From contig NZ_CP084930.1 of NCBI RefSeq assembly GCF_023822065.1, positions 2,744,001 to 2,808,000 on the forward strand: a stretch of DNA of 64,000 nt. Reading direction: 5' to 3'. Both the position numbers and the translations under genes were made by a program. Below are positions 1 to 64,000 of this stretch, piece after piece. The notes under the pieces were generated by a model. It had not been told where the DNA came from and made no database searches. It saw only the letters and a list, made by a program, of their open reading frames with translations. Numbering within the stretch: position 1 is the first letter of the stretch; each line of letters begins with the position of its first letter. Source of the DNA: Sphingomonas morindae. Its GTDB lineage: Bacteria; Pseudomonadota; Alphaproteobacteria; Sphingomonadales; Sphingomonadaceae.

Positions 1-22
1 CCAGCAGGATCAGCTTCTTCAT
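1..22 (-). CDS. N-terminus of a gene running off the left edge (probable exported protein)
   Basis: Only the first seven codons are in the window: Met-Lys-Lys-Leu-Ile-Leu-Leu, the usual opening of a signal peptide (positive charge followed by a hydrophobic run). A strong Shine-Dalgarno sequence, GGAGG, lies about 8 bases upstream on the minus strand (revcomp of roughly 30-35), which makes this a credible translation start. Nothing more can be said about its function. Confidence 0.55.
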
Positions 23-160
23 TATTTTTCCTCCAACCGGGTTCGGCGAGCGAACAGGTCTCGCGATAGCCCCAAACCCGGCGCGCTGCGCTCGGTTCCC
101 TGGACCAGCCTGTTGCGTCGCCACAACGAACTCGTCATCGGAGCGTAACGAGGCGCGGCG

Positions 161-1477
161 TCAGCGCCCCGCCGTCAGCCAGCTCGCGACCAGCGCGACC
201 GTGCAGAGCGCGGTGACCAGCGTTGTCGTCCAGCCCAGCCTGTTGGTCCACCGGCCATTGGTGCGCGCGCCGACGACATCGCGCCGGTTGGTCAGCAACA
301 TCATCAGCAGCAACAGCGGCGGCACCGAGAAGCCCTGCACGATCCCGGACCAGAGCAGCGCGCGCATGGGATTGAAGCCGAGCATGTTGAGCGCCACCGC
401 CAACAGCGTGACGAGCGCGATGACGCCGTAGAAGAGGCGGTTCTCGCCCGGCCGCTGGTGCAGGCTTCCCTCGCGGCCGAGCCCCTGCACGATATCGTAG
501 GCGGCGCCCGTCGTCATGATCGGCACGGCGAGGAAGCCCACGCCGATCACCCCCGCCGCGAACAGATAGGTGGCCGCCGGTCCGGCGAGCGGGGCGAGCG
601 CCTGCGCGGCCTGGGCGGCGCTGTCGATCCGGTGCTGGCCTGCCGGGAACAGCGTCACCCCCGTCGCGAGCAGGATGAAATAGAGGATGATGTTGGAGAA
701 GAGCATGCCGCTCAGCACGTCGCGGCTGGTGCGCTTCATCTCGCCGCGGGTGGCGCCGCGGCGCTGCCGCCACCGCACGCGCCCGATCGCGATCTGCTCC
801 TCCACCTCCTGGTTGGACTGCCAGGTATAAACATAGGCCGAGAGCGAGGTGCCGATACAGGCCACCAGGATCGACAGAAATTCGGCGTTCCACGCGATAT
901 GGGGCATCAGGGTGTGGCGCAGCACCGCCAGCGGATCGGGCCGGGCGAGCAGCGCGGCGGCGACATAGGCGAACAGCACCAGCGCCAGCCAGCGGAACAC
1001 GCGACGAATGGCGTCATAGCTGGCGAAGGCCTGGAGCGCGAAGATCAGCGCGGCCGATCCCGTGACCAGCAGCGGCACCGGCAGGGGCAGGATCAGGTTG
1101 AGCGCCGCGCCGATGCCGCCGAGATCGGCGGCGGCCTCGATCACGTTGCCGACAAAGGCGAGGATCACGATCGGCACCAGCACGGTGCGGGGGAAATGAT
1201 CGCGGATGCAGGCGAACAGGCCCTTGCCATAGACCTGCCCGATCTTGGCCGCGAGATAGGTGACGACATACATCATCGGCAGCAGCAGCGGCGCGATCCA
1301 CAATATGGAGAGCCCGAAGCGCGCGCCGGCGCTGGCATAGGTGCCGATCGCCGAGGGATCGTCATCCGCCGCGCCGGTGACGATGCTGGCGCCGAGCAGC
1401 CGGAACAGGCCGCCCTGCTTGGTCTCGCGGCCCGGCTGATCGCCGCCGCCTTCGCCCCGATCCTCGTGTCCGGCCAT
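161..1477 (-). CDS. NRAMP-family divalent metal transporter, non-canonical subgroup
   Basis: A 438-residue polytopic inner-membrane protein (about 11 hydrophobic helices) of the NRAMP/SLC11 fold, which normally imports Mn2+ or Fe2+ with protons. The hydrophilic, charged first 25 residues precede helix 1, which carries DDDPSAIGTY at 38-47. Family members usually have DPGN there, so the Asp is kept but Asn is replaced by Ala43. The helix 6 motif is GTSLSAY at 209-215 in place of the usual MPH, followed by the subgroup hallmark WQSNQEVEE. The substrate may therefore differ from Mn/Fe. I chose the Met at 1477; an upstream Met at 1564 would add 29 unlikely residues. Monocistronic as far as visible, with tRNA-Lys upstream. 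Family membership is secure, substrate is not. Confidence 0.85.
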   Translation of the reverse strand: MAGHEDRGEGGGDQPGRETKQGGLFRLLGASIVTGAADDDPSAIGTYASAGARFGLSILWIAPLLLPMMYVVTYLAAKIGQVYGKGLFACIRDHFPRTVLVPIVILAFVGNVIEAAADLGGIGAALNLILPLPVPLLVTGSAALIFALQAFASYDAIRRVFRWLALVLFAYVAAALLARPDPLAVLRHTLMPHIAWNAEFLSILVACIGTSLSAYVYTWQSNQEVEEQIAIGRVRWRQRRGATRGEMKRTSRDVLSGMLFSNIILYFILLATGVTLFPAGQHRIDSAAQAAQALAPLAGPAATYLFAAGVIGVGFLAVPIMTTGAAYDIVQGLGREGSLHQRPGENRLFYGVIALVTLLAVALNMLGFNPMRALLWSGIVQGFSVPPLLLLMMLLTNRRDVVGARTNGRWTNRLGWTTTLVTALCTVALVASWLTAGR

Positions 1478-1571
1478 GTCCGCCTGCGTTCGCTGCGACA
1501 GGCAAACCGCTAAAGCCTTGGCAAAGTTCAGAGTTTTTTGCGAGGGCGGGAAGCCGGGCAGCACCGGGCGC

Positions 1572-1647
1572 TGGTGGGTCCGCCGGGGCTCGAACCCGGG
1601 ACCTCTCGATTAAAAGTCGCTTGCTCTACCGACTGAGCTACGGACCC
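1572..1647 (-). tRNA. tRNA-Lys (anticodon TTT)
   Basis: Read on the minus strand, a complete cloverleaf: acceptor GGGTCCG pairing with CGGACCC, D-arm GCTC...GAGC, anticodon loop CTTTTAA with anticodon TTT, T-loop TTCGAGC, and an encoded CCA end at 1572-1574. It is 76 bases with CCA. It lies 19 bases downstream of the folK stop on the same strand, so it may be partly read through from folK. Confidence 0.97.
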
Positions 1648-1666
1648 ACGCGCGCGAAGCGCCGAC

Positions 1667-2194
1667 CTAGTGGCGGAGCGGCTTGCGGTCAACCGGTCGC
1701 GGATGCCGCCGCCGGGCCTCGGCCTGGGCGAGGGTGCGCTGCGGATGGCCGATCCGCCAGCCCGGCGCGAGCGACGCCGCCGGCGCCAAAGCGAAACCGC
1801 GCGACGCAAGGCCCGGATGCGGGATCAGCAGCCGCCCCGTGCGCGCACGCGGCGGCGGCGGCCACCTGCCCCCCGACCAGGCGAGAATATCGAGATCGAT
1901 CGGTCGCATCCCCCAGCGCCGCCCGCGCCTTCGGCCGAGCTGCGCCTCCAGCCGCTTGAGCCGCGCGAGGAGCGCGGGCGGCGGGTCCGCGCTCTCGATC
2001 AGCGCCGCCGCATTGACGAAGCCGCGTCCGCCCGGGCCCAGCGCGCGGCTGGTGACGAAGCGGCTCACGGCGCGCGGCGCCAGCCCCTGGCGCGCCAGCG
2101 CGGCGAGCGCGGCGGCGATCATCGCAGCCGGCCGGGCATGGCGGCCATGGCCGCGATTGGAGCCGAGCCCGATCAGATAGCTTGTTTTCTCCAT
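1667..2194 (-). CDS. folK: 2-amino-4-hydroxy-6-hydroxymethyldihydropteridine diphosphokinase
   Basis: HPPK transfers pyrophosphate from ATP to 6-hydroxymethyl-7,8-dihydropterin in folate synthesis (cytosolic). The 175-residue protein opens MEKTSYLIGLGSNRG, the family N-terminus. It has VTSRALGPGG...FVNAAALIE in the middle and the catalytic signature WGMRPIDLDIL with the two Mg-binding aspartates; IPHP follows. The C-terminal 30 residues are Arg/Pro-rich and variable. The start at 2194 matches the conserved N-terminus; the frame remains open to about 2896 but that stretch is antisense to the glycosylase gene. It is divergent from the glycosylase with only 24 bases between the starts. Confidence 0.93.
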   Translation of the reverse strand: MEKTSYLIGLGSNRGHGRHARPAAMIAAALAALARQGLAPRAVSRFVTSRALGPGGRGFVNAAALIESADPPPALLARLKRLEAQLGRRRGRRWGMRPIDLDILAWSGGRWPPPPRARTGRLLIPHPGLASRGFALAPAASLAPGWRIGHPQRTLAQAEARRRHPRPVDRKPLRH

Positions 2195-2218
2195 CCGCGA
2201 ACGCCTATCGCGCAAGCC

Positions 2219-2869
2219 ATGCTCCAACACCATCCCGTCGAACCCCCGCGCGACTGCCCGATCTGCCCGCGCCTCGCCGCCTTTCGCGACGTTCAGCGCG
2301 CCGCGCATCCCGATTGGTTCAACGGCCCCGTGCCGATGTTCGGCGACGATCAGGCCTGGCTGGCGATCGTCGGCCTCGCGCCCGGCCTCCAGGGCGCCAA
2401 CCGCACCGGCCGGCCCTTCACCGGCGATTTCGCGGGCGTGCTGCTGTACGAGACGCTGCTCGCGTTCGGCCTCGCCCAGGGGCGCTACGAGGCGCGGCCC
2501 GACGACGGGCTGACGCTGACCGGCGCCGCGATCGTCAACGCGGTGCGCTGCCTGCCGCCGCAGAACAAGCCGCTGCCCGCCGAAATCCATGCCTGCCGCG
2601 AATTTCTCGTGCCCGCGCTGGCGGCGCTTCCCAATCTCAAGGTGGTGATTGCGCTGGGCCAGATCGCGCACCAATCCACCGTCAAGGCGATGGGCGGCAA
2701 GCTGCCCAAGGCGCGCTTCGGCCATGGTGCCGAGCATGTCATGCCCTCGGGGCTGATCCTGCTCGATAGCTATCATTGTTCGCGCTACAACCAGAATACG
2801 CGGGTGCTGACGCCGGCGATGTTCGAAAGCGTTTTCGCCCGGGCGCTGGCCCTGCGCGACGGCGCCTGA
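2219..2869 (+). CDS. Uracil-DNA glycosylase, family 5 (UdgB-like)
   Basis: Removes uracil, and in this family also hypoxanthine, from DNA as the first step of base-excision repair. The 216-residue protein has motif 1 GLAPGLQGANRTGRPFTGD (52-70), in which the family-5 active site lacks the catalytic Asp/Asn of other families. Motif 2 is SYHCSRYNQNTRVLT with His186. Four cysteines, C13, C16, C111 and C126, are placed to hold the [4Fe-4S] cluster of families 4 and 5. Start ATG 2219 leaves just the short leader before CPIC. Divergent from folK. Confidence 0.92.
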   Translation: MLQHHPVEPPRDCPICPRLAAFRDVQRAAHPDWFNGPVPMFGDDQAWLAIVGLAPGLQGANRTGRPFTGDFAGVLLYETLLAFGLAQGRYEARPDDGLTLTGAAIVNAVRCLPPQNKPLPAEIHACREFLVPALAALPNLKVVIALGQIAHQSTVKAMGGKLPKARFGHGAEHVMPSGLILLDSYHCSRYNQNTRVLTPAMFESVFARALALRDGA

Positions 2870-2887
2870 CGGGAGCGGCGCCGGCTT

Positions 2888-3043
2888 TTGGTCCATCTCA
2901 CCCTCGCCATCGCCGATTTCATGGGGCTGCTGATCGGCGCCGCCCTATGGGCCGGCGCCTCGATCGGCGCGGCGGTGCTGCTTGGCGGGGTGGTGATGCT
3001 GGGCGCCGCCTGGGGCCTGGTCCGGCTGTTCAGGCGGCGCTGA
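2888..3043 (+). CDS. Possible small hydrophobic membrane protein (51 aa)
   Basis: A short frame begins with TTG at 2888 (GGGAG about 12 bases upstream) or ATG at 2921 and ends at TGA 3041-3043. It encodes two Gly/Ala/Leu-rich hydrophobic stretches and a terminal Arg-Leu-Phe-Arg-Arg-Arg, a typical positive-inside end. It sits 18 bases after the glycosylase gene in the same direction, so it could be co-transcribed. No family recognised. It could also be chance coding in GC-rich DNA. Confidence 0.35.
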   Translation: MVHLTLAIADFMGLLIGAALWAGASIGAAVLLGGVVMLGAAWGLVRLFRRR

Positions 3044-3049
3044 GCGGCC

Positions 3050-3901
3050 TCAAATGTCCTGCGTCAGCCGGCCGTAAAGCTCGGGCCGGCGATCGCGGAA
3101 AAAGCCGAAGGCGGCGCGGTGCCGCTTGACGCGATCCACATCGATCGTCGCCACCAGCACGCCCGTCTCCTCGGCGCCGAACTCGGCCAGCATGTCGCCG
3201 CGCTCGTCGCAGATGAAGCTGTGGCCGTAGAAGATCTGGCCATGCTCGTTGCCGATGCGGTTGGAGGCGATCACCGGCACCACGTTGGACACGGCATGGC
3301 CGAGCATGGCGCGCCGCCACAGGCGCGACGTATCGAGCGAGGGATCGTGCGGTTCGGAGCCGATGGCGGTGGGATAGAAGAGCAGCTCGGCGCCCATCAG
3401 CATCATCGCCCGCGCGGTTTCGGGATACCATTGGTCCCAGCAGACGCCGACGCCCAGCGTCGCCGGTGCCACCTCCGGCCAGACCTTGAAGCCGGTATTG
3501 CCGGGCCGGAAGTAGAATTTCTCCTCATAGCCCGGCCCGTCGGGAATATGGCTCTTGCGATAGACGCCCTGCACCGCGCCATCCGGCCCGATCATCGCCA
3601 GGCTGTTATAATGGTGCGGCCCGTCCGCCTCGAAGAAGCTGGTCGGGATCGCGACCTTCAGCTCGGCGGCCAGCGCCTGCATGGCGGTGACGGCGGGGTG
3701 GCTGGCGACGGGGCGCGCGCGGACGAACAGGCCCTCATCCTCGACCCGGCAGAAATAGGGGCCCTCGAACAGCTCGGGCGGCAGGATCACCTGCGCGCCC
3801 CGCGCGGCGGCCTCGCGCACGAGCTCGGACACGGCGGCGATGTTGGCGGCTTCGTCCTCCGAAAAGGCAAGCTGCATGGCGGCGACGGTGATCTCGGTCA
3901 T
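3050..3901 (-). CDS. aguB: N-carbamoylputrescine amidase
   Basis: Hydrolyses N-carbamoylputrescine to putrescine, CO2 and ammonia, the last step of the arginine decarboxylase route to polyamines. This 283-residue nitrilase-superfamily protein shows the catalytic triad: Glu43 in LPPELFEGPYF, Lys116 in YRKSHIPDGPGY and Cys154 in GVGVCWDQWYPE. The C-terminal DRRPELYGRLT is typical of AguB. The start at 3901 gives the standard MTEITVAAMQ opening. It follows aguA on the same strand with a 32-base gap, so the two act in sequence from one transcript. Confidence 0.95.
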   Translation of the reverse strand: MTEITVAAMQLAFSEDEAANIAAVSELVREAAARGAQVILPPELFEGPYFCRVEDEGLFVRARPVASHPAVTAMQALAAELKVAIPTSFFEADGPHHYNSLAMIGPDGAVQGVYRKSHIPDGPGYEEKFYFRPGNTGFKVWPEVAPATLGVGVCWDQWYPETARAMMLMGAELLFYPTAIGSEPHDPSLDTSRLWRRAMLGHAVSNVVPVIASNRIGNEHGQIFYGHSFICDERGDMLAEFGAEETGVLVATIDVDRVKRHRAAFGFFRDRRPELYGRLTQDI

Positions 3902-3933
3902 GGCGCGTCCAGATAGGAAGAAAGCGTTGCGGT

Positions 3934-4908
3934 TCAACGACTCGGAATTTGCTGCGAGATGCAGTGCAGGCTGCCGCCGCCGGTCAGCAGATGATCGGCG
4001 CGGATGCCGACCGCGCGCCGCCCGGGGAAGAGCGCGGCGATCGCGGCGAGGCCCGCCTCGTCCTGCGCGCTGCCGTAGAGCGGCACCACCACGGCGGCGT
4101 TGCCGATATAGAAGTTCATGTAGGAGGCGGGCACCACCGCATCGTCGCGGGTGACGCGGCCGGGCGAGGGGATGAGCACCACCTCCAGCCCCGCCGCCTC
4201 GGCGCGCGCGCGGGCATCGGCATAGACGGCGGCGTTGGGATCGTCCTCGCCCCGCGCCTCGGGCAGAGCGAGCCGGTTGGGGGCGACGAAGCGAGCCAGA
4301 TTATCGACATGCCCGTCGGTATGGTCGTGCGCCAGGCCCTCGCCCAGCCACAGAATCCGGGTGGCGCCGAGATCCTCGGCCAGCCGCGCCTCGATCGCGG
4401 CGCGATCGAAATCCGGATTGCGGTTGGGATTGAGCAGGCACTGCTCGGTGGTGACGATCAGGCCGGTGCCGTCGGCATCGATCGCGCCGCCCTCAAGCAC
4501 CCAGTCGCACCGCCGCGCGGCGATGCCCCGGCTGGCCGCGAGCAGCCCGCCGATCGCCTCGTCGCCCGGAAGATCATATTTCCCGCCCCAATAGTTGAAG
4601 GCGAAATCGCGGGCGGTGCCATCGTCGAGCAGGATCGGCCCGGTGTCGCGCAGCCAGACATCGCCAAAGGGGCGCACCAGCACATCGGCCGCGTCGCCGG
4701 CCAGCGCGGCCGCGGCTTCCGCGGCGGCGGCATCGGCACAGACCAAGATCGGCCGCTCGCCCGCGCCATCGGCCCAGACGGCGCGCGCGAAGGCGGCGAC
4801 CTCGGCCTGGGCGGGGGCGAGATCCGCCTCCCACAAATCGGCATGGCTGGGAAAGCCGATCCAGACGGCGGCGTGCGGAGCCCATTCGGGCGGCTGGCGA
4901 GCGATCAT
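3934..4908 (-). CDS. aguA: Agmatine deiminase
   Basis: Converts agmatine to N-carbamoylputrescine and ammonia. The 324-residue protein of the guanidino-modifying (PPAD) fold has the N-terminal WIGFPSHADLWE, the DTGPI and DVWLRDTGP-type substrate region, EGGAIDADG, HTDGHVDN with its active-site histidine, and the catalytic Cys316 in GGGSLHCISQQIP at the extreme C-terminus. All family landmarks are present and length is close to the usual 340-370. First gene of the aguA-aguB pair. No arginine decarboxylase is in the window, so agmatine must come from elsewhere. Confidence 0.95.
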   Translation of the reverse strand: MIARQPPEWAPHAAVWIGFPSHADLWEADLAPAQAEVAAFARAVWADGAGERPILVCADAAAAEAAAALAGDAADVLVRPFGDVWLRDTGPILLDDGTARDFAFNYWGGKYDLPGDEAIGGLLAASRGIAARRCDWVLEGGAIDADGTGLIVTTEQCLLNPNRNPDFDRAAIEARLAEDLGATRILWLGEGLAHDHTDGHVDNLARFVAPNRLALPEARGEDDPNAAVYADARARAEAAGLEVVLIPSPGRVTRDDAVVPASYMNFYIGNAAVVVPLYGSAQDEAGLAAIAALFPGRRAVGIRADHLLTGGGSLHCISQQIPSR

Positions 4909-4935
4909 GGGACGCCTCTACCGAAAGCATGTGAC

Positions 4936-4965
4936 AAAAGAAAAGGGCGACCGAAACGGCCGCCC
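4936..4965 (-). terminator. Rho-independent terminator of rpsD
   Basis: On the minus strand a 9-bp stem GGGCGGCCG / CGGTCGCCC (one G.T pair) with a TTT loop is followed immediately by TTTTCTTTT. The tract begins 26 bases past the rpsD stop. This is the only hairpin in the window with a classical U-tract. Confidence 0.9.
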
Positions 4966-4990
4966 CTTCCGTTCCGACAAGGTCGGCCGA

Positions 4991-5602
4991 TCAGCGCGAG
5001 TAGAACTCGACGACCAGGTTCGGCTCCATCTTCACCGGATAGGGCACCTCGTCCAGCTGCGGCACGCGCTGGAAGGTGACCTTGGCGCCGTCCTGCGCGA
5101 GATAATCGGGCACTTCGCGCTCCGACAGGCCCTGCGCCTCGAGCACCAGCGCCATTTCCTGCGCCTTGGGGCCCAGCTCGATCACGTCGCCGATCTTCAC
5201 CAGGCGCGAGGCGATGTTGCACTTCACGCCGTTGACGCGGACATGGCCGTGGCTGACGAGCTGGCGCGAGGACCAGATGGTCGGCGCGAACTTGGAGCGA
5301 TACACCACCGCGTCCAGCCGGCGCTCGAGCAGGCCGATCAGGTTCTGACCGGTATCGCCCTTCATCCGCGAGGCCTCGGTATAGGCCTTCTTGAACTGCT
5401 TCTCGGTGACGTCGCCGTAATAGCCCTTCAGCTTCTGCTTCGCCTTGAGCTGGATGCCGAAATCCGACACCTTGCCCTTGCGGCGCTGACCGTGCTGGCC
5501 GGGGCCATATTCACGCTTGTTGACCGGGCTCTTCGGGCGACCCCAGATATTCTCGCCCATGCGCCGATCGAGCTTATACTTGGCGCTGCTGCGCTTCGAC
5601 AT
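4991..5602 (-). CDS. rpsD: 30S ribosomal protein S4
   Basis: Primary 16S rRNA-binding protein of the small subunit body. The 203-residue sequence begins [21 protein letters not shown], the alphaproteobacterial form without the zinc-binding cysteines. It contains the S4 RNA-binding domain around residues 95-160 ([16 protein letters not shown]) and ends LVVEFYSR. It is a single-gene unit, as often in alphaproteobacteria, with its own strong intrinsic terminator. The 175 bases upstream should hold its promoter, but I see no clear consensus. Confidence 0.97.
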
Positions 5603-5777
5603 ACATCGTCCTTCAATTGCGTATCATCTGCCCGGAACCGCGCCATGCGGACATGGGGCACCCGCTTCACCGGACGTGCGGGGCCAATTGCGAAGCGGCG
5701 CTCATAGCGGCTTCGTCACGAAAGGCAAGCGAAAGCGGCGGCCTTGCGGGGCCGGCGCGAAAGCGTAGGGAGCGGGG

Positions 5778-6080
5778 ATGGACCAGCCCCTTCCGCCCGA
5801 CCGCTGCACCAGCATGGCCGAGGTGCGCGCCGGCGTCGATGCGACAGACCGCGCGCTGGCCGCGCTGCTCGCCACCCGCTTCGGCTATATGCGCGCCGCC
5901 GCCCGCATCAAGCCGGATCGCGGCGCGGTGCGCGACGAGGCGCGCAAGGCGCAGGTGATCCAGGCGATGCGCGATCATGCGCGCGCGCTGGGCTGGCCGG
6001 AAGCGGTCGCGGCCGATCTGTGGGAGCGGCTGGTGGAGGCCTCGATCGCCTACGAGCTGGCGGAGTTCGACGCGCGCTGA
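5778..6080 (+). CDS. Chorismate mutase (AroQ fold, PchB-like, stand-alone)
   Basis: A 100-residue all-helical protein. Chorismate mutase converts chorismate to prephenate for Phe/Tyr synthesis. CTSMAEVRAGVDATDRALAALLATR matches the first AroQ helix, with the Arg and Asp-Arg used in ligand binding. AARIK and the C-terminal LWERLVEASIAYEL match the second active-site segment. The layout (short, CTS near the start) is closest to the PchB/isochorismate-pyruvate-lyase-like branch, but no siderophore genes are nearby, so mutase activity is the simpler call. Convergent with trmJ, with 9 bases between the stops. Confidence 0.85.
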   Translation: MDQPLPPDRCTSMAEVRAGVDATDRALAALLATRFGYMRAAARIKPDRGAVRDEARKAQVIQAMRDHARALGWPEAVAADLWERLVEASIAYELAEFDAR

Positions 6081-6099
6081 GCGCCGGCCTCAGCGCGCG
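6071..6099. terminator. Perfect hairpin spanning both stop codons of convergent genes
   Basis: A 10-bp perfect stem, CGCGCGCTGA (6071-6080) with TCAGCGCGCG (6090-6099), has a 9-base loop. The TGA of the chorismate mutase gene and the complement of the trmJ TGA pair with each other. No U-tract on either strand, so a role as bidirectional terminator or RNA end stabiliser is inferred. Confidence 0.45.
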
Positions 6100-6851
6100 C
6101 GCGGGTTGGCGAGCGCCGACAGCACGCCGCGAAAGGTGCGCACTTCCTGCGCGGTCCAGCCCGGCTTGGTGAGCATGGTGCGCAAGGTCCGCCGGGTGGC
6201 GGGCACGCGATCGGGCGGGAAGAAATAGCCGGCCGTGTCCAGCATCGTCTCGAGCTGGCCGATCATGCCGTCGAGATCGGCCTGGCTGGCGGGCGGCTCG
6301 AGCGCCACCGCCGGCGGCTGCGCCAGCGCCACCCCGCGCGACCATTCATAGGCGACGAGGATCACCGCCTGGGCGAGGTTGAGCGAGCCGAATTCGGGGT
6401 TGATCGGCACCGTGAGGATGGCGCGGGCGATCGCGACATCGTCCGTCTCCAGCCCGGATCGTTCGGGACCGAACAGGATGGCGGCCCGGCCCGGCGCGGC
6501 GTGCATCTCCATCGCCGCCTCGGCCGGCGTCACCACCGGCTTGGTCACGCCGCGCTTGCGGACCGTGGTGGCATAGACCTGGCTGCAATCCGCCACCGCC
6601 TCGGCGACGCTCTCGAACAGCCGGGCCTGATCCAGCACCAGGTCCGCGCCCGAGGCGGCGGGGCCGGCCTCCGGATTGGGCCAGCCATCGCGCGGCGCCA
6701 CGAGGCGCATCTCGGTCAGCCCGAAATTGAGCATGGCGCGCGCCGCCTTGCCGATATTCTGGCCGAGCTGCGGCCGCACCAGCACGATCACCGGCGGCGG
6801 CGCGGTCATGGCTTCGTGGGCGGGGGCACCGGCAGGATCAAGCTCGCTCAT
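6090..6851 (-). CDS. trmJ: tRNA/rRNA methyltransferase, SPOUT TrmJ type
   Basis: TrmJ 2'-O-methylates position 32 of tRNAs. The 253-residue protein has the SPOUT fold. VIVLVRPQLGQNIGKAARAMLNFGL (N-terminal motif 1, with the catalytic Arg-Asn), ILFGPERSGLETDDV (motif 2) and INPEFGSLNLAQAVILVAYE (motif 3) mark the cofactor knot. A C-terminal helical extension, typical of TrmJ, follows. The start may be 6851 or the Met 14 codons further in (6809); neither has a good Shine-Dalgarno. It is the last gene of the rpiB-glyA-nrdR-trmJ run. Confidence 0.88.
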   Translation of the reverse strand: MSELDPAGAPAHEAMTAPPPVIVLVRPQLGQNIGKAARAMLNFGLTEMRLVAPRDGWPNPEAGPAASGADLVLDQARLFESVAEAVADCSQVYATTVRKRGVTKPVVTPAEAAMEMHAAPGRAAILFGPERSGLETDDVAIARAILTVPINPEFGSLNLAQAVILVAYEWSRGVALAQPPAVALEPPASQADLDGMIGQLETMLDTAGYFFPPDRVPATRRTLRTMLTKPGWTAQEVRTFRGVLSALANPRAR

Positions 6852-6882
6852 CACTGTTCCGCAACTCGGGAGGCGGGGCCGA

Positions 6883-7344
6883 TCAGCCCTTGCCGACATC
6901 GCGCACGCTGCCGGCGAATTCCTCGAAATCCTTCGCCTCGGTGAAATCCTTATACACGCTGGCGAAGCGTATATAGGCGACGGGATCGAGCGTCTTCAGC
7001 CCTTCCATCACGGCCTCGCCGATGCGGTTGGAGGTGATTTCCGTCTCCCCCGTCGTCTCGAGCTGGCGCTGGATGCCCGAGACCAGCCGTTCGATCCGCT
7101 CGGGCGCGAGCCCGCGCTTGCGGCAGGCCAGCGCGATCGAGCGCTCCATCTTGCCGCGCTCGAACGGCTCGCGCCGCCCGCCGGACTTGATCACCATCAT
7201 CTCGCGCAGCTGCACCCGCTCGAAGGTGGTGAAGCGGCCGCCACAGGCCTCGCACTGGCGCCGCCGCCGGATGGAGGTGCCGTCCTCGGAGGGACGGCTA
7301 TCCTTCACCTGGCTGTCCTCATGGCCGCAAAAGGGGCACCGCAT
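6883..7344 (-). CDS. nrdR: Transcriptional repressor NrdR
   Basis: NrdR senses ATP/dATP and represses ribonucleotide reductase genes. The 153-residue protein has an N-terminal zinc ribbon (C3, C6, C31, C34) and then an ATP-cone domain with [20 protein letters not shown]. Length and sequence are canonical. The start MRCPFCG at 7344 is one base from the glyA stop, so the two are translationally linked. The glyA-nrdR neighbourhood is common in proteobacteria. Confidence 0.96.
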
Positions 7345-7345
7345 C

Positions 7346-8650
7346 TCAGTAGATCGGGAAACGCTCGCACAGCGCCCGCACCCGCGCCCGCACATCGGCC
7401 TCTACCGCCGGATCGCCCGCCTCGCCCTTGGCGCGCAGCCCGTCGAGCACATCGGCGATCATGTCGCCGATCTCGCGGAACTCGGCGACGCCGAAGCCGC
7501 GCGTGGTGCCCGCCGGCGAGCCCACGCGGATGCCGCTGGTCTTCATCGGCGGCAGCGGATCGAAGGGGATGCCGTTCTTGTTGCAGGTGATGCCCGAGCG
7601 CTCCAGCGCCTCGTCGGCATCCTTGCCGGTCACGCCCAGCGGCCGCAGATCCACCAGCGCCAGATGCGTGTCGGTGCCGCCCGCGACGAGATCGGCGCCG
7701 CGCTCCTGCAGCCGCGCCGCCAGCGCCTTGGCGTTGGCGATCACCGCGCGGCTATAGGCCTTGAACTCGGGCGTCAGCGCCTCGCCGAAGGCGACCGCCT
7801 TGGCGGCGATGACATGCATCAGCGGGCCGCCCTGCAGCCCCGGGAAGACCGCCGAGTTGATCTTCTTGGCGATCGCCTCGTCATCGGTCAGCACCATGCC
7901 GCCGCGCGGGCCGCGCAGCGTCTTGTGGGTGGTGGTGGTGACGACATGGGCATGGCCGAAGGGGCTGGGATGCACGCCGCCCGCCACCAGCCCGGCGAAA
8001 TGCGCCATGTCCACCATGAACAGCGCGCCCACCGCATCGGCGATCGCGCGGAAGCGGGCGAAATCGATGTGGCGCGGATAGGCCGAGCCGCCGGTGATGA
8101 TGAGGCGCGGCTGGGAGGCCCGGGCAAGCTGCTCCACCGCGTCATAGTCGATCAGATGATCGTCCTCGCGCACGCCATATTGCACGGCATTGTACCATTT
8201 GCCGCTCATCGCCGCCTTGGCGCCGTGGGTGAGGTGGCCGCCCGCATCGAGGCTGAGGCCCATGATCGTGTCGCCCGGCTTGGTGAGCGCGAGCATCACC
8301 GCGCCATTGGCCTGCGCCCCCGAATGCGGCTGGACATTGGCGAACTGGCAGCCGAACAGCTGCTTGGCGCGATCGATCGCGAGCTGCTCGACGATGTCGG
8401 ACGGCGCGCAGCCCTGATAATAGCGCTTGCCGGGATAGCCTTCGGCATATTTGTTGGTGAAGACCGAGCCCTGCGCCTCCAGCACCGCCTGCGAGACGAT
8501 ATTCTCCGAGGCGATCAGCTCGATCTGGTGGCGTTCGCGATCAAGCTCCCGCTCGATTCCGGCGAAGACGGCGGGATCGGCGTCGGACAGGCTGCGCTCG
8601 AAGAAGCCGCTGGGGCGGATCGCATCGATAGAGGAGGGCTGGGTGCTCAT
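7346..8650 (-). CDS. glyA: Serine hydroxymethyltransferase
   Basis: PLP enzyme interconverting serine plus tetrahydrofolate with glycine plus methylene-tetrahydrofolate. It is 434 residues. Landmarks are [42 protein letters not shown], the PLP lysine in [16 protein letters not shown], and the late substrate region NGIPFDP....[14 protein letters not shown]. The start overlaps the rpiB stop by four bases (ATGA at 8647-8650). Second gene of the operon. Confidence 0.97.
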
Positions 8651-9105
8651 GCGGGCTCCTTGGCGAAAGGCGGGGCGGAAAGCTTGGCGACGCGACGCGC
8701 ATGGCGCTCGCCGCCGAATTCGGTGGTGAGAAAGGCGTCCAGACAGGCCTTGGCAAGCTCGATTCCGATCAGCCGCGCGCCCATGGCGAGGATATTCGCG
8801 TCATTATGCGCCCGCGCCAGCGCGGCTGAGAGCGGTTCGGACACCAAGGCGCAGCGCATCGCCGGGTGACGGTTGACGGCGATCGAGATGCCGATGCCGG
8901 AACCGCACAGCGCGATGCCGCGATCGGCGCCGCCCGCCGCCACATGGGCGGCGAGCCGATAGCCATAGTCCGGATAATCGACCGACTCGCCGGGTGCCGG
9001 GCCGAGATCCTCCACTGCATGGCCGCGTTCGCGGGCATGATCGAGCAGGGCGGCGCGCAGCGCGGTGGCGGCGTGATCGGATGCGAAAGCGAGACGGAGC
9101 GCCAT
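8647..9105 (-). CDS. rpiB: Ribose-5-phosphate isomerase B
   Basis: Interconverts ribose 5-phosphate and ribulose 5-phosphate. The 152-residue protein has the LacA/RpiB signature: ASDHAA near the N-terminus, DLGP, DYPDYG, the [17 protein letters not shown] active-site loop, and [15 protein letters not shown]. The ORF is open 36 codons further upstream, but the family starts at [12 protein letters not shown] (9105). First gene of rpiB-glyA-nrdR-trmJ; it is divergent from the phospholipase gene with 128 bases between starts. Confidence 0.94.
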
Positions 9106-9233
9106 GGCGCGTCCTCCGGAAAAGCGACGGTGATTCGGATCGGCGCCTCTGTAGGCGAGCAAAGCCTTTGGCGCCACTCCGCTGCGGCACGAAGCGGGCA
9201 GGGGTGCGTTCACGCCGCAAAAGGGGACGAGGT

Positions 9234-10445
9234 TTGCGACAGTCGAGTTATGTTCTGCTGGCGGCGATCTGGGCGGCGCCGGTACTCGCCGAGCCGGCCG
9301 CGGCCGTCGAGGCGCCGGTGATCGCCGGCGTCCACGCCGCCGCCGATGGCACGGCCGAGGCCGAGTTGCTGTTCGTCAACGCCGGCGCCAGCGCCGTGCC
9401 CGCGCCGCCGCCCCGGTTGATGGCGATGCTGCGCGGCCAAGGCGCGGCGCGGCCGGTGGAGCTGCGGCGCGAAGGCGCGGCCCCGGTGGTGGCGCCGGGC
9501 GGCTTCACCCGCGCGCGCTACCGCTTCGCGCTGCCGGCGGGCGTGGCGGGCGAGGCGGTGCTCGCGCTCGGCGACGAGGGCGGCTTCGCCTTCGCCGCGT
9601 CGCAGCCCCCGGCCGCGGCCGCGCCCGGCGCGACGGCGCTGGCGGCGGCGGACACCGCGCCCGCGCCCACCAGCTTCGCCGGCGCGGCGGGGCAGGCGGG
9701 CGATCTTCCCCGGCTGGTGACGCGCGACGGCCGCACGCCCAGCCCCTTCCTCGCCAATCTTCAGACCTACAATCCCATCAATGGCGTGTTCGGGCCGGGC
9801 ACCAGCAGCGACGGCAAGCTGGAGATCAGCTTCCAATATCAGCTGTTCGGCAACGCCGCCGCGCCGAGCGGAGATTGGAAGGAAGGCTTCCGTTTCGCCT
9901 ACACGCAGCGCATGTACTGGGATCTCGGCCACTATTCCGCGCCGTTCCGCGATGTGAACTATCAGCCCGAACTCTTCTACCGGCTCGCCCTGCGCCCGCG
10001 CGCCAACGGGCTGCGCCTCGCCGCGCGCGGCGGGTTGCTGCACGAATCGAACGGCCGGGGCGGCGATGCCTCGCGCGGCTATAATTACGCCTATGTGGAG
10101 GGCTCGGCGGCGCTGCCGGTCGGGCGCTGGACGCTGAGCGTCGCGCCGCGCTGGTTCCACTATATGGGCCGCGACGACAATGCCGACATCGCCGAATATC
10201 GCGGACACCAGGCGCTGGCGGTGGCGATCGAGGAGCCCGATGGCTGGAAGCTGTCCACCTGGAGCCGGATCAGCTTCGCGACCGGGCGAGGCGCGATCGA
10301 CGCCGATCTCAGCCATCCGCTGCTGCGCCTCACGGGCATTCCCATTTACGCCGTGGTGCAGGGCTTTACCGGCTATGGCGAGGATCTTCTCGATTATAAC
10401 AGGCGGCAGACGCGGCTGCGGCTGGGCATAGGGATTGTGCGATGA
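9234..10445 (+). CDS. pldA: Outer-membrane phospholipase A with N-terminal extension
   Basis: OMPLA hydrolyses phospholipids that reach the outer leaflet of the outer membrane; it is a Ca-dependent dimeric 12-strand barrel. The 403-residue product has a signal peptide (LLAAIWAAPVLA) and an Ala/Pro-rich region to about residue 160. The barrel follows, starting SDGKLEISFQYQLF. The active site is complete: His270 and Ser272 in LLHESNG and Asn284 in RGYNYAY, with the E. coli spacing (2 and 12). About 130 residues between signal and barrel are extra to E. coli PldA. TTG 9234 was chosen because AGGGGA lies about 8 bases upstream; GTG 9204 is the alternative. It overlaps the next gene by 4 bases. 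Confidence 0.88.
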   Translation: MRQSSYVLLAAIWAAPVLAEPAAAVEAPVIAGVHAAADGTAEAELLFVNAGASAVPAPPPRLMAMLRGQGAARPVELRREGAAPVVAPGGFTRARYRFALPAGVAGEAVLALGDEGGFAFAASQPPAAAAPGATALAAADTAPAPTSFAGAAGQAGDLPRLVTRDGRTPSPFLANLQTYNPINGVFGPGTSSDGKLEISFQYQLFGNAAAPSGDWKEGFRFAYTQRMYWDLGHYSAPFRDVNYQPELFYRLALRPRANGLRLAARGGLLHESNGRGGDASRGYNYAYVEGSAALPVGRWTLSVAPRWFHYMGRDDNADIAEYRGHQALAVAIEEPDGWKLSTWSRISFATGRGAIDADLSHPLLRLTGIPIYAVVQGFTGYGEDLLDYNRRQTRLRLGIGIVR

Positions 10446-10927
10446 GCGAGCGGCGGCGGATTGAGCAGGCGGGATCGACGCGGGTGCCGCTGGCGGCGGC
10501 GGTGCTGGGCGGGCTGGGGCTGGCGCCGCCGGCGATCGCGCTGCTGGTGCGGCTGCTCGCCGCCGGCTCGGACGATCAGGGGCTGCCGGGCTTCGCGCTG
10601 GTCATGGGGCTCAGCTATATCGCCATCATCCTGAGCTTCCTGGGCGGCCTCTGGTGGGGCCTGGCGGCGCGCGACGGCGGCTCCGGGCGCGGCGGCTGGT
10701 ATGGTCTGGCGGTGGTGCCGAGCCTCTGGGCCTTCGCCGTGCAGGGCCTGTCCGGCTGGGCGCCGCGCGGCGCCGCGCTGATGCTGGCGTTGGGGCTGGT
10801 GGCGAGCCTGCTCGTCGATCGCCGCCTGGTGCGGGACGGACTGGCGCCGCGCTGGTGGCTGCGGCTGCGCGTGCCGCTGTCGTGCGGCCTCGCCGCGCTG
10901 ACGGTGGCGCTCGCCGCGCTGCTGTGA
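10442..10927 (+). CDS. DUF3429 inner-membrane protein
   Basis: A 161-residue protein with four to five hydrophobic helices. The central YIAIILSFLGGLWWGLAARDG matches the signature of the DUF3429 family, whose function is unknown. Its start ATGA (10442-10445) overlaps the phospholipase stop, so the two are translated from one message. That suggests, without proving it, a role at the envelope. Convergent with hemA, three bases apart. Confidence 0.8.
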   Translation: MSERRRIEQAGSTRVPLAAAVLGGLGLAPPAIALLVRLLAAGSDDQGLPGFALVMGLSYIAIILSFLGGLWWGLAARDGGSGRGGWYGLAVVPSLWAFAVQGLSGWAPRGAALMLALGLVASLLVDRRLVRDGLAPRWWLRLRVPLSCGLAALTVALAALL

Positions 10928-10930
10928 GGC

Positions 10931-12166
10931 TCAGGCGGCGAGCCGCAGGTCGAGCCGATCCCAGATTTCCACCAGCGCGCGGGTGAGCTCCTCCATCATC
11001 TCCACGCTGTGGCTGGGGCCGGGGGTGAAGCGGAGGCGCTCGGTGCCGCGCGGCACCGTGGGATAATTGATCGGCTGCACATAGACGCCATATTCGGCGA
11101 GCAGGATGTCGCTGATCGTCTTGGCCTTCACCGGATCGCCGACGCGCAGCGGCACGATATGGGTGGTGGACGGCATGACCGGCAATCCCGCCTCGGCGAA
11201 CAGCCGCTTCAGCATCGTCGCCGCGGCCTGCTGGCCCTCCCGCTCCGCGCTGCTCTGCTTGAGGTGGCGCACGCTGGCCAGCACGCCCGCCACCAGCACC
11301 GGCGACAGCGAGGTGGTGAAGATGAAGCCGGGCGCATAGGAGCGGATCACGTCGATCACGGTCCGGTCGGCCGCGATATAGCCGCCCATCACGCCAAAGG
11401 CCTTGCCCAGCGTGCCCTCGATGATGGTGATCCGCTCGGCGACGCCGTCGCGCTCCGAAATGCCGCCGCCGTGCGCGCCGTACATGCCGACGGCGTGGAC
11501 CTCGTCGAGATAGGTGAGCGCGTTGTAGCGATCGGCGAGATCGCAGATCGCCGCGATCGGCGCCACGTCGCCATCCATCGAATAGACGCTCTCGAAGGCG
11601 ATCAGCTTGGGCGCTTCGGCCGGAACGCTCGCCAGCAGCTCCTCGAGATGGGCGAGATCATTGTGGCGGAAGACATGCTTCTCGCATCCGGAATTGCGGA
11701 TGCCCGCGATCATCGAGGCGTGGTTAAGCTCGTCGGAGAAGATGATGCAGCCCGGCAGCACCTTGGCGAGCGTGGACAGGGTCGCCTCGTTGGAGACATA
11801 GCCCGAGGTGAAGAGCAGCGCGCCCTGCTTGCCGTGGAGATCGGCCAGCTCCGCCTCGAGATCGATATGATAATGGGTGTTGCCGCCGATATTGCGCGTG
11901 CCGCCCGAGCCGGCGCCGACATCGTGCAGCGCCTCTTCCATCGCCGCGATCACCTTGGGATGCTGGCCCATGGCGAGATAATCGTTCGAGCACCAGACGG
12001 TGATCGGCTTCGGGCCGTTATGGCCGTGGAAGCAGCGGGCATTGGGGAACATGCCCTTGTTGCGGAGAATGTCGATAAAGACGCGGTACCGGCCCTCAGC
12101 ATGCAGACGATCAATGGCCTGGCTGAACACGCGCTGATAATCCAAAGCCCTGCCCTCTTGCCGCAT
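10931..12166 (-). CDS. hemA: 5-aminolevulinate synthase
   Basis: Condenses glycine and succinyl-CoA to 5-aminolevulinate (Shemin pathway), which feeds heme; characteristic of alphaproteobacteria. The 411-residue alpha-oxoamine synthase has [47 protein letters not shown] and the PLP lysine in [14 protein letters not shown]. The start is either ATG 12166 or TTG 12145; the latter sits just behind a GAGGGCAGGG stretch and gives the usual DYQRVF opening. No clear heme-regulatory Cys-Pro motif is seen at the N-terminus. Confidence 0.96.
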
Positions 12167-12253
12167 CGGCGTCGTACCGCCCCAGATAGCGGGTCCGGCG
12201 ATTTTACGCCACCCGCACCTTAGGCGTAATTCCGATCGCCCAGATCGATTTCC

Positions 12254-13048
12254 TCATAGCCGCTCGATCCGCGCCAGGCCGCGCGCGGCAAGCGCCGGGA
12301 CGAGCGGCGCGGTGTCGATCGGCGAGGTGAAGACGGCGACATCGCCGCCCCGCAGCGGCGCGAACGGCTGGTCTTCGGTGAGCGTCGCGATGCGCCGGGC
12401 GATGCCCTCCGCACCATCGACGAAGCCGAGCGGACGCGGCGCGACCGCCGCCAGCGACCGCGCGACGAGGGGGAAATGGGTGCAGGCGAGCACGATCTGA
12501 TCGATCCGATCGCCGCCCGGCTGGCCGAGCAGGCCATCGAGAATGGCGCGATACTCCGCCGGCGCGCCGGCATCGCCGCGCAGCGCCGCCTCGGCCAGTT
12601 CCACCAGCCGCGCCGATCCGTGGCGGAGCACCAGGCAATCGGAGGCGAACGTCTCCACCAGCCGATCGACATAGGGCTGGCGCACCGTCGCCTCGGTGCC
12701 GAGCACGCCGATCGCGCGCGTCACGCTGGCGAGCGCGGCGGGCTTCACCGCCGGCACGGTGCCCACCACCGGCAGGTCCAGCGCGGCGCGGACGGCCGGC
12801 AGGGCGATGGTGGAGGCGGTGTTGCAGGCGATGGCGAGCAGGCGCGGCCGATAGCGTTCCGCCAGCCGACCGAGCAGCGCCGGCACCCGCGCCGCGATCT
12901 CCGCCTCGCTCTTGGTGCCGTAGGGGAATCCTCCCGAATCCGCGACATAGACGATCGGCGCCGCGGCAAGCCGGCGCCGTACCGCGTCCAGCACCGAAAG
13001 GCCGCCGACACCGGAATCGAAGAGCAAAATGGGGCTTTGCGCATCCAT
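12254..13048 (-). CDS. murI: Glutamate racemase
   Basis: Provides D-glutamate for peptidoglycan. The 264-residue protein has FDSGVGGLSVL at 10-20, VADSGGFPYGTK, and the two catalytic cysteines in AIACNTAST and VLACTHFPL. Length is typical. The start at 13048 places the conserved DSGVGG at residue 11. Divergent from plsY with about 120 bases between. Confidence 0.95.
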   Translation of the reverse strand: MDAQSPILLFDSGVGGLSVLDAVRRRLAAAPIVYVADSGGFPYGTKSEAEIAARVPALLGRLAERYRPRLLAIACNTASTIALPAVRAALDLPVVGTVPAVKPAALASVTRAIGVLGTEATVRQPYVDRLVETFASDCLVLRHGSARLVELAEAALRGDAGAPAEYRAILDGLLGQPGGDRIDQIVLACTHFPLVARSLAAVAPRPLGFVDGAEGIARRIATLTEDQPFAPLRGGDVAVFTSPIDTAPLVPALAARGLARIERL

Positions 13049-13169
13049 GGCGATGCGCGATAGGCCGGCTGGCCGGGCGAGGCAATCGGCCCGAGGTGCC
13101 CGGCGGCCCGCGCGGATGTTGCGCTTGGCCGAGCGCAGTCTATCATGGAGGCGTGATGCGGGGGCGCAA

Positions 13170-13787
13170 ATGGTAACGGCATCGACCGGAATGGCGCTCC
13201 TCGGCGCCGTCCTGATCGGCTATCTGCTCGGCTCGATTCCGTTCGGGCTGATCGTCACGCGGCTGGGCGGCGCCGCCGATCCGCGCACCATCGGCTCGGG
13301 CAATATCGGCGCCACCAACGTGCTGCGCACCGGCCGCAAGGGGCTGGCGCTGGTGACGCTGCTGCTCGACGCGCTGAAGGGCGTGGCGGCGGTGATCCTG
13401 TTCGGCGCGCTTTTCCCCGAGCCGCAGCCGCCCTCGCTGCCCGCCGTGGTGGCGGGCGCCGCCGCCTTTATCGGCCATGTCTATCCGGTCTGGCTCCGCT
13501 TCAAGGGCGGCAAGGGCGTGGCCACGCTGCTCGGCATCGCGCTGGCGCTGTACTGGCCCTGCGGGCTCGCCTTCGCGCTGGTCTGGCTGCTGGCCTTCGC
13601 CACGACGCGCCACAGTTCGGTGGGCGGGATGACGGCGGCGGTGGCGGTGCCCGTCACGGCGGCGGTGCTCAACCGGCCAGACCTGACGCTCGCCTTTCTC
13701 TGCCTCGCGCTGATCGTCTTGTGGAAGCACCGCGCCAATGTGGAGCGGCTGCTGGACGGCACCGAACCGCGCTTCGGTGGCCGGTGA
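13170..13787 (+). CDS. plsY: Acyl-phosphate:glycerol-3-phosphate acyltransferase
   Basis: Integral inner-membrane enzyme that makes lysophosphatidate from acyl-phosphate and glycerol 3-phosphate. The 205-residue protein has the three PlsY loops: GSIPFGLI followed by GSGNIGATNVLRT, HVYPVWLRFKGGKGVAT, and the late TRHSSVGG segment. Five helices are visible. Start ATG 13170 gives a short N-terminus before helix 1. First of plsY-dprA-queG, with 7 bases to dprA. Confidence 0.95.
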   Translation: MVTASTGMALLGAVLIGYLLGSIPFGLIVTRLGGAADPRTIGSGNIGATNVLRTGRKGLALVTLLLDALKGVAAVILFGALFPEPQPPSLPAVVAGAAAFIGHVYPVWLRFKGGKGVATLLGIALALYWPCGLAFALVWLLAFATTRHSSVGGMTAAVAVPVTAAVLNRPDLTLAFLCLALIVLWKHRANVERLLDGTEPRFGGR

Positions 13788-13794
13788 CGCGGGC

Positions 13795-14880
13795 ATGGCA
13801 AGCGCGCGCGACGATCGCATCGCCCGGCTGCGGCTGATCCGCACCGCCCAGGTCGGGCCCGTCACCTATCGCCAGCTGCTCGCGCGCTACGGCACCGCCG
13901 AGGCCGCGCTCGCCGCCATCCCCGATCTCGCGCGGCGCGGCGGCGGGCGGCCGCCGGCGATCCCGTCGCGCGCGCAGATCGAACGCGAGGTGGCGCAGGT
14001 CGAGGCGCTGGGCGCGCGCTACCTCTTTCTCGGCCTCGCCGGCTATCCCCGCCTGCTCGCCGCCATCCCGACCGCGCCGCCCTGCCTGATCGTGCGCGGC
14101 GATCCCCGCCTGACGGACCGGCCGGTGGTGGCGCTGGTGGGCGCGCGCAACGCCTCGGCCGCCGCCTGTCGCCTCGCGCGCGGGCTCGCCGCCGATCTGG
14201 GCGCGCGAGGCATCGCGGTCGCCTCGGGGCTGGCGCGCGGGATCGATACCGCCGCGCATCTCGGCGCGCTGGATCATGGCACGATCGCGGTGATCGCCGG
14301 CGGCCCCGACAATAGCTACCCGCCCGAAAATGCGGGGCTGCAGGAAGAGATCGCGACGCGCGGGCTGCTGATTTCCGAGCAGCCCCCCGGCACCGAGCCG
14401 CGCGCGCGCCATTTTCCCTATCGCAACCGGATCATCGCCGGGCTCGCGCACGCCGTGCTGGTGGTGGAGGCGGCGCCGAAATCGGGATCGCTCATCACCG
14501 CGCGCCACGCCGCCGATTATGGGCGGGAGGTGCTGGCGATCCCCGGCTCGCCGCTCGATCCGCGCGCCCAGGGCTGCAACCTGCTGATCCGCGAGGGAGC
14601 GACTTTGGTGCAATCGGCCGACGACGTGATCGAGGCGCTGCCGCCGATCGATGGCATGGCCGAGCCCGATCACGGTTATGGCGCGCCGCCGCCGCCGGCC
14701 GAGGCCGGCGAGGGCGATCGCCGGCTCGTGCTGGCGCGGCTCGGCCCGGTGCCGGTGCCTGCGGACGAGCTGGTCCGCCAGGCCGGGCTGCCCCCGGCGG
14801 TGGTGCAGACCGTGCTGCTGGAACTCGAACTCGCCGGGCGGCTTGAGCGTCATATCGGTGGCGAGGTGAGCCTGATCTGA
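13795..14880 (+). CDS. dprA: DNA-processing protein DprA
   Basis: Loads RecA on incoming single-stranded DNA during transformation. The 361-residue protein has an N-terminal helical region to about 90, then the Rossmann core with VALVGARNAS, ASGLARGIDTAAHLGAL, VIAGGPDNSYPPEN, SEQPPGTEPRARHFPYRNRIIAGLA and AKSGSLITARHAADYGREV-like motifs. A C-terminal winged-helix (PADELVRQAGLPPAVV) follows. All regions are present, so it should be functional. It overlaps queG by one base (TGATG). Confidence 0.95.
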   Translation: MASARDDRIARLRLIRTAQVGPVTYRQLLARYGTAEAALAAIPDLARRGGGRPPAIPSRAQIEREVAQVEALGARYLFLGLAGYPRLLAAIPTAPPCLIVRGDPRLTDRPVVALVGARNASAAACRLARGLAADLGARGIAVASGLARGIDTAAHLGALDHGTIAVIAGGPDNSYPPENAGLQEEIATRGLLISEQPPGTEPRARHFPYRNRIIAGLAHAVLVVEAAPKSGSLITARHAADYGREVLAIPGSPLDPRAQGCNLLIREGATLVQSADDVIEALPPIDGMAEPDHGYGAPPPPAEAGEGDRRLVLARLGPVPVPADELVRQAGLPPAVVQTVLLELELAGRLERHIGGEVSLI

Positions 14881-15929
14881 TGCCAAGCCTGAGCGAGGCG
14901 CTGAAGGCCGAGGCGGCGCGCCTGGGCTTTGTCCAATGCGGCATCACCCGCGCCGTCGACGATCCCGTGCCGGGCGCCCGGCTCGACCAGTGGCTGGCCG
15001 ATGGCGCGCATGGCGAGATGGGGTGGATGGCGAGCCGCGCCGACGTGCGCCGCGCCCCCGCCGCGCTCTGGCCCGAGGTGCGCTCCGTGGCGATGCTGGG
15101 CATGAGCTACGCGCCGGCCGAGGATCCGCGTCGGCTGGCGGCGGCGACGACGCGCGGCCGCATCTCCGTCTATGCGCAGGGGCGCGATTATCACGATGTC
15201 ATCAAGAAGGCGCTGAAGGCGCTCGGCCGCTGGCTCGGCGCGGAAAGCGGGCTGCCGCTCAAGGTGTTCGTCGATACCGCGCCGGTCATGGAAAAGCCGC
15301 TGGCCGCCGCCGCCGGGCTCGGCTGGCAGGGCAAGCACACCAATCTCGTCAGCCGCACCCATGGCAGCTGGCTGCTGCTCGGCGCGCTGTTCACCGCCGC
15401 GACGCTCGATCCGGATCCCGCCAGCGCGGACCATTGCGGGCGCTGCGACGCCTGCCAGCGTGCCTGCCCGACCGATGCCTTTCCCGCGCCCTACCGCCTC
15501 GATGCGCGGCGCTGCATCTCCTACCTGACGATCGAACATGCCGGCGCCATTCCCGAGGCGCTGCGGCCGGGGATCGGCAACCGCGTCTATGGCTGCGACG
15601 ATTGTTTGGCCGCCTGTCCGTGGAACAAGTTCGCCGACCATGCCCATGCCAATCTGGAGTTCGCCGCCCGCGCCGAGCTGGCGATGCCCGCGCTCGCCGA
15701 TCTGCTGGCGCTGGACGATGCCGGGTTTCGCGCGGTGTTCGCCGGCTCGCCGATCAAGCGCATCGGCCGCGATCGGATGGTGCGCAACGCCGCGATCGCG
15801 GCCGGCAATAGCGGCAATGCCGGGCTGATCCCGGCACTGGCGCGGCTGGGCGGCGATGCCTCGGAGGTGGTGCGCGACGCGGCCGGCTGGGCGCTGGCGC
15901 GGCTTACTTCGCCGCCGCGCGCCGGCTGA
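14880..15929 (+). CDS. queG: Epoxyqueuosine reductase
   Basis: Reduces epoxyqueuosine to queuosine in tRNA; a cobalamin-dependent iron-sulfur enzyme. The 349-residue protein has the N-terminal catalytic region (ALWPEVRSVAMLGMSY) and two ferredoxin-type [4Fe-4S] motifs, CGRCDACQRACPTDAF and CDDCLAACPWNKF. The C-terminal HEAT-like tail (RNAAIAAGNSG....ALARLGGDASEVVRDAAGWAL) is as in QueG. ATG at 14880 shares its A with the dprA TGA. Its last 26 bases overlap the 3' end of the opposing lipoprotein gene. Confidence 0.95.
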   Translation: MPSLSEALKAEAARLGFVQCGITRAVDDPVPGARLDQWLADGAHGEMGWMASRADVRRAPAALWPEVRSVAMLGMSYAPAEDPRRLAAATTRGRISVYAQGRDYHDVIKKALKALGRWLGAESGLPLKVFVDTAPVMEKPLAAAAGLGWQGKHTNLVSRTHGSWLLLGALFTAATLDPDPASADHCGRCDACQRACPTDAFPAPYRLDARRCISYLTIEHAGAIPEALRPGIGNRVYGCDDCLAACPWNKFADHAHANLEFAARAELAMPALADLLALDDAGFRAVFAGSPIKRIGRDRMVRNAAIAAGNSGNAGLIPALARLGGDASEVVRDAAGWALARLTSPPRAG

Positions 15930-16275
15930 GCGCGGCCACGCACGAGGCGCGGTCGATATCGTCGCCGTCGGGCAGACGCGCGTCGACATAGGTCACTACC
16001 GGCTCGGCGCCGGCATGAGGGCTGGCGAGATAGGCATCGAGCACGCAGGCGGGGCCGACGAACTGTAGCTTGCGCGCGCCGCCTTCGTGGAGATCGAGAT
16101 CGGCCTCGCCGAACAGCTCCACCAGCTGGGCGGCGGTGCGGCCGAGCACGCGCTCGAGCCCGGCCTCGTGCTGCCGCGGCGGCCGCGCCGGGGGCGGGGC
16201 GGTGCCGCCCGGCGGCGGCGTGGTGGCGCAGCCGGCGAGAAGCAGCAGCGCGGGAACGACAAGGCGGCGAATCAT
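15904..16275 (-). CDS. Small lipoprotein of unknown function
   Basis: A 123-residue protein beginning MIRRLVVPALLLLAGCATT, a clean signal peptide with an LAGC lipobox, followed by a Pro/Ala-rich linker and a short domain (VLGRTAAQLVELFGEADLDLHEGG...LQFVGPACVLDAYL). The domain resembles the start of SmpA/OmlA-like repeats, but the match is loose. Start 16275 chosen because it begins the signal peptide. It overlaps queG tail to tail by 26 bases. Confidence 0.8.
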   Translation of the reverse strand: MIRRLVVPALLLLAGCATTPPPGGTAPPPARPPRQHEAGLERVLGRTAAQLVELFGEADLDLHEGGARKLQFVGPACVLDAYLASPHAGAEPVVTYVDARLPDGDDIDRASCVAALSRRAAAK

Positions 16276-16363
16276 AGGCATGCCCCTGTGCCACGGCGGC
16301 GGCGCGATTGCACCGGGGGACAAGCCCGGCTAGGCGCGGAGCATTCCGCCACCGGAGAAATTT

Positions 16364-17359
16364 GTGACCGATCCGACGCTCGACATCATCGCCATCGGCA
16401 ACGCGCTTGTCGACGTGCTCTCGCCCGCCGACGACGCCTTTCTCGAGGCCGAGGGCCTCACCAAGGGCGCCATGACGCTGATCGACGCCGATCGCGCCAC
16501 CCAGCTCTACGACCGCATGGGACCGGGACGCGAGATTTCGGGCGGCTCGGCCGGCAACACCGTGGCCGGCGCGGCCATGCTCGGCGCGCGCTGCGCCTTT
16601 GTCGGCCAGGTGGCGGAGGATCAGCTCGGCGAAGTGTTCGTGCACGATCTCAAGGCGCAGGGCATCGCCTTCACGGTGCCGCCGCGCAGCCCCGACATTC
16701 CCACGGGGCGTTGCCTCATCCTGGTGAGCGCCTGCGGCCAGCGCACGATGAACACCTATCTCGGCGCCGCCCAGTTCCTGCCGCCCAGCGCCATCGAGGA
16801 AGCGCAGATCGCTTCGGCCAAGGTGCTGCTGCTCGAGGGCTATCTCTGGGATCCGACCGAGCCGCGCGCGGCGATGAAGCGCGCGGTCGAGATCGCCCAC
16901 CGCCATGGCCGCCAGGTCGCGCTCGGCGTCTCGGCGGTCTTCTGCATCCTCAACCATCTCGAGGATTTCCGCGCCATGATCGCGCGCGGCGACATCGACA
17001 TCCTGTTCGCCAACGAGGAGGAGCTGCTCGCGCTGTCGGGCGCGGCCGATTTCGACGCGGCGGTCGAGGCGCTGGCGCCGCAGCTGCCGCTGCTGGTGGT
17101 GACGCGCGGCGCCGAGGGCGCGATCGCGGTGGCCGATGGCGTGCGCCACAGCGTCGCGGCGGAGCCGGTCGATCGCGTGGTCGATACGACCGGCGCGGGC
17201 GATCTCTTCTCGGCGGGCTATCTGGTGGGCCATGTCCGCGGCCTCGCGCCGGCCGAGTGCCTGCGCATGGGCGCGATCGCCGCCGCCGAGGTGATCTCGC
17301 ATTATGGCGCGCGGCCGGAGCAGGATCTGAAGACGCTGGTCGCCGCCAAGCTCAGCTGA
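16364..17359 (+). CDS. PfkB-family kinase, adenosine-kinase-like
   Basis: The 331-residue ribokinase-fold enzyme probably phosphorylates adenosine or a related nucleoside. It has the N-terminal AIGNALVDVLS, GGSAGNTVAGAAMLGARCAFVGQV, LLLEGYLWD, and the ATP/anion-hole signature DTTGAGDLFSAGYL with catalytic Asp280. GTG 16364 is the start, following ACCGGAGAAATTT with a GGAG about 9 bases upstream. Alphaproteobacterial proteins of this kind are generally annotated as adenosine kinase; the substrate is not proven by sequence. Confidence 0.88.
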   Translation: MTDPTLDIIAIGNALVDVLSPADDAFLEAEGLTKGAMTLIDADRATQLYDRMGPGREISGGSAGNTVAGAAMLGARCAFVGQVAEDQLGEVFVHDLKAQGIAFTVPPRSPDIPTGRCLILVSACGQRTMNTYLGAAQFLPPSAIEEAQIASAKVLLLEGYLWDPTEPRAAMKRAVEIAHRHGRQVALGVSAVFCILNHLEDFRAMIARGDIDILFANEEELLALSGAADFDAAVEALAPQLPLLVVTRGAEGAIAVADGVRHSVAAEPVDRVVDTTGAGDLFSAGYLVGHVRGLAPAECLRMGAIAAAEVISHYGARPEQDLKTLVAAKLS

Positions 17360-17380
17360 GCGGCCGATCCCGCCAAAAGC

Positions 17381-17421
17381 CAGAACGCCCGCGTGGGGAG
17401 CGACCCCGCGCGGGCGTTCTG
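17381..17421. terminator. Long hairpin between convergent genes
   Basis: CAGAACGCCCGCG (17381-17393) pairs perfectly with CGCGGGCGTTCTG (17409-17421). A T.G pair and GGGG/CCCC extend the stem to 18 bp around an AGCGA loop. It lies 21 bases past the kinase stop and 43 bases from the permease stop, and could end both transcripts. No U-tract. Confidence 0.7.
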
Positions 17422-17464
17422 CTATGGGGCGGCGGGGGCGCCGGGCCCTCCGCCGCCGAGCGGC

Positions 17465-18988
17465 TCAGACCGTGCGCGGCGGCACGCCACCCTGATCGTC
17501 GCCGTCCGAAATGCCGCGGCCGACATGGCTGCGTTGGCGGCTATAGCCGAAATAGATGACGAGGCCGATCAGCGCCCAGCCCGGCAGCACCAGGATGGCG
17601 ATCAGCGGCAGCGAGAGATACAGCACCAGGCAGCCGATGATCGCCAGCGGCGCGACGATCCAGATCGCGGGCGTGCGGAAGGGGCGGTGCCGATCGGGAT
17701 CGGCGCGGCGCAGCACCAGCACGGAGATCGCCACCATCATGAAGGCGAAGAGCGTGCCCGAGTTGGAATAGTCCGCCAGTTTGCCGACCGGCAGAAAGGC
17801 CGAGGCGAGCGCCACCGCCACGCCGGTAACGGCGGTGACGATGTGCGGCGTGCGCCAGCGCGGATGCACCGCCGCCAGCCGTTCCGGCAGCAGCCCGTCG
17901 CGCGCCATGGTGAAGAAGATGCGCGTCTGGCCGAACATCATCAGCAGCACCACCGAGGGCAGCGCCAGCGTGGCGGCGAGCCCGAGCAGATTGCCGATCG
18001 CGGGATGGCCGAGCACGCGCAACACATGCGCGAGCGCCTCGCGCGAGCAGGGCATGGGTTCCAGCGCGCCGCCCGCGACGATCGCCTGGCAGCGTGCCGC
18101 CAGTTCGGCGGAGCCGGGCAGCAGCGCCGTGCCGGCGGCATCGCGCACCGGCTGGCCGCCGAGCGGCGAGCCGATCGCGCCGGCGGCGACGAGAATGTAG
18201 AAGAGGGTGCAGATGATCAGCGAGGCGATCAGCCCGATCGGCACGTTGCGCTGCGGATCGCGCGTCTCCTCGGCGGCGGTCGAGACGGAATCGAAGCCGA
18301 CATAGGCGAAGAAGATCGAGGCGGCCGCGCCGAAGGTGCCGACCGCGCCGAGCGGCATGAAGGGGTGGAAGTTGCGGGCCTTCATCACCGGCAACGCGAA
18401 GATCATGAAGACGGTGAGCGCGAGCACCTTGATCGCCACGAGCACCGCGTTGACGCGGGCGCTCTCGCTGGTGCCGATCATCAGCAGCCAGGTGGTGAGC
18501 AGCGCGATCACCACGGCCGGGATATTCACCACCCCGCCCGCAAACGGGCCGGCGGTGAAGGCGGCGGGCATGTCTATGTCGAGCCATCCCTTGAGCTGGC
18601 CGACGACATAGCCGGACCAGCCGACCGACACGGCGCTGGCGCCGACCGCATATTCGAGGATCAGCGCCCAGCCGACCATCCAGGCGAGGAGTTCGCCCAC
18701 CACCGCATAGGTATAGGTGTAGGCGGAGCCGGCGACCGGCACCATCGAGGCCAGTTCGGAATAGCAGAGCGCCGCCACCGCGCAGACAAAGGCCGCGATC
18801 ATGAACGAGATGATCATCGAAGGGCCGGCTTTCTGCGTGGCCTCCGAGGTGAGAACGAAGATACCCGTGCCGATCACGCCGCCGATACCGAGCATCGTCA
18901 ATTGAAAGGCACCGAGCGATCGGTGCAGAGACTTTTTCTCCGCTGTCGCGAGGATCGCGTCCAGCGACTTCACACGGCCGAAGATCAT
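17465..18988 (-). CDS. APC-family amino acid permease
   Basis: A 507-residue inner-membrane transporter with about 12 helices. The first helix contains GIGGVIGTGIFVLTSEA, the unwound GIG substrate motif of the APC superfamily. The sequence LASMVPVAGSAYTYTYAVVGELLAW and FFAYVGFDSVSTAAEETRDPQRN match the cationic-amino-acid-transporter (CAT/YfnA) branch. The soluble C-terminus is short, DGDDQGGVPPRTV. Start 18988 (MIFGRVKSLDAILA) follows the family N-terminus; the frame is open well upstream but antisense-like. Substrate is unknown, with a basic or branched amino acid most likely. Confidence 0.9.
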   Translation of the reverse strand: MIFGRVKSLDAILATAEKKSLHRSLGAFQLTMLGIGGVIGTGIFVLTSEATQKAGPSMIISFMIAAFVCAVAALCYSELASMVPVAGSAYTYTYAVVGELLAWMVGWALILEYAVGASAVSVGWSGYVVGQLKGWLDIDMPAAFTAGPFAGGVVNIPAVVIALLTTWLLMIGTSESARVNAVLVAIKVLALTVFMIFALPVMKARNFHPFMPLGAVGTFGAAASIFFAYVGFDSVSTAAEETRDPQRNVPIGLIASLIICTLFYILVAAGAIGSPLGGQPVRDAAGTALLPGSAELAARCQAIVAGGALEPMPCSREALAHVLRVLGHPAIGNLLGLAATLALPSVVLLMMFGQTRIFFTMARDGLLPERLAAVHPRWRTPHIVTAVTGVAVALASAFLPVGKLADYSNSGTLFAFMMVAISVLVLRRADPDRHRPFRTPAIWIVAPLAIIGCLVLYLSLPLIAILVLPGWALIGLVIYFGYSRQRSHVGRGISDGDDQGGVPPRTV

Positions 18989-19079
18989 CAAGCCTGATTC
19001 CCTGGTGACGGCTGCGTCATCGCGCCGTCCTATATGGGCGGTAAGCGTAGCCGCTTCGCGCCGGACCGCAAGCCTTCGC

Positions 19080-19460
19080 TCAGCCGGCGGCCAGCATCGG
19101 GCCGAGCGGGCGGCCGGCGAAGATGTGGACATGGAGGTGCGGCACCTCCTGGTGCGCGTCCCGGCCGGTATTGGCGAGAAGGCGATAGCCGCTCTCCACC
19201 AGCCCGGCCGCGCGCGCCACCGCGCCCACGGCGCGGACGAAGCCCGCGATCTCGGCATCGTTCGCGCGCGACGAGAAATCGTCCCACGAGACATAGCGGC
19301 CCTTGGGGATCACCAGCACATGATGCGGGGCCTGCGGGTTGATATCGTGGAAGGCGAGCGCGTGCGCATCCTCATAGACGGTGCGCGCCGGGATCTCGCC
19401 GCGCAGGATGCGCGCGAAGATGTTGGCGTCGTCATAGGGCTGGGTGGCGTCGATGGGCAT
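19080..19460 (-). CDS. HIT-family nucleotide hydrolase/transferase
   Basis: The 126-residue histidine-triad protein has DDANIFARILRGEIPA, FHDINPQAPHHVLVIPK and the triad HLHVH at 108-112, close to the Hint/HinT group that hydrolyses adenosine 5'-phosphoramidates. It is 14 bases downstream of hisE on the same strand, apparently the last gene of the his operon. Such a position is common in alphaproteobacteria but does not imply a role in histidine synthesis. Confidence 0.92.
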   Translation of the reverse strand: MPIDATQPYDDANIFARILRGEIPARTVYEDAHALAFHDINPQAPHHVLVIPKGRYVSWDDFSSRANDAEIAGFVRAVGAVARAAGLVESGYRLLANTGRDAHQEVPHLHVHIFAGRPLGPMLAAG

Positions 19461-19474
19461 GGCGGTCCCTCTGG

Positions 19475-19882
19475 TCAGCCCTTGCGGATGCGGGGGCGGC
19501 GTCCCGGCTCGGCGCCGGGCGCGAGGCGCGGCTCGGCCGCGAGGATCGGCCGGGGCGCGCCGGCGGGGGCGGAACGCGCCGCCTTTTCGGCGAGGCCGGA
19601 CACGCCGTCGCGCCGATCAAGCTCGGCCAGCACGGCGGCGAGCGGCACGTCGCGCGCGCCGAGCAGCACGAGCAGATGGAAGAGCAGGTCCGCCGCCTCG
19701 CCGGTGAGCGCGGCCTGATCCTCCCCGAGCGCCGCGATCACCGTTTCCACCGCTTCCTCGCCAAGCTTCTGCGCGATCTTGGGCAGGCCCTTGGCGAACA
19801 GGGCGGCGACATAGGAACCATCGGGCGCGGCGTCGCGGCGCGCGGCGATGGTGGCTTCGAGGCGGAGGAGCGTATCGGCCAT
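19475..19882 (-). CDS. hisE: Phosphoribosyl-ATP pyrophosphatase with C-terminal tail
   Basis: Second step of histidine synthesis (PR-ATP to PR-AMP). The 135-residue protein has the MazG-like helical core to about residue 95: [40 protein letters not shown], with the Mg-binding Glu/Asp. About 40 more residues are Ala/Pro/Arg-rich, end in RPRIRKG, and look disordered. Start 19882 gives [16 protein letters not shown]. hisF ends 32 bases upstream. Confidence 0.93.
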
Positions 19883-19914
19883 GGCGTCGGTCTTGCGGGC
19901 GGGGGCGGCGCGCG

Positions 19915-20676
19915 TCAACCGCGCACCGGCAGGCCGGCCGCGGCGAGCGCCCGGTGGGCCTCGGCGACGCTGTGCTGGCCGAAATGGAAGATCGAGGCGG
20001 CAAGCACCGCCGAGGCGCCACCATCGCGCACGCCTTCGACGAGATGATCCAGCGTGCCGACACCGCCGCTGGCGATCACCGGCACCGTCACCGCGTCCGC
20101 GATCGCGCGGGTCAAGGCGAGATCATAGCCGTCGCGCGTGCCGTCGCGGTCCATCGAGGTGACGAGCAGCTCGCCCGCGCCCCGGGCGGCGAGATCGCGC
20201 GCATGGGCGATGGCATCGATGCCGGTCGGCCGGCGGCCGCCATGGGTATAGACTTCCCACCGATCCGGCCCGGTCCGCCGCGCATCGATCGCGCCGACCA
20301 CGCATTGCGCGCCGAACCGCTCGGCCATGTCGCCCACCAGCGCCGGCCGGGCGACGGCGGCGGAGTTCACCGCCACCTTGTCCGCCCCCGCCAGTAGCAG
20401 CGCGCGCGCATCCTCGACGGTGCGAACGCCGCCGCCGACGGTGAGCGGCATGAAGCAGACGGCGGCGGTGCGCGCCACCACATCGAGCAGCGTGCCGCGC
20501 TCCTCGTGGCTGGCGGTGATGTCGAGAAAGCACAGCTCGTCGGCGCGTGCCGCATCATAGATCCGCGCCTGCTCCACCGGGTCGCCGGCATCGGCGAGAT
20601 CGAGGAAGTTGACGCCCTTCACGACGCGGCCGCCGGCCACGTCGAGACAGGGGATGACGCGGACGCGGACGCTCAT
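19915..20676 (-). CDS. hisF: Imidazole glycerol phosphate synthase, cyclase subunit
   Basis: Partner of HisH; uses ammonia to form IGP and AICAR. The 253-residue TIM barrel has [19 protein letters not shown] with the catalytic Asp, [23 protein letters not shown], and the second catalytic Asp in [13 protein letters not shown]. The start overlaps the hisA stop (ATGA at 20673-20676). Confidence 0.97.
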
Positions 20677-21410
20677 GCCGCCGCCACGCGCAGCGCCTCG
20701 GCGAGATCGAGCCGGCCGTCATACAAAGCGCGGCCGGTGATCACGCCCTCGATGCCGCCGCCCGAGAGATCCGCCGTCACCGCCTTGAGCGCGTGGATAT
20801 CGGCCATGCCCGCGACGCCGCCGCTGGCGATGACGGGGATGGTCGTCGCCTCCGCCAGCGCCTGGGTGGCGGTGACGTTGCAGCCCTTGAGCAGCCCGTC
20901 GCGCCCGACATCGGTGAAGAGCAGGGCGGCGACGCCGGCATCGGCGAAGCGCTCCGCCAGATCGATCACGCGCACCTCGGAAATATCCGCCCAGCCATGG
21001 GTGGCGACGAAGCCGTCGCGCGCATCCACGCCGACCACGATGCGGCCGGGCAGCGCGCGCGCCGCCTCGCGCACCAGCTGCGGATGATCGAGCGCGGCGG
21101 TGCCGATCACCACCCGGTCCACGCCGAGCGCGAGCCAGTGGTCGATCGCGGCGCGGTCGCGGATGCCGCCCCCCAATTGCACCTTGCCCGGAAAGGCCGC
21201 GACGATCGCCTCCACCGCCGCCGCGTTGACGGCGTGGCCGGCAAAGGCGCCATCGAGATCGACGACATGGAGATGGGTGGCGCCAAGCTCGGCGAAGCGG
21301 CGCGCCTGGGCGGCCGGATCATCGCCATAGATGGTGGCGCGGGCCATATCGCCCTCGGCGAGGCGCACGATCTGGCCGGCCTTGAGGTCGATTGCGGGGA
21401 AGACGATCAT
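20673..21410 (-). CDS. hisA: ProFAR isomerase
   Basis: Opens the aminoaldose ring of ProFAR in histidine synthesis. The 245-residue TIM barrel begins [21 protein letters not shown] with the catalytic Asp. It has [20 protein letters not shown], and the late Asp in [14 protein letters not shown]. The Met at 21410 makes a 4-base ATGA overlap with the hisH stop; an upstream Met at 21419 would add three residues. Confidence 0.97.
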
Positions 21411-22018
21411 GGCCGCCACTCCAGAAAGCGGGAGAGAAAGGCCAGCCCATAGGCCTGGCTCTTCTCGGGATGGAATTGCACGCCGACGATGGTGTCGCGA
21501 CCGACGGCGGCGGTGATGGCGCCGCCATGATCGGTGCGCGCCAGCACCTGCGCCGGATCGGCGGCATCGAAGGCGAAGCTGTGCAGGAAATAGGCCTCGC
21601 CCGGCACCAGCAGCGGGTGGGGCGTGGCGGCATGGACATCGTTCCAGCCCATATGCGGCACGCGCAGCGCCGGGCCGGGTGCGATCGGGCGCACCGTGCC
21701 GGGGATCCAGCCCAGCCCCTTGTGATCGCCAAGCTCGATGCCCCGGTCCGCGAGCAGCTGCATGCCCACGCAGACGCCGAGAAAGGGCCGGCCGCGCAGC
21801 GCCACCGCCTCCGCCATCGCCTCCACCACGCCATTCGCCGCGAGCAGGCCCGACATACAGGCGCCGAACGCGCCCACGCCGGGCAGCACGATGCGGTCGG
21901 CGCGGGCGATCCGCTCCGGATCGGCGGTGATCGCCACCGTATCGGCGCCGGCGGCGGCGAGGGCGTTGGCGACCGAGCGGAGATTGCCGGCGCCGTAATC
22001 GATCAGCGCCACCGTCAT
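21407..22018 (-). CDS. hisH: Imidazole glycerol phosphate synthase, glutaminase subunit
   Basis: Class I glutamine amidotransferase that feeds ammonia to HisF. The 203-residue protein has [14 protein letters not shown], the oxyanion region LPGVGAFG, the nucleophile in [10 protein letters not shown], and the His-Glu pair in [13 protein letters not shown]. All catalytic residues are present. It lies 83 bases downstream of hisB; that gap holds no further gene. Confidence 0.97.
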
Positions 22019-22101
22019 CGGCGAAGCGCCTCGACGAGGCGCGGGGTGGCGCTCCCGACCGCCCCGACCGGGGTGAAAGCGCGCGGCGACGGGATGATCA
22101 T

Positions 22102-22695
22102 TCAGCCTCCCAGCGTGCCCTTGGTGGACGGCACCTGATCCGCCTTGCGCGGATCCACCTCAATCGCGGCGCGCAGCGCGCGCGCCAGCGCCTTGAACGC
22201 GCTTTCCGCGATATGATGGTTGTTGCGCCCGTACAGCGTCTCGACATGCAGCGTGATGCCGGCGGTCTGCGCGAAGCTCTGGAACCAGTGCTCGAACAAT
22301 TCGGTGTCGAAATCGCCGAGCTTGGACTGGGTGAAGGCGGTGCGCCACACCAGATAGGGCCGCCCCGATATGTCGATGGCGACGCGCGTCAGCGCCTCGT
22401 CCATCGGCGCATAGGCGGCGCCGAAGCGCTGGATGCCCTTGCGATCGCCGAGCGCCTGCGAAAAGGCCTGGCCGATCGCGAGCGCCGAATCCTCGGTGGT
22501 GTGATGCTGGTCGATATGGAGATCGCCCTTCGCCTCGACGGTGAGATCGAGCAGCGCGTGGCGGGCCAGCTGCTCCAGCATATGGTCCAGGAAGCCGATG
22601 CCGGTACGAACGGCATAGACGCCGCTGCCATCGAGATCGAGGGTGACGGCGAGCTGGGTTTCGGTGGTTTCGCGGCGGACGGTGGCGCGGCGCAT
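22102..22695 (-). CDS. hisB: Imidazoleglycerol-phosphate dehydratase
   Basis: Mn-dependent dehydratase of histidine synthesis. The 197-residue monofunctional form (no phosphatase domain) has [40 protein letters not shown] and [20 protein letters not shown], the histidine clusters that bind Mn. Apparent first gene of hisB-H-A-F-E; divergent from sspB with 94 bases between the starts. Confidence 0.97.
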
Positions 22696-22789
22696 GGACG
22701 GTCCTTCGGCAGAGGCGCCGCCCTCATAGCGCCCCCGCCGTGTGGCGCAACGGCTTGACCCTGGCGGCCCCCGCGTTCAGGAACGCGCT

Positions 22790-23272
22790 ATGAGTGAAGG
22801 TGCCGAGCTCGAGAGCCTGATTCCCTATGACGAGATCGTGCAGGAAGCCCTGCGCGCGGTCGTCGGTCGCGTCCTCGGCGAGGTCGAGCGCGGCGGCGGC
22901 CTGCCGGGGGAACATCATTTCTACATCACCTTCAAGACGCAGGCGCCGGGCGTGGATATCCCCGCCCATCTCGCGCAGCGTTTCCCCGACGAGATGACGA
23001 TCGTCATCCAGAACCGCTTCTGGGATCTGCGCGTCACGCCCGAGGGCTTCGAGGTGGGGCTGTCGTTCAACCAGGTGCCGGCCAAGCTGGTCGTGCCGTT
23101 CGCGGCGGTGACGGGCTTTGTCGATCCCGCCGTCAATTTCGCGCTGCAGTTCCAGGTTCAGGCCGAGGGCATGGAGCCCGAATCCGCCGGCGAGGCGGAG
23201 AATGACGCGCCGAGCGTCAGCCAGGAAGACGGCTCCAACGTCGTCTCGGTCGATTTCACGCGGAAGAAATAG
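22790..23272 (+). CDS. sspB: SspB ClpXP protease adaptor
   Basis: Delivers ssrA-tagged proteins and, in other alphaproteobacteria, further substrates to ClpXP. The 160-residue protein has IPYDEIVQEALRAVVGRVL and HHFYITFKTQAPGVDIP, LPxxMTIVIQNRFWDL-type and FEVGLSFNQVPAKLVVPF motifs of the alphaproteobacterial SspB fold. A flexible acidic linker and a ClpX-binding tail (SNVVSVDFTRKK) follow. The start at 22790 has CAGGAA upstream and gives MSEGAELESLIPYD; earlier codons in frame are non-conserved. Confidence 0.92.
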   Translation: MSEGAELESLIPYDEIVQEALRAVVGRVLGEVERGGGLPGEHHFYITFKTQAPGVDIPAHLAQRFPDEMTIVIQNRFWDLRVTPEGFEVGLSFNQVPAKLVVPFAAVTGFVDPAVNFALQFQVQAEGMEPESAGEAENDAPSVSQEDGSNVVSVDFTRKK

Positions 23273-23382
23273 AACGCGCCCTTTCGGACACGCTTGCGCC
23301 GCGGCTGCGGGCGTCCCGGCTTGACGAGGGCCGCTCCGGCTCCCCAACTCGTAGGCGCACACGAAGGATCGCCCGGGACCCC

Positions 23383-25971
23383 ATGAAGCTCGTCGTCGTC
23401 GAATCGCCCGCCAAGGCGAAAACCATCGAGAAATATCTCGGCCCCGGCTACCGGGTGCTGGCCTCCTATGGCCATGTCCGCGATCTGCCCGCCAAGGACG
23501 GATCGGTCGATCCGGACCAGGGTTTCGCCATGGAATGGGAGAGCTATCCGGACAAGGCGCGCCAGCTCAAGGCGATCGCGGACGAGGCCAAGGGCGCCGA
23601 GACGCTGATCCTCGCCACCGACCCCGATCGCGAGGGCGAGGCGATTTCCTGGCATGTCCAGGAGGTGCTGCGGAAGCGCCGGGCGCTGCCCAAGGCGGTG
23701 CAGCGCGTCACCTTCAACGCCATCACCAAGCCCGCCGTGACCCAGGCCATGGCCCAGCCGCGCGGGCTCGACGAGGATCTGATCGACGCCTACCGCGCCC
23801 GGCGCGCGCTGGATTATCTGGTGGGCTTCACCCTCTCGCCGGTGCTGTGGCGCAAGCTGCCCGGCGCCAAATCGGCCGGGCGCGTCCAATCGGTGGCGCT
23901 GCGGCTGGTGGTGGATCGCGAACGCGAGATCGAGCAGTTCCGCGCGCAGGAATATTGGTCCGTCATCGCCCAGCTGGAGCAGGACGGCGTGGCCTTCCCG
24001 GCGCGGCTGGTGCGCTGGCGCGGCGCGAAGCTGGATCGGCTCGCGCTCGGCACGCAGGGCGAGGCGGAAGCCGCCAAGGCCGATGTCGAGGCGGCGCGCC
24101 TCGGCGTCGCCTCGGTCGAGACCAAGCCGCTCACCCGCAACCCGCCGCCGCCCTTCACCACCTCCACGCTCCAGCAGGAGGCCGCGCGCAAGCTCGGCTT
24201 CTCGGCCAGCCATACGATGCGCGTCGCCCAGTCGCTCTACGAGGAGGGGCTGATCACCTATATGCGGACCGACGGCGTGCAGATGGACGAAAGCGCCATC
24301 AGCGCCGCCCGCCACGCCATCGCGGCACGCTATGACGGCGGCTATGTGCCGGACAAGCCCCGCCACTACACCGCCAAGGCGAAGAATGCGCAGGAAGCGC
24401 ACGAGGCGATCCGCCCGACCGACTTCAATCGCGAGCGCGCCGCCTCGGGCGATCATGCCCGGCTCTACGAACTGGTCTACAAGCGCGCGCTCGCCAGCCA
24501 GATGGCTTCGGCGCGGCTGGAGCGCACGGTGGTGGAGCTGACCGACGGCACCGGCCAGCTCGCGCTCCGCGCCACCGGCCAGGTGGTGCTCTTCCCCGGC
24601 TATCTCGCCTTGTACGAGGAGGGGCGCGACGACGAGGGCGACGAGGAATCGCGCCGTCTGCCGCGGCTGGCCGAGGGGGATTCGCCGGCGCTGCGCGGAG
24701 TGGCGGCGGAACAGCATTTCACCCAGCCGCCGCCGCGCTATTCGGAGGCGTCGCTCGTCAAGAAGATGGAGGAACTCGGCATCGGCCGCCCCTCCACCTA
24801 TGCTTCGATCCTCCAGACGATCAAGGACCGCGCCTATGTGCGGATCGACAAGAACCGCTTCCACGCCGAGGAGAGCGGGCGGCTGGTGACGGCGTTTCTC
24901 GAGCGCTTCTTCGAGAAATATGTGAGCTATGATTTCACCGCCGGGCTGGAGGAGGAGCTGGACGACGTGTCCGGCGGCCGCGCCCAGTGGCAGGCGGTGC
25001 TCGAGGCTTTCTGGCGCGATTTCAAGCCCAAGACGGCCGAAGTCATGGAGCAGAAGCCGTCGGAGGTGACGGCCGCGCTGGATCAGTTCCTCGCCCCCTA
25101 TCTCTTCCCCGACACGGGCGACGGCAAGGATCCGCGGCTGTGCCCCGCCTGCCATCAGGGCCGGCTGGCGCTGCGCGGCGGCCGGTTCGGCGCCTTCATC
25201 GCCTGCTCCAACTATCCCGACTGCAAATATACCCGCCGCTTCGCCCAGCCGGGCGGCGAGGGCGAGGCCGCCAATGACTCCGGCCCCGAGGAGCTGGGCC
25301 AGGATCCCGAGACGGGCGAGGCGGTGACGCGGCGCGCCGGGCGCTTCGGGCCCTATATCCAGCTGGGCGAGGGCAAGGAGGCCAAGCGCGCCTCGATCCC
25401 CAAGGATGTCGGCACGCCCGATCTCGCCATGGCGCTCAAGCTGCTGTCGCTGCCGCGCACGGTGGGCGCGCATCCCGAGACGGGCAAGCCGGTGACCGCT
25501 TCGATCGGCCGCTATGGCCCCTATCTTGCGCATGACGGCAAATATGCGCGGCTCGGCTCCACGGCGGATGTGTTCGAGACGGGCATGAACGCCGCCGTCG
25601 TCAAGCTCGCCGAGGCGGCGGCCGGCGGAGGGCGACGTCAGGGCGCCAGCCGCGAGCCGCTCGCCACGCTGGGCGCCGGCGCCGATGGCGCGGAGATCAA
25701 GGTGATGGAAGGCCGCTACGGCCCCTATGTCACCGACGGCACCACCAACGCCACCTTGCCCAAGGGCAAGGAGCCGAAGACGCTGACGCTGGACGAGGCG
25801 GTGCTGCTGCTCGCCGAGCGCGCGGCCAAGGCGCCGGCCAAGGGCAAGAAGAAGGCGCCCGCCAAAAAGGCGTCGGCCAAGAAGGCGGCGAGCGGCGCCA
25901 AGCCCGCCGCCGCGAAAAAGGCGCCGGCGCGCAAGAAGAAGGCCGAGCCCGCCGACGAGGCGGCGGAATAG
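23383..25971 (+). CDS. topA: DNA topoisomerase I
   Basis: Relaxes negative supercoils (type IA). The 862-residue protein has an N-terminal Toprim domain: VVVESPAKAKTIEKYL, then LATDPDREGEAISWHV. The active-site Tyr293 is in LITYMRTDGV. One clear C-terminal zinc finger (CPACHQGRLALRGG....CSNYPDCKY) is followed by several TopA repeat segments (RFGPYIQLGEG, YGPYLAHDGKYA, YGPYVTDGT). The protein ends in a Lys/Ala-rich tail of about 45 residues, probably for DNA or RNA polymerase contact. Start ATG 23383 gives MKLVVVESPAK. Confidence 0.97.
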   Translation: MKLVVVESPAKAKTIEKYLGPGYRVLASYGHVRDLPAKDGSVDPDQGFAMEWESYPDKARQLKAIADEAKGAETLILATDPDREGEAISWHVQEVLRKRRALPKAVQRVTFNAITKPAVTQAMAQPRGLDEDLIDAYRARRALDYLVGFTLSPVLWRKLPGAKSAGRVQSVALRLVVDREREIEQFRAQEYWSVIAQLEQDGVAFPARLVRWRGAKLDRLALGTQGEAEAAKADVEAARLGVASVETKPLTRNPPPPFTTSTLQQEAARKLGFSASHTMRVAQSLYEEGLITYMRTDGVQMDESAISAARHAIAARYDGGYVPDKPRHYTAKAKNAQEAHEAIRPTDFNRERAASGDHARLYELVYKRALASQMASARLERTVVELTDGTGQLALRATGQVVLFPGYLALYEEGRDDEGDEESRRLPRLAEGDSPALRGVAAEQHFTQPPPRYSEASLVKKMEELGIGRPSTYASILQTIKDRAYVRIDKNRFHAEESGRLVTAFLERFFEKYVSYDFTAGLEEELDDVSGGRAQWQAVLEAFWRDFKPKTAEVMEQKPSEVTAALDQFLAPYLFPDTGDGKDPRLCPACHQGRLALRGGRFGAFIACSNYPDCKYTRRFAQPGGEGEAANDSGPEELGQDPETGEAVTRRAGRFGPYIQLGEGKEAKRASIPKDVGTPDLAMALKLLSLPRTVGAHPETGKPVTASIGRYGPYLAHDGKYARLGSTADVFETGMNAAVVKLAEAAAGGGRRQGASREPLATLGAGADGAEIKVMEGRYGPYVTDGTTNATLPKGKEPKTLTLDEAVLLLAERAAKAPAKGKKKAPAKKASAKKAASGAKPAAAKKAPARKKKAEPADEAAE

Positions 25972-26002
25972 GGGCGGGCGTCGCGACGGCGCCCCCCGGC
26001 CG

Positions 26003-26359
26003 TTACAACGCGACCAGCCGATCGTCGTCGAGATCGAGCATCAGGCTCACCAGCCCGCCATAGCTTATGCGGCGATCGAGCGCGGTCGCGGCCAGGCCGG
26101 CGAGATCGAGCCCCGTCTGGCAGGCGATGACGCGGACATTCAGCGCCAGCGCCTCCTCCAGCAATTGCGCCAGCGCGGGCAGGCCGGCGGCGCGAAAGCG
26201 ATCATCGTCCGCCTCGGCCACCGGAGGGCGCAGCGCACCCACGGCATCGCCCTGAAGGAAGAGCCGCACGCGCGCGCCCAGCGCCGCCTTGGCCGCCGCC
26301 AGCTCCAGCGCCGGGCGCAGCCGCCCGGGCGCGGTGACGATGACCGTCAGGCCGCGCAT
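26003..26359 (-). CDS. DsrE/DsrF-like small protein
   Basis: The 118-residue protein resembles the DsrE/TusD fold: a first strand [10 protein letters not shown], an Ala-rich helix, RLFLQGDAV, then VIACQTGLDLAGL with one Cys at the position used for sulfur relay. It overlaps the end of the moeB-like gene by 13 bases. Sulfur transfer to or from the ThiF-fold neighbour is a plausible inference. Confidence 0.72.
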   Translation of the reverse strand: MRGLTVIVTAPGRLRPALELAAAKAALGARVRLFLQGDAVGALRPPVAEADDDRFRAAGLPALAQLLEEALALNVRVIACQTGLDLAGLAATALDRRISYGGLVSLMLDLDDDRLVAL

Positions 26360-27096
26360 CGGCAGGCCGGATCGCGGGGCACCGCGATGGTGCGGAAGCG
26401 GAAGGCGAGCGCGTCCACGATCAGCAGCCGGCCCGCCGTATCCTCGCCAAAGGGCACGACCTGGCGGATCGCCTCGATCGCGGCGAGGCTGCCGGCGACG
26501 CCGGTCATCGCGCCGAGCACGCCCTCGTCCGCGCAGCTGGTGCCCGGTCGCTCGGGATCGCCGCCGACGAGGCAGCGATAGCAGGGCTTGTCGGGCTCCC
26601 AGCCGCGATAGACGGCGATCTGCGCCTCGAACTGGCCGACCGCGGCCGAAACCAGCGGCACGCGCGCTTCGTGCGCGGCATCGGCGATGGCGAGGCGGGT
26701 GGCGAAATTGTCCGATCCGTCCACCACCACATCGGCCGCCGCGAGCAGCGGCGCGGCGGTGGCGGCGGTGAGGCGCTGGTCCACCGGGGTGAATTGCACG
26801 TCCGGATTGAGCCGCTGCACCGCGTTGGCGGCGGCGACGACCTTGCGCGTGCCGACATCGCGCGTGCCGAACAGCGTCTGGCGCTGAAGGTTGGAGAGGG
26901 CGACGATATCGTCGTCCGCCACCGTCAGCCGGCCGATCCCGGCGGCGGCGAGATATTGGATAAGCGGGGAGCCGATTCCGCCCGCGCCGATCACCAGCAC
27001 ATGCGCGGCCAGCAGCCGAGCCTGGCCGCTGCCGCCCACCTCCTTGAGGATGATGTGGCGGGCATAGCGATCCAGCTGGGTGTCGCTGAGCGTCAT
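26347..27096 (-). CDS. MoeB/ThiF-type adenylyltransferase
   Basis: E1-like enzyme that adenylates the C-terminal Gly of a small sulfur carrier (MoaD or ThiS type). The 249-residue protein has [15 protein letters not shown], the nucleotide motif [37 protein letters not shown] and [16 protein letters not shown] and CRC at the C-terminus suggest the zinc-binding CxxC pairs. It lacks a rhodanese domain. The start overlaps the dut stop by ATGA (27093-27096). MoeB is the better guess because a molybdenum enzyme is present at 35.1 kb; ThiF is possible. Confidence 0.88.
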
Positions 27097-27542
27097 GGCA
27101 GCGAATGCCGGCCCGTGGAGCCGAAGCCGCCGGTGCCGCGCACCGTATCGTCCAGCTCCTGCACCTCGATCAGCCGCGCCGCCTCGACCGCCGCCGGCAC
27201 CAGCTGGGCGATGCGTTCGCCGCGCGTCACCTGAAAAGGCTCGGCGCCGAGATTGGCGAGGATCACCTTCACCTCGCCGCGATAGTCCGCATCGATCGTG
27301 CCGGGGCTGTTGAGGCAGGTGACGCCATGTTTGAGCGCCAGCCCCGAACGCGGCCGCACCTGGATCTCGAAGCCCGGCGGGATCGCCACCGCGAAGCCGG
27401 TCGCCACCGCGTGGCGCGCGCCCGGCGCGAGGCACACATCCTCGGCGGCGACGATATCCAGCCCGGCCGCGCCGGTGGTGGCATAGGCGGGGGCGGGCAG
27501 GCCTTCGCCATGGGGCAGGCGCTTGAGCGCGATCTCGATCAT
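27093..27542 (-). CDS. dut: dUTP diphosphatase
   Basis: Hydrolyses dUTP to dUMP and pyrophosphate. The 149-residue trimeric type has the five motifs: [45 protein letters not shown] and the C-terminal GTGGFGSTG. Start ATG 27542 overlaps the coaBC stop (27539). Third-from-last of the coaBC-dut-moeB-dsrE overlapping operon; coaBC-dut is a frequent pairing. Confidence 0.96.
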
Positions 27543-28813
27543 TGGGGCTCCGTGAGTGTCGCGGCGATGCGGGCGGCGAGCCGTTCGGCCACCGCGGTCT
27601 TGGCGAGGCGCGGCCATTCCTCGACACCGGTCTCGGTGACGAGCAGCACGCGGTTTTCCGCGCCGCCCATCACATCGCCCGACACGTCGTTGGCGACGAT
27701 CCAGTCGCAACCCTTGCGGGCGCGCTTGGCGGTGGCGTGGGCGAGCAGCTGCTCGGTCTCGGCGGCGAAGCCGACCAGCAGACGCGGGCGGCGCGGATCG
27801 CGCGCCAGGCCGGCGAGAATGTCCGGATTTAGGTGCAGCGCGAGCGAAGGCGCGGCCTCGCCCTTCTTCACCTTTTGCGGCGCCGGCTCGGCATACCAGT
27901 CCGCCACGGCGGCGACGAGGATGGCGGCATCGGCCGGTAGCGCCGCATCGACGGCGGCGGCCATGGCCCGCCCGCTCTCGACATCGACGCGGGTGACGCC
28001 CGCGGGCGTGGGGAGAGAAACGGGGCCGGCGACCAGCGTGACCCGCGCGCCGAGTCGCGCCAGCGCGCCGGCAAGGGCGAAGCCCTGGCGCCCCGAGGAG
28101 CGGTTGGCGATGTAGCGGACGGGATCGATCGGTTCGTGCGTGGGCCCGGCGGTGACGAGCATGTGCCGCCCGGCCAGCGGCGCGGGTGCGGGCGCGGCGG
28201 CGGACGGCGCCAGCGCGGCGGCGATCGCGGCGAGGAGCGCGTCCGTTCCCGGCAGGCGGCCGGGGCCGAACTCGCCACACGCCATCGGCCCCTCCTCGGG
28301 CTCGATCACCGTCACGCCATCGGCCCGCAGCCGCGCCACATTGCGCTGCGTGGCGGGGTGCAGCCACATGCGCACGTTCATGGCGGGTGCGGCGAGCACG
28401 GGCTTGTCGGTGGCGAGCAGCAGCGTGGTGGCGAGATCATTGGCGAGGCCGGCCGCCATGCGCGCCAGCAGATCGGCGGTGGCCGGGCACACCACCACCA
28501 GATCGGCTTCGCGGCTGAGCTGGATATGCCCCATCTCGACCTCGTCCTTGAGATCCCAGAGGCTGGTATGCACGGGATTTTCGGATAGCGCCGCCAAGGT
28601 CAGCGCGGGCACGAACTGGGCGCCCGCCTCGGTCAGCACGCAGCGCACCGAGGCGCCCGCGCGGCGAAGCGCGCGGATCAGCTCGCACGCCTTATACGCG
28701 GCGATGCCGCCGCCGATCACGAGAAGAATGCGCTTGCCGTCCACCGCCGCTACATGGCGCCGCGACCCGGACTTGTCGAGCGACCAGGCGCGGATCGGGC
28801 GCCGCTTGGCCAT
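27539..28813 (-). CDS. coaBC: Bifunctional phosphopantothenoylcysteine decarboxylase/synthetase
   Basis: Two steps of coenzyme A synthesis. The 424-residue protein has an N-terminal flavoprotein decarboxylase domain ([19 protein letters not shown]; catalytic region [19 protein letters not shown]). Its C-terminal CTP-dependent synthetase domain begins [26 protein letters not shown] and includes [10 protein letters not shown]. The start is either ATG 28813, giving a 22-residue basic extension, or GTG 28744, just before DGKRILLV. Divergent from dnaE. Confidence 0.95.
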
Positions 28814-28847
28814 GGCCAGACGCCCCGCCTTGGCGCATAGGGAGGGG

Positions 28848-31800
28848 ATGCATTCCCCGTTCGTGCCGCTGCGAGTCTTCACCGCCTTCACCATGCTCGA
28901 GGGCGCGATCGATCCCAAGGCGCTGGCCAAGGCCGCCGCCAAGCGCGGCTTCCCGGCCGCCGCGATCTGCGACCGCAACGGCCTCTACGCCGCCATGGCC
29001 TTCTCCGCCGCCGCCAAGGCCGAGGGGGTGCAGCCGATCATCGGCGCGCTCCTGGGCGTGGCGCGCCCGGCCGCCTGCGGTGGCGCCGAGGAAGGCAAGC
29101 CGCCGGTGATCGACTGGCTGCCGCTCTTCGCGCAGGACGCGACCGGCTACGACAATCTCTGCGCGCTCGTCTCCGCGGCGCATCTCGATCGGCCGATCGA
29201 GCAGGATGCGCATGTGCCTATGGCGGCGCTGGAAGGCCGCACCGACGGGCTGATCGCGCTGACCGGCGCGGCCGATGGCGCGCTGGCGCGCCTCTACGGC
29301 GAGGGCCAGGCCGCGCATGGCGAGGCCTATGCCGATCGGCTCGCGGCGCTCTTCCCCGATCGGCTGTTCATCGAGCTGGCGCGGCGCGGCATGGCGATCG
29401 AGGAACAGGCCGAGCCGGCGCTGGTCGCGCTCGCCTATGCGCGCGGCTGGCCGCTGGTGGCGACCAATCCCGCCTGCTTCCTGGAGCCGGATTTCCACGG
29501 CGCGCACGACGCCATGCTGTGCATCGCCGATTCGGCCTATCTCGATTCGGACGAGCGGCGCCGCTCGCTCGCCGATGCCTGGCTCAAGCCCGCCGAGGCG
29601 ATGGCCGACGCCTTCGCCGATCTGCCCGAGGCGATCGCCAACACCGCGCTGGTCGCCACCCGCACCGCCTTCGCCGCCCCCAAGCGCAAGCCGATCCTGC
29701 CCAGCCTGGCGGGCGATCGCGAGGGCGAGGCGGCGATGCTGCGGCGCGACGCCCGCGCCGGGCTGGAGGCGCGGCTGCGCCACTATCAGCCCGAGGGGCC
29801 GCTCGAGCCGCGCTTCGCCGCCTATTTCGAGCGGCTCGACTTCGAGACGGACATCATCGTCCGCATGGGCTTTCCGGGCTATTTCCTGATCGTCGCCGAT
29901 TTCATCAAATGGGCGAAGGATCACGATATCCCGGTGGGCCCCGGGCGCGGCTCGGGGGCGGGCTCGGTGGTCGCTTGGGCGCTCACCATTACCGATCTCG
30001 ATCCGCTGCGGCTGGGGCTGCTGTTCGAGCGCTTCCTCAATCCCGAGCGCGTCTCGATGCCGGACTTCGACATCGATTTCTGCGAAACCCGGCGCGGCGA
30101 AGTGATCCGCTACGTGCAGGAGAAATACGGGCGCGACCATGTCGCGCAGATCATCACCTTCGGAAAGCTGAAGGCGCGCGCAGTGCTGAAGGATACCGGC
30201 CGCGTGCTGCAGATGAGCTATGGCCAGGTGGATCGCCTCGCCAAGCTGGTGCCCAACCATCCCACCGACCCCTGGACGCTGGAGCGCGCGCTCAACGGCG
30301 TCTCGGAGCTGCATACCGAGGTGACGCGCGAGCCGCAGGTGCGGCGACTCTTCGATCTGGCGATGAAGCTCGAGGGCTTTCCCCGCCATTCCTCCACCCA
30401 TGCCGCGGGCGTGGTGATCGGCGACCGGCCGCTGGACCAGCTGGTGCCGCTGTATCGCGATCCGCGCTCGGACATGCCCGTCACCCAGTTCGACATGAAG
30501 CATGTCGAGGATGCGGGCCTGGTGAAGTTCGACTTTCTCGGGCTGAAGACGCTGTCGGTCCTGCAGAAGGCGGTGCAGATGCTGGCGCGGCGCGGGATCG
30601 CGGTCGATCTCGCGGCGCTCGCCTGGGACGATCCGGCGGTGTTCGAGCTGCTGATGTCCGGCAATACGGTGGGCGTGTTCCAGCTCGAATCCGAGGGCAT
30701 GCGCCGCACCCTGTCGGCGGTGCGGCCAACCTGCTTCGAGGACATCATCGCGCTGGTCTCGCTCTACCGGCCCGGCCCGATGGACAATATCCCGATGTTC
30801 GGCGCGCGGAAGAATGGCCGCGAGCCGATCGAATATCCGCATCCGCTGCTGGAGGGCATTCTCAAGGAAACCTACGGCATCTTCGTCTATCAGGAGCAGG
30901 TGATGCAGGCGGCCCAGGTGCTGGCCGGCTACAGCCTGGGCGAGGCCGACCTGCTGCGCCGTGCGATGGGCAAGAAGATCAAGGCCGAGATGGACGCGCA
31001 GCGCCAGCGCTTCATCGACGGCTGCGCCAAGAATCAGATCGGCGCGGACAAGGCCAACGAACTGTTCGACTTGATCGACAAGTTCGCGGGCTATGGCTTC
31101 AACAAGAGCCATGCCGCCGCCTATGCGCTCGTCGCCTATCAGACCGCCTGGATGAAGGCGCACCACAAGCCGGAATTCTTCGCCGCCTCGATGTGCTACG
31201 ACATGGCGCAGACCGACAAGCTGGCGGTGTTCGTGGAGGATATGCGGCGCATGGACGTCGCCTGCCTGCCGCCCTCGATCAACCAGAGCGAGGCCGAGTT
31301 CAGCGTCGAGCCGCAGGGCGAGGGCGAGGGCGGCGCGGTGCGCTACGCGCTCGGCGCGCTCAAGGGCGTGGGTGAGCGCGCGATGGAGGAGCTGGTGGCG
31401 GAACGCCGCCGCGGCGGCGCCTTCGCCAGCCTCGAGGATTTCGCCGATCGCATCGATCCCCGGCTGCTCAACCGCCGCCAGCTGGAAAGCCTTGCCGCCG
31501 GCGGCGCGTTCGAGCCGCTGGGCCTTGAGCGCGCGGCGGTGCATGGCGGCGCGGAGACGATCCTCGCCCATGCCGCCGCCGCGCACGAGGCACGCACCAG
31601 CGGGCAGGGCGGCCTGTTCGGCGGCCCCGCCGATGTGCCGCCGATCCGCCTGCCGGGCGCGCACTGGACGATGGCGGAGGCGATGGCGGCCGAGAAGGAG
31701 GCCTTCGGCTTCTATTTCTCGGCGCATCCCACCGATCGCTTCCGCCACCTCGCCCAGGCGCATGGCTGCCGCTCCTTCGCGCAGGTCTGCGCCATGCCGC

Positions 31801-32378
31801 CGGGGCCGCCGGTGCAGGTGGACGATCGCGGGCGGCGCCAGCCCCAGCCCAGCGTCGCCATGGCGGCGTTGATCGAGGGCGCGAGCTGGCGCACCGCCGC
31901 CAAGAGCGGCCGGCGCTATCTCTTCGCGGTCTGCTCCGATGCGACCGGCCAATATATGGCCAGCTGCTTCGACGACGAGGTGGCGGTGCGGATCGAGGAG
32001 ATCGCCAAGGCCGGCGGCTGCGCGCAGCTGATGGTGGAGCTGGACCGGCGCGAGGGCGACGAGACGCCGCGCGTCACCATCCGTGCGGTCCGCCCGTTCG
32101 AGGGCATGACCATGGCCACCCGGCTGCGCCTCGACCTGTGGATCGAGGCCGAGGCGGCGGCGGCCCCGGTGGCGGCGCTGCTCGCCCCGGCGCGGGGCGG
32201 CGGCAAGGGCGAGCTGCACATCTTCGCCACCGGCCCGGGCGGTACGCCGGTGCACATTCTGGCCGGCACCGACTATCTTTTCGATGCCGAACTGGTGGCG
32301 CGGGTGGAGCGGGTGCCGGGCATCGCCTCGGCGCGGCTCGCGCCGTTCGAGGCGCCAAGGCTGGCGCTGGTCGGCTGA
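28848..32378 (+). CDS. dnaE: DNA polymerase III alpha subunit with degenerate PHP domain
   Basis: Catalytic subunit of the replicative polymerase. The 1176-residue protein starts at ATG 28848 behind a GGAGGGG ribosome-binding site. Its N-terminal PHP domain (1-280) lacks the usual metal-binding histidines: it reads FVPLRVFTAFTMLEG where other DnaE proteins have two His. The palm has VGPGRGSGAGSVVAWAL and catalytic Asp406 and Asp408 in PDFDIDF, plus the third Asp in QFDMKHVEDAGLVKFDFLGL. The fingers contain GKKIKAEMDAQR and FNKSHAAAYALVAYQTAWMK. HhH and OB regions and a diverged C-terminus follow. Canonical in length, so the main polymerase, not the DnaE2 mutase. Confidence 0.96.
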   Translation: MHSPFVPLRVFTAFTMLEGAIDPKALAKAAAKRGFPAAAICDRNGLYAAMAFSAAAKAEGVQPIIGALLGVARPAACGGAEEGKPPVIDWLPLFAQDATGYDNLCALVSAAHLDRPIEQDAHVPMAALEGRTDGLIALTGAADGALARLYGEGQAAHGEAYADRLAALFPDRLFIELARRGMAIEEQAEPALVALAYARGWPLVATNPACFLEPDFHGAHDAMLCIADSAYLDSDERRRSLADAWLKPAEAMADAFADLPEAIANTALVATRTAFAAPKRKPILPSLAGDREGEAAMLRRDARAGLEARLRHYQPEGPLEPRFAAYFERLDFETDIIVRMGFPGYFLIVADFIKWAKDHDIPVGPGRGSGAGSVVAWALTITDLDPLRLGLLFERFLNPERVSMPDFDIDFCETRRGEVIRYVQEKYGRDHVAQIITFGKLKARAVLKDTGRVLQMSYGQVDRLAKLVPNHPTDPWTLERALNGVSELHTEVTREPQVRRLFDLAMKLEGFPRHSSTHAAGVVIGDRPLDQLVPLYRDPRSDMPVTQFDMKHVEDAGLVKFDFLGLKTLSVLQKAVQMLARRGIAVDLAALAWDDPAVFELLMSGNTVGVFQLESEGMRRTLSAVRPTCFEDIIALVSLYRPGPMDNIPMFGARKNGREPIEYPHPLLEGILKETYGIFVYQEQVMQAAQVLAGYSLGEADLLRRAMGKKIKAEMDAQRQRFIDGCAKNQIGADKANELFDLIDKFAGYGFNKSHAAAYALVAYQTAWMKAHHKPEFFAASMCYDMAQTDKLAVFVEDMRRMDVACLPPSINQSEAEFSVEPQGEGEGGAVRYALGALKGVGERAMEELVAERRRGGAFASLEDFADRIDPRLLNRRQLESLAAGGAFEPLGLERAAVHGGAETILAHAAAAHEARTSGQGGLFGGPADVPPIRLPGAHWTMAEAMAAEKEAFGFYFSAHPTDRFRHLAQAHGCRSFAQVCAMPPGPPVQVDDRGRRQPQPSVAMAALIEGASWRTAAKSGRRYLFAVCSDATGQYMASCFDDEVAVRIEEIAKAGGCAQLMVELDRREGDETPRVTIRAVRPFEGMTMATRLRLDLWIEAEAAAAPVAALLAPARGGGKGELHIFATGPGGTPVHILAGTDYLFDAELVARVERVPGIASARLAPFEAPRLALVG

Positions 32379-32406
32379 GCGGAGGGCGCGCGCCGCGCCC
32401 GCCGGC

Positions 32407-32410
<4 letters not shown>
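32375..32410. terminator. Composite hairpin between dnaE and cmk
   Basis: GGGCGC (32384-32389) pairs with GCGCCC (32395-32400). Outside it CTGAGC (32375-32380) pairs with GCTCAG (32405-32410), so both convergent TGA stop codons are in the outer stem. No U-tract; probable bidirectional 3'-end structure. Confidence 0.45.
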
Positions 32411-34457
<2,047 letters not shown>

Positions 34458-34485
34458 TCAATCCGACTCGATGGGACGAACATAC

Positions 34486-34806
34486 ATGGTGAAGCCTGAA
34501 TGGGGCACCAAGCGGACCTGCCCGAAATGCGGCACCCGCTTCTACGATCTCGGCAAGGACGATCCGGCCACCTGCATCAATTGCGGCGTGTCCTGGGCGC
34601 CGGAGCCGGTTCTGAAATCCAAGCAGCCCCTGCCGTTCGACGCGCCCAAGCCGGTCGAGAAAGTGGCCGACACCGAAGCCGATGCCGATCTCGCCGAGGA
34701 TCTGGACATCGAGGAAGAGGATGGCGAGCCCGTCGACGACGACACCGATCTGGGTGGCGACGATGATCTCGGCGTGGCCAAGCACGAAGAGGATGACGAG
34801 CAATAA
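34486..34806 (+). CDS. TIGR02300 zinc-ribbon protein with acidic tail
   Basis: The 106-residue protein begins MVKPEWGTKRTCPKCGTRFYDLGKDDP and has CINCG next, giving a C4 zinc ribbon in the first 35 residues. A linker and a highly acidic C-terminal half follow (many Asp/Glu). This arrangement is the hallmark of the TIGR02300 family, common in alphaproteobacteria and of unknown function. Start 34486 preferred over an in-frame ATG at 34471. Divergent from aroA with 109 bases between starts. Confidence 0.9.
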   Translation: MVKPEWGTKRTCPKCGTRFYDLGKDDPATCINCGVSWAPEPVLKSKQPLPFDAPKPVEKVADTEADADLAEDLDIEEEDGEPVDDDTDLGGDDDLGVAKHEEDDEQ

Positions 34807-34819
34807 GCCGATGGGACGG

Positions 34820-34856
34820 GCGGCTCGGAGGGTCCAAAAAAATCTTCACGAGCCGC
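34820..34856. repeat. Inverted repeat downstream of the zinc-ribbon gene
   Basis: GCGGCTCG (34820-34827) and CGAGCCGC (34849-34856) form a perfect 8-bp stem with a 21-base loop that includes seven A residues. It lies 14 bases after the stop. Possible transcript end, or a protein site before tRNA-Ala; function is not shown by sequence. Confidence 0.4.
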
Positions 34857-34929
34857 TTGCCAGACGGGGCGGCCTGCAATAGAGGCAGCGCTCCCGGGGC
34901 CGGAACCCAGCCGGCCGGGACTGATATGT

Positions 34930-35005
34930 GGGGCCGTAGCTCAGCTGGGAGAGCGTCGCAATGGCATTGCGAAGGTCAGGGGTTCGATCCCCCTCGGCTC
35001 CACCA
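34930..35005 (+). tRNA. tRNA-Ala (anticodon GGC)
   Basis: Complete 76-base cloverleaf: acceptor GGGGCCG/CGGCTCC with one G.T pair, D-arm GCTC..GAGC, anticodon stem TCGCA/TGCGA around loop ATGGCAT (anticodon GGC), T-arm AGGGG-TTCGATC-CCCCT, and encoded CCA at 35003-35005. Confidence 0.97.
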
Positions 35006-35129
35006 TTTCCTCGCTTCCCGCCCCTTGATTGTGCCTTCGCCGGTGCGCGCGTGCTTCTCGCGTGCAGCCGCATGCTGTTCTTTTCGTGGCGCTCCGCCTA
35101 ATCTGGGCGCGCGTCGAGAAGGGGCCGCG

Positions 35130-35783
35130 ATGACCGACGATGAGGGCACCAGCAAACTGACCCGCACCAAACAGGCCTGGGCGCGCGAGGGCCGGTTCCT
35201 CACCGGCGACGCGCGCGCGGCCGATGACGGCGCGCGGCTGCCGCCCGGCCAGCATCTGGTGCGCGACTGGCCGGTGCTGGATCTCGGGCGTCAACCCGAT
35301 ATCGCCCGCGAGCGCTGGCGGCTGGAGCTGGATGGGCTGGTCGAACGCCCGCTCTCGCTCGATTGGGCCGGGTTCGCGGCGCTGCCGCAGGCGGTGGTGC
35401 GCTCCGATATCCATTGCGTCACCAGCTGGTCGCGCTTCGACAATGACTGGCAGGGCGTGCGCACGACGGACCTGCTCGAGGCGGTGCGGCCCCGCGCGGA
35501 GGCGGTGCATGTGATGCTGCACGGCTTTGACGGCTACACCACCAATGTTCCGCTCGCCGATTTTGCGGCGCCCGAGGCGATGCTCGTCCATGGCTGGCAG
35601 GGCGCGCCGCTCAGCCGCGCCCATGGCGGCCCGGTGCGCGTGGTCATCCCCCATCTCTATTTCTGGAAAAGCGCCAAGTGGATCGCGCGGATCGAGCTGC
35701 TCGGCGCCGAGCGGCTCGGCTTCTGGGAGGTGAATGGCTATCACGCGCGCGGCGATCCCTGGGCGGAGCAGCGCTACAGCTGA
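35130..35783 (+). CDS. Sulfite-oxidase-like molybdopterin oxidoreductase
   Basis: The 217-residue protein contains the oxidoreductase molybdopterin-binding domain. It has LVRDWPVLDLG and LELDGLVERPLSL, then the Mo-coordinating Cys in DIHCVTSWSRFDNDWQGV, HGFDGYTTNVPL, and GGPVRVVIPHLYFWKSAKWI. No signal peptide or Tat motif is visible, so it is probably cytosolic, unlike YedY/MsrP. Start ATG 35130. No heme-binding partner nearby. Substrate unknown. Confidence 0.88.
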   Translation: MTDDEGTSKLTRTKQAWAREGRFLTGDARAADDGARLPPGQHLVRDWPVLDLGRQPDIARERWRLELDGLVERPLSLDWAGFAALPQAVVRSDIHCVTSWSRFDNDWQGVRTTDLLEAVRPRAEAVHVMLHGFDGYTTNVPLADFAAPEAMLVHGWQGAPLSRAHGGPVRVVIPHLYFWKSAKWIARIELLGAERLGFWEVNGYHARGDPWAEQRYS

Positions 35784-35842
35784 GGCCCCATGCAACCCCG
35801 CGCCGCGCCGCCGGTTGTTCTCGCGCATCGAGGAGGCAGGCG

Positions 35843-36154
35843 ATGGCGAAGCAGAGCGGCCGGCAAAAGGCGGTGGTGGAGCGCGTGCTCCATGAGTTCA
35901 AGCAGGGCACGCTGGAAAGCGGCAGCGGAGCCAAGGTGAAGAGCCGCCGCCAGGCGGTGGCGATCGGCCTCAGCGAGGCGGGCGCCTCCGATCGCCAGAC
36001 CCCGGCCGAGAACCGCAAGCGCCTGCGCACAACCGAGGCGCGCCAGGCCGCCGGCGGCGAGACCAAGGCGAGCCTCTATGCGCGGGCCCGCGCGCGCAAC
36101 ATTCCGGGCCGCTCGCGCATGAGCAAGGCGGCGCTGATCCGCGCGCTGGAGTGA
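35843..36154 (+). CDS. DUF6496 / Rho-N-like small basic protein
   Basis: A 103-residue Lys/Arg-rich protein starting at ATG 35843 with AGGAGG 9 bases upstream. The middle KSRRQAVAIGLSEAG matches the small DUF6496 type. The end RSRMSKAALIRALE resembles the first helix of the Rho-N/SAP-like domain that binds nucleic acids. Function is unknown; stress or DNA association is a guess. Its TGA is part of a long hairpin. Confidence 0.8.
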   Translation: MAKQSGRQKAVVERVLHEFKQGTLESGSGAKVKSRRQAVAIGLSEAGASDRQTPAENRKRLRTTEARQAAGGETKASLYARARARNIPGRSRMSKAALIRALE

Positions 36155-36184
36155 CGGGCGACGGCGTCGCGCCGTCGCCCGTCA
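36152..36184. terminator. Perfect 15-bp hairpin between convergent genes
   Basis: TGACGGGCGACGGCG (36152-36166) pairs exactly with CGCCGTCGCCCGTCA (36170-36184) around a TCG loop. The first arm begins with the DUF6496 stop codon. The TonB-receptor stop follows 7 bases later on the other strand. A strong terminator-like structure without U-tract. Confidence 0.65.
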
Positions 36185-36190
36185 GGCCGC

Positions 36191-39100
36191 TCAGAATTTC
36201 AGGCCGGTGCTGAACACGATGTTGCGACCGAGCGCGTCATAGCGCTGGGGAAGCGTGTTGCTGCGCGACAGGCCGACATCATAGGCGTAGGGGAGGATCG
36301 GCGGGCTCTTGTCGAACAGGTTGTTGATCGCGAGCGAAAGCGTTAGGCGCTTGGCCACGGTGACGCCGGTCCAAAGATCGAAATAGTTCTGCGGCGCGAT
36401 CCGATAGAAGGTCTTGCGCTCCTTGCCCGCTTCCCAGCCCAGTTCGGGCCGGCCGGAATTGCGGCTGTTGGTGAGCGAACCAACATAGCGCCAGTTGAAC
36501 GAAACGCTGAAATGCCCGTCGCGTGTGGTGAAGCCGGTGCGCAGGCCATGGGTCCAGCGCGGCATTAGCTGGCAATTCATATAGCCGACGCAGTTGCTGC
36601 GCGGTAGAGTGGAGGCTTCTTGGCCGCCGGCAAAGGTCATCAGCGTGCCGGCGAAGCTGACATCGATCTTGCCGATCTTTCCGATCCCGTGCGCCAATTG
36701 CGCCTGGAAATCTATGCCTCGCGAGATGCTTGTGTAGAAGTTCGTGGTGCCCGCGTCGACAAAGCCGCGGCTCGGCGATCCGGTGAGCGGGCTCGACAGC
36801 GTGCCGTCCGGATTGCGAACGATTTTGGAGCAGTAGAAATCAGATTTGATCTCGAGGCAGCGCTGCATGAAAAAGCTGCCATAGTTGAAGCCGATCGCGT
36901 TGTTGATCTGGATCATCCAGCGATCCACCGAGAGGCTCAGCCCGGGTAGCAAGCTGGGCGTGAGGACCACGCCGAAGCTTTTGGTGATGGCGTCTTCCGG
37001 CTCGACCGACAGGGCGCCATAGCGCAGCGTGCAGCCCTCTTCGGGGCAGAGCAGATCCTTTGATCCGTACATATTGTCTGGCACGCCTTGGGCATGGCAC
37101 ATTTCAAGCGATGCTTTGGGCGGCGTGTAGATCGTCTTGCTCTTGTCGGCCGGATCGAGCGCCGGCGTCGGCGCGCAGATATCGTTCATCACCTCGCGGG
37201 CGTAGCTGATCCGTTTGGCTTGGCTGATCTCGATGACGGTCGGGGCGCGCTCGGCCTTGTTGATCGAGGCGCGGAAGCTGATGTCCGAAACTGGCGCATA
37301 GATCGCCTCAAGCTTCCAGGTTTTGAAGCCTCCGCCGATGCCACTATATTTGGAGACGCGGTAGCCGGCATCGAGCCGGAGCTGCTTTACGTACAGCTTG
37401 TCCTCCACCAGCGGGGCCTGCACCTCCACATTGCCTTCCCAGACATGCTGAGAAAGGAAGCGGTCCGAGCCTCCGCTCACCATGCGAAAGCGCGCATCCG
37501 CCCAGTCCTTGAACGTATCGCGCCGGAACTCGGCGCCGAGCGCCACCGCGACGCTTTGGCGCGCAAAGGGAGAGACGATGCCGTAGCGCCCCAGGTCGCC
37601 CTGCAGCGTCGCGAGTACGTCGGTGAGGCTGGTGCTGCTATAGAAGCGGCCATCCATCCGGTTTGCCATATAGTGATAGGCGGCCACATCGCTGTTGCCG
37701 GCCTTGAAGGCGTTGAAGGGGACGCAGGCCTCGTCAATACCGTCGCGCTTGGCCCGGCAGGTCGGCGTGCCATTCACCAGCACCACATCCAGCGCGCGCC
37801 GCAGACGCGCGGGATCGGAGTAGGAGTCCGCTACATAAGTAGAGCGGTTATAGGCGTAGACGGTGCCGACATCGTAGCGCCAGCCCTGGGCAATTTCACC
37901 GCGCACACCGGCGCTCAGGCGGAAGCCGTTCCGGGTATACTGCTCCTCCTGCTGGGGCAGGGCGAGGCGATATTTCACGTCCAGCGGAATGGTCACGTCC
38001 GCCCGACCGGCATCGGCACCGCACAAGGTGGTCGCCTGACTTGCCGTCAGGAAGGGATTGTCGCAGCTGATCACATACGGCTTGTCCTTCGAGTCGTCGA
38101 AGGCGCTGTAGGAATAAGCGACGGGGGGCGAGACCCGATAAGACCGGTCCTGGTACCAGAGCAGATCGGCATAAAGTTCCAAAGCGGGCGAGAGGGTCAG
38201 CGTCGCAAAGCCGCCGGCATTTATCCTGCGGTCGCGCCGTTGAAGCTCGGTCTGCTCATAGCGATTGGCGGCGAGGCCCGGTCCGGTGCCATAGGGCACG
38301 AACGTGCCGCTTCCATCCGGATTATTGACGAAGGTCTTGCCTTTCGCGGGCCCGCCCTGGACGACGATGGTGCCATTCTTGCTGTAGGAAGAGGCGCTGC
38401 AGCCGGGATCTTTGGGATCGGCATCCGTCAGCCCGCAGGCCGCGAAGTCTCGCGCGACATTGGGCACGCGGTCGCTCCAGCGATAGTCAACGAAGCCGAC
38501 AAGCTGCAGCGCGCCGTTGAAGAAGCCGTGCCCCGCCGTAAGGGAGAAATCACCCCGGCCGCCATCCGTGGTCATGCCGCGCGGGACGGGAAAGCCATAG
38601 TCGCGTGCCGCGCGGGTGGTGACCGTTTCGCGATTGTTATGATTGTAGAAGCCGTAATTGGCGTTGAGCTGGACGCCCTCGAAATCATGTTTGAGGATGA
38701 AATTGACCACGCCGGCCACCGCATCCGAGCCATAGACCGCCGATGCGCCACCCGTCAGCACGTCGACGCGCTGGACAAGGGCGACGGGAATCATGTTGGC
38801 GTCGGCACCGTTCATGGTGCCCAGCCGCTTGCCGTCGACTAGCGTCAGCGTCCGCTCAAATCCAAGATTACGGAGCTTGATCCGCTGGCGGCCATCCGAA
38901 TCCTGGTAGTTCTGCTGGCTGTCCGGCGCGATCTGCGGCAGCCGGTTGAGCACTTCCTCAATATTCACCGGCGCCTGGGCGGCGATGTCTCGCGCGGAAA
39001 CGGACAGAATCGGCGCCGCCGCCTTATAGTTAAGCCGTTGAATACGTGTGCCGGTCACGACGATGGCGCCCGGATCGGCGGTCCGCTGCGTGTCCGTCTC

Positions 39101-39211
39101 GGCCGTAGCCGCCTTGTCCTGGCCCGGCACCTCGGCCGCTTCGGCCCGCCCCGCCGCCAGCGCGACCAGCGCCGCCGTGAGGCACGATGACGTCATCCAC
39201 CTTGCTCGCAT
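36191..39211 (-). CDS. TonB-dependent outer-membrane receptor
   Basis: A 1006-residue protein with signal peptide (SSCLTAALVALAAGRAEA), a TonB box region near 45-60 (GAIVVTGTRI), and a plug domain (PVNIEEVLNRLPQIAPD, RIKLRNLGFERTLTLVDGKRLG, GGASAVYGSDAVAGVVNFIL). A long 22-strand barrel ends in FSTGLKF with a terminal Phe. The extracellular loops carry several Cys. Start ATG 39211 has GGGGGGAAG just upstream. No transport or catabolic genes are adjacent, so the ligand cannot be inferred. Base composition is lower in GC than its neighbours. Confidence 0.93.
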   Translation of the reverse strand: MRARWMTSSCLTAALVALAAGRAEAAEVPGQDKAATAETDTQRTADPGAIVVTGTRIQRLNYKAAAPILSVSARDIAAQAPVNIEEVLNRLPQIAPDSQQNYQDSDGRQRIKLRNLGFERTLTLVDGKRLGTMNGADANMIPVALVQRVDVLTGGASAVYGSDAVAGVVNFILKHDFEGVQLNANYGFYNHNNRETVTTRAARDYGFPVPRGMTTDGGRGDFSLTAGHGFFNGALQLVGFVDYRWSDRVPNVARDFAACGLTDADPKDPGCSASSYSKNGTIVVQGGPAKGKTFVNNPDGSGTFVPYGTGPGLAANRYEQTELQRRDRRINAGGFATLTLSPALELYADLLWYQDRSYRVSPPVAYSYSAFDDSKDKPYVISCDNPFLTASQATTLCGADAGRADVTIPLDVKYRLALPQQEEQYTRNGFRLSAGVRGEIAQGWRYDVGTVYAYNRSTYVADSYSDPARLRRALDVVLVNGTPTCRAKRDGIDEACVPFNAFKAGNSDVAAYHYMANRMDGRFYSSTSLTDVLATLQGDLGRYGIVSPFARQSVAVALGAEFRRDTFKDWADARFRMVSGGSDRFLSQHVWEGNVEVQAPLVEDKLYVKQLRLDAGYRVSKYSGIGGGFKTWKLEAIYAPVSDISFRASINKAERAPTVIEISQAKRISYAREVMNDICAPTPALDPADKSKTIYTPPKASLEMCHAQGVPDNMYGSKDLLCPEEGCTLRYGALSVEPEDAITKSFGVVLTPSLLPGLSLSVDRWMIQINNAIGFNYGSFFMQRCLEIKSDFYCSKIVRNPDGTLSSPLTGSPSRGFVDAGTTNFYTSISRGIDFQAQLAHGIGKIGKIDVSFAGTLMTFAGGQEASTLPRSNCVGYMNCQLMPRWTHGLRTGFTTRDGHFSVSFNWRYVGSLTNSRNSGRPELGWEAGKERKTFYRIAPQNYFDLWTGVTVAKRLTLSLAINNLFDKSPPILPYAYDVGLSRSNTLPQRYDALGRNIVFSTGLKF

Positions 39212-39565
39212 GACTTCCCCCCTGCTGGAAGCGCCCTCCGGCGCCCGGCATTTGTCGAACCGGAATGATGTGGCGCGCATTCGTGCATGCGAAGCGCGCG
39301 GCCCTTCGCCTGCTCAGGATCGGACCCGAGCAAGAGTTTTGTTATATTTGGTTATACTGGCTTAACGCATGGCGCCGTAGCGATACCGGCCGGATTAACT
39401 TGCGGTATCGTTGCGGCTCACGTGCGAAAACATGACGGATCGACGACACCACTTCAATACCGGTGATTTCCCGTAGTACTGATCTGTGGTTTTCCCCAGG
39501 GGGCGGGCTTGACCCTATTTGACGCGGGTGAGGGCACGCGGCGGACCCGTGGGCGTTGGGTCCGC
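39212..39565. other. Intergenic region upstream of the TonB receptor
   Basis: A 354-base region with no convincing gene. It is AT-richer at 39331-39365, with two GTTATA copies ten bases apart (39341-39346 and 39351-39356) read on the plus strand; on the minus strand these give two TATAAC hexamers, the likely -10 area of the receptor promoter. It also contains the palindrome listed separately. A TTG at 39509 behind AGGGGGCGGG could extend the small plus-strand gene upstream. Confidence 0.4.
39381..39410. promoter_or_regulatory. Operator-like inverted repeat upstream of the TonB receptor
   Basis: CGATACCG (39381-39388) and CGGTATCG (39403-39410) are perfect inverted repeats with a 14-base spacer. 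A related half site ATACCGG recurs near 39458-39464. It is 170 bases upstream of the receptor start, close behind the AT-rich candidate promoter, so it may be a regulator site. Confidence 0.35.
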
Positions 39566-39724
39566 ATGGACTTTTCTATCGACTATGGGCCGCCGGGTCT
39601 GTTCGGCGCGCTGTTCATCGGGCTCGGGGCGATCGTGGCGGTGATCGTGCTGGTCTTTTTCGTCCGCGCCGCGCGCGAGGCGCATGACAGCGTGGAAGAG
39701 GAGCGCGACGAGGAGATACGCTGA
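39566..39724 (+). CDS. Small single-pass membrane protein (52 aa)
   Basis: From ATG 39566: MDFSIDYGPPG, then a hydrophobic helix GALFIGLGAIVAVIVLVFFV, then a charged tail rich in Glu, Asp and Arg. A TTG start at 39509 with a better Shine-Dalgarno would give 71 residues. No family recognised. The clear helix and charged tail support a real small protein. Confidence 0.5.
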   Translation: MDFSIDYGPPGLFGALFIGLGAIVAVIVLVFFVRAAREAHDSVEEERDEEIR

Positions 39725-39731
39725 GGCGGGC

Positions 39732-39795
39732 GGCCGCCCCGGGGGTGAGGCGGCGCGCCATCGCGTGACGCGCCGCCATCGCCGCCGGGGCGGCC
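39732..39795. terminator. Nested double hairpin between convergent genes
   Basis: Outer stem GGCCGCCCCGG (39732-39742) / CCGGGGCGGCC (39785-39795), 11 bp perfect. It encloses an inner stem GGCGGCGCG (39749-39757) / CGCGCCGCC (39769-39777), 9 bp perfect. It fills the space between the small membrane protein and the SDR gene and could end both transcripts. Confidence 0.6.
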
Positions 39796-39804
39796 CGCTG
39801 TCGA

Positions 39805-40662
39805 TCAGATGAAGGGTGTGCCGCCCGTCACCGGGATCGTCGCCGCCGAGATATAGCTCGCCTCGTCGCTGGCGAGCAGCACATAGGGCGCCGCGAGTTC
39901 GCTGGGCTGGGCGGGGCGGCCGAGCGGCGTCTGCTGGCCGAAGCTCTTCACCTTCTCCTCCGGCATGGTCGAGGGGATCAGCGGCGTCCAGACCGGCCCC
40001 GGCGCCACGCAATTGACCCGGATTCCCTTCTCGGCGAGCATCTGCGCCAGGCCGTTGGTGAAATTCTGGATCGCCCCCTTGGTGGTGGCATAGGCGAGCA
40101 GCTGCTCCGACGGCTTGTCGGCATTGACCGAGCTGGTGTTGATGATCGAGGCGCCGGGCTTCAGGTGCGGCACCGCCGCCTTGGTGAGGTAGAAGATGGC
40201 GTGGATGTTGGTGGCGAAGGTCACCTCCCATTCCTCGTCGCTGATCTCGCCAATGTCCTGGAAGGTCGCCTGGTGCGCGGCGTTGTTGACGAGGATGTCG
40301 AGCCGGCCGAAGGCGGCGAGCGCCTGCTCGACGATGGCGCGGCAATGCGCGGGCTGCTTGATGTCGCCGGCGACGAGCACCGCCTTGCGGCCGGCGGATT
40401 CGATCAGGCGGCGGGTCTCCTGCGCATCCTCCTCCTCGTCATAATAGCTGATGAGCACATCGGCGCCCTCACGCGCGAAGGCGAGCGCGACGGCGCGCCC
40501 GATGCCGCTGTCGCCGCCCGTGATGATCGCGGCGCGGCCCTCGAGCTTGCCCGAGCCGCGATAGCTGGTTTCGCCATAATCGGGCTGGGGATCCATCGCC
40601 GCGCTGCGGCCGGGCATGGGCTGTTGCTGGGCGGGAAGGGGCGGCGTGGGATGTTCGGCCAT
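39805..40662 (-). CDS. Short-chain dehydrogenase, general-stress type
   Basis: A 285-residue NAD(P)-dependent SDR of the YhdF/YdaD stress-protein branch, which carries a Pro-rich N-terminal extension (here about 40 residues with QQQPMPG). The dinucleotide motif is TGGDSGIGRAVALAF, then NNAA, catalytic Ser in INTSSVN and Tyr-Lys in YATTKGA. Start 40662 has AAGGA 8 bases upstream. Substrate unknown. Divergent from the oxidase cluster with about 210 bases between. Confidence 0.9.
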   Translation of the reverse strand: MAEHPTPPLPAQQQPMPGRSAAMDPQPDYGETSYRGSGKLEGRAAIITGGDSGIGRAVALAFAREGADVLISYYDEEEDAQETRRLIESAGRKAVLVAGDIKQPAHCRAIVEQALAAFGRLDILVNNAAHQATFQDIGEISDEEWEVTFATNIHAIFYLTKAAVPHLKPGASIINTSSVNADKPSEQLLAYATTKGAIQNFTNGLAQMLAEKGIRVNCVAPGPVWTPLIPSTMPEEKVKSFGQQTPLGRPAQPSELAAPYVLLASDEASYISAATIPVTGGTPFI

Positions 40663-40871
40663 GCGGATGGTCCTTGGTGGCGAGGGGGGAAGGCTTGTGA
40701 GCGTCTGGCGGGAGGCGGCGTTCCGGCACTGGGCGCGGCAATCGGGCGCCCCGCCGAGCCCGGCCGGCCGGCGCGACCACAGGTGTGACGGACACTCACA
40801 CAGATCAGTGGAGGCCGCCTTTTTCTGCGCCATAAGCCAGCAACATCAATGAAGAAGGGCGCGGTTTTCGG

Positions 40872-41339
40872 GTGACGAAAGGGGCAGGCGGACGATCCGG
40901 AGCGGTGGCCTTGCTGATGGCCGGCGCGCTGTGCGCGTGCAGCCGCGAGGCGCGCACGCTTGATGCCGATCAGCCCGAAACCGCGCCCGGCGCGCATCTG
41001 GACGCACGCGCCCAAGCCTATGCGGGCAATCTCTACCAGGCCGCGCAGGGCGGACGCTATTTCACCTGGTATGGCTGCGGCGCCTGCCATGGCGCGAACG
41101 CGCGCGGGGTGCGCGCGCTGGACGATGGCCGGTGGGTGCATGGCGGCCGGGTCGTGGACATCTACCGCTTCATCGCCGCCGGCCATGGCGAGGGCGGGCG
41201 AATTCCGGCCGCGCAGCTCTGGCAGATCGCAGGCTATCTGAAGTCGCTCGATGACACCGATCCGAAGCTGCGGCGGCGCCAGGATCTCGACCAGGCCGCC
41301 GAGCCGCAGGGACCGCGCTGGACCGGGCCGCAGCGATGA
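40872..41339 (+). CDS. c-type cytochrome lipoprotein, first gene of oxidase cluster
   Basis: A 155-residue exported protein with a hydrophobic leader ending LCAC, a possible lipobox, and one heme c motif, CGACH, in YGCGACHGANARGVRAL. The later region IPAAQLWQIAGYLKSLDD is the usual C-terminal helix of class I cytochromes c. GTG 40872 is the only suitable start in frame. It overlaps the subunit II gene by four bases, so it probably feeds electrons to this oxidase. Confidence 0.85.
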   Translation: MTKGAGGRSGAVALLMAGALCACSREARTLDADQPETAPGAHLDARAQAYAGNLYQAAQGGRYFTWYGCGACHGANARGVRALDDGRWVHGGRVVDIYRFIAAGHGEGGRIPAAQLWQIAGYLKSLDDTDPKLRRRQDLDQAAEPQGPRWTGPQR

Positions 41340-42322
41340 CGCGCCGCGACACGATCCCCTGCCTCCTCGCCGCCGCGAGCCTTGTCGCCGGCTGCGCGGG
41401 GCCGCAGAGCGCGCTGGCGCCGGCCGGCGACCAGGCGGCCTCGGTGTTCCGTCTGTTCGGGCTGATGCTGCTGGTGTGCGGCCTCTTCTATGGCGCGGTG
41501 CTGACGCTGCTCGGCTGGAGCCTTGCCCGCGGCGGCCGGGCGGTGGCGGAGCCATGGCTGCGGCGCGGGCTCTGGAGCTGGGGCGGGCTCATCATCGCCG
41601 GGCTGCTGGTGCTGCTCACCGGCAGCGTCCTGGTGGAGCGGGATCTCGCCGGCGCCCGCGCGCGCGAGACGCTGGTGGTGAAGGTGACGGGCCATCAATG
41701 GTGGTGGCGCATCGCCTATCGCGATCCCGCGAGCGGCCGCTGGTTCGAGACGGCCAACGAGCTGCACCTGCCGGCGGGCCGCACCAGCCGGCTCGATCTC
41801 GGCACGGCCGATGTCATCCACAGCCTGTGGATCCCGACGCTGTCGGGCAAGATGGATCTCATCCCCGGCCGCGCCAATGCGCTCGATGTCACGCCGCGCG
41901 TGCCCGGCATCTATCGCGGTCAATGCGCCGAGTTCTGCGGCGCGCAACATGCGCATATGGGGCTCGCCGTGGTGGTGGAGCCGCCCGCGCGCTTCGCCGC
42001 CTGGCTCGCCGCGCAGGCCGCCCCCGCACAGGCTCCGGCCGATCCCGTCGCCCGGCGGGGCGCGCAGGTGGTGACGCAGGGCGCCTGCGCCGCCTGCCAT
42101 CTGGTGCGCGGCACCGCCGCCACCGGGCGGGCGGGGCCGGACCTGACCCATGTCGCCAGCCGCCAGTCGCTCGCCGCCGGGCTGCTGCCGATGGGGCGCG
42201 GCGCCCTGCAGGGCTGGATCGGCCAGCCCCAGGCGCTCAAGCCCGGCACGATGATGCCGGCGGTGCCGCTCGACGCAGCCGATCTCAACGCCGCCGCGCA
42301 TTATCTGGAGACGCTGCGATGA
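41336..42322 (+). CDS. ctaC: Cytochrome c oxidase subunit II with fused cytochrome c
   Basis: A 328-residue subunit of a caa3-like oxidase. A lipoprotein-type leader (SLVAGC) and two helices (about 40-60 and 80-100) precede the CuA domain: VTGHQWWWRIAY, VIHSLWIPTLSGKMD, and CAEFCGAQHAHM with Cys197, Cys201, His205 and Met208. A C-terminal cytochrome c domain holds CAACH (251-255) and axial Met in GTMMPAVP. All CuA ligands and the heme motif are intact. Stop and start codons overlap with the neighbours on both sides. Confidence 0.94.
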   Translation: MTRRDTIPCLLAAASLVAGCAGPQSALAPAGDQAASVFRLFGLMLLVCGLFYGAVLTLLGWSLARGGRAVAEPWLRRGLWSWGGLIIAGLLVLLTGSVLVERDLAGARARETLVVKVTGHQWWWRIAYRDPASGRWFETANELHLPAGRTSRLDLGTADVIHSLWIPTLSGKMDLIPGRANALDVTPRVPGIYRGQCAEFCGAQHAHMGLAVVVEPPARFAAWLAAQAAPAQAPADPVARRGAQVVTQGACAACHLVRGTAATGRAGPDLTHVASRQSLAAGLLPMGRGALQGWIGQPQALKPGTMMPAVPLDAADLNAAAHYLETLR

Positions 42323-44193
42323 CCGAGCGGCTCGCCGCCAGCTGGGCCGATCCACCCGGGCTGAAGGGCTTTCTGTTCACCGTGGACCATAAGCGCATCG
42401 CCGGTCGCTACATCGTCACGGCGATGGCGATGATGGCGCTGGCCGGCCTGCTGGCGCTCGACATGCGCTGGCAGCTCAGCCTGCCGGGCATGCGGCGCAT
42501 GGGCCCGCAGCTGTTCAACGAAAGCTTCGCGCTGCACGGCTCGACCATGTTGTTCCTCGTCTCGGTGCCGGTGATGGAGGCGATGGCCTTGTGGCTGGTG
42601 CCGCTCATGCTGGGCCAGCGCAACATGGCCTTTCCGCGCCTGTCCGCCTTCAGCTACTGGCTCTATCTGGGCGGCGTGCTGATGCTGTGGGTGCCGCATG
42701 CGCTCGGCATCACGCCCGATCTCGGCTGGTTCGAATATCCGCCGCTGTCCGGCCCGGGCTATTCGCCCGGCCATCGCGCCGATATCTGGGCGCAGATGAT
42801 CACCTTCACCGAAGTCGCCGCGCTGGCCGCCTCGGTGAATGTCAGCGTCACCATCCTCAAGCTGCGGCCGCCGGGCATGACCCTGCCGCGCATGCCGCTG
42901 TTCCTCTGGGCGATGCTGGTCGCCTCGCTGATGACGATCTTCGCGCTGCCCGCCGTGATGCTGGCGACGAGCATGCTGATCGCGGACCGGCTGGTCGGCA
43001 CGCAATTCTTCGCCCCGGCGGCGGGCGGCGACGTGCTGCTGTTCCAGCACATGTTCTGGTTCTTCGGCCATCCCGAGGTCTACATCATCTTCGTGCCGGC
43101 GGTCGGCTTCGTCTCGACCATCGTCGAGACCTTCTGCCGGCGGCCCGTCTTCGGCTATCCCGCGATGGTGCTGTCGATCCTCGCCATCGGCACGCTCGCC
43201 TTCGGCCTGTGGGTGCACCACATGTTCGCGGTCGGCCTGCCGCGGCTGGGCAATGATTTCTACACCGCAGCGAGCATGACGATCGCGCTTCCGGCGGGGC
43301 TGCAGATCTTCTGCTGGATCGCCACGATCGCCGGCGGCCGGGTGCGGCTCGCCTTGCCGATGCTGTGGGTGCTCGCCTTCATCGTCACCTTCGTGATCGG
43401 CGGCCTGACGGGGGTGATGACCGCCGCCGCGCCGCTCGACCTGCAACTGACCGACACCTATTTCGTGGTCGCGCACTTCCATTATGTGCTGGTCGGCGGC
43501 GCCATCTTCCCGCTGCTCGGCGCCTTCACCTACTGGTATCCCAAGGCGACCGGACGGATGCTGGGGGAGCGGCTGGGCCGGCTCGCCTTCGCGGCGATCG
43601 TCGGCGGGTTCAATCTCGGCTTCTTCCCGATGCACATACTCGGCCTGTGGGGCATGCCGCGCCGGGTCTATACCTATGGCCCGGAAATGGGCTGGGGACC
43701 GCTCAACCTGCTCGCCACCTTCGGCTCCACGGTGGCGGTGGGCGGGGGGCTGCTGTTCGTCGCCAACGCGCTGTGGAGCCTGTGGCGCGGGCTGCCCGCG
43801 GGGGCCAATCCCTGGGGCGCGGCGACGCTGGAATGGGCGACCGCCTCGCCGCCGCCGGCGCCGAGCTTCGCCATGGTGCCGGTGGTGGACAGCCTCACCC
43901 CGCTCTGGCCGGGCGACGCGCCGCTGCGCGTGATGACCGGGCTGCGCGACGATCGGCGCGAGCTGCTCGTCACCTCGGTGGTGGAGGCTCTGCCGCTCTA
44001 CCGCCAGAAGAGCCCCGGCCCCTCGGCCTGGCCGCTGGTGGCCGCCCTGGCCGTCTCGGTGCTGTTCCTCGGCAGCATCTTCACGCCCTGGGCGCTGATC
44101 TGGGGCGCGGTGCCGGTGGCGGTGGCGCTGACCTTCTGGTTCTGGCCCCACCGCCCGCGCGCGCGCCACGGCCCGCTGGCGGCGCGGCGATGA
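42319..44193 (+). CDS. ctaD: Heme-copper oxidase subunit I lacking canonical D/K-channel residues
   Basis: A 624-residue, 12-helix-core subunit that reduces O2. Ligands are intact: His73 (ALHGSTMLF) and His388 for the low-spin heme; His386 for the high-spin heme; His251, His300 and His301 for CuB; Tyr255 in HPEVY forms the His-Tyr site. Glu253 (HPEV) is also present. In contrast the D-channel entry reads GQRNMAFPRLS, with Asn102 in place of Asp, and Ser109 where Asn is usual. The K-channel helix reads LPAGLQIFCW, with Gln329 in place of Lys. About 110 residues follow the core, ending in two further helices. It overlaps subunit II and III genes by 4 bases each. Likely an alternative oxidase. 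Confidence 0.94.
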   Translation: MTERLAASWADPPGLKGFLFTVDHKRIAGRYIVTAMAMMALAGLLALDMRWQLSLPGMRRMGPQLFNESFALHGSTMLFLVSVPVMEAMALWLVPLMLGQRNMAFPRLSAFSYWLYLGGVLMLWVPHALGITPDLGWFEYPPLSGPGYSPGHRADIWAQMITFTEVAALAASVNVSVTILKLRPPGMTLPRMPLFLWAMLVASLMTIFALPAVMLATSMLIADRLVGTQFFAPAAGGDVLLFQHMFWFFGHPEVYIIFVPAVGFVSTIVETFCRRPVFGYPAMVLSILAIGTLAFGLWVHHMFAVGLPRLGNDFYTAASMTIALPAGLQIFCWIATIAGGRVRLALPMLWVLAFIVTFVIGGLTGVMTAAAPLDLQLTDTYFVVAHFHYVLVGGAIFPLLGAFTYWYPKATGRMLGERLGRLAFAAIVGGFNLGFFPMHILGLWGMPRRVYTYGPEMGWGPLNLLATFGSTVAVGGGLLFVANALWSLWRGLPAGANPWGAATLEWATASPPPAPSFAMVPVVDSLTPLWPGDAPLRVMTGLRDDRRELLVTSVVEALPLYRQKSPGPSAWPLVAALAVSVLFLGSIFTPWALIWGAVPVAVALTFWFWPHRPRARHGPLAARR

Positions 44194-44807
44194 GCGCGCC
44201 GCCCGCCACCCAGATCGTCGGCGACCTGTCCGGCCTGCCGGACAGCGACAGCGGCCCGCGCCACCTCGTCTGGTGGGGCAATCTCGGCTTCATGCTGATC
44301 GAGGGTACCGGCTTCGCGCTCGCCATCGCCGCCGCGCTCTTTCTGTGGAGCCGCGCGCCCGCCTGGCCGCCGCCCGGCGATGCCCCGCCCGCGCTGCTGT
44401 GGAGCGGGCTGCTCACGCTCGGCCTCTTCGCCAGCGGCCTGCCCAATGGCTGGGTGAAGCGGCGCGCGCTGGCCAAGGATGCGGCGGGCGTGCGGCGCGG
44501 GGTGCTGGCCATGACGGTCATCGGCCTGGCGCTGCTGGCGGTGCGCGGCTTCGAGATCGCCGCGCTCACGCCCCGCTGGGACAAGGATGCCTATGGATCG
44601 GCGATCTGGATGCTCATGCTGCTCCACACCAGCCACATCCTCACCGATTGGGGCGACACGGCGGTGCAGGCGGCGTGGCTCTACACCCACAGCATCGGCG
44701 ACGACCAGTTCGCGGACGTGGAGGATAACTGCAACTACTGGTCGTTCGTCATCTGGGCCTGGGTGCCGCTCTATGCCGTGGTCTATTGGCTGCCGAGGCT
44801 GGGATGA
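44190..44807 (+). CDS. Cytochrome c oxidase subunit III-like protein
   Basis: A 205-residue protein with about five helices: WWGNLGFMLIEGTGFALAIAAALF near the N-terminus, and IWMLMLLHTSHILTDWGDT with a His-Thr-Ser-His segment similar to helix 5-6 of subunit III. CNYWSFVIWAWVPLYAVVYW at the end matches the terminal helix. It lacks the first two helices of the seven-helix form. Joined to subunit I by ATGA and to the next gene by ATGA. Confidence 0.85.
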   Translation: MSAPPATQIVGDLSGLPDSDSGPRHLVWWGNLGFMLIEGTGFALAIAAALFLWSRAPAWPPPGDAPPALLWSGLLTLGLFASGLPNGWVKRRALAKDAAGVRRGVLAMTVIGLALLAVRGFEIAALTPRWDKDAYGSAIWMLMLLHTSHILTDWGDTAVQAAWLYTHSIGDDQFADVEDNCNYWSFVIWAWVPLYAVVYWLPRLG

Positions 44808-45115
44808 GCGCGCGCGGGCGGGCATGGCTGGCGCTGCTGACGCCGGGTCTGGTCTGGTTTCTCCAGCAGCAGGCGATCGGCGGTCCGCTCCGCATCAACT
44901 GCCGGGTCGCCGATGCGGGCGCGGCGCTCGCCTGGGGGCTGGCGACGATCCTCGCCTGTGGCGGCGCGGCCTGGCTCGGCCGGCGCACCGCGCGGAGCGC
45001 GGAAGGCAGCACCGCCTGGCTGGCGCGGCTGGCGCCGCTCGCCGCGCTCGTCTTCGGGCTCGCCGCCCTGTTCGGCACGATCGCCGCCGCCGTGGTGCCG
45101 GCATGCGCGCGCTGA
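44804..45115 (+). CDS. Small membrane protein of the oxidase cluster
   Basis: 103 residues with three hydrophobic helices (about 8-22, 38-55 and 72-95). The hydrophilic bend has INCRVAD with a Cys. It overlaps both neighbours. I do not recognise a family. In clusters with two subunit III-like genes, this position is taken by the shorter one, so it may be a small subunit or an assembly protein. This is inference from position. Confidence 0.75.
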   Translation: MSARGRAWLALLTPGLVWFLQQQAIGGPLRINCRVADAGAALAWGLATILACGGAAWLGRRTARSAEGSTAWLARLAPLAALVFGLAALFGTIAAAVVPACAR

Positions 45116-46014
45116 GCCGCCGCCTCGCCTTTCTGTCCGCGCTGCTCGCGGCCGCGCCCGCCGCCGCGCATCCCGGCCACCACCACGGCGCGCCGGGATG
45201 GACCTGGGATCCCGCCATTCTCGTGCCGCTGGCGCTGGCCTTGGCGCTCTTCCTGATCGGCTGGCGCCGGATCGCCGCGCGCTCGGGCCGGGGCGCGGCG
45301 TGGCGGCGGCGGCTCGGCCTCTTCGTCGCGGGCTGGCTGATGCTGGCGGGCGCGCTCGTGTCGCCGCTGCACGAGGCGGGCGAGCGCAGCTTCGCGCTCC
45401 ACATGACCGAGCATGAGCTGCTGATGCTCGTCGCGGCGCCGCTGCTGGTGCTGGCGGAACCGCTGGCGGTGCTGCTCTGGGCCTTCCCGGCCGGCGCGCG
45501 GCGGGGGATCGGGCGGCTGGTGGCGCGGCCCTGGCTCGCCGCCATGTGGCGCTGGCTCACCGCGCCGGTGCCCGCGACCGCGCTGCAGGCGGCGGCGCTG
45601 TGGGGCTGGCATGCCCCCGCTTTGTTCGATCGGGCGCTGCGCAGCCCCGGCTGGCACGCGGCTCAGCATGCCAGCTTCCTCGCCACCGCGCTCCTCTTCT
45701 GGACGGCGATGCTGGGGCGGCGTGGCGGGCGGGCGGCGCATGCGGCGGGGCAGGCGGTGGCGGCCTTGTGCCTGTTCGCCACCTCGGTCGTCTCGGGCGG
45801 CCTCGGGGCGCTGATGGCCGTCTCGGACAGCCCCTGGTATGCGGGCTATGCCGCGCTCGGCCTCGCGCCTTTCGGCCTGACTCCGGCCGAGGATCAGCAG
45901 CTCGCGGGGCTGATCATGTGGGTGCCGGGCGGGCTCGTTCACGCGCTCGCGGCGCTGGTGCTGGTGCGCCAGCTCTTGATCCAGGGGGAGGCGCGCCATG
46001 CCGATGCCCTCTAG
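45103..46014 (+). CDS. ctaG: CtaG-type cytochrome oxidase assembly factor (caa3_CtaG)
   Basis: A 303-residue protein with a signal peptide (LLAAAPAAA), a His-rich HPGHHHG, then seven helices. LGLFVAGWLMLAGALVSPLHEAGERSFALHMTEHELLMLVAAPLLVL with two His, and LWGWHAPALFDRALRSPGWHAAQHASF, are the signatures of the Bacillus-type CtaG family, distinct from the Cox11 type. It helps to form the caa3-type CuB site in other bacteria. It overlaps the previous gene by 13 bases. Confidence 0.88.
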   Translation: MRALSRRLAFLSALLAAAPAAAHPGHHHGAPGWTWDPAILVPLALALALFLIGWRRIAARSGRGAAWRRRLGLFVAGWLMLAGALVSPLHEAGERSFALHMTEHELLMLVAAPLLVLAEPLAVLLWAFPAGARRGIGRLVARPWLAAMWRWLTAPVPATALQAAALWGWHAPALFDRALRSPGWHAAQHASFLATALLFWTAMLGRRGGRAAHAAGQAVAALCLFATSVVSGGLGALMAVSDSPWYAGYAALGLAPFGLTPAEDQQLAGLIMWVPGGLVHALAALVLVRQLLIQGEARHADAL

Positions 46015-46415
46015 CCTGCGCTTCGTGGCGCTGCTGCTCGGCCTCGGCGCGGCCTCGGCGCCGATCGCCTGGGATCGTGCAGGAGCATCAGGACGAGGCC
46101 CAGGCGCGTGTCCGCGCCGAGGCGATGACGGGCGGTTCGGCGGCGGCGGGGGCGATCGCGTTCGGCCGCTATGGCTGCGGCGCCTGCCATCGCGTGCGCG
46201 CCATCGCCGGCGCCGATGGCACGGTCGGGCCGCCGCTGGATCATTTCGCCCGCCGCACGCTGATCGCCGGCCGTTTCGCCAATGATCCGGCCAAGCTCGC
46301 CGCCTGGCTTGAGACGCCGCAGCGGCTCGTTCCGGGCAGCGGCATGCCTGATCTTGGCGTCACCCCGCGCGATGCGCGCGACATGGCCGCCTATCTCTAC
46401 ACGCTCCGTCCCTGA
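45998..46415 (+). pseudogene. Cytochrome c with apparent one-base frameshift after the signal peptide
   Basis: ATG 45998 has a strong ribosome site (GGGGGAGG) and starts a signal peptide, SSLRFVALLLGLGAASAP. The frame then turns to non-coding sequence at GGG 46071-46073. In the +1 frame the coding continues VQEHQDEAQARVRAE and the cytochrome body: CGACH in RYGCGACHRVRA, PPLDHF, and the axial Met in GSGMPDLG, ending at 46415. Removing one G at 46071-46073 joins the two parts into one protein of about 138 residues. It may be a true inactivating mutation or a sequencing error. Reading from GTG 46077 gives a version with no export signal. Confidence 0.75.
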
Positions 46416-46427
46416 TCGGCCGCGCGG

Positions 46428-46658
46428 TCAGCGCGGGCGCCGGCCGCCGCCATGGGGCAGCACGGGCACGAGGCTGATCGCCAGCGCCAGCATCAGCACC
46501 AGCGCCGGGGCGTTGTCGTCGAAATAGCGGGCGAGCGCGCGACCGCCGAGCAGAAGCGCGGCGAGCAGCGCCAGCGCGGCGAGGACCAGGCCGGCGCGGC
46601 CGCGCGGCGGCGCCGATCGGGCGGGCGCATGGGGTAAGGGGGCGGCGAGGCAGGGCAT
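46428..46658 (-). CDS. Small two-helix membrane protein (76 aa)
   Basis: Start ATG 46658 has GGAGG 7 bases upstream. The protein has a basic N-terminus and two helices, LVLAALALLAALLLGG and LVLMLALAISLVPVL, separated by RALARYFDDNAPA. The C-terminus is Gly/Arg-rich. No family recognised. It is convergent with the cytochrome cluster. A candidate promoter on the minus strand is TTGTAG (46747-46742) and TATTAT (46726-46721) with a short 15-base spacer. Confidence 0.65.
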   Translation of the reverse strand: MPCLAAPLPHAPARSAPPRGRAGLVLAALALLAALLLGGRALARYFDDNAPALVLMLALAISLVPVLPHGGGRRPR

Positions 46659-46885
46659 GGCGGACCTCCGGCGGTGCGATGCGCCACGTGTCGGCCATTT
46701 CCCCGCCCGTGCGGAGTGGGATAATATCGCGCCGGGACGTTCTACAAAGCTGACAAGCCCGGGCGGAGGCCGCTGCCAAGCATCTGGAGTACGGTGCTTT
46801 TCGCCCCGGCCCGCGCGGCGTCGCGCCGCCCCGGCCTTGACGCGCGCCGCGTGGCGAGGAAGGGCGGGCCGAGCGACAGGAGGAG

Positions 46886-47779
46886 ATGCGGATGAGCGGT
46901 GAGGCAATCGCGGCCGAGGTGCGGCCGGTGCTCGAAGTGGGGGCGACGCTGGGCGAGGGCCCGGTCTGGGATGCGCGCGACGGGGTGCTCTGGTTCGTCG
47001 ATATCAAGCAGCGGCGTGTCTACCGGCATGATCCCGCCCGTGGCGCGACCGAGCATTGGACCGCGCCCGAGCAGGTCGGCTGGGTCCTCCCGGCGGCCGA
47101 AGGCGGCATGATCGCCGGGCTGAAGACCGGCGTGCACCGCTTCGATCCCGCCAGCGGCGCCTTCACCCTGCACCATGATCCGGAACCGGCGCTGCCCGGC
47201 AATCGCCTGAACGACGCCACCACCGATGCCGCGGGACGCATCTGGTTCGGCAGCATGGACGATGGCGAGCAGGGGCTGACCGGGCGGCTCTATCGGCTCG
47301 ATCCGGACGGGCTGCGCGAGTCGGGCCTGCCGCCGGTGGCGATCACCAATGGGCCCGCGATCAGCGGGGATGGCCGCACCCTCTACCACACCGATACCGC
47401 CGGCGGCGTGATCTGGCGCGTCGCGCTGGACGAGCAGGGCCTGGCCGGCGCGGCCGAGATCTTCACCACCATCCCCGCCGCCGAAGGCCATCCCGACGGG
47501 TCGGTGGTGGATGCCGAGGATTGCCTCTGGGTCGGCCTCTATGGCGGCTGGGGCGTCCGCCGCTACGATCCCAGCGGCCGGCTGATCGGCACCGTCGCCT
47601 TTCCGGTCGCCAACATCACCAAGATCGCCTTTGGCGGCCCCGATCTGCGCACCGCCTATGCGACCACCGCGCGGCAGGGGCTGGACGCGCAGGCGCTCGC
47701 CGCCCAGCCGCTGGCAGGCGCGCTGTTCGCCTTCGAGCCCGGCGTCGCCGGCCGCGCGCTGGTGCCGGCGCGGATCTGA
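46886..47779 (+). CDS. SMP-30/gluconolactonase family lactonase
   Basis: A 297-residue six-blade beta-propeller that hydrolyses sugar lactones with a bound divalent metal. It begins with the metal Glu in LGEGPVWDARDGVLWFVDIK, has NRLNDATTDAAGRIWFGSMDD with Asn-Asp, TNGPAISGDGRTLYHTDT, and GHPDGSVVDAEDCLWVGLYGG with the catalytic Asp. AGGAGG lies right before ATG 46886; another ATG is at 46892. No sugar catabolic genes beside it. Confidence 0.92.
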   Translation: MRMSGEAIAAEVRPVLEVGATLGEGPVWDARDGVLWFVDIKQRRVYRHDPARGATEHWTAPEQVGWVLPAAEGGMIAGLKTGVHRFDPASGAFTLHHDPEPALPGNRLNDATTDAAGRIWFGSMDDGEQGLTGRLYRLDPDGLRESGLPPVAITNGPAISGDGRTLYHTDTAGGVIWRVALDEQGLAGAAEIFTTIPAAEGHPDGSVVDAEDCLWVGLYGGWGVRRYDPSGRLIGTVAFPVANITKIAFGGPDLRTAYATTARQGLDAQALAAQPLAGALFAFEPGVAGRALVPARI

Positions 47780-47787
47780 TCCGCACG

Positions 47788-47820
47788 GCCCGCGCCGCCC
47801 GCGCGCGGGGCGGCGCGGGC
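47788..47820. terminator. Perfect 13-bp hairpin between convergent genes
   Basis: GCCCGCGCCGCCC (47788-47800) pairs perfectly with GGGCGGCGCGGGC (47808-47820) around a GCGCGCG loop, 8 bases past the lactonase stop and 7 bases from the acetyltransferase stop. No U-tract. Confidence 0.65.
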
Positions 47821-47827
47821 GGCCGGG

Positions 47828-48721
47828 TCAGCGCGGCAGCAGCTGCGGGGGTGGCGCGGCGACGCGGTGGGCCGGGGGCACGTCCTGCGCCAGCCAGATA
47901 TTGCCTTCCACCACGCAGCCCGCGCCCAGCGTGATCGGCCCGACCAGCGTCGCGCCGGCGTGGATCACGACATCGTCGCCGAGCCGGGGATGGCGGCGGC
48001 CGGGTCCGCGCCCGCGGCCGCCGAGCGTGACGCCCTGGTGCAGATGGACTCGCGCGCCGATGCGGCTGGTCTCGCCGATCACCACGCCGCTGCCGTGATC
48101 GATGAACAGGCTCGGACCGATCTGCGCGCCGGGATGGATGTCGATCCCGGTTCGCTCCAGGGCGATGGCGGCGATGGTGCGCGCCACGATCGGCGCGCCC
48201 AGCGTGAACAGGCGGTGGGCGATGCGGTGGTGGATCACCGCCAATAGGCCCGGATAGCAGAGCAGCACCTCGTCGACACTGCGCGCCGCCGGATCGATCC
48301 TGTAGGCCGCCTCGACATCGCTATCGATCAGCCGGCGCAGCGCGGCCAGGCTGGCGGCGAAGTCACCGACGATGCGCTCCGCCGCGTCGGAGGCGGCCTT
48401 GTCGGTCGGGCGCTCGGGGGCGAGCATCTGCTCCAGCACGACCTGGCCATGGAGGCGATCGAGCTGCGTCTCGAGGCAGGCGGCGATGAAGCGCGCCTCG
48501 TTGCCGGCGTTGACCTCGGGCGGACCAAGACGCAGCGGGAAGAGCGCGGCACCGAGCTGCCGCAACAGGCTGGCGAGCGCCTCGCGCGAGGGAAAGGCGA
48601 CACCATGCTCGGCATTGCGGGGATGGGCGGCGCGCCACGCGGCACGGGCCTCGGCGAGTTCGTGCAGCACGTCGTCCAGGCCGGCGCGGAAATTGGCGAC
48701 GGGGGCGGGGGAAAGGCTCAT
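47828..48721 (-). CDS. Serine O-acetyltransferase, EpsC type
   Basis: Makes O-acetylserine for cysteine synthesis. The 297-residue protein has a long helical N-terminal domain (1-190), then a left-handed beta-helix: GIDIHPGAQIGPSLFIDHGSGVVIGETSRIG, VHLHQGVTLGG, RHPRLGDDVVIHAGATLVG, with the catalytic His-Asp region intact. The long N-domain is as in the EpsC group of serine acetyltransferases. Start 48721 overlaps the hydrolase stop by four bases. Confidence 0.9.
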   Translation of the reverse strand: MSLSPAPVANFRAGLDDVLHELAEARAAWRAAHPRNAEHGVAFPSREALASLLRQLGAALFPLRLGPPEVNAGNEARFIAACLETQLDRLHGQVVLEQMLAPERPTDKAASDAAERIVGDFAASLAALRRLIDSDVEAAYRIDPAARSVDEVLLCYPGLLAVIHHRIAHRLFTLGAPIVARTIAAIALERTGIDIHPGAQIGPSLFIDHGSGVVIGETSRIGARVHLHQGVTLGGRGRGPGRRHPRLGDDVVIHAGATLVGPITLGAGCVVEGNIWLAQDVPPAHRVAAPPPQLLPR

Positions 48722-49341
48722 GCCCGGCCTCCACTGTCGGCTCGGGGCGCGGGCGCTCGATCCGGCGCGACGAACGGACCGCCGCCGGGCCGGGCGGATC
48801 GGATCAGCCGATCGAGCAGCGCGCGGCCCTCGGGCCAGTCGCCGAGGCGGGAGTCGGCGTTGATGTGCCCCAAGGCTCCGGCGTCGACGAACTCCGCGTG
48901 CCAGGCGGTGGCGATCGCGCGCGAACGGGCGAGGCTGGCATAGGGATCGTCGCGGCTGGCGACGAGCAGCGCGGGGAAGGCCAGCGGCGCGGCGGGCGCG
49001 GGGGCGAAGGCGCGGATCAGCGGATGCGCATCGGCGCGATCGACATCGGGCGGCGCCACGAGCAGCGCGCCGGCCACCTTGGCGCGGCGTGCCGCGCTCG
49101 CCTCCGCCGCCCACCAGGCCACCGCCAGACAGCCCAAGCTGTGCGCGATCAGCAGCGCCGGCCGCGTCGACCGCGCCACGGCGCGATCGAGGCGCGAGAC
49201 CCATAGGGCCGGGGTCGGATGATCCCATTGCCCCAGCTCCACGCGCCGGCACGACGGGCGTGCCGCGCACCAATGGCTTTGCCAATGATCCGGGCCGCTG
49301 TCGAACAGGCCGGGCAGCACGAGTTCCTGAAACTGGGACAT
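48718..49341 (-). CDS. RBBP9/YdeN-family alpha/beta hydrolase
   Basis: A 207-residue protein with LVLPGLFDSGPDHWQSHW, the nucleophile Ser in LLIAHSLGCLAVAWWA, LVAPPDV, and the late His in DAGALGHINADSRLGDWPEG, all as in the RBBP9/YdeN serine hydrolases of unknown substrate. Met at 49341 has GGAGCG 7 bases upstream; another Met at 49353. It overlaps the serine acetyltransferase gene, so a link to sulfur metabolism is possible. Confidence 0.88.
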   Translation of the reverse strand: MSQFQELVLPGLFDSGPDHWQSHWCAARPSCRRVELGQWDHPTPALWVSRLDRAVARSTRPALLIAHSLGCLAVAWWAAEASAARRAKVAGALLVAPPDVDRADAHPLIRAFAPAPAAPLAFPALLVASRDDPYASLARSRAIATAWHAEFVDAGALGHINADSRLGDWPEGRALLDRLIRSARPGGGPFVAPDRAPAPRADSGGRA

Positions 49342-49433
49342 GAGGCGCTCCATCGTGGCGCCAATTCCCTATCACTCTGCTGGGGAAAAGGGGGCGGCAG
49401 AAATGCTTGGGTGCGCCCAAGCGCGGGCGCGGG

Positions 49434-50492
49434 TCAGGCGGCGGCGCGGAGCGGGCGCCACCAGGCTTCGGCCTCGACATACCAGGCGATGCTCTGCGCC
49501 AGCCCGTCCGCCAGCCGGCGGCGCGGCGCGAAGCCGAGCCTGTCTCGCGCCTTGTCGGTGGCGAGCGCGTAGCGCCGGTCATGGCCCGGGCGATCGGCGA
49601 CGAAGTGGAGCAGGGCGGCGGTGGCGCGCCCGCGCGCGGGCGGGGCGTCCGGAAAGCGGCGCGCCAGCTCCGGCCGATCGGCGAACAGCGCATCGAGCCC
49701 CGCGCACAGGCTCTGCGCGAGGCGAATATTGTCCTGCTCCTCGCCGCCGCCCAGCGCGTAGCTTTCGCCCGCCGCGCCATGGAGCAGCGCCGCTTCGAGC
49801 CCGCGACAATGATCCTCGACATGCAGCCAGTCGCGCACATTGCGGCCATCGCCGTAGAGCGGCAGCGGCAGGCCATGCAGCGCGTTGAGCAGGAAGAGCG
49901 GGATCAGCTTCTCGGGAAATTGATAGGGCCCGTAATTGTTCGAGCAGAAGCTCGTCACCGCATCGAGGCCGTAGGTGCGGTGATAGGCGCGGACGAGATG
50001 ATCGGCCGCCGCTTTGGAGGCCGCATAGGGCGAGTTGGGCGCGAACGGGCTCGCCTCGGTGGCGGGCGGGGCCTCGGGGGCGAGCGAGCCGAACACTTCG
50101 TCGGTCGATACATTGTGGAAGCGGTGCGGCCGTCCCGTGCCGCGATCCAGCCACGCCGCGCGCGCCGCCTTCAACAGGCTGTGCGTGCCCATGATGTTCG
50201 TTTCGACAAAGGCATCGGGGCCGGCGATCGACCGATCGACATGGCTTTCGGCGGCGAAGTGGATCAGCCTGTCTATCCCGCGCTCCACCAGCAGCCGCTC
50301 CACCAGCGCCGTATCGCGAATGTCGCCCACGACCAGATCCACCCCGTCGAGATCGGCGAGATTGGTGGGGTTGCCGGCATAGGTCAGCGCATCGAGCACG
50401 ACGATGGCGTCCGCCGGATGCGCCCGGCGCCAGTGACGCACGAAATTGGCGCCGATAAAGCCCGCGCCGCCGGTGACGAGCAGATCAGCCAT
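49434..50492 (-). CDS. rfbB: dTDP-glucose 4,6-dehydratase
   Basis: Converts dTDP-glucose to dTDP-4-keto-6-deoxyglucose. This 352-residue extended SDR has TGGAGFIGANFVRHW, FAAESHVDRSI, NVSTDEVFGSL with Thr-Asp-Glu, the YAASKAAADHLV Tyr-Lys pair, and SNNYGPYQFPEKLIPLF. The frame remains open upstream but start 50492 gives [12 protein letters not shown]. It overlaps rfbA by 8 bases. rfbC and rfbD are not in the window. Confidence 0.95.
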   Translation of the reverse strand: MADLLVTGGAGFIGANFVRHWRRAHPADAIVVLDALTYAGNPTNLADLDGVDLVVGDIRDTALVERLLVERGIDRLIHFAAESHVDRSIAGPDAFVETNIMGTHSLLKAARAAWLDRGTGRPHRFHNVSTDEVFGSLAPEAPPATEASPFAPNSPYAASKAAADHLVRAYHRTYGLDAVTSFCSNNYGPYQFPEKLIPLFLLNALHGLPLPLYGDGRNVRDWLHVEDHCRGLEAALLHGAAGESYALGGGEEQDNIRLAQSLCAGLDALFADRPELARRFPDAPPARGRATAALLHFVADRPGHDRRYALATDKARDRLGFAPRRRLADGLAQSIAWYVEAEAWWRPLRAAA

Positions 50493-51420
50493 GAACGTGC
50501 GCGGCGAGGGGGCCGGCCATGGCGGTGCGGGGCGCGCGCCCCGCCGCCAGCTGCCGCAGCAGATAGGCGCCATAGCCGCTCTTCAGGAGCGGGCGCGCCA
50601 ACGCGTCCAGCGCCTCATCGTCGATAAAGCCGAGGCGCCAGGCAATCTCCTCCGGACAGCCGATCTTCAGCCCCTGCCGCTCCTCGACAATGCGGACATA
50701 ATGCGCCGCGTCCAGCAGGCTGGCATGGGTGCCCGTATCGAGCCAGGCGATCCCGCGGCCGAGCGGCGCCGCCGCGAGCCGGCGATCCGCCAGATAGCCG
50801 CGCAGCAGATCGGTGATCTCCAGCTCGCCGCGCGGCGAGGGGGTGAGCGCGGCCGCGCGCGACGGCGCCTCGCCATCGCAATAATAGAGGCCCGTCACGG
50901 CATGGGTGGAGCGGGGCACCACGGGCTTCTCCTCCAGCCCGGTGACGCGACCATGCGCGTCGATCTCGGCGACGCCATAGGCGCGCGGATCGGCGACCGT
51001 GTAGGTGAAGAGGGTCGCGCCCTCGTCGCGCGCGTCCGCGGCCCGCAGCATGGCGGGGAAGCCGTTGCCGTAAAAGATGTTGTCGCCGAGGATCAGCGCC
51101 GAAGGCGCGCCCTTCAGCCACGGCTCCGCGAGCAGATAGGCCTGGGGCAGGCCGGCGGGCTCGGGCTGTACCGCATAGTCGATCGCAAGCCCCAGCCGGC
51201 TGCCATCGCCCAACAGCCGCTGGAAGGCGGCGGCATCGTGCGGCGTGGTGATGATCAGAATCTCGCGCAGACCGGCCAGCATCAGCACGGACAGCGGATA
51301 ATAGATCATCGGCTTGTCGTACACGGGCATCAGCTGCTTGGAGACGGTCAGCGTGAGCGGGTAGAGCCGGGTCGCGGCGCCGCCCGCCAGGATGATTCCC
51401 CGCCGCACCGGGGCGCTCAC
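50485..51420 (-). CDS. rfbA: Glucose-1-phosphate thymidylyltransferase
   Basis: Forms dTDP-glucose from dTTP and glucose 1-phosphate. The 311-residue protein has [66 protein letters not shown], and [14 protein letters not shown], the complete RmlA set (GGAAT replaces the usual GGSGT). GTG 51420 is the start, overlapping the dehydrogenase stop (GTGA). Central gene of the nucleotide-sugar operon. Confidence 0.95.
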
Positions 51421-52742
51421 AAGGTCCAGGTGCGGCAGGCGAGGCGGCGGTCGCGGAACACGCCCTTCACATCGGCGAACAGCCCGTCCTCGGCGACCAG
51501 CGCCTCGATCGCGGCGTCGCTCATGGCGCGATATTGATGATGGGCGACGGCGGCGATGACGAGATCGTAGCGCCGGTCGAGCACCGCGTCCGTCACCTTG
51601 ACGCCATATTCGGCGGCCGCTTCGGCGGCATCGGCATGGGGATCGTGGACCGCCACGCCATGGCCGTGGAATTGCAGCCGCCGAACCATGTCCACCACCT
51701 TGGAGTTGCGCAGATCGGGCACATCCTCCTTGAAGGTGACGCCGAGCACCAGAACATGCATCAGCCGGCCGCCCATGGCGAGGTGCAGCGTGTCGGCGAT
51801 CCAGCGGCCCATATCGTCGTTCACCGAGCGCGCCGCCGGGATTACCTCCGGCAGGTGGCCCAGCTCGATCGAGCGGTGCGACAGATAATAGGGATCGACG
51901 CCGATGCAGTGGCCGCCCACCAAACCGGGCTGGAAGGGCAGGAAGTTCCACTTGGTGCGCGCCGCGTCCAGCACATCCCAGATCGATACGTCGAGCCGCG
52001 CGAAGATGCGCGTCACCTCGTTCATGAAGGCGATGTTGACGTCGCGCTGCGCATTCTCGATCGCCTTGGCGCCCTCGGCGGCCTTGATCGAGGCGGCGCG
52101 GAAGGTGCCGCCGGTCGTCACCCGGTCATAGAGCGCGGCCACCCGGTCCAGCGTCTCGGGGCTGTCGCCGGCCACCACCTTGATGATCTTGTCGACGGTA
52201 TGCTCCCGATCGCCGGGGTTGATCCGCTCGGGCGAATAGCCGACGCAGAAATCCTGCCGCCAGCGCAGCCCGCCGGCGCGCTCGATCGCGGGAACGCACA
52301 ATTCCTCCGTAACGCCGGGATAGACGGTGCTCTCGAAGATCACCACCGGGTGGCGCGCGGGATCGATCATCCGCCCGACCATCTCGCTCGCCGCGATCAG
52401 CGCGCGCAGATCGGGGCGGTTGCGCTCGTCCACCGGCGTCGGCACGGTGACGATATAGATGTCGGCCGCGGGGCAGGCCTGCGCGTCGGCGACGCAGCGC
52501 AGGCGCGTTTCGCGCAGCCGCTCGGCGTCGATCTCGCCGGTGCGGTCATGGCCGGCGATCAGCTCGCTCACCCGGCCATCATCGATATCGAGCCCGATCG
52601 TGGGCAGGCTTTGCGCCAGCCGCACCGCGAGCGGCAGGCCGACATAGCCGAGCCCGATCACGACGACGGTTTCGGCCGAGGCCGCGAGCGGGGCGCTGGC
52701 GGCGGCGGGCGCGGCCGGCAGATCGAGCAGGGGCGTATCCAT
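51417..52742 (-). CDS. UDP-N-acetylhexosamine 6-dehydrogenase (TviB/WbpO type)
   Basis: Oxidises a UDP-HexNAc to the uronic acid. The 441-residue protein has the NAD motif [16 protein letters not shown] (after a 25-residue Ala/Pro leader), [40 protein letters not shown], the active-site Cys in [16 protein letters not shown], and [15 protein letters not shown]. The pattern is that of TviB/WbpO and not of UDP-glucose dehydrogenase. Start 52742. First gene of dehydrogenase-rfbA-rfbB. Confidence 0.93.
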
Positions 52743-52859
52743 GCCCTCCGGCTAACCGATCTGTGTAAAAGCTTCGTCAATCGCTTAGCGCAGGGCGCTC
52801 CGGCTTGCATTCGCCCCCGCCCGTGCCGACATGGCGCGCATCTGAGACAAGGAGCCCTT

Positions 52860-53405
52860 ATGGCTGAAGAAATCGCCACCCTGGCCGGAGGATGTTTCTG
52901 GTGCACCGAGGCGGTGTTCGACGATGTGATCGGCGTGCACGCGGTGGAGAGCGGCTATACCGGCGGCACGGTTGAGACGCCGAGCTATGAGCAGGTCTGC
53001 GGCGGCCAGACCGGCCATGCCGAGGCGGTGCGGATCCGCTTCGATCCGGCCGAGATCAGCTATGACGATCTGCTCGACATCTTCTTCCATACCCATGATC
53101 CGACTCAGCTCAACCGCCAGGGCAATGATGTCGGCACCCAATATCGCTCGGCGATCTTCCCGCATGACGAGGCGCAGCAGGCCGCCGCGCTGCGCGCGAT
53201 CGAACGCGCCAAGGCCGAGCATGAACGGCCCGTGGTGACGACGATCGAGCCCGAGGCGCCCTGGTATCCCGCCGAGGCTTATCACCAGGAATATTTCGAG
53301 CGGATGGGCAATCAGAACCCCTATTGCATGGCGGTGGTGGCGCCCAAGCTGCAGAAGTTCCGCAAGAGTTACGCGGCGCGGCTGAAGCGCCAAAGCGCCG
53401 CCTGA
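52860..53405 (+). CDS. msrA: Peptide methionine sulfoxide reductase A
   Basis: Repairs Met-S-sulfoxide. The 181-residue protein has the catalytic motif [32 protein letters not shown], and [26 protein letters not shown] 52860 (preceded by AAGGAG) gives [15 protein letters not shown]. No MsrB gene is next to it. Confidence 0.96.
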
Positions 53406-53484
53406 CACGCCCCGCACGGGCTTGAGCCCGCCGCCGGCCAGTGGCATGGCGGCGGGCGACGTGGCGGAGCGGAGACAGACAGGC

Positions 53485-54249
53485 GTGGCGCAGACGATCG
53501 AGAAGCAGCTTCCGCCGCAGCCGAGCAAGGCTCTGATCCCCAAGCGGCCGCTCGTCATGCGGCTCGGCCTGTGGCTGCAGCCGCGCATAAACCGGCTGAG
53601 CGCGCGCAGCTCCAAGATCGGCAACGAGGCCTTCTACGATACTGCCCATTTCCCCTGGGTCGCCCAGCTCGAGGCGCAGTGGGAGGCGATCCGCGAAGAG
53701 GCGCTGCGGGTTTCGCAGGATCTCAGCAAGGTGCCGCCGCTGGCGGAAATCTCCCCCGATCACCGGCGCATCGCCCCGGCGGGCATGTGGCGCTCCTTTT
53801 TCCTCTACGGCTATGGCTATCGGGTGGAGGCCAATTGCGAGGCCGCCCCGGTGACGGCGCGGCTGCTCAAATCGGTGCCGGGCCTCAATTCCGCGCTCTT
53901 CTCCATCCTGAAGCCGGGCACGCATATTCCGGCCCATACCGGCGTCTCCAAGGCGATCCTCACCTGCCACCTCGGCCTGCGCGTGCCCGCCGAGCGCGCC
54001 CGCTGCCGGATGCGCGTGGGCGAGGAGCAGACCCTGTGGGAAGAGGGCAAGGCCTTCGTCTTCGACGATATGTTCAACCATGAGGTGTGGAACGACACCG
54101 ATGAGGTGCGGATCGTGCTGCTCGTGCAGTTCCGCCGCCCGATGCGCCCGCTCGGCCGCGCGATCGGCGAACTCTTCCTCTGGGGCGTGCGTCACAGCCG
54201 CTTCGTGCAGGATGCGCGCCGCGGCGTGGCGGAGTGGAAGGCCGGCTGA
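53485..54249 (+). CDS. Aspartyl/asparaginyl beta-hydroxylase domain protein
   Basis: A 254-residue Fe(II)/2-oxoglutarate dioxygenase of the AspH/LpxO-like group. It has a basic N-terminus, FYDTAHFPWVAQLEAQW, WRSFFLYGYG, FSILKPGTHIPAHTGVSKAILTCHLGL with the first metal His, and FDDMFNHEVWNDTDEVRIVLLVQF with the second. The 2-His facial pair is as in lipid A hydroxylase LpxO, which hydroxylates the secondary acyl chain; a protein substrate is also possible. GTG 53485 preferred; ATG 53446 gives 13 more residues. Confidence 0.85.
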   Translation: MAQTIEKQLPPQPSKALIPKRPLVMRLGLWLQPRINRLSARSSKIGNEAFYDTAHFPWVAQLEAQWEAIREEALRVSQDLSKVPPLAEISPDHRRIAPAGMWRSFFLYGYGYRVEANCEAAPVTARLLKSVPGLNSALFSILKPGTHIPAHTGVSKAILTCHLGLRVPAERARCRMRVGEEQTLWEEGKAFVFDDMFNHEVWNDTDEVRIVLLVQFRRPMRPLGRAIGELFLWGVRHSRFVQDARRGVAEWKAG

Positions 54250-54256
54250 GCGGCGG

Positions 54257-55450
54257 TCAGACGGGAAACGGAGTTCGGCGGAGCCGATGCCAAGCGCGCT
54301 GCAGGCGTGCGATCCCGCCGGATCCGCTCTCGCGGCGTACAAAGTTATAGAATCGGGTATAAGCCTTATTGACTGGGTTGAGCTGCTTGGCGATGCGCGC
54401 GTGGCGCAGGGCCTCCGCGCGATAGCCCGTCTTCCACGAGATCACGCTCAGCCAGTGATGAAGCTGCGCATAATCCGGATGATCGGCTGTGATCTGCCGC
54501 GCCACAGCGAGCGATTCGTTGGCGCGTCCCCCCGCATAGAGCGCCTCGCTATAGGGTAGCGCATAGCCGATGAAGCCGCCGGACTGCACCACGGCTCTGG
54601 CATGAAGCTCAAGCGCCTCTTCATGCTGTTCCGCCGCCGTGAGTCGGCCAGCCAAAACATGGAGCATCAGCTCGTCACCGGGCGCGAGCTCGACCGCGCG
54701 ACGTGCCAGCCTGATCGCCAAGCGGGCCCGATGCGCCGGCTGACGCTTGGCCAATTCGCTGAGGTAGAAGGGGTTCAGCTTTGTGCTGCTACGTAGCTCC
54801 GCGAGAAAAGCCTCCGCGTCCAACGATCCATCCAGAACCGCAAAAACCAGCGGACGTAATGCCCGGCTCATGCTGAGATAGGTTGATACCGGATGGCCGG
54901 CATAGCGGATCGGCAGCGAAGTGATCGGAATTTCGCGCGCGATAAGCGCGACGTGCCGCCCGTCAAGGTCGGTTGGATCATAGGCGATCACGGGGCGGAA
55001 AGAAGCGCGTAGCACACCATCGATCCCTTTGAGCCAGCGAGTCGCTTGCCCCTCTTGCCGCCAGCGCTGCTCAAAACGCGCCTTGCGTGGATCGTTGGAG
55101 AATTGCGGAGAGAGGCTTAGGCATGCGGTGGCCCCGATCGGATGAGCCAGCCGCAGCGCAGCATAGCCTCCCATACTCGAGCCGTAGGTCATGACATGCT
55201 CGGCGCCGGCGAGGTAGGCGCGAACGAGCCGTGCGGCAGTCAGAGTATCGGAATATTGATACCAGTTGTTGCCGCTGCCCATGAAGGTGACGAAGGAGAC
55301 ATTTTCCGATCGCAAGAAATCCTCGGCAAAGGCCTTGCGCTCGAAGCCGGCCTCCATCCCGTAGTTATCGAAGGTCACAATCCAGCGGCGGATGTCAGAC
55401 CCAGGGTAGGCGCGAACGCACAGAGTATCACTTCGGTATAATTCGATCAC
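54257..55450 (-). CDS. Alpha/beta hydrolase with C-terminal TPR-like repeats
   Basis: A 397-residue protein in two parts. Residues 1-215 form a hydrolase fold: WIVTFDNYG, FMGSGNNWYQY and nucleophile elbow YGSSMGGYAAL with Ser92. Residues 240-370 are helical repeats of TPR or Sel1 type (LAIRLARRAVELAPGDELML, ALELHARAVVQSGG, ALRHARIAKQLNPVNKAY). Signal peptide is absent. This may deacetylate or modify a glycan or its carrier, but this is inference from its neighbours. Downstream end of the glycan operon. Confidence 0.75.
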   Translation of the reverse strand: MIELYRSDTLCVRAYPGSDIRRWIVTFDNYGMEAGFERKAFAEDFLRSENVSFVTFMGSGNNWYQYSDTLTAARLVRAYLAGAEHVMTYGSSMGGYAALRLAHPIGATACLSLSPQFSNDPRKARFEQRWRQEGQATRWLKGIDGVLRASFRPVIAYDPTDLDGRHVALIAREIPITSLPIRYAGHPVSTYLSMSRALRPLVFAVLDGSLDAEAFLAELRSSTKLNPFYLSELAKRQPAHRARLAIRLARRAVELAPGDELMLHVLAGRLTAAEQHEEALELHARAVVQSGGFIGYALPYSEALYAGGRANESLAVARQITADHPDYAQLHHWLSVISWKTGYRAEALRHARIAKQLNPVNKAYTRFYNFVRRESGSGGIARLQRAWHRLRRTPFPV

Positions 55451-55501
55451 AAGATGCTCGATAAAACGGGAGGGCGTCGAAAGACCTGGCTTGGCTCAGA
55501 T

Positions 55502-56608
55502 TTAGCTGTGCTCGGCTATTTCAACCGACTCGATGCCAAAGGTCAGCCGGCGCGGGTCTGCCGGTGGCGTAAGCGCCTGCTGAACCTCGAACTGCACGAT
55601 CGCGTGTCGATGCAAGGTCGCGCCCACTGTGATGAACCGCGTGTCCTCGGCAAGAGGAAAATCAACCCCGTTGAGCGAAAGCCGTGACGGCGAGGGCCGC
55701 GGCCCGAGTGGAGCGTACAACTTCATTCGGATCATGTAGTTGCCTGGCCAAGGAACTTCCACGAGGAAGCCAGCGGAGTGGCCGTTGCCAGCCCACGCCC
55801 ATTCGCGTGAGCCTTCACGCTCCACGCTCCAGAATCCCCGCCGCGCGGGAAGCTGGCTGATTGACAGCCGCGCATGCCACGGGCGATCCGAAATCAGAGG
55901 TGTTCCTGCGAAGGCATCCCCAAGCGGGAGTAGGTCGATCATCGTGCTGTCGTCGGCGCTGGCGGTGAGATCGGGCGCCGGCCGCTCCTTGGGCCAATAG
56001 ACCGCAAAACGCTCGCGTCCTGCATCGCCGCCCGCACGCCGTCCGGCTGCGAGCACCAGCCGTCTATAGCCCGAAAAATGCGCCACTTGCGCCGCGCAGG
56101 CCGCGAACAGGTCCGTCGACGGCGGCGAGCGGAGCACGATAGCTGGCCGAAAGCGCAGGATGTGCTGCTGCGCGGCGGAGAGCACATCCGGTGAGATGGC
56201 GCGACCAGCGAGGATGAGCAGGTCGCAGCGCGAGAGGCCGTCCAGCACATTTTCCAGGCTCAACAGGCGCAGCGCGCTCGGCGTCGACTCAAACTCTAGC
56301 GGATGCGGCCGGAAATCAAGCAACGCGTCGCGCGCGGCGAGCACCGACATGTTTGCCTCGAAGCCCAGCTGCGCGAGCGCCTCCCCATAGGCGCGCGACG
56401 GCAGCAGCACGGTTCCCGTGCTGTCGCGCAGCGACGACGTCAGGCGATCGCACTCGACGATTACGAGCTTCCTGCCGAGAGCCTGTACGATTGCCGACCC
56501 AATCACCGCCCAATCCGCATAGCCGTAACCGGCTCCGGCAGGCAGAGGTTCGTCGGCGCCGCAAACCTCGGAAAAGCGCGGAAGCGCGCGCCTGAAGGCG
56601 CTAATCAT
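55502..56608 (-). CDS. Unknown protein with C-terminal beta-sandwich-like domain
   Basis: 368 residues, not recognised. The first half is a Rossmann-like alpha/beta region (WAVIGSAIVQALGRKLVIVECD, VLDGLSRCDLLILAGRAI). The second half is beta-rich: a long run with RRGFWSVEREGSREWAWAG, VEVPWPGNYMIRMKLYAP, SRLSLNGVDFPL and a closing RRLTFGIESVEIAE. That layout resembles carbohydrate-associated jelly-roll domains near surface glycosyltransferases. Start overlaps the preceding glycosyltransferase stop by one base. Confidence 0.75.
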   Translation of the reverse strand: MISAFRRALPRFSEVCGADEPLPAGAGYGYADWAVIGSAIVQALGRKLVIVECDRLTSSLRDSTGTVLLPSRAYGEALAQLGFEANMSVLAARDALLDFRPHPLEFESTPSALRLLSLENVLDGLSRCDLLILAGRAISPDVLSAAQQHILRFRPAIVLRSPPSTDLFAACAAQVAHFSGYRRLVLAAGRRAGGDAGRERFAVYWPKERPAPDLTASADDSTMIDLLPLGDAFAGTPLISDRPWHARLSISQLPARRGFWSVEREGSREWAWAGNGHSAGFLVEVPWPGNYMIRMKLYAPLGPRPSPSRLSLNGVDFPLAEDTRFITVGATLHRHAIVQFEVQQALTPPADPRRLTFGIESVEIAEHS

Positions 56609-58479
56609 CAGTAGAGCTGCTCCAGAAGGGGCCGCTGCGGCGGCGCCGCCACGGCAACTCTGCGAGCCAGGACCGCCATTTGCTGTGATTCCCCACGGCT
56701 GCCGTCAAGTTGGCTCAGCTCGCTAAACGCATCAACCTTTCTGTCAACAACAAAGCCGGCGGCCACGAGCGGGGCCTTGAGCAATGCGATCCGCTCCGGT
56801 GCCTTGACGCCTGCGCGTGGATCCGCCACGGCCCAAACTGGACGGTGTCGCTCGATCACTGGTGCCAGATCATCGCCGATGATCCCGAGCACGAGATGCC
56901 CCCCCAAATTCAAAGCACGATGCGCCGTGCGTACCACAAGATCAAGATCGGCGTCGAAATCGTCGGCGGTAAGCGACACCAGCACCGCATCATACGCACT
57001 GGGCGGCGCGGTGGAGCATGCAGCGACACTCAACGCATCGACGCGGCCGTTCCAGGCGAAGCCCTGCTCCACGACGGCGATGTCGGCGCTGCGCAAGCCA
57101 ATGGCCAATAATCGCCCGCCCTCGTCGCCGAGCGGCAACAGCCGCTCGCGCCACCACAGCGTCGCCTGCGCTTCGCCGGAGAGCATCGTCGCGCGCACAG
57201 TTTCCTCAATCGCCGGCTGTGCCGATTTCGGCAAGAAGCGAGCGGCGCGTGCGCGTGCCGCCAATGGCGCCGTCGAGGCCATTGTCTCCCGAATGGCCGT
57301 ACTATAGTCACTGACAAATTTCTCTAAAGACAGGGCTTCACGGGCAAAGGCGGCAGCATTCTGCTCGTAGCGCTGCTGACGTGCAGGGTCCGCAAGCACG
57401 GGCGCCAACGCCGCCGCCACCCCGGGGCCATCCATGTGCGTCGGGGTGATCTTGATCAGTGTAGAGTCTCGATATTCGGCATAGACGCCTATGTCAGTGA
57501 CCGCAGCGCAGCATCCGGCGCCAAGGCCGTTGGTCAGCGTTCCCGAAGTTTCCCCAAAGCTGGGGAAACGCAGGTTCATGAGAATATCGCAAGCAGCCAG
57601 ATAATCGACCATATCCTCATCGGCGACATAATCGCGCAGAAGGACATTGTCGCTGAGACCGCGCGCGGCGACTTCCCGTCGCAAATCCAATTCGCTCGGC
57701 CGATGCTCCCCGGCGACAACAAAGAGCAGATCGGGATGGCGCCCCCGCAACACGGACACGGCATCAAGAGTCGCGGAGATCTGCTTGGCGCGCGTTACAA
57801 AGCCGAGCGACATAAGGATTCGCGCACGGGCAGGCAACCTCAGCTTGCGCCGCGCGGTGGCACGCGCGACGCGCCTGTCGTCACGCGACTCGGCGCAGTC
57901 CGCCCGTGACGGATGCTCGATCTTGTAGACCGGTCGCCGTTCTGGAAGCGCGGATAGCCGCAGCTTGCCGAGCAGTGAATGGGTAACTAGCGCGCGCGCA
58001 TGCTGACCGACAAGCCCCAGCATACCGAATTCGGAGTGGGTTATTGGCGACTGCGTGCCGAAGAGAGAAATATCGCTTGCGACGATGGCGCCAGGATGGC
58101 CGTGCGCTTCAATCATCGCCTCGCGATACGCGGAGCCGTGAACCCCGTCCGGAAAGGCAAGCGCCATCATGTGCTGAAGCGAAAGATCGTGCACGGTGAC
58201 AAGGCCGGGTGCCTGCACCATGTCGGGTAGCATGTAATGATGATCGGCATTGTTGCCGATCTGATAGATATGAAGCGAATTTTTCCAGCGCGGTCGCTGC
58301 AGGCGATATTGCATGCGACGCACGTAGCGAACATCGTCCGGCGGCGGCGGCGCGCCGTCGGCAATCACGCATAGGATCTCGAACTCGTCCGCAAGCGCTG
58401 GAAGAAAGCTGTAGCTGTAATCGGCGATCCCGTTGCGCACCGGAGGAAGCGGTGAGAAGAAGATGATCTGAGCGGTCAT
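56608..58479 (-). CDS. GT4 glycosyltransferase fused to a methyltransferase-like domain
   Basis: 623 residues. The GT-B part (1-410) has PLPPVRNGIADYSYSFLPAL, VTVHDLSLQHM, ILMSLGFVTRAKQ, FVVAGEHRPSELDL and CDILMNLRFPSFGETSGTLTNGLGAG with the GT4 EX7E-like region. Residues 430-610 look like a degenerate class I methyltransferase: GGRLLAIGLRSADIAVVEQGF at the cofactor position, AYDAVLVSLTADDF, and RAHRALNLGGHLVLGII. Typical G-rich motif I is weak. Only one base between it and the next gene. Sugar and acceptor are unknown. Confidence 0.83.
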   Translation of the reverse strand: MTAQIIFFSPLPPVRNGIADYSYSFLPALADEFEILCVIADGAPPPPDDVRYVRRMQYRLQRPRWKNSLHIYQIGNNADHHYMLPDMVQAPGLVTVHDLSLQHMMALAFPDGVHGSAYREAMIEAHGHPGAIVASDISLFGTQSPITHSEFGMLGLVGQHARALVTHSLLGKLRLSALPERRPVYKIEHPSRADCAESRDDRRVARATARRKLRLPARARILMSLGFVTRAKQISATLDAVSVLRGRHPDLLFVVAGEHRPSELDLRREVAARGLSDNVLLRDYVADEDMVDYLAACDILMNLRFPSFGETSGTLTNGLGAGCCAAVTDIGVYAEYRDSTLIKITPTHMDGPGVAAALAPVLADPARQQRYEQNAAAFAREALSLEKFVSDYSTAIRETMASTAPLAARARAARFLPKSAQPAIEETVRATMLSGEAQATLWWRERLLPLGDEGGRLLAIGLRSADIAVVEQGFAWNGRVDALSVAACSTAPPSAYDAVLVSLTADDFDADLDLVVRTAHRALNLGGHLVLGIIGDDLAPVIERHRPVWAVADPRAGVKAPERIALLKAPLVAAGFVVDRKVDAFSELSQLDGSRGESQQMAVLARRVAVAAPPQRPLLEQLY

Positions 58480-59609
58480 CAGGCGGCCTCAATTGCCCGC
58501 TGCGCGGCACGTGTCAGAATCGTGGCGAATGTACGGCTTTGCGCCTCGCTATAGCGATTGAAAACTGCGCGAGACGCATTGGCAAGCTCGGCCAGATCGC
58601 CGAACGATGTAAGCTGCGCCAATGCCTGAACCATCTCATCCGTGTCTGCGCAGCGATGCTCGGGCACGTCGGTCGCGATTCCGCCCATACCATCCGCCGT
58701 CGAGATCAGCGGCCGCCCGAAAGACAAACACTCCACGCTCTTGATCTTCAATCCGCTACCGCTGACATTCGGATTAAGGACGAGATCGACGGCGCTGTAG
58801 AAATCCTGGACTTCGTCGACGACGCCGAGCGCTTGGATCCCCGCCTGCCCATGCGAGACCCTCGCCGAAACCCGGCCGCCGACGAGCAGTTCGACTCGTC
58901 CGAGAACATCCGGCCGTCGCTTCAGCGAAGCGATCAGCGCCGCGAGCGATAGACGATTGCTTGGATTGTCGCTAGCAAGATAGCCTACCTTGATCTTGCC
59001 GCTACCGCGGCGCGATGCGAGAAAATTGGCTGGGACGAGATGACCGATCGTGATCACCGGGCGACTGGTTCGAGTGCGAAGGACCTCGGCTTCCTCGTCT
59101 TGAATGGCAATGACTGCATCTGCCCGATCAAGCCCGCGGCGCTCCTCCTCGGCACTGCAATAGAACCAGGTGGGAGCGAGACCTTGTGCCTGTAGCAGCC
59201 GCTGCCGCTCGCCGAAGACATCGTGCGTATCGATAAGCCGATAAGTCGTGCTCGGCACGGCCGTTAGGGCGCGTGAGATCCAAACATAGTTGGTGATTGC
59301 CAGGCCAAAATGCCATCGGGTGCAAAGCTGCCGGACAGCCTGTTCAAGCTCGATACCGCACCAGTCATCAATATCATACCCATCGATACCACGCAGTCGC
59401 TTTGGCTGATTGAGTGGTACGTAGTAGAAATAATCCCACCGATTAGTCATGATAGTGCGCTGTCGCTCGGTCAGTCCTTCATGACCATAATAGACAAAAT
59501 GCACCTTGACTCCTCGCGCCTGCAGGAGGTCGCCAATCCTCCCAATTCGACAAGAATTGCCTTGATCCGAAGGGTCGGAAGGGATTGGCGTGACGATGAG
59601 GGCGTGCAT
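58479..59609 (-). CDS. Glycosyltransferase, GT4-like
   Basis: A 376-residue protein with GT-B architecture: MHALIVTPIPSDPSDQGNSCRIGRIGDLLQ as the N-terminal acceptor lobe, LIDTHDVFGERQ and IAIQDEEAEVL in the middle, then the donor lobe with KVGYLASDNPSNR, VELLVGGRV, GVVDEVQDFYSAVDLVLNPNVSGSGLKIKSVECLSFGRPLI. The latter is the nucleotide-sugar binding region of GT4 enzymes. Stop overlaps the following gene by one base. Linkage unknown. Confidence 0.87.
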   Translation of the reverse strand: MHALIVTPIPSDPSDQGNSCRIGRIGDLLQARGVKVHFVYYGHEGLTERQRTIMTNRWDYFYYVPLNQPKRLRGIDGYDIDDWCGIELEQAVRQLCTRWHFGLAITNYVWISRALTAVPSTTYRLIDTHDVFGERQRLLQAQGLAPTWFYCSAEEERRGLDRADAVIAIQDEEAEVLRTRTSRPVITIGHLVPANFLASRRGSGKIKVGYLASDNPSNRLSLAALIASLKRRPDVLGRVELLVGGRVSARVSHGQAGIQALGVVDEVQDFYSAVDLVLNPNVSGSGLKIKSVECLSFGRPLISTADGMGGIATDVPEHRCADTDEMVQALAQLTSFGDLAELANASRAVFNRYSEAQSRTFATILTRAAQRAIEAA

Positions 59610-59628
59610 CGGCGATGTGCGTCCGCGA

Positions 59629-61314
59629 TCAATGCTGTGCCAGAATCGCGAGATCGCTCACCGCCGCGCTGAGCAGTCTGCGATCCTCGGACGAGGGCTG
59701 GCTAGCGTCGGCAGTCAATTCGATCAAGTGCAGCGAGGGACCCCCGGCGGAGCGGCGAGGCACGGCGATGTCCACACGCCATCCCGCACCGAATTCGGCC
59801 TCACGAGCCGTCTCGCCCTGCGAGATCAAGCGACCGCGCAGGCTCGCCTGGGCCCGCTCGTTGAGCATGAATGGCCCACTTACGCGCAGCAGATGATCCG
59901 CCGAACGATCCGCGATACGGGCGAGCAGCAGGCCGCGGCCGCTCATCCATCGAAAAGCGAGCCCTTCGCCGGTTTGCTCCCGGCCGTAGAAGCCGGCCAA
60001 CGTGACATGATCGTCGAGCGTGCGCGCCCCGCCGCTGCGATGGTTGGCGCCGCTCGCGATGCGGACGGTGGCCACGGCGAGCGACGCGGTGGCGGCTTCA
60101 CCGCCGAGATCGACTTGATCTTCGACCGGGCAGACCAGTTCCAGCGACAGGGAGCCGCTCGGGTTGAGCACGGCGCGCGGTATGACCGCAAATGCCCGCC
60201 ACGGGGCGTGGCTTTGATCTACCCATAGCGAAATTGGGTGGCCATTAGCCAGGATTTGCAGAGCGCGCGCCGCTTCTGGCGATGCGGCCGCGCTGCCGCG
60301 GATCTCAAGAAAGGCATCCTCGGTTGCGCTGATCTCGGTCGCGATCAATGCGCGCTCGTGAAACCAGCGACCAAGCGCCCCCGTCGCACTCGCTGGAAGC
60401 CAGCCAAGACCGCTGACGCCGTCCTTCAGCGCGATCAACGTTTCCATCGGATGCGCGTGCATCGCGTCGGCACTGGGCTCGCTGCCTGTACATTCCAGCC
60501 AAAGCGCCGCCATCTGGCGTTCTAGCGCGATCCGCTGTCCCTGCACCGCCGCGTCCACGCGCGGCATCACCATGCCGTAAAAGTGCCGATGAACGTCGGT
60601 GCGGATCGCGCGGCCAAGCTCTTCCACCGTTGTGGTGAGGCTGAGAAGGCCTTGTTCGAGACGGGCGAGGCGCTGCTCGATCGTGTCGCCATGCGAAGCG
60701 CTGAAGACGATTGGACTGCCCTCGAAGTCGCGCGCATCATCGCGGAGCCGGACGTGCACGGTCGCGACCTTCCCGTCGAGCAGACCCACTGGCAGTGGGA
60801 TGGAAAAGGGCAGATCGATCAGCGCTTTCCCGCCTGAGCCCCGCCCAGCCGGGCGGCGAACCTCGCAAAGAGCGAATTCTCGCCCGCCCGCGGCCGCGCT
60901 GACGGTCAGCGGCAAGGCGTCGGGGTTAACGTTGCGCAAGAAGCCGCTTATCACTCCACCCGAAAGAATGATCTCGCCGTCGGCCGGCACTAGCGAGTCC
61001 TCGACGTCCTGCGGCTCCGTCAGTACCCACTCGAATTCGTCGATCGGCTCTCCTGTGACGAGACGGGCGCGAAGAGTAACCGGCGCCTCGAGCAGCAGAC
61101 CAGAGTTTACATTCACGACAAAAGACTGAGCCGTCTCCTCGGCGTCGATGGTGGCGAGCAAGAGCCCGTTCGCGTAAAGCTGGATTGCGGAGGGCGCTTT
61201 GCATTGCCCATAAAGAACGCCACGACGCAGGCTGTCGATCTTTAACTCGGCCGTTTCAATGAGCCTGTGCGAGGCAGTCGGAGCACGATCTTCGGTGTTA
61301 AAGGCCGCACTCAT
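59629..61314 (-). CDS. Large unknown protein of the glycan operon
   Basis: 561 residues, not recognised. It begins with a beta-rich half (residues 15-200: IQLYANGLLLATIDAEE, VTLRARLVTGEPIDEFEWVL, LPLTVSAAAGG). A predicted coiled coil follows near 210-235 (TIEQRLARLEQGLLSLTTTVEELG), then another beta-rich half (DAFLEIRGSAAA, ALQILANGHPISLWVDQS). No signal peptide or catalytic motif is seen. Start 61314; the upstream frame is open but lacks a good start. Possible polysaccharide-binding or assembly protein, by context only. Confidence 0.72.
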   Translation of the reverse strand: MSAAFNTEDRAPTASHRLIETAELKIDSLRRGVLYGQCKAPSAIQLYANGLLLATIDAEETAQSFVVNVNSGLLLEAPVTLRARLVTGEPIDEFEWVLTEPQDVEDSLVPADGEIILSGGVISGFLRNVNPDALPLTVSAAAGGREFALCEVRRPAGRGSGGKALIDLPFSIPLPVGLLDGKVATVHVRLRDDARDFEGSPIVFSASHGDTIEQRLARLEQGLLSLTTTVEELGRAIRTDVHRHFYGMVMPRVDAAVQGQRIALERQMAALWLECTGSEPSADAMHAHPMETLIALKDGVSGLGWLPASATGALGRWFHERALIATEISATEDAFLEIRGSAAASPEAARALQILANGHPISLWVDQSHAPWRAFAVIPRAVLNPSGSLSLELVCPVEDQVDLGGEAATASLAVATVRIASGANHRSGGARTLDDHVTLAGFYGREQTGEGLAFRWMSGRGLLLARIADRSADHLLRVSGPFMLNERAQASLRGRLISQGETAREAEFGAGWRVDIAVPRRSAGGPSLHLIELTADASQPSSEDRRLLSAAVSDLAILAQH

Positions 61315-61694
61315 CGAATGTCCCTGTTTCCTGCAAGTGACTCTGGCATAGTCGCTCGCCCGCCACCGCGCAATGAGGATCACCATCGAGTCGGTTGATT
61401 TGAATCCCGTCCATCCGCTCGACGGCCCCTGTCCACGCGTACTCAACAAGACATTTCCATCTAATGGCCATCAACGCAGACCCGACTGCACAGACCGCAT
61501 CTAGTCGGCGCTTGGTGCTTAGGAGGTACGCAGTTAGAACCTCGCGCTATCTTGCACGAAAATCTGGCATGACTGGTTGAAACCGACAGCCGATCAAAGG
61601 GAGTGTGGCGAGCTGCGATGCCTGAAGGCCTACCGCGGCGCTCCTTATGAGAGGGATGGTCATGGGGCGCCGCATCGGCCTCGCCCGTGAACAT
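61315..61694. other. Gap in the glycan operon without a convincing gene
   Basis: A 380-base interval. A 77-codon minus-strand frame (61461-61694) starts at the methyltransferase stop, but its product is a Cys/His/Arg mix without hydrophobic pattern and has no ribosome site, so I do not call it. The base composition is like the neighbouring genes. It may hold a promoter for the downstream genes or the remains of a lost one. Confidence 0.4.
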
Positions 61695-62297
61695 CTAGCC
61701 AGCGACGTCCTTGATCGCGATGCAGGCCATGCCGCCGTGCCAATGCTGGGAACGGTAGACTTCGATCTCGCGGAAGTCATTACGTTCAAAGAAATCGAGA
61801 TTGAACCTGCGAACATGGCCCATGGTGAGGGCGACTTCGGCGAAGGGGCAGGCGATGACGACGTGGCGACGAGCAACCGCCTCCAGATCAGCCAGGAAGT
61901 GCTGCGGGTCGTCAACATGTTCAATGGTGTGGCTTGACAGTACGATGTCCCAGCTGCGCTCGCCTTTGAGGCTTTCGACGTCGCGCGCGATGTAGTTGAT
62001 ATCGGGATATTCCAGCGCCGCCAGCCGTAGCGCCTCCGCATCGAGATCGAGTGCCGTGACGCTATTGAGTTTGAGCCGGGCGAACGAATTCGGATGATGG
62101 ATGGCGCGCAGCAGCGCGGTGCCGGCAGCGGTGCGGGCACCAACATCAAGCATGTCAAATGCCTGCTGGCCCTTGATGTGCCGCGATATGAAAGAAGCGA
62201 TATCGCTGTAGAAGGACAGGCTCTGACTGTCGCAGCGAAGCTTGAGCTCGGCTTCGGCGTTCAGTTCGGCAGCTGCCGGCTGGAAGATCGCGGTCAT
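61695..62297 (-). CDS. Class I SAM-dependent methyltransferase
   Basis: A 200-residue cytosolic methyltransferase. Motif I is DMLDVGARTAAGTALL, motif II TALDLDAEAL, motif III YIARDVESL, and motif post-I LSSHTIEHVDDPQHFLADLEAV is typical of the UbiE/Methyltransf_11 type. It should methylate a sugar or lipid made by this locus; substrate unknown. Start 62297 overlaps the WcbI gene stop by four bases. Confidence 0.87.
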   Translation of the reverse strand: MTAIFQPAAAELNAEAELKLRCDSQSLSFYSDIASFISRHIKGQQAFDMLDVGARTAAGTALLRAIHHPNSFARLKLNSVTALDLDAEALRLAALEYPDINYIARDVESLKGERSWDIVLSSHTIEHVDDPQHFLADLEAVARRHVVIACPFAEVALTMGHVRRFNLDFFERNDFREIEVYRSQHWHGGMACIAIKDVAG

Positions 62298-63157
62298 GAT
62301 GCTGTCTCTCGCTGTAGGTCGGGAACAGAGTCGTAGAATCGGAAGAAGGCTTCGATGATCTCTCGGTCATCGATATAGACCCTGGTCGGAGCATGCTCCA
62401 AGGGCCGCCCAAGCACGGGACGATCGATGCCGACGAAAGAGCCAGCCTGGAGATGCCTTAGTCCCCCGAATTGCGCGACTGCCGGATGAAGAGGAAGATG
62501 GATTCGCGAGAGACTGTACGTGCAATGGCGCTCCCTCAGACGCGACCCGTCAGCCTTATCGATGAGGCGCGCCGCCAACTCGAGTAGAACATCATTAATC
62601 GGATGATTGGGCGTGTAGAAAAGCTTGCGGTGCGATAAATTATTAGCGATGAAATCACTGATGATGATGTCGAGTCCGTTTTCGCGCTCCTTTAGCGCGG
62701 CAAGAGAAGCCTCGATGGCGTTGGGGTAAACGTCCAGATAAGCGTCACTCCGCCATCGAGCCGTGGTTTCAAACGCGGTCAGCCCATTGCGATAGGCGTT
62801 CAGGACGAACATGGAATGATAGTCGTCCATCGGTCCGACAAGTTTGCCTATCTCATCCAAATACACATACTCGATATCGGGAAAGTAGCCCGCGAAATAG
62901 GCATTAGGCCAGCTGATGCAGCAATGCGCCCTTTGTTTCAGCGATGAGGTTCTGACAAAGTCCAGAGGATAGGAGTCCGTAACCCGCTGCGCGAAGACGA
63001 AGTCGCTGCTGGCGGCAAGGGCCGTGACTTCAGCCCGATGAGCCTCGGTCATCTCGAAAACCGGTGGCAGGCGGGTGATTGCCCAATCCGTATGCTCGAT
63101 CAGGATGGCCTCGATCAACTGCGCTTGACAATTTCCAATTACGACGGCGCTGGGCAT
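62294..63157 (-). CDS. WcbI-family polysaccharide biosynthesis protein
   Basis: A 287-residue protein starting MPSAVVIGNCQAQLIEA. The GNCQA motif at 8-12 is the mark of WcbI, a capsule protein that binds coenzyme A and is thought to be an acyltransferase. It also has DFVFAQRVTD, YPLDFVRT and FYTPNHPINDVLLELA, which fit the family pattern. The probable role is to acylate the glycan. It overlaps the methyltransferase gene by four bases and follows the partial unknown gene by 14 bases. Confidence 0.8.
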   Translation of the reverse strand: MPSAVVIGNCQAQLIEAILIEHTDWAITRLPPVFEMTEAHRAEVTALAASSDFVFAQRVTDSYPLDFVRTSSLKQRAHCCISWPNAYFAGYFPDIEYVYLDEIGKLVGPMDDYHSMFVLNAYRNGLTAFETTARWRSDAYLDVYPNAIEASLAALKERENGLDIIISDFIANNLSHRKLFYTPNHPINDVLLELAARLIDKADGSRLRERHCTYSLSRIHLPLHPAVAQFGGLRHLQAGSFVGIDRPVLGRPLEHAPTRVYIDDREIIEAFFRFYDSVPDLQRETAS

Positions 63158-63171
63158 GACAGGAGTACTCG

Positions 63172-64000
63172 TTATTGGTCGAGAAAATTTGAGAAAAGCA
63201 ACGATGACAACGCAACTCCAAGCATTTCGTCAGTGGTTGAGCGGCCCCCACCGGGTTGAAGAACCGGGCCGAGGTGAAAGTCGATCATTAGCGGCTTGGC
63301 CGCGCGCCGGCTACGGAGTGGAAGCGCGAGAGGTACGGAGAGGTACACTGTATCCTCGGTGCCTCGATTGACGATCATCTCATCAAAGTGCAGCTCGCGA
63401 TCGATTGACACGGACAAGCGACGGTGGGCGCCATCGGCACCAGGAAGATAGACAAGGAGCGCAATTGTCATCTGCTCGGCATTAGCCCAGCCCAGACTAG
63501 ACGGAAGTGTGCAGCGCGCTGAGGCAGCGGTCGACCATGGAGAAACTTGAGTGTCGAGCTCCCAGCCGCTGTCCAGAAAGGCTTTGGCGACGCTGTCATT
63601 CTCGAATGTTATAAGCGGAGCTTCGGGCGAGAGGCTCGTGTTGAGCGCTGCGCTTCGGCGGCGGAGTTGATGGGTCAAGGCGGCAAGCGCCTCCGCTGCC
63701 GCGAGCGCCTCCGCTGCCGTATCTTCCGCACACGCGGAGGGTCGGCGACGATCCGCCTCAATTGCAGCGCGTCGAGCGGCAACTGTCTCATGGACGCGAA
63801 GGCGTATTTGGGTCACCTGCGCGGCACGGGCCATGATGTCGGGACCGCCGGCATCGGCCGCGGCATCATGCGCAAGCGCATCAAGCAAAACGTCAGGGCG
63901 ATTTTCAAAAGGTGCGGCCGCAAGGATTGGCGCCAGATCCGGCAACATCAGCGACGCAGCCGTTTCCCGATACACCGCGAGTCCCTCCTCTACGGTATCG
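63172..64000 (-). CDS. Unknown glycan-locus protein, 5' end outside the window
   Basis: The open frame reaches the window edge without a stop; the codons from 64000 to 63976 read DTVEEGLAVYRETA in frame, which look coding, so I take the gene as partial. About 275 residues are seen: a helical Ala-rich part with RAAQVTQIRLRVHETVAARR and a run of AEALAAAEALAAL, then a beta-rich C-terminal half with GWELDTQVSPWSTAASARC, MTIALLVYLPG and LGVALSSLLF. The latter resembles the C-terminal half of the 55.5-56.6 kb protein. A tandem 12-base repeat near 63697-63719 makes the Ala run. Confidence 0.65.
   Translation of the reverse strand, partial: DTVEEGLAVYRETAASLMLPDLAPILAAAPFENRPDVLLDALAHDAAADAGGPDIMARAAQVTQIRLRVHETVAARRAAIEADRRRPSACAEDTAAEALAAAEALAALTHQLRRRSAALNTSLSPEAPLITFENDSVAKAFLDSGWELDTQVSPWSTAASARCTLPSSLGWANAEQMTIALLVYLPGADGAHRRLSVSIDRELHFDEMIVNRGTEDTVYLSVPLALPLRSRRAAKPLMIDFHLGPVLQPGGGRSTTDEMLGVALSSLLFSNFLDQ

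What the first reader, a model, noticed from the sequence alone, without database searches (positions are those of the whole stretch)
42319..44193. Oxidase subunit I without canonical D- and K-channel residues
All six metal-ligand histidines, HPEVY Glu253 and Tyr255 are present, but the K-channel Lys (362 in Rhodobacter numbering) is Gln329 in LPAGLQIFCW, with Ala in place of Thr359. The D-channel entry Asp132 is Asn102 in RNMAFPRLS, and Asn139 is Ser109. These positions align without gaps in their motifs. In model aa3 oxidases the D132N change abolishes pumping and a K362 change blocks the reaction, so natural replacement of both suggests another proton route, or a non-pumping oxidase.
Basis: partly seen in the sequence, partly recalled or inferred. 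Interest (0 to 1): 0.72.

Follow-up and report, generated by a model that had tools for sequence, protein, structure and literature searches.

The report
Oxidase clade missing standard proton channels
This gene belongs to a widespread family of bacterial oxygen-reducing enzymes whose usual proton-entry residues have been lost and replaced in a fixed pattern, which suggests that protons reach the active site by a route not described for this enzyme type.

Summary
Subunit I (window 42319-44193) keeps all six metal-ligand histidines, Glu286 and Tyr288 (R. sphaeroides numbering), but Asp132 is Asn, Asn139 is Ser, Lys362 is Gln and Thr359 is Ala. It is a clade property, not an oddity. Of 217 aligned rows, 90 lack both an acid at 132 and Lys362, among them Sphingomonas, Rhizobium, Mesorhizobium, Bradyrhizobium and Roseomonas. 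Subunit II has also lost the K-channel entry Glu101, in 91 of 91 rows of this clade. Three of the four essential channel-end residues are gone; CuA and active-site ligands remain. The losses are not drift. Gln362 is invariant, and a new membrane-helix Glu appears at position 198 (window E165): 143 of 143 rows with Gln362, 0 of 74 others. That is one clade, so one event. The operon fits the known 'COX operon type a-II'; none of nine literature searches found its channel residues described. Best reading: a working cytochrome c oxidase with one rebuilt proton input ending at Glu286. Whether it pumps, and from which side it draws protons, cannot be settled from sequence.

The parts
40872..41339 (+). 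c-type cytochrome gene (155 aa), first gene of the operon
   Evidence: weak ccoP-type match E=2.3e-5, no Pfam match; a blast hit in 80 of 80 relative loci
41336..42322 (+). coxB: subunit II fused to a cytochrome c domain; CuA ligands present, K-channel entry Glu101 replaced by Leu
   Evidence: Pfam COX2 and Cytochrom_C; alignment to 1m56_B
42319..44193 (+). ctaD: subunit I, 624 aa, with two extra C-terminal helices (571-585, 591-607), as in COX1-COX4 fusions
42577..42579 (+). E87 (Rs116 or 117), new Glu in helix II
   Evidence: E in 31/31 G1a, 50/58 G1b, 1/2 G1x, 52/52 G2; 0 of 64 canonical plus control rows at 116 or 117; helix 63-97 in the model
42622..42624 (+). N102, the D-channel entry position (Asp132)
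42643..42645 (+). S109, position of Asn139
42811..42813 (+). E165 (Rs198), new Glu in helix IV, invariant in G1 and G2
   Evidence: 143/143 rows with Gln362; 0/74 other rows
43075..43077 (+). E253 (Glu286), the D-channel end, retained
43126..43128 (+). E270 (Rs303), new Glu four residues after K-channel Ser299
   Evidence: 31/31 G1a, 2/2 G1x, 5/58 G1b; 0/64 canonical plus control rows
43294..43305 (+). A326 (Thr359) and Q329 (Lys362) in LPAGLQIFCW
   Evidence: Gln invariant in 143/143
44190..44807 (+). short subunit III (COX3); start codon judged from the ATGA overlap with ctaD
   Evidence: PF00510, C-terminal part of the profile, E=2.3e-6; ATG checked
44804..45115 (+). small membrane-protein-like gene of unknown family (about 103 aa)
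   Evidence: no Pfam or NCBIfam match; a blast hit in 26 of 80 loci
45103..46014 (+). Caa3_CtaG assembly factor; exact start uncertain
   Evidence: PF09678 E=2.9e-53; a blast hit in 75 of 80 loci
45954..46415 (+). c-type cytochrome haem domain, last gene of the operon; start not settled
   Evidence: PF00034 E=8.8e-8; a blast hit in 80 of 80 loci

Best explanation
A functional cytochrome-c-fed haem-copper oxidase of the type a-II operon class. Electrons pass from c-type cytochromes to the cytochrome c domain of CoxB, then CuA, haem a, and the haem a3-CuB-Tyr site, where O2 becomes water. The two-subunit K-channel (Glu101 of subunit II to Lys362) was given up in the ancestor of the clade. All chemical protons then had to use a single input, rebuilt around the D-channel side: fixed glutamates in helix II (E87) and helix IV (E165) feed the retained Glu286 (E253). 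In the rhizobial branch a Glu at position 207 is added; in the Sphingomonas branch a Glu at 303 near the old K-channel mouth. Once that route existed, Asp132 became dispensable and was lost in the window's branch. Shown: the residue losses and gains, their conservation, intact metal ligands, operon and selection. Inferred: that the enzyme is active, that the new glutamates carry protons, that uptake is from the cytoplasm, and any pumping (probably reduced).
For: Coordinated loss in two subunits: Glu101(II) absent in 91/91 G1, 49/49 aligned G2 and 10/10 G3 rows but present in 13/13 aligned canonical rows; Lys362 absent in all 153 non-canonical rows (the groups were sorted by this residue, and the tree then finds these rows to be one clade). 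Gln362 and Glu198 are each invariant in 143/143. Glu198 is absent from all 74 rows outside that set, including 57 with Lys362 and Glu286. Clade support: SH-aLRT/UFBoot 99.6/100 on 66 taxa; FastTree 1.0 on 169 rows. Six His ligands intact in 153/153 and Tyr288 in 152/153; CuA ligands intact in 81/81. Purifying selection: dN/dS 0.20-0.35 for the window against four orthologues, 0.03-0.14 in three closer pairs. E87 and E165 lie inside predicted helices.
Against: No structure or assay. No coordinates were available, so whether E165 and E87 face the D-channel, a neighbouring helix, subunit III or the fused COX4 helices is unknown. Helical-wheel arithmetic (100 degrees per residue, no call) puts Rs198 about 100 degrees from Rs197 and opposite Rs207, so it need not face the D-channel lumen. 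The Glu198/Gln362 link is one clade, hence one event. Clade G3 lost Lys362 and Glu286 without gaining Glu198, and five A2-like control rows lost Lys362 without it, so Glu198 is not required for every Lys362 loss. In the window's branch most of the D-channel lining (N121, D132, N139, S200, S201) is gone, which weakens a cytoplasmic D-side route.
Confidence: 0.45

Rival explanations
1. A non-pumping (or barely pumping) cytoplasm-side oxidase: chemical protons leak in through a water-filled path, no vectorial pumping, the enzyme serving as an electron sink for dedicated dehydrogenases.
For: Loss of D132 and of much of the D-channel lining in the window's branch. Dehydrogenase neighbours: FdhF/YdeP-type hits within 6 kb in 47 of 80 loci, PQQ dehydrogenase in 9 of 80. 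The own genome also has a canonical aa3-like cytochrome c oxidase and three enzymes whose subunit II lacks CuA ligands, so this one need not carry the energy budget.
Against: Invariance of Gln362 and Glu198 and retention of Glu286 in the same 143 rows imply a selected proton path rather than loss of function. The window itself has no FdhF/YdeP or PQQ-dehydrogenase gene.
Confidence: 0.25
2. Proton uptake from the periplasmic side, making O2 reduction electroneutral, as reported for cNOR.
For: All three cytoplasmic entry or K-channel residues (D132, Glu101(II), Lys362) are gone. G1 gained polar residues on the helix IV stretch running from periplasmic D188 to Rs198: Q192, T195, T or S197 and E198, each 91/91. 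The window's branch also gained E97, H157 and E174 (31/31 each) and lost Mg ligand His411.
Against: Glu286 and Tyr33 are retained in this branch. Many of these residues could serve the proton exit side or cytochrome docking. Topology is recalled from the R. sphaeroides structure, not computed.
Confidence: 0.12
3. The K-channel still works as a water chain with Gln362, Ser299 and a new mouth Glu (E270) in subunit I instead of Glu101 of subunit II.
For: Gln362 and Ser352 in 143/143, Ser299 in 131/143; E270 in 31/31 of the window's branch.
Against: E270 is absent from most of the rhizobial branch (5/58 have it) and is not among the four commonest residues in G2, which also has Gln362. Gln is not protonatable.
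Confidence: 0.1
4. Not an oxidase: a NO reductase, a sensor or a decaying relic.
For: Lack of a cytoplasmic proton channel is reported for cNOR (PMC3084760 passages).
Against: CuB histidines and cross-link Tyr retained, neither NOR motif present, full oxidase operon with CuA and CtaG, purifying selection.
Confidence: 0.05

Closest known systems
COX operon type a-II (Degli Esposti 2014, PMC4013037), called A1 type, subtype a in PMC6431628
   Same: Long COX1 with a COX4-like C-terminal extension, short (5-helix) COX3, Caa3_CtaG, PQQ dehydrogenase genes in some members; named there for Rhizobium, Sinorhizobium, Mesorhizobium and Methylobacterium
   Different: The main text has no hit for 'proton' or 'channel'; the channel losses, subunit II Glu101 loss and new glutamates are added here. 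That paper lists Sphingomonadales as having only type b operons (passage), which the window and its Sphingomonas relatives contradict
Canonical A1 aa3 oxidase of R. sphaeroides (1m56)
   Same: Fold (TM 0.86 by target length, 0.76 by query length), haem and copper ligands, Tyr288, Glu286, CuA
   Different: No Asp132, Asn121, Asn139, Lys362, Thr359 or subunit II Glu101; new Glu at 198, 116/117 and 303
B- and C-type oxidases (ba3, cbb3)
   Same: A single proton input serving the enzyme (PMC8239185 passages: only a K-channel remains)
   Different: They keep a K-type path and lack the D side; here the K side is lost and the Glu286 end kept
Family A oxidases without a K-channel (archaeal tree in PMC8239418)
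   Same: Loss of the K-channel within family A is on record there (seven losses under a hypothesis the authors reject)
   Different: Archaeal tree; loss together with Asp132 in this operon class was not in the passages read
cNOR
   Same: No cytoplasmic proton channel, according to PMC3084760 (passages)
   Different: cNOR lacks the Tyr and has iron in place of CuB; here the Tyr and CuB ligands are kept

Membership tests
A1-type haem-copper oxidase (definition in PMC3084760) | D-channel set (Rs numbering Y33, N121, D132, N139, S142, S201, N207, E286) | tested here: not met
   4 of 8 in the window (Y33, S142, N207, E286)
A1-type haem-copper oxidase (definition in PMC3084760) | K-channel set (K362, T359, S299, Y288) | tested here: not met
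   2 of 4 (S299, Y288); subunit II Glu101 also lost
A1-type haem-copper oxidase (definition in PMC3084760) | Binuclear-centre ligands and cross-link Tyr; A-type fold; phylogeny | tested here: met
   ligands, Foldseek and Pfam; the clade groups beside canonical A rows (only A-type rows were in the tree)
COX operon type a-II | COX1 with COX4-like C-terminal helices; short COX3 | tested here: met
   two extra predicted helices 571-607 (their homology to COX4 was not tested); [quoted passage not shown]
COX operon type a-II | Caa3_CtaG and COX2-cytochrome c fusion | tested here: met
   75/80 and 80/80 loci have ctaG and coxB hits
COX operon type a-II | PQQ dehydrogenase often in the operon | tested here: not met
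   no PF01011 match in the window; the genome's only match lies elsewhere; 9 of 80 relatives have one nearby; described as 'often', not obligatory
NO reductase | H-X-Arom-X-E and HHX(Arom)(Arom)X17E motifs, no Tyr | tested here: not met
   neither motif found; Tyr255 and CuB histidines retained
Proton-pumping oxidase | measured H+/e- | not testable with these tools
   needs purified enzyme

The most novel reading that the evidence does not exclude
The window's branch is an A-family cytochrome c oxidase that takes its chemical protons from the periplasm through a helix IV polar ladder (Q192, T195, T197, E198), so it reduces O2 electroneutrally: a bona fide oxidase that has become bioenergetically like cNOR.
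Probability: 0.12. Interest if true: 0.9.

Novelty: new variant of a known kind. Interest (0 to 1): 0.62.

Why it matters
How protons enter and are gated in haem-copper oxidases has been worked out on enzymes in which Asp132, Glu286, Lys362 and subunit II Glu101 are treated as essential. Here is a natural, conserved clade missing three of the four, with a fixed set of possible substitute residues and a clean intermediate (G2: acid at 132 kept, Lys362 gone). It gives evolutionary variants with which to ask whether two inputs are needed for O2 chemistry and whether pumping needs the D-entry. Members sit in genetically tractable bacteria such as R. etli CFN42 plasmid p42b, presumably the RHE_PB00063-66 operon for which no mutant was made (PMC4274787 passages).

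Tried and rejected
NOR, sensor or relic: rejected on ligands, motifs, operon and selection. A shifted Lys or Asp hidden by misalignment: none at Rs347-371 or Rs122-142 apart from E353 in 7 G2 rows, the acids at 132 in G2, and E132 of L117; but a one-residue deletion near Rs114 leaves E87 as Rs116 or 117. General stress (EcfG-type) promoter, motif recalled: two matches in the window, as many as chance gives, neither near the operon; in 80 relatives 32 plus-strand hits against a shuffled mean of 11.75, at scattered places; not claimed. The second structural aligner was absent. No coordinates are exported, so no distances or water paths. Literature: nine searches in an open-licence library found no description of these channel losses for the a-II class. 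The 2020 BBA review by Degli Esposti is not held, and supplementary files could not be read, so priority may lie there. Sousa 2011 (PMC3084760, passages) states that only 4 of 1216 sequences lacked their family's channel residues, all B-like; that conflicts with this clade unless it was not sampled or was judged leniently.
Full report
Observation. Window 42319-44193 encodes an intact 624-residue COX1 protein. R. sphaeroides subunit I was taken from the printed alignment of 1m56_A and its numbering checked at 26 positions. Further losses are Asn121 to Leu, Ser200 and Ser201 to Ala.

Relatives. The genome-contig scan kept the best 80 of 164 confirmed loci. Whole-genome searches of 196 (order), 385 (class) and 398 (phylum) genomes gave more; only part of the listed matches were turned into loci. 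Of these, 169 COX1 rows, R. sphaeroides included, were aligned. They were then sorted by residue state: canonical 16; G1a 31 (window, Sphingomonas, Novosphingobium, Aureimonas and others); G1b 58 (Rhizobium, Mesorhizobium, Bradyrhizobium, Roseomonas and others); G1x 2 (L084, L117); G2 52; G3 10. Position 132 is N, A or T in all G1a, N in all G1b, S in L084, E in L117, D or E in G2, D in G3. Position 362 is Q in all G1 and G2 rows; A, S, T or G in G3; K in canonical rows (by definition of that group).

Tree. In a 66-taxon IQ-TREE (LG+F+R5; 66 of the 169 rows, chosen by me) the whole Lys362-lacking clade has support 99.6/100, G1+G2 96.4/99, G1 with L117 99.7/100, G1 without L117 only 64.6/95, G1a 100/100, G1b 97/99, G3 100/100 (read as bipartitions). 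Labels printed were shifted by re-rooting and are not used. On this tree, loss of Lys362 is basal; loss of the acid at 132 is within G1, after L117, but that node is the weakest.

Subunit II. Glu101, the K-channel entry (index 76 of 1m56_B as printed, plus 25), is E in the own canonical enzyme and in 13 of 13 aligned canonical rows (one of 14 had a gap). It is L or M in 30/30 G1a, V or I in 50/50 G1b and L in L084. Ten further G1 rows also lack it, as do all 49 aligned G2 rows (3 more had a gap) and 10 G3 rows. CuA ligands are intact in 81/81 rows; a few G2 rows and one further G1b row differ at a ligand position in the cruder alignment.

Gains. Scanning the columns for group-specific charge picked out Rs198 (window E165): E in 143/143 G1+G2 rows. 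As control, a PF00115 search of 60 genomes gave 29 new loci of best-scoring matches, and I chose 20 further matches by score. Of these 49 loci, L220 had no phmmer match to the three family A queries and was dropped; 48 were used. They are not a random sample, and L178 is, by its coordinates, the same gene as canonical row L030. In all 217 rows (two groups of identical sequences): no acid at 132, no K, E286, E198: 90; acid, no K, E286, E198: 53; acid, K, E286, no E198: 57; acid, no K, W286, no E198: 10 (G3); acid, no K, A286, no E198: 5 (YSHPAVY rows L201-L203, L222, L223); acid, K, A286, no E198: 2. So Lys362 is lost elsewhere too, but loss of both 132 and 362 was seen only in G1. The Glu198/Gln362 match is perfect yet comes from one clade, so it counts as one event. 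Other gains: E87 (Rs116/117) in 31/31 G1a, 50/58 G1b, 1/2 G1x, 52/52 G2; Glu207 in 57/58 G1b and 51/52 G2; E270 (Rs303) in 31/31 G1a; R30 (Rs32, beside Tyr33) in 91/91 G1.

Selection and operon. Nei-Gojobori dN/dS is 0.20, 0.24, 0.28 and 0.35 for the window gene against four orthologues, and 0.03, 0.08 and 0.14 for three closer pairs. Among 80 loci, blast hits to the window genes were: upstream cytochrome c 80, coxB 80, ctaD 80, cox3 79, ctaG 75, downstream cytochrome c 80, the 102-aa protein 26 (best hits only, cytochrome c hits can be unspecific). In 75 of 80 the order upstream cytochrome c, coxB, ctaD, cox3, downstream cytochrome c holds on one strand by the starts of stop-to-stop frames; in four the starts of overlapping frames are out of order, and L099 has no cox3 hit. 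An FdhF/YdeP-family oxidoreductase hit (the query protein is TIGR01701) lies within 6 kb in 47/80 loci: 39 upstream on the same strand, 2 upstream and 6 downstream on the other; three hits are partial (L055, L100, L113). A PQQ dehydrogenase hit lies nearby in 9/80. The window has neither: its flanking genes are a TonB receptor, an SDR and an SMP-30-type gene, and the own genome's two TIGR01701 genes and one weak PQQ match lie elsewhere. The own genome has five COX1 genes: this one, one with a canonical CuA subunit, and three whose subunit II lacks CuA ligands.

Structure. AlphaFold2 from 34 rows: mean pLDDT 80.2, pTM 0.85. Of the 50 Foldseek rows listed, by their titles all are oxidase or respiratory-supercomplex entries; 1m56_A has TM 0.86 by target length. 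E87 and E165 lie in helices 63-97 and 154-181.

Interpretation. In the canonical enzyme the essential ionizable ends are Asp132 and Glu286 (D) and Glu101(II) and Lys362 (K) (PMC8239185, passages). Here only Glu286 remains. The enzyme must still deliver four chemical protons per O2. Invariant Gln362 and Glu198 argue for a selected replacement. I commit to one rebuilt input ending at Glu286 (0.45), with non-pumping, periplasmic-uptake, rewired-K and non-oxidase rivals. Side of uptake and pumping are not decided by these data.

Known and new. The operon class is known (PMC4013037 and PMC6431628, passages), though the former lists Sphingomonadales as having only type b operons. Loss of the K-channel in family A is known in principle (PMC8239418, passages and section 11). 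Loss of both entries in this class, the subunit II loss and the compensating glutamates were not found in the nine searches listed under Tried and rejected. Other papers seen only as passages: PMC5492768, PMC4274787, PMC10715153, PMC9145763, PMC7618691, PMC3084760. Depth and orientation of helices, the EcfG motif, mutant phenotypes and channel-residue roles beyond those papers are recalled.

Noticed in passing
L008, L009, L010, L012, L119, L121, L128, L154, L155, L156: A sister clade (G3) has HPWVY: Glu286 is Trp, Lys362 is Ala/Ser/Thr/Gly, yet Asp132, Asn121, Asn139 and Asn207 are kept. It lacks the D-channel end instead of the entry.
   Followed up: partly
L201, L202, L203, L222, L223: A2-like rows (YSHPAVY) with Leu or Met at 362 and Ala at 121: what looks like a separate loss of Lys362.
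   Followed up: no
window 43450-43452 (T378) and the G1a rows: The Mg/Mn ligand His411 is Thr in 31/31 G1a and 9/10 G3 rows but His in 58/58 G1b rows.
   Followed up: no
L036-L115 flanks: FdhF/YdeP-family molybdopterin oxidoreductase hits lie beside this oxidase in 47 of 80 loci, 39 of them upstream on the same strand: a possible dedicated electron donor.
   Followed up: partly
window 45998-46415: A signal-peptide-like start at 45998 and the haem domain of the downstream cytochrome c lie in different frames; start or integrity of this gene is unclear.
   Followed up: no
L048: Tyr288 reads Asn (HPEVN) in one MAG-derived row; may be a sequencing error.
   Followed up: no
L171:8986-10875: The Sphingobium yanoikuyae orthologue is annotated as 'cbb3-type cytochrome c oxidase subunit I', which its sequence does not support.
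   Followed up: no
L170:8986-10857: The Mesorhizobium japonicum pMLb member has His at position 132, another non-acid replacement.
   Followed up: no
L024, L026, L027 and four other G2 rows: Seven G2 rows carry a Glu at Rs353 in helix VIII, six residues before the Thr359 position (three of the rows seen).
   Followed up: no
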